Position numbers and translations under genes: made by a program
From: an uncultured Actinomycetes bacterium
Lineage (GTDB): Bacteria > Actinomycetota > Acidimicrobiia > Acidimicrobiales > Microtrichaceae
NCBI GenBank assembly: GCA_903868545.1
Contig: CAIPVR010000320.1
Coordinates: forward strand, 1-33,568
Length of the DNA: 33,568 nucleotides
Direction of reading: 5' to 3'
The notes under the pieces: generated by a model
Database searches by the model: none
What the model was told of the DNA's origin: nothing
Seen by the model: only the letters and a program-made list of their open reading frames with translations
Shown here: in pieces, positions 1 to 33,568 of the stretch
Layout: each line of letters starts with the position of its first letter
Numbering within the stretch: the first letter of the stretch is position 1

Positions 1-2
1 AG

Positions 3-59
3 CAGGCCGCCGCCGTCTGAGGCAGCGACAGGCCGCCGCCGTCTGAGGCAGCGACAGGC
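3..59. repeat. 26-bp direct tandem repeat, about 2.2 copies
   Basis: A 26-bp unit occupies 3-28, repeats exactly at 29-54 and continues for five more bases. It lies beyond the 3' end of the minus-strand kinase gene, at the edge of the window, so more copies may lie outside. There is no spacer structure, so it is not a CRISPR array. No function is visible. Confidence 0.85.
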
Positions 60-73
60 AGGAGAACGAGTGA

Positions 74-99
74 CCGGGCCCGGGGTTCCCCGGGCCCGG
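74..99 (-). terminator. Perfect GC-only palindrome after the kinase gene
   Basis: Two 12-nt arms (74-85 and 88-99) are perfectly complementary around TT, which in practice gives an 11-bp stem with a 4-nt loop. It begins 14 nt past the stop codon of the minus-strand kinase gene. No U-tract follows, so it is probably an actinobacterial-type stem-loop terminator or an mRNA 3' stabiliser rather than a classical intrinsic terminator. Confidence 0.5.
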
Positions 100-112
100 G
101 CCGCGTCCGGGC

Positions 113-1732
113 TCAGAGACCGACCGAGCGGGCGCCGCCGGGCGGTGGCCGCTCGGGTTCCGCCTCCACCCGGAGGGCCACGGGGACCGAGAGCTCCACA
201 CGGGTCCCGGGCCGGCCGGCCCGGTCGGTGGCGGGCCGGAACTCGATGGTGCCCTCGAGCTCCTGCACCAGGCCCCGGACGATGCTGAGCCCGAGGCTGG
301 TGCTCTCCTCGGGCCGGAACCCGTCGGAGGGGCCGATGCCGTCGTCCTCCACGGTGAGGTAGAGCCGCACGGCGTCGTGCGCGAGGTGTACCTGCACCCG
401 GCCCCGCTCACCCGGCCCGAGGGTGCCCGGCGGGTAGGCGTGGTCCATCACGTTCTGCAGCAGTTCGGTGGTGACCACCGCCAGCGACGTGGCCACCGGT
501 GACGGCAGCTTCCCGGCGTCGCCCTCGATGACGAACTCGACCGGGAGCTCGGGCGACGTGAGCCCCTCCTCCACGGTCCGCACCAGCGGCCGGACCACCT
601 CGCCGAACTCCACGTCGTCGCCGTCGCCCCTCGACAGGGTCTCGTGGACGAGCGCGATCGAGCGGATCCGCCGCACGGACTCCTCGATCGCCGCCTTGGC
701 GGAGGGTTCGGTGAGCCGCCGACCCTGGAGCCGCAGCAGCGACGAGATCGTCTGGAGGTTGTTCTTGACCCGGTGGTGGATCTCCTTGATGGTGGCGTCC
801 TTCGACACGAGCGCCCGGTCACGGAGCCGCATCTCCGACACGTCGCGCAGCAGCACCACCGCCCCGTCCACCCGGCCCGCGGCGATCAGCGGGATGCAGC
901 GGAGCACCACGGTCACGTCCTCGCGTTCCATCTCCTCGACGGTGGGCCGGCCGTTGAAGAACGCCCGGTAGGTGGCGGCCGTCTCCGCCCCGAGGTCGCT
1001 CAGGTGCTCGCCGATCAGCCGGCGGGTCACGCCGAGGCGTCGCGACGCGGAGACCGCGTTGGGGGACGCGAAGACGATGCGGCCGAGCTCGTCGAGGAGG
1101 ATCACCCCGTCGCCCACCCGCGGTCCGCCGGTGGCCACCACCTCCTCGTCGTCGAACGGGAAGACACCGTCGGCCACCATCACGCCGAGGCGGTGGAAGA
1201 TCTGCAGGTACACGTCGACGAGCTCGCCCCGCTGGCGTTCGGGGCTCAACGCGGCCTCGCGTGCGAGCACCGCCACCACCCGTCCGCGGAACCGGACGGG
1301 GATCGCGGTGACGAGGATCCGCTCCCCCAGCCACGCCGAGTCGACGGTGCCCTCGGCGATCTCGCCGGTGGCCATCGCATGCGCGACCAGCGGCCGCTGC
1401 GTGTCGTCCACGATCCGGCCGACGACGTCGTCGATCAGCAGCGTCTGGCCGGTGTTGGGCCGCACCTGGTTCACCACCAGGAAGCGGTTGCGGCCCTCGT
1501 CGTGGCCGGGCAGCGCCACGTAGAGGAGCAGGTCCGCGAAGCCGAGGTCGGCCAGCATCCCCCAGGCCGCCACCAGCCGCTTCAGGTGCCGGGAGGACTC
1601 GACGTCGACCGGCGGCACCACGAGCGCCACGTGTTCGGCGGTGTAGTCCTGGTCGTCGTCGACGTCCACCTCGCGGGCGGCGGCGAGGTCACCGATGGGC
1701 CCGGGGCCGGGGAAGGCGGGCGGCTCGCTCAC
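113..1732 (-). CDS. pdtaS: PdtaS-like cytosolic sensor histidine kinase (HisKA_2)
   Basis: This 539-residue soluble kinase has no membrane segment. In order: an N-terminal GAF-like sensor region (about 45-190), a PAS domain (about 205-300), a HisKA_2 dimerisation/phosphoacceptor domain with the motif HHRVKNNLQT (H319/H320), and a HATPase_c domain with N-box residues E423 and N427, G1 box DDGIG (463-467) and G2 box GLSIVRGL (481-488). This is the layout of PdtaS, which in mycobacteria phosphorylates the ANTAR RNA-binding regulator PdtaR; no PdtaR gene is in the window. The GTG start overlaps the stop of the preceding ATPase gene by four bases (GTGA, 1729-1732), so it is the last gene of a four-gene operon. 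The co-transcription with Get3-like ATPases is notable. The signal it senses cannot be read from the sequence. Confidence 0.88.
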   Translation of the reverse strand: MSEPPAFPGPGPIGDLAAAREVDVDDDQDYTAEHVALVVPPVDVESSRHLKRLVAAWGMLADLGFADLLLYVALPGHDEGRNRFLVVNQVRPNTGQTLLIDDVVGRIVDDTQRPLVAHAMATGEIAEGTVDSAWLGERILVTAIPVRFRGRVVAVLAREAALSPERQRGELVDVYLQIFHRLGVMVADGVFPFDDEEVVATGGPRVGDGVILLDELGRIVFASPNAVSASRRLGVTRRLIGEHLSDLGAETAATYRAFFNGRPTVEEMEREDVTVVLRCIPLIAAGRVDGAVVLLRDVSEMRLRDRALVSKDATIKEIHHRVKNNLQTISSLLRLQGRRLTEPSAKAAIEESVRRIRSIALVHETLSRGDGDDVEFGEVVRPLVRTVEEGLTSPELPVEFVIEGDAGKLPSPVATSLAVVTTELLQNVMDHAYPPGTLGPGERGRVQVHLAHDAVRLYLTVEDDGIGPSDGFRPEESTSLGLSIVRGLVQELEGTIEFRPATDRAGRPGTRVELSVPVALRVEAEPERPPPGGARSVGL

Positions 1733-2910
1733 CGCCAGATCCTGTCACCGAGGCGGAGCAGCCCCGGCAGGGAGTGGATGTCGTCGTCGAAGAACGGGAC
1801 GCTCACGGTCACCTCGGGGGTGGCGGCGAGCTCGGATCGTTGCTCCGCCTCCCGACGGGCCACCACCTGGTAGTTGAGGAAGCTCTCCCCCACCTCGGTG
1901 AGCACGCGACCCAGGGTGGCAGCGTCGTCGACCGGCGGATCCAGTTCGGCGGCGAGCGGGCCGGCGAGCTCGGCGCCGCCGTGGGCGAGGCGGCGGGCCG
2001 CGTCGGTGGCGTCGGGTTCGAGGAGGAACCGGGGCAGCACCTTGTTCAGGACCAGGGCGCCCACGTGGTAGCCGCGCTCGCCGAGCAGTTCGAGGAAGAA
2101 CTCGGCCTCGCGGGCCGGCGCCACCTCGAGGGTGGACACCACCACGAAGGTGGTCTGGGGGCTGCCCAGCAGCGTGGTGACGGCGCGGGCACGTTCCACG
2201 AAGCCGTCGTACATCGTCTGGAAGAGCATGAAGAACTCGGCGATGTCCTCGAGGAACTGCGTGCCGAGGATCCGGTCGGCGACGTTGTAGAAGGGCTTGG
2301 ACGCGAAGCTCACCAGCCGCGACCGGTACGGCGTGATCAGCCACCGCAGCAGGCGCGACGAGAAGAAGTCGGCCATGCGGTCGGGCGCCTCCAGGAAGTC
2401 GATCGCGTTCCGGGTGGGCGGGGTGTCCACCACGATCAGGTCGTAGCGACCGGAACGGTGGATCTCGTACAGGCGCTCCATCGCCACGTAGTCGTGGCTC
2501 TGGACGAACTTGCCGGTGATGTTCTGGTAGAGCGGGTTCGCCAGGATCGCGTCGCGGGTGGCCTCGTCGGGGGCATGGAGCCGCACGAGGTCGTCCCACG
2601 ACTGCTTGGTGTCGAGCATGGCGACCCACAGTTCGCCCTCCGCGGGCACGCCGGCTGCGGTGAAGGCCTCGGCCGGCACCCGGGTCTCCACGTTCCCGAA
2701 CCGTTCGAGGCCGAGGGCGCTGGCGAGGCGCCGGGCCGGGTCGACCGTGAGCACCAGCACCTTCACGCCGAGATGGGCCGCGGCCGCGGCCCCGATGGCC
2801 GCGGCCGTGGTGGTCTTGCCCACCCCGCCGGAGCCGGTGGAGACCACCACCTCCTTGGCCGCGCACAACTGCTCCAACGTGGCCGGCGCCACGGGCTCGG
2901 GCCCCGCCAT
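1729..2910 (-). CDS. ArsA/Get3-like ATPase, second subunit (BagB-like)
   Basis: This 393-residue P-loop ATPase belongs to the SIMIBI ArsA/Get3 group. The Walker A loop is GSGGVGKTT (26-34, K32). The second P-loop position, normally the intermonomer signature lysine (GKGGVGKT), is S27. Later motifs include LTVDPARRLASALG and VVDTPPTRNAIDFL, the latter resembling the Get3/ArsA switch II DTAPTGH but without its usual ending. Actinobacteria typically encode two adjacent paralogues; in M. tuberculosis Rv3679/Rv3680 (BagA/BagB) form a heterodimer, and this pair is probably equivalent. It starts with ATG 16 nt after the partner gene and overlaps the kinase gene by four bases. The real cargo (tail-anchored protein, anion or another substrate) is unknown. 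There are no ArsB- or ArsD-like neighbours, so arsenite transport is unlikely. Confidence 0.82.
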   Translation of the reverse strand: MAGPEPVAPATLEQLCAAKEVVVSTGSGGVGKTTTAAAIGAAAAAHLGVKVLVLTVDPARRLASALGLERFGNVETRVPAEAFTAAGVPAEGELWVAMLDTKQSWDDLVRLHAPDEATRDAILANPLYQNITGKFVQSHDYVAMERLYEIHRSGRYDLIVVDTPPTRNAIDFLEAPDRMADFFSSRLLRWLITPYRSRLVSFASKPFYNVADRILGTQFLEDIAEFFMLFQTMYDGFVERARAVTTLLGSPQTTFVVVSTLEVAPAREAEFFLELLGERGYHVGALVLNKVLPRFLLEPDATDAARRLAHGGAELAGPLAAELDPPVDDAATLGRVLTEVGESFLNYQVVARREAEQRSELAATPEVTVSVPFFDDDIHSLPGLLRLGDRIWR

Positions 2911-2926
2911 CAGAACGACACCGCCA

Positions 2927-3886
2927 TCAGAACCCCAGCTCCGCGCCGAGCGACTCCGCGATCACCGAGGTGGCCCGCACCCCGTGGCTGCGGTGGAACA
3001 GGAACGGCAGGTAGAGCAGCGGCACATCGGCGGGCAGGCCCTCACGGAGACGGTTGAGGTGGCCCACCCGGCTTCGCCGGAGCCGTACCGCCAGCTCGGC
3101 CCCTTCGAGCACCGTGCCGGCCCCCGCACCCGCGGCGGCCTCGAGGGCCTCGCGTCCGGCCGGCGTGGAGAGCCGGTCGAACAGTTCCTCCTCCGACCGG
3201 CCGAACAGTTCGGGCAGGACCCGGTTCACCACCACCGACGCCACGTCGATGTCGGTCTCGGCACCGAGGCGCTCGATGAGCTCGAGGGTCTCCGCGGTGG
3301 GCATCTCCTCGGGCACCGTCACCACCACCACGCCGGTGGTGTCGGCGTCGGTGAGGATGTCGATCATCCAGTCGGTCTGGCTGCGGACCAGGCCCACCTT
3401 GACCAGGTCGTTGATCGCCACCGGCGAGGCGAGCTGGCCCACCACATGACCCGTGGCCGAGGCGTCCACCACCACGAGGTCGTAGTGGCGCTCGCGCACC
3501 TCGTAGGCGAGCTTGCCGACGGTCAGGATCTCCTTCACCCCGGGCGCCGCGTTGGCCACGAAGTCGAAGGTGCGCGCCAGCGGGCCCAGCTTGGCGAGCA
3601 GCGGCACCTTCAGGTTGAGCCGCAGGTACTCCTTCAGCGACTCCTCGGTGTCCATCGCCATGGCGAACAGCCCCGGACGTACCTCGGTGGGCTCGAAACG
3701 GAGCGGGCCCACCCCGAAGAAGTCAGCCAGGTTGCCCTTGGCATCCACCTCGCAGACCAGCGTGCGGCGGCCCCGCTCGGCCGCGAGCAGTCCGATGGCC
3801 GAGGCGACCGAGGTCTTGCCCACGCCACCCTTGCCGGTGACGAACAGCAGCTTGCGCTCGAGGAGGCCCAGCGAGGAGCGGGTCAT
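2927..3886 (-). CDS. ArsA/Get3-like ATPase, first subunit (BagA-like)
   Basis: This 319-residue SIMIBI-class ATPase carries a canonical deviant Walker A, GKGGVGKT (18-25), with the signature lysine K19 and catalytic K24. It also has CEVDAKGNLADFFG and the switch-like VVVDASATGHVVG, which matches the ArsA/Get3 DTAPTGH region. There is a single ATPase domain, so it must dimerise, most simply with the downstream paralogue whose P-loop lacks the signature lysine. It starts with ATG and lies 27 nt after the DUF3107 gene and 16 nt before its partner. The actinobacterial BagA family (Rv3679) is the closest recognisable group. Its physiological substrate cannot be told from the sequence. Confidence 0.83.
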   Translation of the reverse strand: MTRSSLGLLERKLLFVTGKGGVGKTSVASAIGLLAAERGRRTLVCEVDAKGNLADFFGVGPLRFEPTEVRPGLFAMAMDTEESLKEYLRLNLKVPLLAKLGPLARTFDFVANAAPGVKEILTVGKLAYEVRERHYDLVVVDASATGHVVGQLASPVAINDLVKVGLVRSQTDWMIDILTDADTTGVVVVTVPEEMPTAETLELIERLGAETDIDVASVVVNRVLPELFGRSEEELFDRLSTPAGREALEAAAGAGAGTVLEGAELAVRLRRSRVGHLNRLREGLPADVPLLYLPFLFHRSHGVRATSVIAESLGAELGF

Positions 3887-3913
3887 GACCGGCGACCCGA
3901 TGGGCCAGGGGTC

Positions 3914-4147
3914 TCAGGCCGAGAAGCCGAAGGAGCGGGTCTCCTCCGAGGTGCCGATCTCGACGAAGGCGATCTTCTTCGAGGGCACCCCCACCTCCCG
4001 GCCCTTCCGGTCGGTGAGCCACAGGATCCGCTCGTCGTCGGCGAGGACCTCGTCGACCTTCCGACGCAGCGCGTCGCGGTCGGTGTCGTCGTCGAGCTGC
4101 AGTTCGATCTCACGGACCGAGTAGGTGACGCCGATGCGCACGTCCAC
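3914..4147 (-). CDS. DUF3107 family small protein (TB9.4-like)
   Basis: This 77-residue protein starts VDVRIGV and ends with the conserved pattern around LTDRKGREVGVPSKKIAFVEIG, which is diagnostic of the actinobacterial DUF3107 family; the function is unknown. The frame stays open upstream to 4294, but GTG at 4147 is chosen. It has an AGGAG ribosome-binding site (4158-4162) ten bases upstream, it begins exactly where family homology starts, and the only upstream ATG (4201) overlaps the predicted -10 box (TAGCAT, minus, 4200-4205). First gene of the operon continuing into the two ATPases and the kinase. Confidence 0.85.
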   Translation of the reverse strand: MDVRIGVTYSVREIELQLDDDTDRDALRRKVDEVLADDERILWLTDRKGREVGVPSKKIAFVEIGTSEETRSFGFSA

Positions 4148-4199
4148 GTGGTGGGAGCTCCTGGTGAGGGCCGGCCCGGATGGGGCGACGGGACCGCCC

Positions 4200-4216
4200 A
4201 TGCTAGTGATCGGGTC
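4200..4216. promoter_or_regulatory. Divergent -10 boxes sharing a CTAG core
   Basis: On the minus strand TAGCAT (4205 down to 4200) would serve the DUF3107 operon, leaving a leader of about 45 nt with a ribosome-binding site. On the plus strand TAGTGAT (4204-4210) ends 6 nt before the GTG start at 4217, giving a leaderless transcript. Both hexamers use the palindrome CTAG at 4203-4206, so the two polymerase sites overlap. Confidence 0.5.
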
Positions 4217-5251
4217 GTGACGGCGTCGATGCAGGACCGGCTGGCCACCTTCCCGAGGGAGCCGCTCGCCACCCTCCCCACCCCCCTGGAGCACCTGCCC
4301 CGCCTGTCGGAGGTGGCCGGCACCGAGCTGTGGGCCAAGCGCGACGACCTGACCGGCCTGGCCCTCGGTGGCAACAAGGTGCGCAAGCTCGAGTTCCTAC
4401 TGGGCGCGGCGAAGGCCGAGGGGTGCGACACGGTGGTCACCTTCGGCGCGCTGCAATCCAACCACGCCCGCCAGACCGCGGCGGCCTGCGCCCGCTCGGG
4501 CCTGCACTGCGAACTGGTCCTCACCCGAGCGGTACCGCGAGGTGGCGACGGGCCCGGAGGGACGTCCTACGACCACGGTGGCAACGTGCTGCTCGACCAC
4601 CTGTTCGGCGCCACCGTCACGGTGGTGGAGAACCACGACGACGCGATGACCGCCGCGATCGCGGCGGTGCGGGAGCGGGTGGCGGCCCGGGGAGGGCGGG
4701 CCCGATGGGTGCCGCCGGGCGGGTCCGACGCAGTGGGGACCCTCGGCTACGTCGCCGCCGGACTCGAACTGGCCGGGCAGCTCCGTGCCCTCCCCCGCGA
4801 CCCGGTGGCGGTGGTGGTGGCGGTCTCCACCGGGGGGACACTCGCCGGCCTGCTCACCGGCCTGCGGGGCGGGGGCTCGGACGTGCCCGTCCTGGGCGTG
4901 GACGTCTACCGGCCCGCCGAACGGACGGGTCCGGCCGTCTCGGACCTGCTCGACGGGGTGGCCGAGCTGCTCGGTACCGCCCGACCGGCGGCGGACGAGG
5001 TGCACCTCGACGACCGGTACCTGGGCCCCGGCTACGGCATCCCCACGGAGGGGATGCAGGAGGCCCTGGACCTCGCGGCGCGCTCCGAGGGCCTGCTGCT
5101 CGACCCCGTCTACTCCGGCAAGGCGATGGCCGCTCTCCTGGCATGGGGCCGCAGCGGCCGGTTCGGCGACGACGGGCCCGTGGTGTTCCTGCACACGGGC
5201 GGCGCCCCCGGGCTGTTCGCCTACCCGGACGTGGTCGGTCCACCGACCTGA
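4217..5251 (+). CDS. PLP-dependent D-cysteine desulfhydrase / ACC deaminase family enzyme
   Basis: A fold-type II PLP enzyme of the ACC deaminase/D-cysteine desulfhydrase family, 344 residues from GTG at 4217 or 340 from ATG at 4229. The N-terminal substrate loop is followed by KRDDLTGLALGGNKVRKLE, in which the first lysine after GGN (K50 counted from the ATG start) is the PLP Schiff-base lysine. QSNHARQTAAACA is the serine/asparagine substrate-carboxylate motif, and STGGTLAGLLTGL is the phosphate-binding glycine loop. The end, VVFLHTGGAPGLFAY, is typical of the family. D-cysteine desulfhydrase releases pyruvate, H2S and ammonia; ACC deaminase opens 1-aminocyclopropane-1-carboxylate. Sequence alone does not separate them, and desulfhydrase is the safer default. 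Monocistronic, with a strong hairpin behind it. GTG at 4217 is preferred because the -10-like box sits 6 nt ahead. Confidence 0.85.
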   Translation: MTASMQDRLATFPREPLATLPTPLEHLPRLSEVAGTELWAKRDDLTGLALGGNKVRKLEFLLGAAKAEGCDTVVTFGALQSNHARQTAAACARSGLHCELVLTRAVPRGGDGPGGTSYDHGGNVLLDHLFGATVTVVENHDDAMTAAIAAVRERVAARGGRARWVPPGGSDAVGTLGYVAAGLELAGQLRALPRDPVAVVVAVSTGGTLAGLLTGLRGGGSDVPVLGVDVYRPAERTGPAVSDLLDGVAELLGTARPAADEVHLDDRYLGPGYGIPTEGMQEALDLAARSEGLLLDPVYSGKAMAALLAWGRSGRFGDDGPVVFLHTGGAPGLFAYPDVVGPPT

Positions 5252-5272
5252 CCCGACGCCCTGCGGCCCGGT

Positions 5273-5302
5273 GCCCGGGGGTGACGGTCACCACCCCCGG
5301 GC
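5273..5302. terminator. Bidirectional hairpin between convergent genes
   Basis: The arms 5273-5283 and 5292-5302 are an exact 11-bp match around an 8-nt loop. It lies between the stop of the plus-strand PLP enzyme (5251) and the stop of the minus-strand membrane protein (5323), so it can end both transcripts. There is no T-tract. Confidence 0.65.
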
Positions 5303-5322
5303 CGGCATGACGCCAGGCCGGG

Positions 5323-6114
5323 TCAGTCGTCCTCGCCGTCGTGGTCCGACGAGTCCCCACCGCCGTGATCGCTCCCGCTGCCGACGGCGTCGTCGTCGCG
5401 GTCGTGGTCGTCGCGGTCGTGGTCGTCGCGCCCGTCAGCGACGCGCGGGACGGCCGGTGTGGCGGGAACGGCCGGGCGGACCCGCGGCACCGCCGGGGTG
5501 GCGGGGACGGCGGGTGTGGCCCGGGGGCGATCGACCCCGGAGCCGCCCGGGGCGCCCTCGGACTCGTCGTAGGACTCGTCGTCGGACTCGTCGTCGGACT
5601 CGTTCTCGGACTCGTTCTCGGACTCGTCCTCGGCCCCTTCGTCACTGATCTCCACCCTGAGCTGGCCGTCCTCGAACTCGGCCTGGACCTCGATCCGCCG
5701 GCCGTCCGCACCGACGAAGCTGACGTGGACCTCACCGGGCTCCTGGTCGTGCACCTCCGCCACGAAGCCGGGGAGGCCGGTGGCCGACACCAGGGACGGG
5801 ACCGCTCCGGCGGTGATCACGATCTCCCCCACCCCGGGCACGGGGATGACCTGCGTGGGTGCCGGCGTGGTGCTCGGCGCGGGCGCAACGGTCGTGGTCG
5901 TGGAGGTGGTCGACGTGCTCGACGTGGTCGACGGCGGGTCGTCCACCCCGGCGACCGCGCCGGCCACGGTCAGGCCACCGAGCAGGACGGCGGCCGTCGC
6001 CGCCGTGGCGGCGGCCCCGACGCCGAACCTGCGGACCAGGCGGGAGCCCCCGGCGACGGGGGCCACCGACGCACCGTCGGTCCCGGAATCGGCTGACTGC
6101 TGTTCGTGGTCCAC
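5323..6114 (-). CDS. Membrane-anchored protein with acidic and His/Asp-rich tail, sigma-factor cluster
   Basis: This 263-residue protein is not a recognised family. It has a cytosolic N-terminus (1-30), one membrane segment (about 31-54), a Ser/Thr/Pro linker (59-88), and a small ectodomain (about 94-158) ending in FEDGQLRVEI. An acidic run of D/E/S repeats follows (158-186), then a duplicated PAVPATPAVPRV element (199-225) and a tail rich in Asp and His (227-263) that could bind divalent metal. The ectodomain resembles the C-terminal domain of the protein at 6224-6964, so the two are probably paralogous. GTG at 6114 is chosen because the frame upstream is non-homologous and contains a promoter-like motif (6178-6206). 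That motif is shared with the sigma gene, which suggests this gene belongs to the sigma regulon. It may be a sensor or target of that system; the function is unknown. Confidence 0.68.
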   Translation of the reverse strand: MDHEQQSADSGTDGASVAPVAGGSRLVRRFGVGAAATAATAAVLLGGLTVAGAVAGVDDPPSTTSSTSTTSTTTTVAPAPSTTPAPTQVIPVPGVGEIVITAGAVPSLVSATGLPGFVAEVHDQEPGEVHVSFVGADGRRIEVQAEFEDGQLRVEISDEGAEDESENESENESDDESDDESYDESEGAPGGSGVDRPRATPAVPATPAVPRVRPAVPATPAVPRVADGRDDHDRDDHDRDDDAVGSGSDHGGGDSSDHDGEDD

Positions 6115-6177
6115 GGGAGCCCCCTGCGGTGTCGGCCCGGCCCTGCCGGGTGGGCCCGTGCGGGCCCGTCGCACTCC

Positions 6178-6206
6178 GACACGACGCAGGCCACACCGGG
6201 GTTTGG
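6178..6206 (-). promoter_or_regulatory. Candidate ECF-sigma promoter, site B
   Basis: Read on the minus strand: CCAAACCC, then 12 nt, then CGTCGTGTC. The same two blocks with the same spacing occur upstream of the sigma gene (7515-7543), while the intervening 12 nt differ, as expected for a two-part promoter. It lies about 65 nt upstream of the GTG start at 6114. Confidence 0.6.
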
Positions 6207-6223
6207 GTCCGGGGGGATTCTCC

Positions 6224-6964
6224 CTAGTCGACCTCGACCCGGAGCGTGCCGTCCTCGACCGAGGCCTCGGCCTTCGAGGAGTCCGAGCCCTCACCGGAGC
6301 CACCGCCGTCGCGCCGGAACCGGACCGAGACCTCGGTGGCGTCCACCGAGCGCTCCTCCTCGGACCAGCCGGGTGCCGGCGACACGGACACCAGCCGGAT
6401 CGAGTCGGGCGTCCACGCCACCGTGACCGAACCGCCGGTCGCGGTGACCACCCGGGTCCGGGTCACGGAGGTGCTCGTCGTCGTGGGCGACACCGGCCGG
6501 ACGACCGGCGGGACCGGTGCCGCAGGGGCCGGCGACGCACCTGAGGCGGCAGGGACGTCCACGGTCCCCGGTCCGGCGGGTGGGCCGCCCGGTGTGGTGG
6601 CCGGTGGGACCGTTGCCGACGGGGGCCCGGGAGCGGGAGCGGGGGCCGGGGCCGGGGGGCCGGGGGGCGTGCTGGGCGGCGGGGCGGTCGCGACCTCGGG
6701 GGACGAGGTGGTGGTCACCACGCTGGTGGGCCCACCGTCCACCACGTCGAGCTGCGACGGCGGGGTCCCGGTGACGATCACGGTGGCGCCGATGCCGAGC
6801 ACCACGACGGCCAGGGACGACAGGGCGGCCAGACCGGCGCGGCGACGACGCCTGGCCGCGGCGTACCGGTGCCGCAGCCCCCCGAGGGCCGCTTCGGCGG
6901 GCTCGACGGGACCGCCGGGCCGGAAGCCGCGGAGGGCCTCGCGGACGAGTTCGTCGTCGTTCAC
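6224..6964 (-). CDS. Anti-sigma-like membrane protein with proline-rich stalk
   Basis: 246 residues: a short charged cytosolic domain (1-42) beginning MNDDELVREALRGF, a membrane segment (about 43-65), a long Pro/Ala/Thr-rich stalk (68-165) and a C-terminal ectodomain (about 171-246) ending VEDGTLRVEVD. Its GTG start overlaps the sigma-factor stop by four bases (GTGA, 6961-6964), the usual arrangement for a sigma factor and its membrane anti-sigma partner. The cytosolic part is only about 40 residues and lacks a clear zinc-binding H-x3-C-x2-C motif, so anti-sigma activity is inferred from position rather than domain. The ectodomain shares the pattern LVS..., EV.V.F..., EDG.LRVE(V/I) with the product of 5323-6114. 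Confidence 0.72.
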   Translation of the reverse strand: MNDDELVREALRGFRPGGPVEPAEAALGGLRHRYAAARRRRRAGLAALSSLAVVVLGIGATVIVTGTPPSQLDVVDGGPTSVVTTTSSPEVATAPPPSTPPGPPAPAPAPAPGPPSATVPPATTPGGPPAGPGTVDVPAASGASPAPAAPVPPVVRPVSPTTTSTSVTRTRVVTATGGSVTVAWTPDSIRLVSVSPAPGWSEEERSVDATEVSVRFRRDGGGSGEGSDSSKAEASVEDGTLRVEVD

Positions 6965-7509
6965 GACCCTGGACCCTCCACGTCCAGCACGTCGCGGAGG
7001 CGGAGTCGTGCCTGGTGCAGGTGGTACTTCACCGCGCCCTCACTGAGGCCCATCGAATCGGCCACTGCGGTCACCGGGAGGTCATCCAGGTAGTGCAGCG
7101 CGACGACGGCGCGCTGCTGGGCACTGAGGCCACGGACGGCGGCGGCGACGGCGGGATCGAGCCCGTGCCCGTGGTCGACCCGGGAGGCGTCGACCATGGC
7201 GCGCGAGGCCAGCCGCTCGACCGCGCGCCGGCCACGGACACTTCGACGACCCACGTCGGTGGCCCGGTTGAGCGCCACGCGACGTACCCAGCCGAGCGGA
7301 TCGTCCAGTCCGGAGACCCGCCGCCACCGCACGTAGGCCCGCTCGAACGCGTCGGCCACGCACTCGGCCGCCACCTCGGCGTCGCCACAGACGAAGGACA
7401 CCGTGCGCACCAGGCGTGGGTAGCCCTCGAGGAAGAGGGCGTCGAAGTCGTCACCGGTGCTCCTCACCGTGTCCTCACCGGTCGAGCCCGGCGGTTCGGG
7501 GTCATCCAC
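6961..7509 (-). CDS. ECF / SigE-family RNA polymerase sigma factor
   Basis: A 182-residue two-domain sigma-70 factor. Region 2 (about 22-88) includes YPRLVRTVSFVCGD and a DPLGWVRRVALNRATD segment; region 4 (about 117-172) includes LSAQQRAVVALHYLDDLP and the helix-turn-helix LSEGAVKYHLHQAR. There is no sigma-1.1 or region 3, as expected for an ECF. It directs core polymerase to a small regulon, probably in response to an envelope signal passed through the overlapping membrane protein. A two-part motif ends five bases before the GTG start, compatible with an autoregulated, leaderless transcript. An internal GTG (residue 16) would be the fallback start if transcription began further downstream. 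Confidence 0.88.
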   Translation of the reverse strand: MDDPEPPGSTGEDTVRSTGDDFDALFLEGYPRLVRTVSFVCGDAEVAAECVADAFERAYVRWRRVSGLDDPLGWVRRVALNRATDVGRRSVRGRRAVERLASRAMVDASRVDHGHGLDPAVAAAVRGLSAQQRAVVALHYLDDLPVTAVADSMGLSEGAVKYHLHQARLRLRDVLDVEGPGS

Positions 7510-7514
7510 CCCGT

Positions 7515-7543
7515 GACACGACGGAACGGCCCGTCGGGTTTGG
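7515..7543 (-). promoter_or_regulatory. Candidate autoregulatory ECF-sigma promoter, site A
   Basis: On the minus strand CCAAACCC (7543-7536), 12 nt, CGTCGTGTC (7523-7515). CGTC is a common ECF -10 core. It is identical in both blocks and spacing to site B at 6178-6206. The predicted transcription start falls at or just before the GTG at 7509. Confidence 0.62.
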
Positions 7544-7564
7544 CCTCCACGGGCCCGGGCCTCG

Positions 7565-8707
7565 TCAGAGGATCTTCAGCTCGGGGTTGAACCGGCGGGT
7601 GGGTGCGAGTTCGACGTCGACCCGTTCGGCGATCGCCCGGAAGGCCGCCGCGGCCTCCGAGTCCGGATCGACCGCCACGATCGGTCGGCCGGCGTCGCCG
7701 CCCTCCCGCAGCGCCGGGACCAGCGGGACCTTGCCGAGCAGGGGCACGTCGATGCGCTCGGCCAGTTCCTCACCGCCGCCCGAGCCGAAGATCTCGTAGC
7801 GGGCGCCGTCGTCCCCGGTGAACCAGGACATGTTCTCGATCACACCCTTGGTGTCGAGGCGCACCTTCTCGGCCATGAAGGCGGCCCGCTGGGCCACCTT
7901 CTGCGCCGCCGGCTGCGGCGTGGTGACCACGTACAGCTCGGAGCGGGGCAGGAACTGGGCGAGGGAGATCGAGATGTCACCGGTGCCCGGCGGCAGGTCG
8001 ACCACGAGGTAGTCCGGTTCGTCCCAGTAGACGTCGGTGAGGAACTGCTCGAGCGCCTTGTGCAGCATCGGGCCCCGCCAGATGACCGGCTGGTCCTCCT
8101 GCACGAAGAACCCCATCGAGATGCAGGTGACCCCGTACGCCTCGGGCGGGACGATCATCTGGTCGATCAGCACGGGCGGCCGCTCCACCCCGAGCATCCG
8201 GGGGATGGAGAACCCCCACACGTCGGCGTCCACGACGGCCACCCGCTTGCCCCGCTGGGCGAGCGCGATGGCCAGGTTCGCCGTGACGGAGGACTTGCCC
8301 ACCCCGCCCTTGCCGGACGCGATCAGCAGCACCCGGGTGCGGGACGACGGGTCCGCGAAGGGGATCGCCCGGCCCTCGGCGTGGCCGTGGGCCGGCTGCG
8401 AACCCGCGGTGGCCGACGGGTCGCCGTGGAGGCGCTCCCGCAGCGCGGCCCGCTCCTCGTCGGTCATCGAGGTGAAGTCGAGGGCCACCGTGTCCACGCC
8501 GTCGAGTGCACCCACGGCCTCGGTCACCCGGCGCTGGATCTCGTTCTTCAGGGGGCAGCCCGGGATGGTGAGCGCCACCAGCACCGAGACGGCGCCGCCG
8601 TCGATCGACACCGTGCGCACCATGTCGAGCTCCACGATGGACCGGTGCAGTTCGGGGTCCTCCACGGGACGCAGGGCCTCGATGACGTCGGCTTCGGTGA
8701 CGGACAT
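7565..8707 (-). CDS. mrp: Mrp/ApbC (NBP35-type) iron-sulfur cluster carrier ATPase
   Basis: A 380-residue protein with an N-terminal MIP18/DUF59 domain (1-95, including PGCPLKNEIQ with C51) and a C-terminal ParA/MinD-like ATPase with Walker A GKGGVGKSS (132-140). DADVWGFSIPRMLG and DLPPGTGDISISLAQ are the further Mrp signatures. The family binds and transfers Fe-S clusters to apo-proteins. The usual CxxC bridging-cluster motif after ENMS is absent: the stretch reads ENMSWFTGDDGARYEIFG. Cluster binding, if any, must use other residues such as the DUF59 cysteine. The ATG start has a GGAGG ribosome-binding site eight bases upstream. It is divergent from a SufR-like regulator and a cysteine desulfurase, which fits an Fe-S role. 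Confidence 0.9.
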   Translation of the reverse strand: MSVTEADVIEALRPVEDPELHRSIVELDMVRTVSIDGGAVSVLVALTIPGCPLKNEIQRRVTEAVGALDGVDTVALDFTSMTDEERAALRERLHGDPSATAGSQPAHGHAEGRAIPFADPSSRTRVLLIASGKGGVGKSSVTANLAIALAQRGKRVAVVDADVWGFSIPRMLGVERPPVLIDQMIVPPEAYGVTCISMGFFVQEDQPVIWRGPMLHKALEQFLTDVYWDEPDYLVVDLPPGTGDISISLAQFLPRSELYVVTTPQPAAQKVAQRAAFMAEKVRLDTKGVIENMSWFTGDDGARYEIFGSGGGEELAERIDVPLLGKVPLVPALREGGDAGRPIVAVDPDSEAAAAFRAIAERVDVELAPTRRFNPELKIL

Positions 8708-8761
8708 GGGGGGAGCCTCCCTCCCCCGGCCCCATGCGGCAAGCCGCCCTCCGACCGGGGC

Positions 8762-8790
8762 CCACCGGCGGCCACCGGTAGCCTTGGCCC
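8762..8790 (+). promoter_or_regulatory. Leaderless promoter with CCACCGG direct repeat
   Basis: TAGCCT (8779-8784) ends 6 nt before the ATG at 8791. Just upstream, CCACCGG occurs twice (8762-8768 and 8772-8778), ten bases or one helical turn apart, between the presumed -35 and -10. It could be an operator for the divergent regulator, but it does not resemble the known SufR inverted repeats. Confidence 0.45.
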
Positions 8791-9495
8791 ATGGCGCCGT
8801 TGAGCCCCACGGAGTTCGCCTCCGCCGTCACCGCCATCACCTCGGCCTTCGGCGACCCGACCCGCCGTGAGATCTACCTGTTCGCCCACACGAGCGACAC
8901 CGGCGTCACCGCGTCCGAGGTGGCCGAGAAGTTCGACCTCCACGCCAACGTGGCCCGCCACCACCTCGACAAGCTCGCGGCCGGGGGCTACCTCGAGATC
9001 TCCACCGAGCGGGCCGCGGGCGGCGCGGGTCGGCCCTCGAAGCGGTACCGGACCGCCGGCGACGAGGTCACGCTCGACGTGCCGGTTCGCCACGACGACG
9101 TGCTCGTGGAACTGCTGGGCCGGGCCCTCGCCGAGCTCGGGCCGGAGCGGGCCACCGCGCTCGCGGAGGAGGTGGGCGAGGAGTACGGCCGCAGCATGGC
9201 CGGCGCCCTCGGCGGCCAGCCCACCCGCTCGTTCCGCGCCGCGCTCCACACGGTGGCCGACGCGCTCTCGGCGCACGGGTTCGCCGCCCACGCCGAGAAG
9301 GAGGGCAACAAGCTGCGGATCGTCACCGAGCACTGCCCGTTCGGCGAGGCCGCCGTGGAGCACCCGGTGATCTGCGCGGTCGACCGGGGGATGGTGAAGG
9401 GGATGCTCGGCACCCTGTACGGCGAGACCAGCGTGGACCTCACCTCCTCGGTCCCCGGCGGCGACGAGCACTGCGTCACCGCCGTCGACGACTGA
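8791..9495 (+). CDS. SufR-like winged-helix regulator with candidate Fe-S cysteines
   Basis: A 234-residue transcription factor. The N-terminal ArsR/DeoR-like winged helix (about 12-88) contains FGDPTRREIYLF, the recognition helix region LHANVARHHLDKLAAGGYL, and the wing GAGRPSKRYR. The C-terminal domain ends with EHCPFGEA...VICAVDRGMVKGML...HCVTAVDD, placing cysteines at 182, 195 and 228. C182 and C195 are separated by 12 residues, as in the first cysteine pair of cyanobacterial SufR, which ligates an Fe-S cluster and represses the suf genes. A cysteine desulfurase gene starts 13 nt downstream and Mrp is divergent, so a role in sensing Fe-S or redox status is a reasonable inference. The ATG start is fixed by the -10 box 6 nt upstream. 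Confidence 0.78.
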   Translation: MAPLSPTEFASAVTAITSAFGDPTRREIYLFAHTSDTGVTASEVAEKFDLHANVARHHLDKLAAGGYLEISTERAAGGAGRPSKRYRTAGDEVTLDVPVRHDDVLVELLGRALAELGPERATALAEEVGEEYGRSMAGALGGQPTRSFRAALHTVADALSAHGFAAHAEKEGNKLRIVTEHCPFGEAAVEHPVICAVDRGMVKGMLGTLYGETSVDLTSSVPGGDEHCVTAVDD

Positions 9496-9508
9496 ACGCG
9501 CACCCGCC

Positions 9509-10675
9509 GTGTCGCCCCGGGTCTACCTGGACCACGCGAGCACCTCACCCCTGCGGCCCTCGGCCCGCCGGGCCCTGCGGGCATGGCTCGACGAGGAGGA
9601 GGACGGCGTCGTGCACGGTGACCCCGGCCGCCTGCACCACGACGGAATGGTGTCGAGGGTCGCGGTGGAGCAGGCCCGCGAGCAGGTGGCCGGCCTGCTC
9701 GGCGCCCGCCAGCGGGAGGTGGTGTTCACCTCCGGCGCCACGGAGGCGATCGCCGCGGCCTCGTGGGGTGCCCTGCGCCGCGATCCGGCCCGCCACCACG
9801 TGGTGCTCGCGGCGGTCGAGCACTCCGCCGTGCGGCAGTGGGCCGGGCGTTTCGGCTCCAGCACGGTCGTGGGGGTGGACCACCACGGCCGGGTGGACGC
9901 CGCGGAACTGCTCGGCGCGGTCCGGGACGACACCGCCCTCGTCCACGTGCAGTGGGGCAACCACGAGGTGGCGACGCTGCAGCCGGTCGAGGAGGTGGTG
10001 GCGGGATGCCGCGAGCGCGGCGTGCCGGTGCACGTGGACGCGGCCCAGGCGGTGGGGCACCTGCCGGTCGACTTCGGCGGACTGGGCGCCGACCTGCTGT
10101 CGGTCTCGGGCCACAAGTTCGGCGCCCCCACCGGCACCGGCGCACTGCTGGTGCGCCGGGGTGTGCGGTTCGAGCCGCTCCTGGTGGGCGGTGACCAGGA
10201 ACGGGCCCGGCGGGCCGGGCTCGAGCACCTGCACGGGGTGGTGGGCCTGGGCGCCGCCGCGGAGGACCTCGCCGCCGACCTCGACGGCGAGGTCCGCCGG
10301 CAGCGGGCGCTCACCGACCGGGTGCGCGACTGGGCGGCATCGACCGGGGGCGTGCAGGTGCTCGGCGCACCCGCCGACGGATCGCTCGCCCACCTCGTGT
10401 GCCTGGGACTCGACGGCGTGGAGCCCCAGCCGGTGCTGCTCGGCCTCGACCGGGCGGGCATCGCGGTGCACTCGGGGTCGTCGTGCTCCTCCGAGGCCCT
10501 CGAACCCTCCCCGGTGCTGGAGGCCATGGGGGTGGACGCGCAGCGGTCGTTGCGGGTCTCGGTCGGCTGGAGCTCCTCCGACGCCGACATCGACCACTTC
10601 CTCGCGGCACTGCCCCGGGTACTGGCGGAGCTCCGGGGACTCCGCCCCGGCGGGGATCGCTCCACCCGCCGCTGA
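9509..10675 (+). CDS. Cysteine desulfurase, NifS/IscS-like (class V aminotransferase fold)
   Basis: 388 residues from GTG. The N-terminal YLDHASTSPL corresponds to the family YLDNAATTP. TSGATEAIA is the PLP phosphate loop, H105 (VEHSAV) stacks on the cofactor, D177 (VDAAQAVGH) pairs with the pyridine nitrogen, and K203 in SVSGHKFGAPTGTG forms the Schiff base. C326 in HSGSSCSSEALEPS is the persulfide-forming cysteine, in the flexible loop typical of IscS-type enzymes. It removes sulfur from L-cysteine, giving alanine and enzyme-bound persulfide for Fe-S assembly or tRNA thiolation. Several usual motifs are altered (GNHEVATLQP for NNEIGTIQP), so it is a divergent member. It sits 13 nt after the SufR-like gene and is probably co-transcribed and regulated by it. 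Confidence 0.87.
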   Translation: MSPRVYLDHASTSPLRPSARRALRAWLDEEEDGVVHGDPGRLHHDGMVSRVAVEQAREQVAGLLGARQREVVFTSGATEAIAAASWGALRRDPARHHVVLAAVEHSAVRQWAGRFGSSTVVGVDHHGRVDAAELLGAVRDDTALVHVQWGNHEVATLQPVEEVVAGCRERGVPVHVDAAQAVGHLPVDFGGLGADLLSVSGHKFGAPTGTGALLVRRGVRFEPLLVGGDQERARRAGLEHLHGVVGLGAAAEDLAADLDGEVRRQRALTDRVRDWAASTGGVQVLGAPADGSLAHLVCLGLDGVEPQPVLLGLDRAGIAVHSGSSCSSEALEPSPVLEAMGVDAQRSLRVSVGWSSSDADIDHFLAALPRVLAELRGLRPGGDRSTRR

Positions 10676-10704
10676 GGCCGGTGCGGTGCCGGAGGGCGCT
10701 GGGC

Positions 10705-10717
10705 CAGACTGGTGCCC
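10705..10717 (+). promoter_or_regulatory. -10 box for the dioxygenase operon
   Basis: CAGACT (10705-10710) lies 7 nt before the ATG at 10718. The same hexamer and spacing precede the AtuA-like gene on the other strand (15047-15052). It predicts a leaderless mRNA and supports ATG at 10718 over GTG at 10712. Confidence 0.5.
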
Positions 10718-11512
10718 ATGGGTGAGCGAGCCACCGTCCTTGCCGGTACCGACCGGGCCTCCGCCGAGCACTTCGCGACCCACGGGTGGGTGCTGACCGA
10801 CACCCTCGGCCCCGGCGGCGCCGAGCAGGTGCGGGCGTGGGTGGAGGAGGTGGCGGCCTGGCCCCTCGACGGCGGCGACTGGCTCCACCACCGTGAGCTC
10901 ACCGACCACGGCCCCGAGCTGTGCCGCACGGAGAACTTCACCCCGTTCCACCCGGGGCTGCGCGCCCTGCTGCGGGACGGGCCGATGGTGGAGATCGCCG
11001 GCAACCTGCTCGGCGAACCGGCCGTGCTCTACAAGGAGAAGATCAACTACAAGCTGCCCGGCGGCGCCGGGTACGCACCCCACCAGGACGCTCCCGCGTA
11101 CCCGTTCATCGAGTCGCACGTGAGCTGCATGGTGGCGGTCGACGACGCCACACCCGAGAACGGGTGCCTCGAGGTGGTGTCGGGCGCGCACGCCGAGGTG
11201 CTGCCCATGGACGACGGCGTGATCCCGCCCGACATCGTGGCGGAGTTGGAATGGGTCACCGTGCCGGTGCGGGCCGGCCAGACGTTGTGGTTCCACTCCC
11301 GCACCCCGCACCGCAGCGGGCCCAACCTGAGCGACCGGCCCCGCCGGGCCCTCTACCCCACCTACAACGCACTCGCCGAGGGCGACCTGCGGGAGGCCTA
11401 CTACGCGGAGAAGCTCACCGCCTTCCGTTCCGGCGGCCGCGACGACGGCAAGGTCCGGGTGTCGCTCATCAACGACTTCCAGGGCGTGGCCGTGCCGGAC
11501 GACGAGCGATGA
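10718..11512 (+). CDS. PhnY-like Fe(II)/2-oxoglutarate dioxygenase (PhyH family)
   Basis: A 264-residue double-stranded beta-helix oxygenase of the phytanoyl-CoA dioxygenase family (PF05721). The iron ligands are H122 and D124 in APHQDAPAYPF and H198 in TPHRSGPNLS; the arginines shortly after (SDRPRRALYPTY) fit the 2-oxoglutarate carboxylate anchor. FIESHVSCMVAVDDATPENGCLEVVSGAH is the core of the family. On its own the family is broad, but the next gene, overlapping by four bases (ATGA), encodes a PhnZ-like HD oxygenase. In PhnY/PhnZ and TmpA/TmpB systems such a dioxygenase hydroxylates the carbon alpha to phosphorus of an organophosphonate. This role is therefore inferred for the present protein. 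The substrate (2-aminoethylphosphonate, a methylated analogue or something new) is unknown. Confidence 0.8.
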   Translation: MGERATVLAGTDRASAEHFATHGWVLTDTLGPGGAEQVRAWVEEVAAWPLDGGDWLHHRELTDHGPELCRTENFTPFHPGLRALLRDGPMVEIAGNLLGEPAVLYKEKINYKLPGGAGYAPHQDAPAYPFIESHVSCMVAVDDATPENGCLEVVSGAHAEVLPMDDGVIPPDIVAELEWVTVPVRAGQTLWFHSRTPHRSGPNLSDRPRRALYPTYNALAEGDLREAYYAEKLTAFRSGGRDDGKVRVSLINDFQGVAVPDDER

Positions 11513-12084
11513 GCACGCCGGAGGCGGGCGGGTGGGCCCCGGCGACGTCGGTCGACGAGGTGCTCGGGCTGTTCCGCAGGTTCGGCGCCGACCGCTACGA
11601 CGAGGAGGTCTCCCAGCTCGACCACGCACTCCAGTGCGCGGCGCTGGCCCGCCGCGACGGTGCGCCCGACGAACTGGTGGCCGCGGCGCTGCTCCACGAC
11701 GTCGGCCACCTGCTGCACCTCCGCGACGGGGGCCGGGGTCCCGTCGACGAGGACCTGGCGCACGAGGACGTGGGTGCCCGCTGGCTGTCGGCCCTCTTCG
11801 GCCCGGCCGTGACCGGCCCGATCGAGCTCCACGTGGAGGCGAAGCGCTACCTGTGCGCCGTGGAGCCCGGCCTGACCGACGCGCTGTCGGCGGGCTCGAG
11901 GGCCAGCCTGGTGCGTCAGGGCGGGCCGCTCGACCAGGTCGGCGTCGCGGCGTTCGAGGCCCGGGCGGGCAGCCCCGAGGCGGTGGCGCTGCGGCGCTGG
12001 GACGACGCCGGGAAGGTGGTGGGCCTCCACGTCGTGCCCCTCGACGCCTACGAGGCGATGCTGTTCGACCTGGCGGCACGATGA
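11509..12084 (+). CDS. PhnZ-like HD-domain mixed-valent di-iron oxygenase
   Basis: This 191-residue protein matches the HD-domain oxygenases that cleave C-P bonds. The PhnZ metal ligands can be placed: H39 (QLDHALQ), H63-D64 (LLHDVGHLL), H85 (AHEDVGA), H108 (ELHVEAKRYL) and D165 (RRWDDAGK). K112, which in PhnZ binds the phosphonate, is present, and so is the Y30/E33 pair equivalent to the PhnZ gating residues Tyr24/Glu27. SLVRQGGPLDQ is also typical. PhnZ oxidises (R)-1-hydroxy-2-aminoethylphosphonate to glycine and phosphate with O2. The ATG start overlaps the dioxygenase stop (ATGA) and the gene's own stop overlaps the next start, so translation is coupled. The substrate is not decided by sequence; related clades include TmpB, and the myo-inositol oxygenase fold is a more distant relative. 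Confidence 0.84.
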   Translation: MSTPEAGGWAPATSVDEVLGLFRRFGADRYDEEVSQLDHALQCAALARRDGAPDELVAAALLHDVGHLLHLRDGGRGPVDEDLAHEDVGARWLSALFGPAVTGPIELHVEAKRYLCAVEPGLTDALSAGSRASLVRQGGPLDQVGVAAFEARAGSPEAVALRRWDDAGKVVGLHVVPLDAYEAMLFDLAAR

Positions 12085-12710
12085 GCGGCCACCCGCCGGT
12101 GGAGGCCGTGGTGTTCGACCTCGACGGCGTGATCCGGCACTGGAACGACGACGAGCTCGACGAGATGGAGGCGGCGTTCGGCCTCCCGCCGAGGGCGATC
12201 CTCTCCGTGGCCTTCTCCGAGGAACTCGGCCCGGCCGCGGTGACCGGACGCCTCACCTACCGGCAGTGGATGGACGCGATCCGGTCGCGGGTCCTCGCGG
12301 ACCACGGCGACGGGGTCGTCGGCGCGCTCGACGCGTGGGAGGCGAACGTGGGTCGCGTCGACACCGACATGCTGCGGCTGCTCAGTGCCGTGCGGTCCAA
12401 GGTGACCGTGGCGCTCCTGTCCAACGGCACCACCCGGCTGCGGCGCGACCTCCACGTGCTCGACCTGCTCGACGAGTTCGACGTGGTGTTCAACACCGCC
12501 GAGCTCGGCATCGCCAAGCCCGACCCCGCTGTGTTCGAACTCGTGTGCGGGCACCTCGGCGTGGCACCGGCGGCCGCGCTGTTCGTCGACGACCTGCCGG
12601 AGAACGTGGAGGGCGCGACCACCGCCGGCCTGCGGTCGCACCGCCACACCGACCCGGCCTCCACCGCCGGGTTCCTGCGGTCGCACGGGGTGGCGCTCGA
12701 CGGGATCTGA
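12081..12710 (+). CDS. HAD superfamily IA hydrolase
   Basis: 209 residues. HAD motif I is VFDLDGVI with the nucleophile D13 and acid D15; motif II is LLSNGTT; motif III is the lysine of GIAKPDPAVF; motif IV is FVDDLPENVEGA. The alpha-helical cap lies between motifs I and II (about 20-95), which defines subfamily IA. Such enzymes are mostly phosphatases, with some dehalogenases and phosphonatases. The start overlaps the PhnZ-like stop by four bases, so it probably acts on an intermediate or by-product of the same pathway, for instance a phosphate ester. It lacks a clear PhnX cap lysine signature, so a phosphonoacetaldehyde hydrolase is not supported. Confidence 0.85.
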   Translation: MSGHPPVEAVVFDLDGVIRHWNDDELDEMEAAFGLPPRAILSVAFSEELGPAAVTGRLTYRQWMDAIRSRVLADHGDGVVGALDAWEANVGRVDTDMLRLLSAVRSKVTVALLSNGTTRLRRDLHVLDLLDEFDVVFNTAELGIAKPDPAVFELVCGHLGVAPAAALFVDDLPENVEGATTAGLRSHRHTDPASTAGFLRSHGVALDGI

Positions 12711-12723
12711 CCCGCCGGGAGGA

Positions 12724-13107
12724 TCAGCTGATCGGGGTGCGGTCCACCGGGGCCCGGCGGCCCCGACGCGGCGAGGCCGCCGCCACCTCGTCGGGCACGT
12801 CCACCACCAGTCGCAGGAGCGCCCCACCGAGGGTCTTGCCGAGGTTGTCGCTGCGCAACGAACGCGGGCCGCCGCCACCGAGGGCCCCGTGCAGCACGAA
12901 CTTCACCGCGAGGACGTTGGGCACCTCGAAGCGTTCGACCGGACCGGTGACGAGGTCGCCGAAGTGCGCGGCGACCACCTCCGGGGTGACGGCGTCGAGC
13001 ACCGCCCGGTAGGTCGCCTCGTCGTCGGCGAAGAGGGTGAGGTCGGACCGGTCACCCTTGTCGCCCGACCGCACGCCGCACAGGTCACGGAGCTGCACCG
13101 TCGCCAC
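12724..13107 (-). CDS. AtuA-like ferredoxin-fold domain protein
   Basis: 127 residues: LRDLCGVRSGDKGDRSDLTLFA, then VPNVLAVKFVLHGALGGGG and SLRSDNLGKTLGGALL. This is the small AtuA-associated domain, usually found at the C-terminus of, or immediately next to, the DUF1446/AtuA protein. Its large partner is probably the gene at 13660-15039 on the same strand, but a plus-strand phosphatase gene lies between them. The GTG start is supported by the box TACGAT 7 nt upstream (minus, 13120-13115). The tail after about residue 105 is basic and not conserved. AtuA proteins act in acyclic terpene (citronellol/geraniol) catabolism in Pseudomonas, with unproven chemistry. Confidence 0.82.
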   Translation of the reverse strand: MATVQLRDLCGVRSGDKGDRSDLTLFADDEATYRAVLDAVTPEVVAAHFGDLVTGPVERFEVPNVLAVKFVLHGALGGGGPRSLRSDNLGKTLGGALLRLVVDVPDEVAAASPRRGRRAPVDRTPIS

Positions 13108-13114
13108 GCCGGTG

Positions 13115-13165
13115 ATCGTAGGCCCGGCCCCGGGTGGGGGACCGCCCCGACCGGTCCGCTACCTT
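13115..13165. promoter_or_regulatory. Divergent -10 boxes between AtuA-like and sixA genes
   Basis: In the 67-bp gap, TACGAT on the minus strand (13120-13115) is 7 nt from the GTG at 13107, and TACCTT on the plus strand (13160-13165) is 9 nt from the ATG at 13175. No Shine-Dalgarno sequence is evident for either gene, so both look leaderless or nearly so. Confidence 0.5.
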
Positions 13166-13174
13166 GCGGGGCGC

Positions 13175-13639
13175 ATGACCATGTTCCTGGTACGGCACGC
13201 CTCGGCCGGGGTCCGCGACGACCGCGACCCCCACGACCACGACCGGCCCCTGGACCCGACCGGGCACCTGCAGGCGGACAAGCTCGCCGACTGGCTGCGC
13301 CACGAGACGGTCACCGCCGTGGTGTCGAGCCCCTACCGCCGCTGCGTGCAGACCGTCGAACCCCTCGCGAAGCAGCTCGGGCTGGAGGTGGTGGTCGACG
13401 ACCGCCTCGCGGAGGGCACCGACGTGGCGACGGCCTGGGCACTGGTGACCGAGCTGGCCGGCACGGGCGCCGTGCTGTGCAGCCACGGCGACGTGATCCC
13501 CGACCTGGTGCGCCGCCTCCAGCTCCGGGGCATGCAGGTCCCCGGAAAGAGCGGCTGCGCCAAGGGTTCGGCGTGGGTGCTGCGGCACTGGGACGGCGAG
13601 CGCTTCCAGACCGGCCTCTACACGCCGGTCAAGGTCTGA
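13175..13639 (+). CDS. sixA: SixA-type histidine phosphatase
   Basis: A 154-residue single-domain member of the histidine phosphatase superfamily. The catalytic motif LVRHAS gives R7 and H8; VSSPYRRCVQTVEPLA carries the second conserved arginine; E80 is the likely acid; CSHGDVIPDL carries the second histidine (H104). The short length fits SixA, which removes phosphate from phosphohistidine proteins, although small phosphomonoesterases share the fold. It stands alone on the plus strand between the two AtuA components. ATG at 13175 is preferred, with ATG at 13181 as a close alternative. Confidence 0.82.
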   Translation: MTMFLVRHASAGVRDDRDPHDHDRPLDPTGHLQADKLADWLRHETVTAVVSSPYRRCVQTVEPLAKQLGLEVVVDDRLAEGTDVATAWALVTELAGTGAVLCSHGDVIPDLVRRLQLRGMQVPGKSGCAKGSAWVLRHWDGERFQTGLYTPVKV

Positions 13640-13659
13640 CCCGGCCCCCCCGGCCGCCT

Positions 13660-15039
13660 TCAGACCTCCTCGACCGCCACCCGGACGCCGGGGTCGACCA
13701 GGCCTCGCTCCACTGCGATCGCCTCGAGCGCGAGGAGCTGTGAGGGCCCGGTGTCGCGGGTCCGGCCGAACGGGGTGACCATCGGCGGGCCGGCCAGCCC
13801 CAGCAGCCCGGCCTCCCGGCCCAGGCGGGCCGCCTCCGCCCGCTCGTCGCAGCGCCACACCAGACGGGCCAGAACCTCGGCAGGCTCCCGACCCGCCGCG
13901 TCGATCGACGCCAGGTCCACCGTCGGCCCCCCGAGGGCGTTCACCCCGAAGTACTCCTCGTGCCACTCCTCCACCGCCACACCCAGCTGGTCGGCGCGGC
14001 GCCGGAGGAACCGCATGCCGGCGCGGGCCTTCGCCTCGGCGTCCGGCCAGCCGTAGGCCAGGCGCACCTCCCCCGACCAGCCGGCCGGCGTGCACACCAG
14101 ACCCTTGTAGGTGGCCGGCGCGGGCCGGCCCCGCACGTCGGACACCTCCACCCGGTCCGGGCCCACCTCGGTGAGGCGCACCGAGGTGAAGTCCGCCGTC
14201 ACGTCGGGGTTCAGGTAGGCGGCCGGGTCGTGCACCTCGTACATGAGCTGCTCGCGCACCGTGTCGAAGCTGACCAGCCCTCCGGTGCCCTCCGGCTTGG
14301 TGATGACCGCCGTGCCGTCGGCCCGGCACTCGGCGATCGGGAACCCCGGGTCGGTGAAGTCGCCGTGGGTCCACCACTCACCGGAGTAGTTGCCGCCGCA
14401 CACCTGCCCCGAGCACTCCAGCAGGTGACCGACGGTCACGCCGGCCGAGCGGCGGTCCCAGTCGTCGGCCGCCCAGCCGAACTCGTGCACGAGCGGGGCG
14501 AGGAACAGCGAGGCGTCGGCCACCCGGCCGGTGATCACGATGTCGGCACCGGCGTCGAGGGCCTCGACGATCGGGGTCGCGCCCAGGTACACCGACGCGA
14601 ACAGCGTCGTATCGGGAAGGTCGAGGTGCCCGGAGTGCGCACGGAGGTCGTCACCGACGACGGTGGCCACCTTCAGGCCCCGCACCCCCTGGGCCCGCAG
14701 GCCGTCCACCACCGCCCGGCCGGCGGCGATCGGGTTGATACCACCGGCATTGGTGATGAAGCGGGTGCGGCCGTCGACGAGGTACGGCAGCGCCGCGGCC
14801 ACGTAGAGCGGGAGGTCACGGGTGTAGCCCAGCGACTCGTCGCGCTGACGGTCCTTCTGCAGGATGGCCAGGGTGAGCTCGGCGAGCGCCTCGCACACGA
14901 GGTAGTCGACGCCCGCGTCGAGCAGGGGTGCCACTCCGGCGTAGCCGTCGCCGTAGTACCCCTGGCCACCGCCGAGGCGCACCACGCGGTCCGCCGGCGG
15001 CCCGGTCGGTCCGCCGCTCGGCGGGGTGGTGCCGGTCAT
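13660..15039 (-). CDS. AtuA family protein (DUF1446, acyclic terpene utilisation)
   Basis: A 459-residue DUF1446 protein. Recognisable stretches: RLGGGQGYYGDGYAG at the N-terminus, the glycine-rich FITNAGGINP, GADIVITGRVADASLFLAPL, LLECSGQVCGGNYSG and GTGGLVSFDTVREQLMYEV. The domain covers nearly the whole protein and stops before the ferredoxin-fold domain, which here is encoded separately at 12724-13107. The frame is open upstream to 15204, but ATG at 15039 is chosen because homology starts there and CAGACT lies 7 nt upstream. AtuA is needed for citronellol degradation in Pseudomonas; many homologues occur in acyl-CoA catabolic clusters and the biochemical step is not established. It converges with sixA, with only 20 nt between the stops. 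Confidence 0.85.
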   Translation of the reverse strand: MTGTTPPSGGPTGPPADRVVRLGGGQGYYGDGYAGVAPLLDAGVDYLVCEALAELTLAILQKDRQRDESLGYTRDLPLYVAAALPYLVDGRTRFITNAGGINPIAAGRAVVDGLRAQGVRGLKVATVVGDDLRAHSGHLDLPDTTLFASVYLGATPIVEALDAGADIVITGRVADASLFLAPLVHEFGWAADDWDRRSAGVTVGHLLECSGQVCGGNYSGEWWTHGDFTDPGFPIAECRADGTAVITKPEGTGGLVSFDTVREQLMYEVHDPAAYLNPDVTADFTSVRLTEVGPDRVEVSDVRGRPAPATYKGLVCTPAGWSGEVRLAYGWPDAEAKARAGMRFLRRRADQLGVAVEEWHEEYFGVNALGGPTVDLASIDAAGREPAEVLARLVWRCDERAEAARLGREAGLLGLAGPPMVTPFGRTRDTGPSQLLALEAIAVERGLVDPGVRVAVEEV

Positions 15040-15046
15040 GGCCGAG

Positions 15047-15116
15047 AGTCTGGCGCACGGCGCCGCGTCCCGTCGCCGCGTGACATGGGGCACCCGGCCA
15101 CCCCGTGCGGTACGGT
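15047..15116. promoter_or_regulatory. Divergent promoters of the AtuA and lipoprotein genes
   Basis: On the minus strand CAGACT (15052-15047) is 7 nt from the AtuA ATG at 15039. On the plus strand TACGGT (15111-15116) could serve the lipoprotein gene, followed by a leader of about 42 nt that contains the ribosome-binding site GAGGGGGA (15151-15158), 6 nt before the ATG at 15165. Confidence 0.45.
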
Positions 15117-15164
15117 GGTCGGGCCGGCCCGGGCGGTCCGGCATCTCTGCGAGGGGGATCCGCG

Positions 15165-16073
15165 ATGCGAGACGCAACCGTGAGCACCACGACGCGCACG
15201 TCACGAGTCAGGACGGCCACCGTGGTCGGCGTCCTGGTGGCCACCGCCGGCCTGCTGGCCGCGGCCTGCACACCGGGTGGCCCGGCCGCCGCCAACTGGA
15301 AGGTGAAGCCGAGCACCATCCAGGTGGTCCGCCAGAACAGCTTCACCACCGCCGGTGACCGGCCGTACGTGATCCAGGTCGGCTTCCGCTCCAAGCTGGG
15401 CGTGGCCGGATCCTCCTCGGCCCAGATCGCGTCGCAGTGCAGCTCCGGCAACCTGCCGGCGCCCGACGCGGCGCCCGTCGGCACCACCTACGTGGTCCCG
15501 CCGGGCAGCGCCGACATCAACTTCCCCGCCGTGCAGAACCTCGACATCGGCGACGTGCTGCTCGGCACGGCACCGCTCGAGATCTTCGGCACCCTGAGCT
15601 TCGTGATGAACCGCAACGTGCTGCCGTTCATCAACAGCTGCGCGGTCTCCGACGCGCTGAACAGCGCGCTGGTCCCGGTCCTCAAGGACGCCCTCGACCT
15701 GCTGATCGCCGGCAGCGCCGTGCCGCCCACGCAGGAGCAGCTGGTCGACCTGGTCGTCGGCAACCTCAACAACTTCCTGGCCGCCGCCGGCAGCCTGATC
15801 GCCGCCATCATCGAGGGCCTCGGCAACCCCGACGCCATCGTGGGCGTGGGCGTGCAGCTGCTGCTGCCCACCTCCGGGGCGTTCGCCGGGATCCTCGACG
15901 CCGGCTTCGGTCTGGCCAGCCTCTTCAACCCGGGCCTCGCCAACGGGTTCATCCCGATCCCGGGCCTGGCCTCCTCGGTCAAGGTGAAGGTCGGTTCCCT
16001 GCTGCCCTCGAGCGCCACGTTCGACTTCGACGGCGACGCCGGGCACTACGTGTACACCTCCACCATCGGCTGA
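15165..16073 (+). CDS. Predicted lipoprotein of unknown function
   Basis: 302 residues. The signal peptide (1-34) has a basic start, a hydrophobic core VVGVLVATAGLLAAA and a lipobox cysteine at C35, so it is probably lipid-anchored outside the membrane. The mature part has a beta-rich N-terminal section (43-150), a hydrophobic helical middle (about 160-270, including ALVPVLKDALDLLIAG and NNFLAAAGSLIAAIIEGLG) and a beta-like end with FDFDGDAGHYVYTSTIG. I do not recognise the family. The pattern suggests a lipid-binding or envelope surface protein, but that is only an impression. ATG at 15165 is fixed by the ribosome-binding site and by the signal peptide. Two hairpins follow the stop. Confidence 0.72.
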   Translation: MRDATVSTTTRTSRVRTATVVGVLVATAGLLAAACTPGGPAAANWKVKPSTIQVVRQNSFTTAGDRPYVIQVGFRSKLGVAGSSSAQIASQCSSGNLPAPDAAPVGTTYVVPPGSADINFPAVQNLDIGDVLLGTAPLEIFGTLSFVMNRNVLPFINSCAVSDALNSALVPVLKDALDLLIAGSAVPPTQEQLVDLVVGNLNNFLAAAGSLIAAIIEGLGNPDAIVGVGVQLLLPTSGAFAGILDAGFGLASLFNPGLANGFIPIPGLASSVKVKVGSLLPSSATFDFDGDAGHYVYTSTIG

Positions 16074-16094
16074 TCCGGCCGGGACAGGACCACG

Positions 16095-16146
16095 GTCCGG
16101 GCGCCGCCCGGACGCGACGAGGGGGCGGCCCGCACGGGCCGCCCCC
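16095..16146. terminator. Two consecutive hairpins between convergent genes
   Basis: The first stem is 8 bp (16095-16102 with 16106-16113). The second has perfect 12-nt arms, 16121-16132 and 16135-16146, around CA. They lie between the lipoprotein stop (16073) and the minus-strand dehydrogenase stop (16162), so they can terminate both directions. Confidence 0.65.
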
Positions 16147-16161
16147 TCCCGCGTCCGGGCC

Positions 16162-17391
16162 TCAGCCGGCCGGCGTGCGCTCCTCGAGGCCCCACGGGGA
16201 GTCGTACTCGCCGCCGAGCAGGTCGAGGAACGGGATCGGCGGGAGCGCCTCCGGTCCCAGCACCCCGGCCCCGCTCCACACCCCTGCGGCGATGAGCTCG
16301 CAGGCCACCACCGGGCCGACCGCCGTCTGCCACACGACGGCCTGGGCGCCGTCGCGGCCCATCGTCTCGGCGTTGTCGACGACGTGGTGGAGATACACCT
16401 CGCGCGGGCCGGTCGGGTCGCCGTCCGCGTCCTTGCCCGTGCCCGTCACCCAGGTGCCGGCACAGGTGCGGCCCTCGATGCGGTCACCGAGGCCCGCCGG
16501 ATCCGGCAGGCACGCCGCCACGACGTCGCGGGGCGACACCCGGGCACCCCGCACCGACACCGGATCGGTGGCGTCGAGGCCCAACTGGTGCAGCACCTGC
16601 AGCACGTTGATGAACTCGTCGCCGAGCCCGTACTTGAAGGTCACCCGCTCGCAGTCGATCCAGCGGGGCACGAGCAGGACCTCCTCGTGCTCCACGTTCA
16701 CGCACTCCACGTCGCCGATCCCACCCGGGAACCGGAAGACCTCCGGCTCAGAGAACGGCGGAGTGGTGAACCAACCGCGGTCCTTCTCCCAGATCACCGG
16801 CGGGTTGAGACACTCCTCGATCACGGTCCAGATGGAGAACGTGGGGGCGAAGTCGTACCCGCGGACGGTCATGTCGGCACCGTCGCGGATTCCCACCTCG
16901 GTGATGGAGGAGAACAGTTCGTCCGCGGCGTAGCGGGCGAACACGTCCGCGATCCCGGGCTCCACGCCCATGCCGCCGAGGGCGAGCAGGCCCCGCTCCT
17001 CCCACTCGGTCGACTTCGCGAACTGCAGGTCGCCCAGCTTCACGCCACACTCCTCGTGCGGGCGCTCGGGGTGGGGCGTGGAGACCGACATCGCCATGTC
17101 CATGTAATGCGCGCCGGCGGCGAAGGCGCCGTCGAAGATGCCCATGACGAACCGTGGGTCCGCGGCGTTCATGACCAGGTCCGCCCCGGCGGCGGTGGCC
17201 GCCGCGGCCACCGCGACGGGGTCCGACGCGTCCACCGTGACGGCATGGAAGCGGTCGTCACGGGCCGCCACCCGGGCCGCCCGGGCTGGGTCGATGTCGG
17301 CCACCGTGACGGACTCGACGAACTCACGTCGGGCGGCGATCGCGCAGAACGCGTCGCCCACCCCACCGGCACCGACCAGGAGGATCTTCAT
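16162..17391 (-). CDS. Saccharopine dehydrogenase family oxidoreductase
   Basis: 409 residues. The N-terminal Rossmann fold starts MKILLVGAGGVGDAF, with the dinucleotide loop at 7-12 and an acidic residue after the second strand (VADIDPARA), which favours NAD. The middle region has the family signature HYMDMAMSVSTPH and ALGGMGVEPGIADVFARYA. The C-terminal half is the saccharopine dehydrogenase-like substrate domain. The length matches saccharopine/carboxynorspermidine dehydrogenase-like proteins, which act on opine or polyamine carboxyl intermediates. No lysine or spermidine gene is nearby, so the substrate is open. It appears monocistronic. The ATG start is supported by TAGCCT 6 nt upstream. 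Confidence 0.83.
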   Translation of the reverse strand: MKILLVGAGGVGDAFCAIAARREFVESVTVADIDPARAARVAARDDRFHAVTVDASDPVAVAAAATAAGADLVMNAADPRFVMGIFDGAFAAGAHYMDMAMSVSTPHPERPHEECGVKLGDLQFAKSTEWEERGLLALGGMGVEPGIADVFARYAADELFSSITEVGIRDGADMTVRGYDFAPTFSIWTVIEECLNPPVIWEKDRGWFTTPPFSEPEVFRFPGGIGDVECVNVEHEEVLLVPRWIDCERVTFKYGLGDEFINVLQVLHQLGLDATDPVSVRGARVSPRDVVAACLPDPAGLGDRIEGRTCAGTWVTGTGKDADGDPTGPREVYLHHVVDNAETMGRDGAQAVVWQTAVGPVVACELIAAGVWSGAGVLGPEALPPIPFLDLLGGEYDSPWGLEERTPAG

Positions 17392-17397
17392 GCGGGG

Positions 17398-17403
17398 AGG
17401 CTA
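17398..17403 (-). promoter_or_regulatory. -10 box, leaderless dehydrogenase gene
   Basis: TAGCCT on the minus strand ends 6 nt before the ATG at 17391, the same hexamer and spacing as the SufR-like gene at 8791. No Shine-Dalgarno sequence is present. Confidence 0.5.
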
Positions 17404-17433
17404 ACCCTGACGGTGGCCACCCTCGGGTCGACG

Positions 17434-17499
17434 CGATCCGCGCTCTGTGTCGCGCGGGGGCAGTCATGGGTATCTCAGCGCGACACAGAGCAGGGATCG
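17434..17499. repeat. Large imperfect inverted repeat, 14-bp perfect core
   Basis: The core arms 17442-17455 and 17478-17491 are exact reverse complements (GCTCTGTGTCGCGC) with a 22-nt loop. After a 2-nt internal mismatch the stem extends by six pairs (CGATCC 17434-17439 with GGATCG 17494-17499). It lies just past the end of the cytochrome maturation operon and upstream of the dehydrogenase promoter. It could be an operon terminator, a dispersed intergenic repeat or a structured RNA. There is no U-tract. Confidence 0.7.
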
Positions 17500-17508
17500 G
17501 TCGGCCGC

Positions 17509-18798
17509 TCAGCCCCCGCCCGCGTTGGGGATCACCGGAGCGCCCGGGACCGTGGAGACGGACACCCCGCTGCGGGGCGCCGTGGTGGTGGTCGCCCCCG
17601 CCGCGCCCGGGACCGTGCTGGTGGTCACCACCGACCGGGCGCGCTGCACGACCTCGCGCAGCTGGGAGACCGAACCGAGCAGGAACGACGCCGGGGCCCG
17701 CGGCCGCCCTTCGAGCACCGCGAGGTCGCGCTCGGCCGCGTCGAGCTGCCCCGTGGCCGCCTCCACCGAGGCCCGCAGCAGCAGTGCATCGGCGTCGTCG
17801 GGGTCCACGGCGAGCGCCCGGTCGGCGAGCACCAGGGCCGCGGCCGGGTCGGGCTGCTCGGGGCCCAGGTGGGCCACGCCGCGTGCGACCAACGCGCTGG
17901 TGTCGTCGGGGCTGGCCGCGACGACACCGTCGAGACACGTCCCGAGCTGGTCGTAGAGCGCCTGGTCGAGGGCGAGGTCCTCACCGCGGGCGCCGAGGGT
18001 GCCGGCCCAACAGCGACCCACGGGTGGCGAGGTGAGCCCCAGGTACACCTTGAACTCGAGGAGTTCCTGCGCCAGCACCTGCTGGGCCACCTCCGGGGGG
18101 TCGTTCCGGAAGAACCGGTCGATCTCCGCGGCGGCCCGCTCGAACGCGGCCCGCGCCGCCGCGGTGTCACCCCGGGCGGCGGCGGCCTCGGCGGCGCGCT
18201 CGGCGACCACGGCACGGAAGACCCGGGCGTCGGGGTAGTCCGGCTGGAGCTGCACCACCCGCTCGAGGTTGCGGCCGCCCCGCTCCACCTCACCGGCGCG
18301 GATCCACGCCCACCCCTGGTACGTCAGTGCCTCCACGTTGTCGGGCGAGCGGTCCAGGATCTCCTGGTAGCAGTCGGCACCCTTCGCGGGTTCCTGGAAG
18401 GCGAGCGGCTGGCAGTTGGCGAGTTCCTCCCGCAACGTCCCGCCGTTGCCCGTGAGGGTCCCGCCGCCGCGCTGGCCGGCGGACCGGGCCACGAGCACGC
18501 CGGCCCCCACCGCCAACAGCAGCACCACCGCGGTGATCGCCGCGGTGCGGCCCGGTCGGCGCGGTGGCCGGGCCCGTGCGGCGAGCTCGCGCTGCTCGTC
18601 GATGGCGCGGAGCACCTCTGCCGCCCGGGCGGTGTAGTCGTCCTTCAGCGTGCGGTAGTCGGTGTCGTCGAGATCACCGGCCGCGTACTCCCGTTCGAGG
18701 TCCTCGATCGACGCGAGCAGGTGGTCGCGCTCCTCCTCGAGCGCCGCGAGACGGTCCGGGTCCAGCCGGGCGGTGCGGGTGCTGGTGCCGGCGCTCAT
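17509..18798 (-). CDS. ccmI: CcmI/CycH-like TPR protein of cytochrome c maturation
   Basis: 429 residues. The N-terminus (about 14-75) is a coiled coil with the CcmI-type pattern around EERDHLLASIEDLEREYAAG and TDYRTLKDDY, then a membrane segment (about 85-105). The exported part (about 110-405) holds TPR-like helices, for example ALTYQGWAWIRAGEVERGG and ALLLRASVEAATGQLDAAE. The last 40 residues are Thr/Pro rich. CcmI-type proteins hold the apocytochrome for the haem lyase CcmFH. The ATG start overlaps the ccmH stop by four bases. It is the last gene of the operon and a long inverted repeat follows. Unlike proteobacterial CcmI it has one, not two, N-terminal membrane segments. Confidence 0.82.
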   Translation of the reverse strand: MSAGTSTRTARLDPDRLAALEEERDHLLASIEDLEREYAAGDLDDTDYRTLKDDYTARAAEVLRAIDEQRELAARARPPRRPGRTAAITAVVLLLAVGAGVLVARSAGQRGGGTLTGNGGTLREELANCQPLAFQEPAKGADCYQEILDRSPDNVEALTYQGWAWIRAGEVERGGRNLERVVQLQPDYPDARVFRAVVAERAAEAAAARGDTAAARAAFERAAAEIDRFFRNDPPEVAQQVLAQELLEFKVYLGLTSPPVGRCWAGTLGARGEDLALDQALYDQLGTCLDGVVAASPDDTSALVARGVAHLGPEQPDPAAALVLADRALAVDPDDADALLLRASVEAATGQLDAAERDLAVLEGRPRAPASFLLGSVSQLREVVQRARSVVTTSTVPGAAGATTTTAPRSGVSVSTVPGAPVIPNAGGG

Positions 18799-19304
18799 CG
18801 GGCGTCGTCGGTACGGTCGCCGGCCCCGCGGCGACGCGAGAGGGCCTCGGCCACCAGCTCCGTGTCCTCCTCGCTGGCCCGGTCGCCACCCTGCTCGTCG
18901 CGCCAGCGGCGGAACACGAAGTAGAGGAGCAGCACGGCGCCGGCCACCGCCACCACGGGGATGACCCAGACCAACCCGGCCACACCGCTCGACGGCGGGG
19001 TGAGCAGCACCTCCTGGCCGTAGCGGTCCACGAAGAAGTTGAGGATCTCGTCGTCGGTGCGCCCGGAGCGCATCTGCTGGCGGATCTCCTCGCGGAACTG
19101 CACCGCCAGCGGGGCCTGCGACGCGCCCACCGACTCGCCCACGCACTGGAGGCACTTCAGGCGGGCCGAGAGGGCGAAGAGCCGCTCGTCGGACGCACCC
19201 GTCCGGGGCGTGGTGTCGATCGAGAGGACGGCGGCGCCCAGCACCACCACCAGCATCAGGGCCCACCACCACCACTGCTGGCGGCGCGGGTGGCGGGCGG
19301 TCAC
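18795..19304 (-). CDS. ccmH: CcmH/CycL cytochrome c maturation thiol protein
   Basis: 169 residues from GTG. An N-terminal membrane anchor (about 11-28) is followed by the three-helix CcmH domain with LKCLQC (C51, C54) in the position of the usual LRCxxC, then FREEIRQQMRSGRTDDEILNF and FVDRYGQEVLLTPP. A second membrane segment (about 107-128) and a charged tail follow. CcmH reduces the haem-binding CxxCH disulfide of apocytochrome c together with CcmG and CcmF. The usual VCQNQS after the first cysteines is replaced by QCVGESVGAS. Its start overlaps ccmG (GTGA) and its stop overlaps ccmI (ATGA). Confidence 0.88.
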   Translation of the reverse strand: MTARHPRRQQWWWWALMLVVVLGAAVLSIDTTPRTGASDERLFALSARLKCLQCVGESVGASQAPLAVQFREEIRQQMRSGRTDDEILNFFVDRYGQEVLLTPPSSGVAGLVWVIPVVAVAGAVLLLYFVFRRWRDEQGGDRASEEDTELVAEALSRRRGAGDRTDDAR

Positions 19305-19843
19305 GTCCCCCCGCCCGTGGCGACGTCGATGCGGCGCTCCAGGTCGGACGCGGACACGCCGCCGGCGATCTTGGCCACGACCTTGCCCTGCGGGTCCACC
19401 AGGAACGACTCCGGCAGCTTGACCACCCCGAAGTCGATCGCCGCGTCGCCGGTGTCGCCGGCCAGCACCGGCCACGACCCGCCGTTCTCGGCGAAGAACT
19501 CGCGGATCTTGTCGGGCGTGTCGTCGAAGGGGACGCTCACCACCTCGGCCCGCCCGGCCGCCTCCTGCGAGAACTTCACCAGTTCCGGGTGTTCGGCCAC
19601 ACAGGGCGGGCACCACGTGGCGAAGAAGTTCACCAGCACCCACTTGCCGCGGAGCTTGTCGAGGTCGAACGGCCGGCCGTCGAGCGTGGTGGCCGACAGC
19701 GGCGGCGCGAGCTTCCCCACCACTGCGTTGGCGGAGCCGGTGCCGGTCGACTCACCCCCGCGGCTCGCCGTGGCGAACAGCAGGACGAGCGCGGCGAGGG
19801 CGACCCCGACGATGCCGGCGATGACGGCCGAGCGGTGCTTCAC
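19301..19843 (-). CDS. ccmG: CcmG/ResA-like thioredoxin-fold thiol-disulfide protein
   Basis: 180 residues. An N-terminal membrane anchor (about 7-26) leads to an extracytoplasmic thioredoxin/AhpC-TSA domain with the active site ATWCPPC (C78, C81) and the cis-proline region VVKLPESFLVDPQGKVV. It supplies electrons for the reduction of apocytochrome c thiols. GTG at 19843 overlaps the ccmF stop by four bases. The longer open frame upstream (to 20008) is antisense-like low-complexity sequence inside ccmF and is not used. The electron donor (CcdA/DsbD) is not encoded in the window. Confidence 0.9.
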   Translation of the reverse strand: MKHRSAVIAGIVGVALAALVLLFATASRGGESTGTGSANAVVGKLAPPLSATTLDGRPFDLDKLRGKWVLVNFFATWCPPCVAEHPELVKFSQEAAGRAEVVSVPFDDTPDKIREFFAENGGSWPVLAGDTGDAAIDFGVVKLPESFLVDPQGKVVAKIAGGVSASDLERRIDVATGGGT

Positions 19844-21840
19844 GAGCCCGCCACCGGGGCGGGGACCTGGTCGTCGTCGCTCGCCGGCGGGTCGGCGGCC
19901 CGGTCGGGCAGCGGCTCCGACACCGGGGCGAGGGGATCGCGCCGGCGGCCCGGGAAGAGCGACAGCGCCGTCCCCACGAGCATCACGATCCCGCCCACCC
20001 ACAGCCACGTCACGAGCGGCTGGATGATCACCCGGATGCCCACCGCACCGTTCCCGCCGCTCGGTGACTTCGTCATCGCCAGGTAGACGTCCTCCGTGGG
20101 CCCCACCCGCACCGAGGGCGTGCCGATCGTCATGCCGTTGAACCGGTACTTGTTCAGTCGCGGCTCGAAGACCCGGTCGCCGTCGACCCGGATGCGGGCG
20201 ATCAGCTCCACCCGGTTGTCACGCTCCACGGTGCGGGCGCCGAGGTACTGCACCGTGTGGCCGTCGATCCGGGCGGTCTGGTTCCGCTCGAGGGTGAACT
20301 CCGCCTGGCGGATGTAGCTGCTGGAGGCCGCGAACGCCACCGCCAGCATGATCGTGCCGAGGTGCACCACCATCCCGCCGTTGGCGCGACCCACGAGGCC
20401 GCGCAGACCCTGCCGGCGGGTGGCGAGCACCAACTGGCGCAGGGCGGAGCCGGCCGCGAACCCACCCATGCCGAACGCCAGGACCGTGAACGGACCGGTG
20501 GCCCCCACCGCCACGGCGAACACGACGGTGGCCACACCGGTCCAAGCCGGCCACCAGAGCCGCTCCCGCAGGAGCTCGCCGGTGGCCTTCCGCCACGGCA
20601 GCACGGGGGCGACCGCCATCAGGGTGAGGATGGCGAAGCCGATCGGCATCGTCATGCGGCTGAAGTAGGGCACGCCCACCGAGAGGCGCTCGCCGTTCAC
20701 CGCCTCCACGATCAGCGGGAAGACGGTGCCGAGCAGCACCACGAAGGCGAACGCGGCGAACACCACGTTGTTGGCGAGGAACGCGCCCTCGCGGGAGATC
20801 GGCGAGTCGATGCGGCCCGGCGAGCGCAGCCGGTCGCCGCGCCAGCCGATCAGGAACACCGAGACGGCGACCACGAACGCGAAGAACCCGAGCAGGATCG
20901 GGCCCACCTCGCCGCTGGAGAAGGCGTGGACGGACTCCACCACCCCGGACCGGGTGAGGAACGTTCCGAGGATGGTGAGGGCGAACGTGGCGCACAGCAG
21001 CGACAGGTTCCAGACCCGCAGCATGCCCCGCCGCTCCTGGACCATCACCGAGTGCAGGTAGGCGGTGCCGGTCAGCCAGGGCAGGAACGAGGCGTTCTCC
21101 ACCGGGTCCCACTTCCAGTACCCACCCCAGCCGAGCACCTCGTAGCTCCACCAGGCCCCGAGCACGATGCCGGCGGTGAGGAACCCCCATGCGAAGAGCG
21201 TCCATCGGCGGGTCTCCACCAGCCAGCCCTCACCCACCCGCCCCGTCATCAGCGCCGCCACGGCGAAGGCGAACGGAACGCTGAAGCCCACGTAGCCGAG
21301 GTAGAGCATCGGCGGGTGGAACGCCATGAGGATGTGGTTCTGCAGCAACGGGTTCGGCCCGGGGCCGTCGTAGCCGGGCGGCGGGACCACCCCTCGGAAC
21401 GGGTTCGACGCCGTGAGCAGCAACCCGAAGAAGAACACGCAGATCACGAACATGGTGAGCATCGCCCACCCCACCAACGGGTCCTCGAGGCGCCGACGGA
21501 ACTTCACCGCCACCGCGAGGGTGAAGCCGGCGAGGATCAGCGCCCACAGGAGGATCGACCCCTCGAGGGCCGACCAGAGCGTCGCCACGTTGAACAGCGG
21601 CGGCGTGGCCGACGAGCCGTGGTCGAAGACGTAGCGGACCGTGTAGTCGCGGGTGATGAGCGCCCGCTCCATGGCCACCACCGCGAGCGTCGCCCCGAGC
21701 GCCACCACCGCCGCGTACGGACGGGACAGCCGCAACAGCGAGCCGCGGCCCGTCCGCAGGCCCACGGAGAGGACGACGATGCCGATCAGGGCGCCGCCGA
21801 AACCCAGGATGACACCGGCCAGGCCCAGTGCTCTGTTCAT
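19840..21840 (-). CDS. ccmF: CcmF haem lyase subunit
   Basis: A 666-residue polytopic protein, the usual length for CcmF. The haem-handling WWD motif is WGGYWKWDPVENASFLPWL (238-256). Conserved histidines include H175 (FHPPMLYLGY) and H263 (YLHSVMVQ). About 15 hydrophobic segments are visible, and a large extracytoplasmic domain near the C-terminus precedes the last membrane helix. CcmF with CcmH (and CcmI) ligates haem from CcmE to the CxxCH of apocytochrome c outside the membrane. The gene starts with ATG 27 nt after ccmE, the only gap in the operon. A six-codon reading frame (21857-21837) ends on the ccmF start in an ATGA overlap. The C-terminal 35 residues are acidic and variable. Confidence 0.93.
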   Translation of the reverse strand: MNRALGLAGVILGFGGALIGIVVLSVGLRTGRGSLLRLSRPYAAVVALGATLAVVAMERALITRDYTVRYVFDHGSSATPPLFNVATLWSALEGSILLWALILAGFTLAVAVKFRRRLEDPLVGWAMLTMFVICVFFFGLLLTASNPFRGVVPPPGYDGPGPNPLLQNHILMAFHPPMLYLGYVGFSVPFAFAVAALMTGRVGEGWLVETRRWTLFAWGFLTAGIVLGAWWSYEVLGWGGYWKWDPVENASFLPWLTGTAYLHSVMVQERRGMLRVWNLSLLCATFALTILGTFLTRSGVVESVHAFSSGEVGPILLGFFAFVVAVSVFLIGWRGDRLRSPGRIDSPISREGAFLANNVVFAAFAFVVLLGTVFPLIVEAVNGERLSVGVPYFSRMTMPIGFAILTLMAVAPVLPWRKATGELLRERLWWPAWTGVATVVFAVAVGATGPFTVLAFGMGGFAAGSALRQLVLATRRQGLRGLVGRANGGMVVHLGTIMLAVAFAASSSYIRQAEFTLERNQTARIDGHTVQYLGARTVERDNRVELIARIRVDGDRVFEPRLNKYRFNGMTIGTPSVRVGPTEDVYLAMTKSPSGGNGAVGIRVIIQPLVTWLWVGGIVMLVGTALSLFPGRRRDPLAPVSEPLPDRAADPPASDDDQVPAPVAGS

Positions 21841-21867
21841 GCCGGGACCGCCGTCATGACCGGACCG

Positions 21868-22428
21868 TCACCCGGCCGCCCCGGCCTGCTGGGCGTCCTT
21901 CTCGGCGTCCTTGATCCGCTCGGGGTTCTCCTCGTCGTAGGTGTTGTCGTGGCGGATGAGGATCTGGTCGCTGCGGAAGGCCCCGCCCTCGAAGGTGCCC
22001 TCGAGCACCACGGGGATCTCCGGCCCGAACAGTTCCGGCGGGTCGCCGGCGTGCTGCACCGGGACCTCCACCCCCTTGTAGGTGATGGTGAAGTCCACAC
22101 CGTCGGCGGTGCGGGTGACGGAACCGGGCACCACGTTGCCCTGCATGCGGAATCGGTCGCCCTGCAGGTCGGACCGCTTCGCGACCGCCTCGTCGACGTT
22201 GTAGAAGAACGTCGACGCGTCCGAGAGCCCGTTGAAGAGCACCGCGGCGAGCGCCACCACCACCAGACCGAGGCCGAGGGCGCCCACCCACAGCTTGCGG
22301 CGGCCGCCGCCGGAGCGGTGCACCGTGTGGCGACCCGTGGCGGGGGTGACGTCGAGCGTCGGCGCCGCCGCGTCGCCCACCGGGGCCGCGTCGGGGGACT
22401 CGGGGTCGTCGAGGTGGCCGGGGTTCAC
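21868..22428 (-). CDS. ccmE: CcmE haem chaperone
   Basis: 186 residues from GTG. A variable N-terminus precedes one membrane segment (about 46-64), then the OB-fold haem-binding domain: RMQGNVVPGSV, FTITYKGVEVPV and LEGTFEGGAF. The family motif near the end reads ILIRHDNTY, giving the haem-attaching histidine H160 and the axial tyrosine Y164. So this is the His-type, not the Cys-type, CcmE, although the usual LAKH is IRH. CcmE takes haem from CcmC and delivers it to CcmF. GTG at 22428 overlaps the ccmD stop (GTGA). The charged tail after 165 is poorly conserved. Confidence 0.9.
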   Translation of the reverse strand: MNPGHLDDPESPDAAPVGDAAAPTLDVTPATGRHTVHRSGGGRRKLWVGALGLGLVVVALAAVLFNGLSDASTFFYNVDEAVAKRSDLQGDRFRMQGNVVPGSVTRTADGVDFTITYKGVEVPVQHAGDPPELFGPEIPVVLEGTFEGGAFRSDQILIRHDNTYDEENPERIKDAEKDAQQAGAAG

Positions 22429-22559
22429 ATCCACCGGCGTTCCTCCTCCGGCACCTGGCGGCTGAGGCGTCGACCCCGCCGCAGCAGCGACCAGGCGTAC
22501 AGCGCGACCGCACCGAACGTGCCGACCCACGCCGCGACGATGTAGGCGGTGTCGCTCAC
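22425..22559 (-). CDS. ccmD: CcmD small membrane protein
   Basis: A 44-residue protein, MSDTAYIVAAWVGTFGAVAL at the start, with a single membrane helix (about 6-26) followed by a basic then acidic tail ending RRWM. Size, topology and position between ccmC and ccmE are those of CcmD, which stabilises the CcmABC-CcmE complex and helps release holo-CcmE. The GTG start overlaps the ccmC stop by four bases and its TGA overlaps the ccmE GTG. It is easy to miss because it is short and does not start with ATG. Confidence 0.9.
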   Translation of the reverse strand: MSDTAYIVAAWVGTFGAVALYAWSLLRRGRRLSRQVPEEERRWM

Positions 22560-23362
22560 GACGGGGTCCCCCCTCCGACCTGCGCACCCTCGGCCCGACG
22601 CTCCGCGATGGCCACGTCGAGGTCGGCGTCACCGACCCGCTCGGCGAGCCATGCCACCCGGAACCGGTGGATGAGGAGCCAGGCGAACAGGAGCAGGAAG
22701 ACCACCAGGCCGAGATAGGCGCTGAAGAGCTGCAGGCCCCGCATGTCGGGGTCGACGGTGCCGAAGATCGTCTTCTCCTGGTGCAGGCCCCGCCACCAGT
22801 CCACGGCCTTGTGGGTGATCGGGATGTTGACCACGGCCATGATCCCGATCACCGCGCTGACGGTGCCGCGGGTGCGGCGGTCGCTCGGGATCTGGCGCAC
22901 GGCCAGGTAGCCCAGGTACGTGAGCAGGAGCACCGCGGTGGTGGTGAGCCGGGGCTCCCACCGCCAGAACACACCCCAGGTGATCTTGCCCCACAGCATC
23001 CCGTTGAAGATGGTGAGGCCGAAGAACAGCACCCCGATCTCGGCCGACGACGCGGCGAGCAGGTCCCAGAACTCGGTGCGCTTCCAGAGGTACGCCACCG
23101 ACGCGACCGCGGTGATCACGAACGCGAGGTAGGCCGCCGACACGGTGGGCACGTGCATGTACAGGATGCGGATCGTCTCGCCCAGCTGGGTGTCGGGCGG
23201 GCTGAGCCACAGGCCGAACACCACGAGGGCCACCATCCCGACCAGGGACGCGATCCCGAGGAGCCGTGTGGCCCGGGAACCGGTGTGGGCGGGTACCGGG
23301 CCGGCGCCCGGGGGGCGGCCGGCGGCGGGGCGAGCCGTACCCGGTGGGTTGTCGACGGTCAT
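22556..23362 (-). CDS. ccmC: CcmC haem delivery protein, WWD variant
   Basis: 268 residues with six membrane segments. CcmC binds haem and loads it on CcmE. H70 (LYMHVPTVSAAYLAF) and H184 (PITHKAVDWW) are the axial histidines. The WWD domain reads WGVFWRWEPRLTT (129-141): the aspartate that normally follows the last tryptophan (WxWD) is glutamate (E136). An unusual N-terminal extension of about 30 residues is rich in Pro and Gly. ATG at 23362 overlaps the ccmB stop (ATGA), and the C-terminal 30 residues are charged and cytosolic. The identity is secure; the D-to-E change is conservative but hits a family-defining residue. Confidence 0.9.
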   Translation of the reverse strand: MTVDNPPGTARPAAGRPPGAGPVPAHTGSRATRLLGIASLVGMVALVVFGLWLSPPDTQLGETIRILYMHVPTVSAAYLAFVITAVASVAYLWKRTEFWDLLAASSAEIGVLFFGLTIFNGMLWGKITWGVFWRWEPRLTTTAVLLLTYLGYLAVRQIPSDRRTRGTVSAVIGIMAVVNIPITHKAVDWWRGLHQEKTIFGTVDPDMRGLQLFSAYLGLVVFLLLFAWLLIHRFRVAWLAERVGDADLDVAIAERRAEGAQVGGGTPS

Positions 23363-24027
23363 GTGTCCTCCAGGAGCGGCCGGAAGAGGGCGGCGCCGAG
23401 CGTCAGGTACACCACCGCAAAGATGCCCAACAGGGCGGCCCACGGCCAGCCGGGTCCAGCTTCGCGCCCGAAACCGACTTCGAAGCCGCGGGTGGCGGAG
23501 ATCAGCACCGGGGCGAGCAGCGGGAGCAGGAGCAGCGGGAGCAGCGTGTTCCCGCTCCGCAGGCGGGCGGCGAGGGCGCCGTAGACCGCGCCCGCCCCCG
23601 CGATCCCGAGCGTTGCGGCGAAGGTCACACCGACCACGAGGGGCCAGCCGCGGAAGGTCGTGTCGTAGAAGACGGCGACGGCGAGCGCCAGGACGGCCTC
23701 GAGCACCAGGAGCTGGACCACCAGCGCCGCGACCTTTCCGAGGTACACCGCGGCGGGTGACAGCCCGGTGAGCCGGAGCGCGTCGAGCACGCCGTCCTCG
23801 GCCTCCACCGCGAAGGAGCGCTGCACGGTGAGGACGGCGGAGAACAGGACCACCACCCAGAACAGGCCGGAGGTGGCCCGCTCCAGGACCCCGCGGTCGG
23901 GGTCGAGGGCGAACGCGAACAGGAGCACCACGAGCACGGCGAAGGGCAGCACCTGGCTGATCCCGACCTTCGAGCGCCATTCGAGGCGCAGGTCCTTGCC
24001 CGCCATGAGCGCCGCGCCGCGGATCAC
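23359..24027 (-). CDS. ccmB: CcmB ABC transporter permease
   Basis: 222 residues with six predicted membrane segments, matching CcmB in length. The conserved start GKDLRLEWRSK and the cytosolic loop EAEDGVLDALRLTGLSPAAVYLGK are typical. With CcmA and CcmC it forms the complex that uses ATP to release haem-loaded CcmE. The GTG start overlaps the ccmA stop by four bases (24024-24027), and the stop overlaps the ccmC ATG. Confidence 0.9.
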   Translation of the reverse strand: MIRGAALMAGKDLRLEWRSKVGISQVLPFAVLVVLLFAFALDPDRGVLERATSGLFWVVVLFSAVLTVQRSFAVEAEDGVLDALRLTGLSPAAVYLGKVAALVVQLLVLEAVLALAVAVFYDTTFRGWPLVVGVTFAATLGIAGAGAVYGALAARLRSGNTLLPLLLLPLLAPVLISATRGFEVGFGREAGPGWPWAALLGIFAVVYLTLGAALFRPLLEDT

Positions 24028-24677
24028 CGGCTCGCCCCCTCGGCGAGCACGGCACCGCCCGAGACGGTGACGGTGCGGTGGGCCACCGCCTCCGCCCGGT
24101 CGAGCTCGTGGGAGGCGAAGAGCACCGTGGCGCCCGCCGCTGCGGCCTCGCCGATGAGGCCGTCGATCACGTCACGGCCGGTGGCGTCGAGGCCGGCGTG
24201 CGGCTCGTCGAGCAACCAGAGCTCGGGGCGCCGGGCCACCATCGCCGCGAAGCTCACCCGCCGGCGCTGGCCGGCCGAGAGGGCCCGCACGGGCAGGTCG
24301 TGCAGGCGCGGGGCCACGGCGAGGCGGTCCAGCGCGGCCCGGCCGTCGTCGGTGGAGGCGCCCACGGCCCGGGTCCAGAAGTCGAGGTTCTCCGCCACGC
24401 TGAGGTCCTCGTAGAGGAACGTCGCGTGACCCAGCAGCCCCACCCGGCGGCGCACGTCCGACCGGTGCCGGACGAGGTCCACGCCGAGCACGCGGGCCTC
24501 ACCGGACGCCACCGGGAGCAGCCCGGCACAGACCCGTAGGAGGGTGGTCTTGCCGGCCCCGTTCGGGCCGCGCACGAGGACCACCTCCCCGGCGTCCACG
24601 TCGAGGTCCACCCCGGCGAGGGCGGGGAAGCGGTCGAGCAGTGCGACCGCGGCACGGAGGTGGACGACGGGCTCCAC
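24024..24677 (-). CDS. ccmA: CcmA ABC transporter ATPase
   Basis: A 217-residue ABC ATPase: Walker A GPNGAGKTT (37-45), Q-loop region around LLGHATFLYEDLSVAENL, signature LSAGQ (133-137), Walker B LWLLDEP with D157/E158, D-loop AGLD, and switch histidine in ASHELDRAEA. First gene of the nine-gene ccm operon. The GTG start is followed directly by conserved sequence. A GGAG lies about 10 nt upstream, and a TACGTT box (minus, 24743-24738) would give a leader of about 54 nt. CcmA energises the release of holo-CcmE from CcmC. Confidence 0.9.
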   Translation of the reverse strand: MEPVVHLRAAVALLDRFPALAGVDLDVDAGEVVLVRGPNGAGKTTLLRVCAGLLPVASGEARVLGVDLVRHRSDVRRRVGLLGHATFLYEDLSVAENLDFWTRAVGASTDDGRAALDRLAVAPRLHDLPVRALSAGQRRRVSFAAMVARRPELWLLDEPHAGLDATGRDVIDGLIGEAAAAGATVLFASHELDRAEAVAHRTVTVSGGAVLAEGASR

Positions 24678-24737
24678 GAGGGACGGGCTCCACGGGGTGG
24701 GCGGCGGGCGGCCCGACCGGGTGACCGGACCGGGAAC

Positions 24738-24781
24738 AACGTACCGGGTGGGCCCGGGTGGCGGCCAAGCACCGGTACCGT
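24738..24781. promoter_or_regulatory. Divergent -10 boxes of the ccm operon and sortase gene
   Basis: On the minus strand TACGTT (24743-24738) lies about 60 nt upstream of the ccmA GTG. On the plus strand TACCGT (24776-24781) lies 6 nt before the sortase GTG at 24788, predicting a leaderless transcript. The gap between the two genes is 110 bp. Confidence 0.45.
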
Positions 24782-24787
24782 GCCGGT

Positions 24788-25708
24788 GTGGTGTCGAGAG
24801 CCGTCGGAGTCCTCGGGCGCATCCTGGTGATCGCCGGCCTGTTCATCCTGGGCTTCGTGGCGTTCCAGCTGTGGGGCACCGGCCTGCAGGAGTCGCGGGC
24901 CCAGGACGGCCTGGCCGCCGACCTCGCGCCCGCCGGCACCTCCTCGGACGGCCTCGAGGCCGTGGTGGGAGCCCTTGCCCGCACGGATCCCGCCACCGCG
25001 CCGGCCACCGCCCCGCCGCCCGAGGGCGATCCGGTCGGGGTCATCGAGATCCCGCGGATCGACCTGCAGCGCGTCGTGGTCGAGGGCGTGTCGAAGGCCG
25101 ACCTCCGGAAGGGCCCCGGCCACTACCCCGACACCCCGCTGCCCGGCCAGGCCGGGAACTCCGGGATCGCCGGGCACCGCACCACCTACGGGGCCCCGTT
25201 CAACCGGATCGACGAACTCAACGTGGGCGACGAGGTGGTGCTCACCACACCCCAGGGCCGCTTCACCTACCGGGTGGTGGAGGGACCGGTGAAGGGACAG
25301 GCCTGGTACTCGGTGGACCCCGAGGACGTGAGCGTGCTGCGCGACTTCGGCGACGACCGGGTGACGCTCACGGCGTGCCACCCGAAGTACTCGGCCCGCG
25401 AGCGGATCATCGTGCACGCCGTGCTGGAGGGGCGGCCCGCAGTGGCCGCACCGGCCGTCGCCGCCGCGGTCCCGCCCGGCGGGCCCGAACGGGACACCGC
25501 CGCCGCCGACCAGGACCTCGGTGGGGACCCGTCCGCGCTGGTCCCCACCCTCCTGTGGGGCGGCGCGGCGCTGGCGGTCGGCCTGTTCGCCTGGTGGATC
25601 GCCCGCCGCTGGGAACGCTGGCCCGTCTACCTGGTGGCCACCCCGGTGGTCCTGGTGCTCGTGTGGTGCTGCTACGTGCAGCTCGACCGGTACCTTCCGG
25701 CGTTGTGA
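24788..25708 (+). CDS. Class E-like sortase with C-terminal membrane hairpin
   Basis: 306 residues. An N-terminal membrane segment (about 11-28) precedes a linker and the sortase domain (about 83-215). The catalytic histidine is H130 (IAGHRTTYG), the nucleophile C197 in TLTACHPKYSARERI, and the arginine R204 or R206 in the same motif. TACHP is typical of class E sortases of high-GC Gram-positives, which recognise LAxTG signals. After the domain come an Ala/Pro-rich stretch and two more membrane helices (about 248-266 and 271-290) ending in a short tail; class E enzymes usually have only the N-terminal anchor. GTG at 24788 is chosen for the -10 box 6 nt upstream. A lipoprotein gene is coupled by a GTGA overlap. 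No LPxTG-type substrate was seen in the window. Confidence 0.86.
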   Translation: MVSRAVGVLGRILVIAGLFILGFVAFQLWGTGLQESRAQDGLAADLAPAGTSSDGLEAVVGALARTDPATAPATAPPPEGDPVGVIEIPRIDLQRVVVEGVSKADLRKGPGHYPDTPLPGQAGNSGIAGHRTTYGAPFNRIDELNVGDEVVLTTPQGRFTYRVVEGPVKGQAWYSVDPEDVSVLRDFGDDRVTLTACHPKYSARERIIVHAVLEGRPAVAAPAVAAAVPPGGPERDTAAADQDLGGDPSALVPTLLWGGAALAVGLFAWWIARRWERWPVYLVATPVVLVLVWCCYVQLDRYLPAL

Positions 25709-26280
25709 TCGGCCGTCGGAGGCCGTCGGGCCCCCTCGTGGCGCCGGCCGCCACGCTGGTCGCCCCGCTGGTCGTCGCACTGGCCCTGACGGCCGCCGGC
25801 TGCTCGGGTGGTGACGGGCCGGGTTCCACCTCGACCACGGGCTCCACCCGGCCGGCCACCACCCCGGCCCCCGACGCACCCCCGGCGGGCGCCGTCGCCA
25901 CCGGCCTGAGGGACCTGACTGCCGGCCGGTGCTTCCTCCTCCCCCGGGGTGACCCGCAGGCCGAGGACCGGGCGGTCTGGGTGGTGGACTGCGGCGAGGT
26001 GCACACGCACGAGGTGATGGACGTCCTCCCGTACGCCGGACCGGTGGCCCGCGGTGGCGCCTACGCGGGGGCCACCGCGGTGCAGAACTGGTCCGAGGCG
26101 GCCTGCTACGACCTCTTCGAGCCGTTCGTCGGTGCCCCGTGGACCCGCTCCGAGCTCGACATCGAGGTCTGGTGGCCGTCACAGGAGTCGTGGGGCCGCG
26201 GGGACCGCAAGGTGGTGTGCACGGTCTTCCCCGAGGACGGCTCGGCGGTGACCGGTTCGCGCCGCGCCACCGGGGACTGA
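25705..26280 (+). CDS. Septum_form-domain lipoprotein
   Basis: 191 residues from GTG, overlapping the sortase stop (GTGA). The signal peptide has the lipobox LTAAGC, with the lipidated C33. A Ser/Thr/Pro spacer (35-60) leads to a domain with four cysteines spaced as in Septum_form (PF13845): GRCFLLP, VDCGEVHTHEVMDV, AACYDLFEPFVG and RKVVCTVF, probably two disulfides. The pair SQESWGRGDR is also characteristic. This domain occurs in many actinobacterial envelope proteins named after a septum-formation study, but the molecular function is not known. Coupling to a sortase suggests a shared cell-surface role. Confidence 0.82.
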   Translation: MIGRRRPSGPLVAPAATLVAPLVVALALTAAGCSGGDGPGSTSTTGSTRPATTPAPDAPPAGAVATGLRDLTAGRCFLLPRGDPQAEDRAVWVVDCGEVHTHEVMDVLPYAGPVARGGAYAGATAVQNWSEAACYDLFEPFVGAPWTRSELDIEVWWPSQESWGRGDRKVVCTVFPEDGSAVTGSRRATGD

Positions 26281-26286
26281 CGCCAG

Positions 26287-26348
26287 CAGCCCCGGGAACC
26301 CAGCGGCCCCGGAACCCAGCGGCCCCGGAACTCAGCGGCCCCGGAACT
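26287..26348. repeat. 16-bp tandem repeat spanning a gene's 3' end
   Basis: Three 16-bp units (26301-26316, 26317-26332, 26333-26348) differ at no more than one base, and a shortened fourth lies at 26287-26300. Read on the minus strand, the first unit contains the last codons and stop of the crotonase-family gene (E-F-R-G-R-stop); the rest lie beyond the stop. They probably arose by slippage duplication of the gene's 3' end. Confidence 0.8.
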
Positions 26349-27117
26349 CGGGGGCCCGTCGCTCGCCGAACGCCGTGCGACCCTCGAGCAGGTCCTCGGA
26401 GGCCCATGCCCGCTCGAACGCCGCCCGGTAGGCGCCGTCCGGATCCGCGACGTGGCCCGGACGCTCGAGCAGGTCGAGTCCCAGCTTCGATCCGGCCAGC
26501 GCGAGCGGCGCGAGCCGGGCGAGGCGCCCGGCGAGGTCGTCGGCGGCGGCGAGCACGGCCGCCCCCGGGCCCGTGGTCCCCCCGGTGCCGTCCGGTTCCA
26601 CCAGCTGGTGCACCAGGCCCACGTCGTGGGCGCGCGCCGCGGTGACCGGCTCCGCGGTGAGCAGCATCCACCGGGCGGTCGACACGCCGGCGAGGAGGCC
26701 GAGACGCTGCACGGTCCAGTGGTCGACCATCAGTCCGAGCTTCGCCACCGGCACTGCGAATCGGGCCTCCGGCGTGGCGAGGCGGAGGTCGCACGCCAGC
26801 GCGAGCTGCATGCCGAGGCCCATGCAGGCACCCGGGATCGCCGCGACGGTCGGGAACGGCAGTGCGGCGAGGTCGTCGAGTGCGTGCCGGAGGGCCTCGG
26901 TGAAGGACAGGTCCTCGAGCTCGGTCAGGTCGGCACCCGCACAGAACTGGTCGTCGCCGCCGCTGAGCACGAGGCAGCGGAGTCCGTCGGAGGCGGCGCG
27001 GCGGACACCGTCGTGCAGCTCGTCGAGGGCACGGTGGTTGAGGGCGTTGCGACGCTCGGGACGCTGGATGGTGAGGTGGCCGACCGGTCCGTCGGCCCGG
27101 TACGCGACGAGTTCCAC
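26332..27117 (-). CDS. Crotonase-family protein lacking both catalytic glutamates
   Basis: 261 residues of the enoyl-CoA hydratase/isomerase fold: RPERRNALN, the first oxyanion-hole segment FCAGADLTEL, and the second PGACMGLGMQLALACDL. Compared with the mammalian hydratase, the first catalytic glutamate (GGGCELA) is Q104 and the second (QPEILLG) is V124, so classical hydration is unlikely. Isomerase, hydrolase or another CoA-thioester chemistry, or loss of activity, are possible. The GTG start at 27117 has GGAGGA eight bases upstream. It follows the biotin carrier gene by 20 nt, so it ends an operon of membrane protein, biotin carrier and this protein. Its last codons are part of a tandem repeat. 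Confidence 0.84.
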   Translation of the reverse strand: MELVAYRADGPVGHLTIQRPERRNALNHRALDELHDGVRRAASDGLRCLVLSGGDDQFCAGADLTELEDLSFTEALRHALDDLAALPFPTVAAIPGACMGLGMQLALACDLRLATPEARFAVPVAKLGLMVDHWTVQRLGLLAGVSTARWMLLTAEPVTAARAHDVGLVHQLVEPDGTGGTTGPGAAVLAAADDLAGRLARLAPLALAGSKLGLDLLERPGHVADPDGAYRAAFERAWASEDLLEGRTAFGERRAPEFRGR

Positions 27118-27137
27118 GCGCTCGGTCCTCCGCCCGC

Positions 27138-27359
27138 TCAGTCGGACTCGATGACGCAGATGAGGTCGCCCTCGACCACCTGGTCGTCGGGGGCGACGGC
27201 GACCGAGGTGACGGTGCCGGACACCGGCGCGGTGACCGGGATCTCCATCTTCATCGACTCGAGGATGGCCAGTTCGTCGCCCTCGGCCACCTGCTGGCCG
27301 GGCTGCGCCGGCACCTGCCACACGTTGGCGGTGATCTCCGCCCGCACCTCGGTGCTCAC
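27138..27359 (-). CDS. Free-standing biotin carboxyl carrier protein
   Basis: A 73-residue single biotinyl domain. The motif ESMKMEIPVTAPVSG places the biotin on K37; the barrel ends EGDLICVIESD. The second half-motif AEGDELAILESMK is typical. It carries CO2 on biotin between a biotin carboxylase and a carboxyltransferase. The carboxyltransferase is two genes upstream; no biotin carboxylase is in the window, so that subunit must be encoded elsewhere. The GTG start overlaps the membrane-protein stop by four bases (GTGA). Lipoyl attachment is unlikely because of the MKM sequence. Confidence 0.9.
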   Translation of the reverse strand: MSTEVRAEITANVWQVPAQPGQQVAEGDELAILESMKMEIPVTAPVSGTVTSVAVAPDDQVVEGDLICVIESD

Positions 27360-27760
27360 GCCAGGCCCGGCTTCCACACCATGGCGACCACGCCCACGAC
27401 CAAGCTGAGGTGGAGGATCCCCACGAGCGGGGCGACCCTGTCGCCGGCACCGTTCCGGTAGGCCCGACCCACGAGGAACGTGACCAGCGCGGCCACCAAG
27501 AACGCCACCAGACCCACCACGATCCAGACCTGGGTGAGCTGGTAGAGCTCGTCGCTCATGCCCACCAGACCCATGCCCGCCACCCAGAGCACGATCACGG
27601 CCGGGAGCTGGACGTACATCACCGCCTTGCCGTACGCCTCGTCGGAGGCGTTGCCCGCCCTGCGCAGCATCGGCTGGACGAAGTTGCCACCGAACGCCAC
27701 GACCACCGCCAGGAGGTGGACGAGCAGCAGGATCCTGTACCCGGTCGACTCGATGCCCAT
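27356..27760 (-). CDS. Small four-helix integral membrane protein, possibly DUF2269-like
   Basis: 134 residues with four hydrophobic helices (about 9-27, 48-67, 76-97, 109-129) and short loops. HLLAVVVAFGGNFVQPML and LPAVIVLWVAGMGLV are the most distinctive stretches. The overall look is that of small DUF2269-type membrane proteins, but the assignment is tentative. It sits between the carboxyltransferase gene (9 nt) and the biotin carrier gene (GTGA overlap). That invites comparison with membrane-bound biotin decarboxylases, yet it is far too small to be the OadB/MmdB sodium pump. TAGGTT 6 nt before the ATG supports this start. Confidence 0.68.
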   Translation of the reverse strand: MGIESTGYRILLLVHLLAVVVAFGGNFVQPMLRRAGNASDEAYGKAVMYVQLPAVIVLWVAGMGLVGMSDELYQLTQVWIVVGLVAFLVAALVTFLVGRAYRNGAGDRVAPLVGILHLSLVVGVVAMVWKPGLA

Positions 27761-27766
27761 GGGCGC

Positions 27767-27772
27767 AACCTA
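27767..27772 (-). promoter_or_regulatory. -10 box overlapping the carboxyltransferase stop codon
   Basis: TAGGTT on the minus strand ends 6 nt before the ATG at 27760. Its first three bases are the TAG stop codon of the carboxyltransferase gene (27772-27770), so a leaderless internal promoter may be built on the end of the upstream gene. Confidence 0.45.
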
Positions 27773-29374
27773 GACGGGCAGCACGCCGTGCTTCCGCCAT
27801 GGGCGCTGCACCTGCTTGGTGGCCGACACCTCGAGGCCGCGCCAGATCGCGAGGCGGGTCTCCGCCGGATCGATGACGTCGTCCACCATGGCGTGGCCCG
27901 CAGCGACGTACGGGTCGATGTTGGAACGGAACTCCTCGGCCAGGCGGATCCGCTCGGCGTTGCGGGCCTCACCCTCCTCGAAGGTCTCGAGGTGCTTCCG
28001 CATCGTGATGTTGACCATGCCGTCGGGCCCCATCACCGCGATCTCCGCCGCCGGCCAGACCGCGAGGTAGTCGGCCTCGTAGGACAGTCCGTTCATCACG
28101 AAGTACCCGGCGCCGTAGCTCTTGCGGACCACGATCGAGACCTTGGGCACCGTCGCCTCGGAGATGGCGTAGAGCATCTTGGCCCCGTGGCGGATGATGC
28201 CCTGCTTCTCCACCGCCGTGCCGACGACGAATCCCGGCACGTCGTGCAGGAACACCAGCGGGATGCCGAACGCGTCACAGAGCCACACGAACCGGGCGGC
28301 CTTGTCGGCGGAGTTCACGTCGAGCGCGCCGCCGAGGACCATCGGATTGGACGCCACGATCCCGACCGGCCGGCCACCCACGCGGGCGAGACCGGTCACC
28401 AGGTTCCGGGCCCAGGCGGCCTTCATCTCGAAGAAGTCGGGGGTGCCGTCGGGGCGACGGTCGACCACCACGTCGATCACCTTGTGCATGTCGTAGGCGC
28501 GGCGGGGTGCCGTCGGGACGATCCGGTACAGCTCCTCGACGCGCCGGTCGACCGGGTCGTCGCAGGCGGCGACCGGCGGCGCGTCGGTGTTGTTCGACGG
28601 GAAGAACGACAGGTACTCGCGCACCACGCGCAGGCAGTCACCGTCGTCGGCGACCTCGCGGTCGGCCACGCCGGACACCTTGGTGTGCACCTCCGAGCCG
28701 CCCATCTCCTCCTCGGTGACGTCCTCGCCGGTGGCGGCCTTCACCAGGTGGCGACCGGCCAGCGCCATCGACGAGGTGCCCTTCACCATCGGGACGAAGT
28801 CGGCGAGCGCGGGGATGTACGCGGTGCCCGCGGCGCAGTGCCCGACCATGGCCGCCACCTGGGGCACCACCCCGGAGAGCGTGACCTGCTCACGGAACAG
28901 GGCGCCGTTGGCCGCGAACGTGGAGCCCGCGTCCGAGGTGATCCGGGCCCCCGCCGAGTCGAGCAGCCAGACGATCGGGATGCGCTGGCGCAGGACGAGG
29001 TCGCGCATGCGGGTGACCTTGAACTCGTTGACCCTGCCCATCGAGCCGGCCTGCACGGTGAAGTCGTACGCGCACACGGCCACGCGACGGCCGTCGATGC
29101 GACCGATCCCCGTGACGCAGCCGTCGGCGGCGAAGTGCCCCTTCTCCGCGAGGGTCGGGTCCATGTGGTCGGCCAGCAGGCCGTACTCCACGAACGAACC
29201 TGGATCGAGGAGGGCGTCGAGGCGTTCCCGCACCGGCCACTTGCCGAGCGACCGCTGGCGCTCGACCCGCTCCGGCCCGCCCATGGCGAGGGCCTGCCCG
29301 CGGCGTCGGTGGAGGTCCTCGACGAGGGGTCCCCAGTTGAAGCGGTCGTCCACGGCGTCGGTTCCCTCGGTCAC
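27770..29374 (-). CDS. Acyl-CoA carboxylase carboxyltransferase (beta) subunit
   Basis: A 534-residue carboxyltransferase of the PccB/AccD/MCCB family with the two crotonase-like halves. Visible stretches: RQRSLGKWPVRERLDALLD, the N-half IVWLLDSAGARITSDAGSTFA and the acyl-CoA region GTAYIPALADFVPM; the C-half has ARVGGRPVGIVASNPMVLGGAL, FLHDVPGFVVGTAVEKQGIIRHGAKML and YGAGYFVMNGLSYEADYLAVWP, which form the biotin-binding side. It transfers CO2 from biotin to an acyl-CoA. The residue that separates acetyl- from propionyl-CoA specificity cannot be assigned with confidence here. The start is GTG at 29374, with CACACT 7 nt upstream; the frame further upstream is non-homologous. A decarboxylase direction is possible but not indicated. 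Confidence 0.87.
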   Translation of the reverse strand: MTEGTDAVDDRFNWGPLVEDLHRRRGQALAMGGPERVERQRSLGKWPVRERLDALLDPGSFVEYGLLADHMDPTLAEKGHFAADGCVTGIGRIDGRRVAVCAYDFTVQAGSMGRVNEFKVTRMRDLVLRQRIPIVWLLDSAGARITSDAGSTFAANGALFREQVTLSGVVPQVAAMVGHCAAGTAYIPALADFVPMVKGTSSMALAGRHLVKAATGEDVTEEEMGGSEVHTKVSGVADREVADDGDCLRVVREYLSFFPSNNTDAPPVAACDDPVDRRVEELYRIVPTAPRRAYDMHKVIDVVVDRRPDGTPDFFEMKAAWARNLVTGLARVGGRPVGIVASNPMVLGGALDVNSADKAARFVWLCDAFGIPLVFLHDVPGFVVGTAVEKQGIIRHGAKMLYAISEATVPKVSIVVRKSYGAGYFVMNGLSYEADYLAVWPAAEIAVMGPDGMVNITMRKHLETFEEGEARNAERIRLAEEFRSNIDPYVAAGHAMVDDVIDPAETRLAIWRGLEVSATKQVQRPWRKHGVLPV

Positions 29375-29381
29375 GCCCGGG

Positions 29382-29387
29382 AGTGTG
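29382..29387 (-). promoter_or_regulatory. -10 box of the carboxyltransferase gene
   Basis: CACACT on the minus strand ends 7 nt before the GTG at 29374, the same CANNNT-N7 layout as at 10705 and 15047. It lies in the 41-nt gap after the crotonase gene at 29416-30225. Confidence 0.4.
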
Positions 29388-29415
29388 ACACAGGGGCAGG
29401 TGCCGGACGGGAGCG

Positions 29416-30225
29416 TCAGCGGCCGGTCCAGTGGGGCGGCCGCTTCTCCACGAAGGCCGCGATCCCCTCCGCGGCGTCCTCGAGCTCGGTCGTGACCGTG
29501 AGCATCGGGTGCAGCAACCGCAGCGCGTCGACGGCGGCCATGTCCCACACTGCGTAGAAGCTGTCGCGCCCGAGCCGCATGACCGAGGGCGACTTGGCCG
29601 CGAGCGTGCCGGCGAGCTCCGCCACCGCCGCGTCGAGCCCCTCCGACGGCACCAGCCGGGACAGGATGCCCAGGCGGTCCGCCTCGGCCGCGTCGATCCG
29701 CCGGCCGGTCATCATCAGCTCGAGCACCTTCTTCGGCGCCATGGACCGGCACAGCGGCACGGTGATCATGTACGGCCACAGCCCCACGTCGATCTCGGGG
29801 GTGCCGAACACCGCGTCGTCGGCGGCCACCACCAGGTCGCACGACAGGGCCAGGCCGAACCCGCCGGCCAGGCAGAAGCCGCTGACGCGGGCGATCGTGG
29901 GCTTGCCGAGGGTCCACAGGTCGTCGAAGAGCCGGGCCAGCTCGCCCCGGGCGTCGTGCACCGCGGCGTACCCGGCGTCGTCGCGCATGCCCGTGAGGTC
30001 CGCCCCGGCGCAGAAGGCCCGGTCGCCCGCCCCGGTGAGCACGACCACCCGCACCGACGGGTCGTCGCGGAGACGGCCGACCACGTCGCGCAGGCCGCTG
30101 ATCACCGCCCAGCTCAACGCGTTGCGCCGCTCCGGACGGTTGATCGTGAGCGTTGCCACACCGTCGACGACCTCGAGGAGCAACTCGTCACCTGACACTG
30201 AGGGGCTGGCGGGTGCTGGCGGCAT
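29416..30225 (-). CDS. Enoyl-CoA hydratase/isomerase family protein
   Basis: 269 residues with RPERRNALS, the oxyanion-hole segment FCAGADLTGM, and SGFCLAGGFGLALSCDL followed by FGTPEIDVGLWPYM. Of the two catalytic glutamates, the second is kept (E144 in TPEI) and the first is replaced by glycine (G124). That pattern is seen in isomerases and other non-hydratase crotonases, so the exact reaction is open. It ends RPPHWTGR, the common family tail. The ATG start is supported by TAGCGT 7 nt upstream, in a promoter shared back to back with the DUF5317 gene. It lies 41 nt upstream of the carboxyltransferase gene and may belong to the same acyl-CoA pathway. Confidence 0.87.
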   Translation of the reverse strand: MPPAPASPSVSGDELLLEVVDGVATLTINRPERRNALSWAVISGLRDVVGRLRDDPSVRVVVLTGAGDRAFCAGADLTGMRDDAGYAAVHDARGELARLFDDLWTLGKPTIARVSGFCLAGGFGLALSCDLVVAADDAVFGTPEIDVGLWPYMITVPLCRSMAPKKVLELMMTGRRIDAAEADRLGILSRLVPSEGLDAAVAELAGTLAAKSPSVMRLGRDSFYAVWDMAAVDALRLLHPMLTVTTELEDAAEGIAAFVEKRPPHWTGR

Positions 30226-30232
30226 GCGCCTG

Positions 30233-30242
30233 ACGCTAGTTT
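30233..30242. promoter_or_regulatory. Overlapping back-to-back leaderless promoters
   Basis: On the plus strand TAGTTT (30237-30242) ends 6 nt before the GTG at 30249. On the minus strand TAGCGT (30238-30233) ends 7 nt before the ATG at 30225. The two hexamers share the TA at 30237-30238 inside the palindrome CTAG (30236-30239). The gap between the two start codons is only 23 bp, so one polymerase must exclude the other. Confidence 0.55.
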
Positions 30243-30248
30243 CCGGTC

Positions 30249-31001
30249 GTGGCGCTGGTACCGACGCTCCTCGCCCTGGGCATCGGGATGGCCCTGGGGG
30301 TCCGCTGGGGCGGCCGCGTCGACAACGTGCTCGTCTGGCGCCCACCGCTGTGGCAACTGCTCGTCGCCGGGGTGGGACTCACGGTCGTGCTGGACCTCCT
30401 GCCGTGGGGCGGCGGGTTCGTCACGCTCCTCAGGCTGGTGGCCCTGTTGCTCCTGCTCGCGTTCGCGCTGGTGAACCTCAGGGTCGGCGGCATGGTGCTC
30501 GTGGCCGCCGGACTCGGGCTCAACCTGCTGGTCACGCTCCTCAACTGGGGGCGACCGGTGAGCCGGTGGGCGCTCGAGGCCTCCGGCGCCGTGGAGGACG
30601 GGAACGCCGCGAACCTGGTGGTGCACGGTGGCCGCACGCTCGACGGTGGACTCCTCGCGTTCCTCGGCGACACGATCCCGCTGCCGTGGGGGCAGGTGAT
30701 CTCCGTGGGCGACGTGCTCCTCCTGATCGGCGTGTGCCTGGTGACGGCGAGCGTGGTGCGTCGCTACGAGGTGGCGGGCCGGACGGCCGGGATCGCGCTG
30801 GTGGGCACCGGCTCCGCCTACCGGAGCGCGGGCACACGCGGATCCGGCGGGTTCGGCGGGCCGTCCGACTACCGCACCGCCCTCGACGCCCTCGGCCGCG
30901 GACCCGCTCCGCGGCGGGGCCCCGGTCTGCACCCGTCACGGCTCGGCCGCAACGGCGGCCGCAAGCGCCGGGGCGGCGGACCGGGCACCCCTCCCCGCTG
31001 A
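30249..31001 (+). CDS. DUF5317 membrane protein
   Basis: 250 residues. The first 180 are membrane-embedded, with helices about 4-20, 34-52, 58-78, 80-100 and 155-172; the last 75 are Gly/Arg-rich and cytosolic. LLNWGRPVSRWALEASGA and NLVVHGGRTLDGGLLAFLG are the conserved loops of DUF5317, and LAFLGDTIPLPWGQVISVGD marks its C-terminal side. The function is unknown. The GTG start is fixed by the -10 box 6 nt upstream. It precedes a WXG100 gene by 72 nt and may be part of, or just next to, the secretion locus. Confidence 0.8.
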   Translation: MALVPTLLALGIGMALGVRWGGRVDNVLVWRPPLWQLLVAGVGLTVVLDLLPWGGGFVTLLRLVALLLLLAFALVNLRVGGMVLVAAGLGLNLLVTLLNWGRPVSRWALEASGAVEDGNAANLVVHGGRTLDGGLLAFLGDTIPLPWGQVISVGDVLLLIGVCLVTASVVRRYEVAGRTAGIALVGTGSAYRSAGTRGSGGFGGPSDYRTALDALGRGPAPRRGPGLHPSRLGRNGGRKRRGGGPGTPPR

Positions 31002-31073
31002 CACCCCCGCCGCCGTGCGGTTGAGTCCTCCCCGACGCCGGACACGCCGGCGCCACCACCACGGGAGGACCAC

Positions 31074-31340
31074 ATGGCCAAGCTCGGACTCGACCCCGAA
31101 GCCCTGACCGCACTGCAACGCCAGCTCCGCTCGGATGCCGATGCGATCACCTCGCTCGCCGCCAAGCTCGACTCGCTGCTCCGCTCCGCCTGGTGGGAGG
31201 GCCCCGACGCCACCAAGTTCCGGGGTGAGTGGGACGGCACCCACAAGGCCCAGCTGACGCGGATCGCCGCCGAACTCGACGGTGCCGCCCAGCAGGTCGC
31301 CGCCAACGTCACCCAGCAGAACCAGGCGTCCTCGGGCTGA
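31074..31340 (+). CDS. WXG100 (ESAT-6-like) family protein
   Basis: An 88-residue helical hairpin protein, the normal length for WXG100. The turn has SAWWEGPDATKFRGEW, with the W-x-G at W41-E42-G43. The two flanking helices are amphipathic, and no signal peptide is present. Such proteins are secreted as dimers by type VII systems through a FtsK/SpoIIIE ATPase. That ATPase gene starts on the last base of this stop codon (TGATG). The ATG start has a GGGAGGA ribosome-binding site six bases upstream. A C-terminal YxxxD/E export signal is not visible. Confidence 0.87.
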   Translation: MAKLGLDPEALTALQRQLRSDADAITSLAAKLDSLLRSAWWEGPDATKFRGEWDGTHKAQLTRIAAELDGAAQQVAANVTQQNQASSG

Positions 31341-33568
31341 TGCTCCTGCGCTACCGGCTCGGCCGGCGTGACGGGTCGGCGGGACTGGACGTGTCGGTGG
31401 ACGTGGCCCGGGGTGCCACCGTGGGCGACGTCGCCGGCGCGCTGTGGGCAGCCGACCCCGCCCGGGACGGCACGCCACCTCCCGGGCTCCTCACCCTCCG
31501 GACGATCCGTCGCGGCGGACCGGGCGGCGCCCGGCCACTGGCCCACCAGCCACTGCCGGCGCCGGGCGAGCCGGCCCGCCGCTCGGCACCGCCGTCCGGC
31601 AGCACCGTGGAACCGGTCCCGGCCGAGCCGTCCCCGGACGGCGTGCCGGCCCTCGTGGCGCCGGTGCGCCTCGTGGCGACCGACGGTCACTCCCGGACGC
31701 TGCGCTACGGGACCAACCGGCTGGCACCCGGGGTCGAACTCGAGATCACACGGCGGCTGCTCCTCGTCACCGCCGGCAGCACCGAGGTCCGCCTCGACGG
31801 GGCACGGGTCGACCGCACCGCACGGCCCACCCACGGCTCGTTGCTCCGCCTCGACGGCGACGTCGTCACCGTCCACCTCGACGGCACGCTCCGTCCCCCT
31901 TCGCCGGGCCCGTTCCACCCCCTCTCGCGGGCCCGGACACGGTGGCCGCCGCCGGCACGCCCCGCCGGCGGCGGCCCACCGGACCCGCCCGACCCGGTGG
32001 AGTTCCCCGCACCCCCGGCGGCGGCCCGACGGCCGGCACTGCCGGTGCTCAGCGCCGTCGTGCCGCTCCTGCTCGGGGGTGCCCTCTGGTGGGCCACACG
32101 CAGCGTCGCCGTCGCCGGCTTCGTGCTGGCGAGCTTCCTGTTCGTCCTGGCCACCGCGGCGGAGCAGCGGCGGGAGTGGCGGGCCGAGCAGCGGTTCCGG
32201 GTCGAGGAGTTCCGGGCCGACCTCGCCGAGGCCGCAGCGCTGCTCGCGGCGTCCCACGACGAGGACCGCCGACGCGACGAGGCCGGCTCACCCCCGGTCG
32301 CAGCCGTGGCCGCCGCCGTGGCGGACGGCACGGCGGCACCGTGGACCGCGACCGCCCCGGCCGCCGTGGGCGTCGTGGTGAGGGTGGGCAGCCGGGAGGG
32401 CCCCGGTGACCGCCGCCCGAGGGTCCCGGCCGGCGGCCGTCGCGCCCTGCGACGGGAACTGGCCGACGCCGTGGCCGAGGCCGACCGGGTGCCCCGGCCC
32501 CTCACGGTGGACCTGCGCGACGGGCTCGGGATCACCGGCCCCGACGACCAGGCCACGGGCCTGGCGCGGGCCGCGGTGCTGCAGGCCGTGCTGGCCCACG
32601 GGCCCGACGAACTGTCCCTCGAGGTCGTAGCGGGCCCGGCGGGCGCCGAGCGCTGGTCGTGGTCGGTGTGGCTCCCCCACCACGGGGCCGCCGCCGACGT
32701 GGTGCTCCAGGTGGTCGACGAACCGACCCCCACCCAGCGTCGCGCCCTGGCCGTATCCGGCGACCGGCCGACGGTGTGGCTCGGCGCCCGCCCCGAGGAC
32801 CTGCCCGACGAGGTGCGCGCGACCGTCGAGTGCGGCGCGACCGCACCGGGTGCCGCCACGCCCGGGGCCACCCCACCCGGGCCGTCCGCACGCCTGCACC
32901 TTCCCGGAGAGCCACCCCTCGGGTTCCGGCCCGAGCCGATCGACACCGACACCGCCCGGGCGGCGGCGCGTGCGCTCGCGCCCCTCGTCCCGGCCGGCGG
33001 CACGGGGGCCGCGGGTGACGGGCCGGGCGCCGACGGCCCGAGCCTCGCCGACGTGCTCGACGAGGACCGGGTGCTGTCGGACCCGGCGCTCCTGCGCGCC
33101 CGCTGGGAGGCGTGTCCGGCGACCACGCCCGCCGCACCGATCGGCCTGGGCCCCGACGGGGTGGTGGGCGTGGACCTGGTCGCCGACGGACCGCACACCC
33201 TGGTTGCCGGCACCACGGGATCGGGCAAGAGCGAACTGCTGCGCACCCTCGTCGTGTCGCTCGCGCTGCACCACCCACCCGACCGGCTGTCGTTCCTGCT
33301 CGTCGACTACAAGGGCGGCGAGACCTTCGGGCCACTGGCCGAGCTGCCGCACTGCGTCGGTCTCGTCACCGACCTCACCCCGGCCATGTGCCACCGGGCC
33401 CTCGTCGCGCTCGGCGCCGAGCTCCGACGGCGCGAGGCCCACACCGACGGCGCCCCGGACCCGTGCCTGGTCGTGGTGGTCGACGAGTTCGCCACCCTCG
33501 CCCGCGAGGTGCCCGACTTCGTGGACGGGGTGCTCGACGTCGCCCGGCGCGGCCGCAGCCTCGGGATC
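31340..33568 (+). CDS. EssC/EccC-type FtsK/SpoIIIE ATPase with FHA-like N-terminus (partial)
   Basis: The reading frame is open from the ATG at 31340 to the window end, 743 codons, so the C-terminus is missing. An N-terminal region with an FHA-like beta domain (about 110-190, including SRTLRYGTNRLAPG) is followed by a proline-rich linker, two membrane helices (about 234-251 and 254-272) and a charged region. The first FtsK/SpoIIIE ATPase domain comes next, with Walker A GTTGSGKS (624-631, K630), LVDYKGGETF and Walker B VVVVDEFATL (D715, E716). N-terminal FHA plus two membrane helices is the EssC (Firmicute type VIIb) arrangement rather than mycobacterial EccC. It overlaps the WXG100 stop by one base and drives export of WXG100 proteins across the membrane. 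Further ATPase domains are expected downstream. Confidence 0.86.
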   Translation, partial: MLLRYRLGRRDGSAGLDVSVDVARGATVGDVAGALWAADPARDGTPPPGLLTLRTIRRGGPGGARPLAHQPLPAPGEPARRSAPPSGSTVEPVPAEPSPDGVPALVAPVRLVATDGHSRTLRYGTNRLAPGVELEITRRLLLVTAGSTEVRLDGARVDRTARPTHGSLLRLDGDVVTVHLDGTLRPPSPGPFHPLSRARTRWPPPARPAGGGPPDPPDPVEFPAPPAAARRPALPVLSAVVPLLLGGALWWATRSVAVAGFVLASFLFVLATAAEQRREWRAEQRFRVEEFRADLAEAAALLAASHDEDRRRDEAGSPPVAAVAAAVADGTAAPWTATAPAAVGVVVRVGSREGPGDRRPRVPAGGRRALRRELADAVAEADRVPRPLTVDLRDGLGITGPDDQATGLARAAVLQAVLAHGPDELSLEVVAGPAGAERWSWSVWLPHHGAAADVVLQVVDEPTPTQRRALAVSGDRPTVWLGARPEDLPDEVRATVECGATAPGAATPGATPPGPSARLHLPGEPPLGFRPEPIDTDTARAAARALAPLVPAGGTGAAGDGPGADGPSLADVLDEDRVLSDPALLRARWEACPATTPAAPIGLGPDGVVGVDLVADGPHTLVAGTTGSGKSELLRTLVVSLALHHPPDRLSFLLVDYKGGETFGPLAELPHCVGLVTDLTPAMCHRALVALGAELRRREAHTDGAPDPCLVVVVDEFATLAREVPDFVDGVLDVARRGRSLGI

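Follow-up and report, generated by a model that had tools for sequence, protein, structure and literature searches.

A conserved two-block motif as the probable promoter of an ECF sigma factor operon and of a distal envelope-protein gene in the Acidimicrobiales

Introduction

The window analyzed here is the whole of a 33,568-nucleotide stretch of DNA (contig CAIPVR010000320.1 of assembly GCA_903868545.1) from an uncultured Acidimicrobiales bacterium of the Microtrichaceae. On its minus strand lie, in order, a Mrp/ApbC gene (8707-7565), a promoter-like site (promoter 1), a gene for an ECF sigma factor (7509-6961), a membrane-protein gene (gene 2; 6964-6224), a second such site (promoter 2), and gene 3 (6114-5323). 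The locus raises the question of which factor reads the two sites and what that factor would control. The motif is very probably a promoter read by the product of the ECF sigma gene at 6961-7509, which gene 2 would hold, and which a signal would free to transcribe its own operon and gene 3.

Two copies of a motif in one window

A paired motif with the same blocks and spacing had been described in the first-pass annotation, and CCAAACCC-N12-CGTCGTGTC does occur as exact copies on the minus strand at 7515-7543 and 6178-6206, with identical blocks and N12 spacing. Both copies are intergenic: the first follows the stop codon of Mrp/ApbC (7565) and precedes the start of sigma (7509), and the second falls in the gap from the end of gene 2 (6224) to the start codon of gene 3 (6114). 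The window has a GC content of 73.6%, and about 7 self-matches of the 8-N12-9 form are expected in it (order-2 Markov mean, 6.8 pairs per window). Such a match is therefore commonplace, and the repeat within the window would alone be weak evidence. The two upstream regions match at 17/17 positions, the best among 988 random pairs of equal-size segments being 15/17.

When the whole genome was scanned with one or two mismatches allowed, as had been proposed at first pass, the full two-block pattern was found twice exactly, not at all at 1 mismatch, and twice at 2 mismatches, with background reached at 3; the source genome is a 97%-complete assembly of 3.69 Mb in 335 contigs, in which targets with a looser motif could be missed. 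A wider regulon in this genome was considered and rejected, as the only additional one-mismatch match to the refined motif described below (C65:13446) lies just past a gene end without a clear downstream gene.

Refined motif and promoter anatomy

The part of the motif that is conserved among relatives is CCAAACCY-N15-CGTGTC (also written CCAAACC-N16-CGTGTC), and the triplet that opens the second block (CGT in the window) reads CGT, CAT, GGA, CGG, CGA, TGG, ATG, or CTG in them. Since this triplet varies freely between genera, the true -10 element is taken to be CGTGTC, three bases downstream. The first-pass reading of the first CGTC as the -10 core was thus abandoned as unconserved; a -10 element in the second block is retained, displaced to CGTGTC, which restores normal ECF spacing. 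Both blocks hold ~1.9 bits of information per column, against 0.5-0.7 for the N12 spacer and 0.34 for the flank upstream. The conservation of the blocks against a drifting spacer and flanks is seen separately in the set of sigma promoters and in the set of distal promoters.

ECF promoters characteristically have an AAC at -35 and a CGT at -10 (PMC8103513), and at the sequence level the CCAAACC-N16-CGTGTC before the sigma gene has both, as an autoregulated ECF promoter does. No sigma-70-type promoter was predicted in the region. The Mycobacterium tuberculosis PsigL scaffold, CGTGTCAG, has a -10 that begins CGTGTC (PMC6372665), and by our own count from this scaffold the start lies ~7 nt past the last C of CGTGTC. 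Promoter 1, assigned to the sigma/gene-2 operon (7515-7543, minus strand), comprises a -35 element, CCAAACCC, at 7543-7536 and the -10 element CGTGTC at 7520-7515; it is an exact match, and the orthologous loci that were read all retain it ahead of sigma. Promoter 2, assigned to gene 3 (6178-6206, minus strand), has the same -35 element at 6206-6199 and CGTGTC at 6183-6178, and this second exact copy is also conserved in relatives. In several relatives a short A+T patch (e.g., GAATTC, GATTTT, AGAATTT) lies 10-20 nt upstream of the -35, and is perhaps an UP-like element.

According to the spacing in the M. tuberculosis sigma-L structure (PMC6372665) and the start codons in relatives, transcription of sigma is predicted to begin at 7505-7511 (minus strand), at most 2-3 nt from the GTG start codon (7509). 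The sigma genes that were read have an in-frame start codon 4-16 nt beyond the -10, a GTG at +6 (the window) or +7 (G132 and G257) and an ATG at +10 or +11 in most others. This distance implies a leaderless or nearly leaderless message, and the sigma mRNA is probably leaderless. Gene 3, unlike sigma, has a leader of ~57 nt and a ribosome site. The ATG with which the relatives start, 10-11 nt past the -10, is present in the window at 7505, where it is out of frame; the in-frame start there is the GTG at 7509, which points to a shifted start or a small indel.

Conservation and exclusivity within the family

Orthologues of the sigma factor are present in 12 of the 32 other genomes of the family (60-71% identity, E <= 2e-49), and all 12 are preceded by CCAAACCY-N15-CGTGTC or a close variant. 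The exact refined motif has 21 matches in the 33 family genomes, all at the sigma locus and spread over 12 genomes, two of them in the source genome; a reversed-motif control has none in the same 33. Two exact sites are found in nine genomes and one in three, namely G007 and G009, whose contigs end early, and G029, in which one copy has a one-base change (CGTGAC). The two copies are 1274-1524 bp apart in the family, and the second always lies before the gene-3 position. Every intact, fully sequenced family locus carries the motif before both sigma and the distal gene, a pattern in keeping with the self-contained regulon of at least three genes that had been suggested from the window. With the strict motif, this regulon in the source genome would consist of two transcription units and three genes (the ECF sigma gene, gene 2, and gene 3).

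The exact motif is present in 12/13 genomes with a sigma orthologue and in 0/20 without one (Fisher p 4e-8). This co-occurrence, together with the position before sigma, bears out at the level of sequence the earlier proposal that the motif is the sigma factor's own promoter. Scattering of the motif through coding regions at background frequency, which the first-pass annotation had named as contrary to its reading, was tested for and not seen. Chance in a high-GC window, to which the ~7 expected self-pairs lend some color, is a practically negligible explanation, refuted by the conservation and exclusivity of the motif across genomes.

In one genome, G027 (C1:145700-151800), the locus is decaying, with a degraded promoter 1, an interrupted gene 2, the loss of both gene 3 and promoter 2, and changes at conserved residues of the sigma factor. 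Two records titled as a Bifidobacterium breve MAG (CAMDLX010000058.1 and CAMDAT010000116.1) carry an Acidimicrobiia-type locus, and their organism labels look wrong.

Distribution in other families and orders

When 397 genomes from the order were scanned, the matches listed included 25 exact copies of the refined motif (11 in the own family, 8 in a second family, f7, and 6 elsewhere), with ~15 matches for the reversed-motif control. The exact single matches in other families were set aside, as at least three lie inside coding sequence read as rplP and the rest are background-like when measured against that control. In the f7 genomes G132, G257, and G357, a sigma factor 46-49% identical to that of the window has the motif directly before it. 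Unlinked copies of the motif in f7 precede gene-3-like proteins (in G357 and, at 1 mismatch, in G132). One copy (G257:C4) precedes a protein with the beta domain discussed below, another (G357:C88) a DUF11 protein (Pfam 3.1e-18), and a third (G132:C33) a small secreted protein. A motif-blind search with the gene-2 domain profile refound G257:C4 and yielded a new protein, G132:C5, before whose gene a site was found afterwards at 1 mismatch. G341, also of f7, has sigma and domain proteins and no such site. In G357, contigs C81 and C88 carry a near-duplicate promoter and gene start of the secreted DUF11 protein, and the C81 copy is shortened by a frame change or the contig end.

A class-level profile search, likewise made without the motif, found sigma/domain loci in G495, G463, G552, and G423, which belong to other orders. 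In each of them CCAAACC-N16-CGTGT stands ahead of sigma and recurs 1258-1362 bp further downstream, where the second copy precedes a secreted Asp/Thr-rich protein. In the homologues of G055, G088, and G361, the spacer from YYAAACCY to CGTGT is longer by one base.

The sigma factor as reader of both sites

The sigma factor (6961-7509, minus strand) has 182 aa and matches Pfam Sigma70_r4_2 (1.4e-13) and Sigma70_r2 (2e-5). Regions 2 and 4 are the only ones present, with no Pfam match to region 1 or 3, the domain content of ECF (group IV) sigma factors. It falls outside SigE-fam_strep (TIGR02983), scoring 2.5e-33 and 115.3 bits against a curated cutoff of 141.55.

That this sigma factor reads the motif is argued by the persistence of the sites before sigma and before secreted genes in homologues as distant as 46-49% identity, and by the joint decay of promoter, gene 2, and gene 3 in G027. 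Such a pair of blocks, standing before two co-regulated units, might also be the operator of a DNA-binding regulator of both. However, the blocks form neither an inverted nor a direct repeat and fit the ECF -35/-10 consensus and spacing, a start codon sits at the expected transcription start, and the motif tracks the sigma gene across genomes and is gone without it, which makes an operator very improbable. The sites could also be ECF promoters read by another ECF sigma factor of the cell, as ECF promoters look alike and the source genome has 20 first-look sigma-like candidates. This is unlikely, given that family genomes with other ECF candidates and no orthologue have no exact site, and that the site keeps its place immediately ahead of this sigma gene in homologues of as little as ~46% identity and in several orders. 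Reading by the adjoining sigma factor is the account followed below.

Gene 2 as a probable anti-sigma factor

Gene 2 (6224-6964, minus strand) is an open reading frame with a 4-nt overlap between its start and the end of the sigma gene, and encodes a single-pass membrane protein of 246 aa. Its layout is a cytoplasmic N-terminus of ~44 aa, a transmembrane helix, a Pro/Thr linker, and a C-terminal seven-strand domain. This extracytoplasmic all-beta domain (~75 aa; 6227-6463, minus strand) is modeled by AlphaFold with pLDDT ~96 over its seven strands, and its profile is found in relatives. The protein matches no Pfam or NCBIfam family and no anti-sigma family. From its position and architecture, it is probably the anti-sigma factor of the adjoining ECF sigma. 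A class I anti-sigma domain (ASDI), which is cytoplasmic, helical, longer than ~50 aa, and often contains Hx3Cx2C, was not found, there being ~44 residues before the transmembrane helix, no Cys, and no Pfam match. Lacking Cys, the cytoplasmic part has no zinc-binding Hx3Cx2C motif. Class II (CnrY-like) anti-sigma factors wrap sigma with a short (<50 aa), two-helix cytoplasmic segment (PMC7406223). The gene-2 N-terminus is within this length range, and AlphaFold predicts helices at residues 3-12 and 23-44, with low confidence.

Gene 3 and a shared outer domain

Gene 3 (5323-6114, minus strand; GTG start, ribosome site AGGGGG) encodes a membrane-anchored or secreted protein of 263 aa, rich in Thr, Ser, Asp, and His. 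In the source genome and the genus g15 it consists of an N-terminal hydrophobic helix, a beta domain, and an acidic tail of low complexity; in other genomes most copies have this tail alone. Proteins similar to gene 3 lie behind the second site in relatives, and those of G004, G006, and G032 contain one to three repeats of DDDGTPDQGRGD, which resembles an acidic, possibly calcium-binding repeat. No intrinsic terminator was found after gene 3.

The gene-3 copy of the beta domain (5635-5856, minus strand; pLDDT 91) is 43% identical (3e-14) to an unlinked protein of G257, which also matches gene 2 (5e-9) and thus bridges the two domains. The domain profiles of genes 2 and 3 align in hhalign (P 6.6e-6), and the strand order is alike in the two models. 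When the gene-2 and gene-3 proteins were compared directly by BLASTP, little emerged except low-complexity matches, and the homology came to light through the intermediate protein and the profiles. Profiles and models together support an all-beta outer domain of ~70-75 aa shared by the two proteins. It has no match in Pfam and no confident match in a fold search of the PDB (best E 0.011 and 0.29). In G488, G532, G422, and G483, paired copies of the domain are found in secreted or membrane proteins that flank an OmpR-type response regulator and/or a histidine kinase, with no sigma homologue near these loci. The domain seems to accompany envelope signaling systems of two kinds.

What the sharing signifies is a separate matter from the promoter assignment, which may be right while the domain is a common envelope module of no regulatory meaning and gene 3 a stress-induced surface protein. 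This account has close to an even chance. The domain is widespread in the class, including in secreted proteins beside sigma-less two-component systems, gene 3 is without it in several genomes, and in genus g15 gene 3 has it and gene 2 does not; yet the source genome, G132, and G257 carry it both in the membrane regulator and in a motif-bearing secreted protein. With one domain in both sensor and target, the sensing of a shared ligand, of the kind known for RsgI/SigI (PMC4711584), or homotypic feedback is a possibility. This idea loses weight in genomes in which either gene 2 or gene 3 is without the domain. In its full form, the domain would let the anti-sigma factor and the gene-3 protein bind a common ligand or one another, gene 2 would gauge how much surface material gene 3 makes or in what state it is, and sigma would adjust gene 3, in a closed homeostasis loop across the class, a proposal that we consider doubtful.

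A proposed mechanism

From the computed motif, its conservation, exclusivity, and co-occurrence with sigma, the architecture, and the domain homology, we infer that sigma binds the two sites, that gene 2 restrains it, and that a signal relieves this restraint. Gene 2 would sequester sigma at the membrane via a short cytoplasmic tail, one helix, and an outer beta domain, and an envelope signal acting on this domain would release it. The freed sigma would fire exactly two promoters in the source genome, that of its own operon and that of gene 3. Its own promoter would yield a leaderless sigma mRNA together with gene 2, i.e., positive autoregulation with a built-in brake. The output through gene 3 would be a secreted or surface protein with the same outer domain as gene 2.

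Relation to known systems and significance

An autoregulated ECF sigma factor with a membrane anti-sigma factor is a well-known kind of system, of which this case is ordinary in class and very cleanly defined. The targets of Streptomyces BldN are chaplins and rodlins. BldN and RsbN, a membrane-anchored ASDIII anti-sigma factor, resemble the present system in pairing an ECF sigma with a membrane anti-sigma and in having surface-protein targets, but the targets here are Asp/Thr/His-rich proteins or carry the beta domain. Autoregulated ECF pairs in general (PMC8103513) share the two-domain sigma, the co-transcribed downstream membrane protein, the AAC/CGT own promoter, and a small dedicated regulon; here, in contrast, the regulon comprises only two promoters and the sigma start is predicted to be leaderless. 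M. tuberculosis SigL, autoregulated from PsigL with its CGTGTC (PMC6372665), is the closest solved relative in the PDB by sequence (3.5e-7), but is a distant homologue only, has other targets, and differs in that the cytoplasmic part of gene 2 lacks Cys and Hx3Cx2C. In Clostridium thermocellum, RsgI carries a CBM, and the CBM3-bearing CipA is under SigI3 (PMC4711584). That system is alike in its working, with an autoregulated sigma, a membrane anti-sigma, and an outer module type that recurs in regulated extracellular proteins, whereas the sigma type and outer domain here are unrelated and no carbohydrate module was found. With a sigma of ECF regions 2/4 and an outer domain that lacks a Pfam or confident PDB match, the locus falls outside biomass sensing of the SigI/RsgI type.

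A literature search found no description of the sigma family, the exact motif, the two-promoter regulon, or the shared outer domain, although a full ECF classification may already list the promoter. A mostly uncultured, experimentally naive lineage thereby gains a fully specified ECF switch, comprising a sigma factor, a probable anti-sigma factor, an exact promoter, and a complete strict-motif regulon, readable across the class. Because the motif is exclusive, with two sites per genome and none elsewhere, sigma and its promoter are clean candidates for use as an orthogonal pair. The shared outer domain turns the signal into a testable question.
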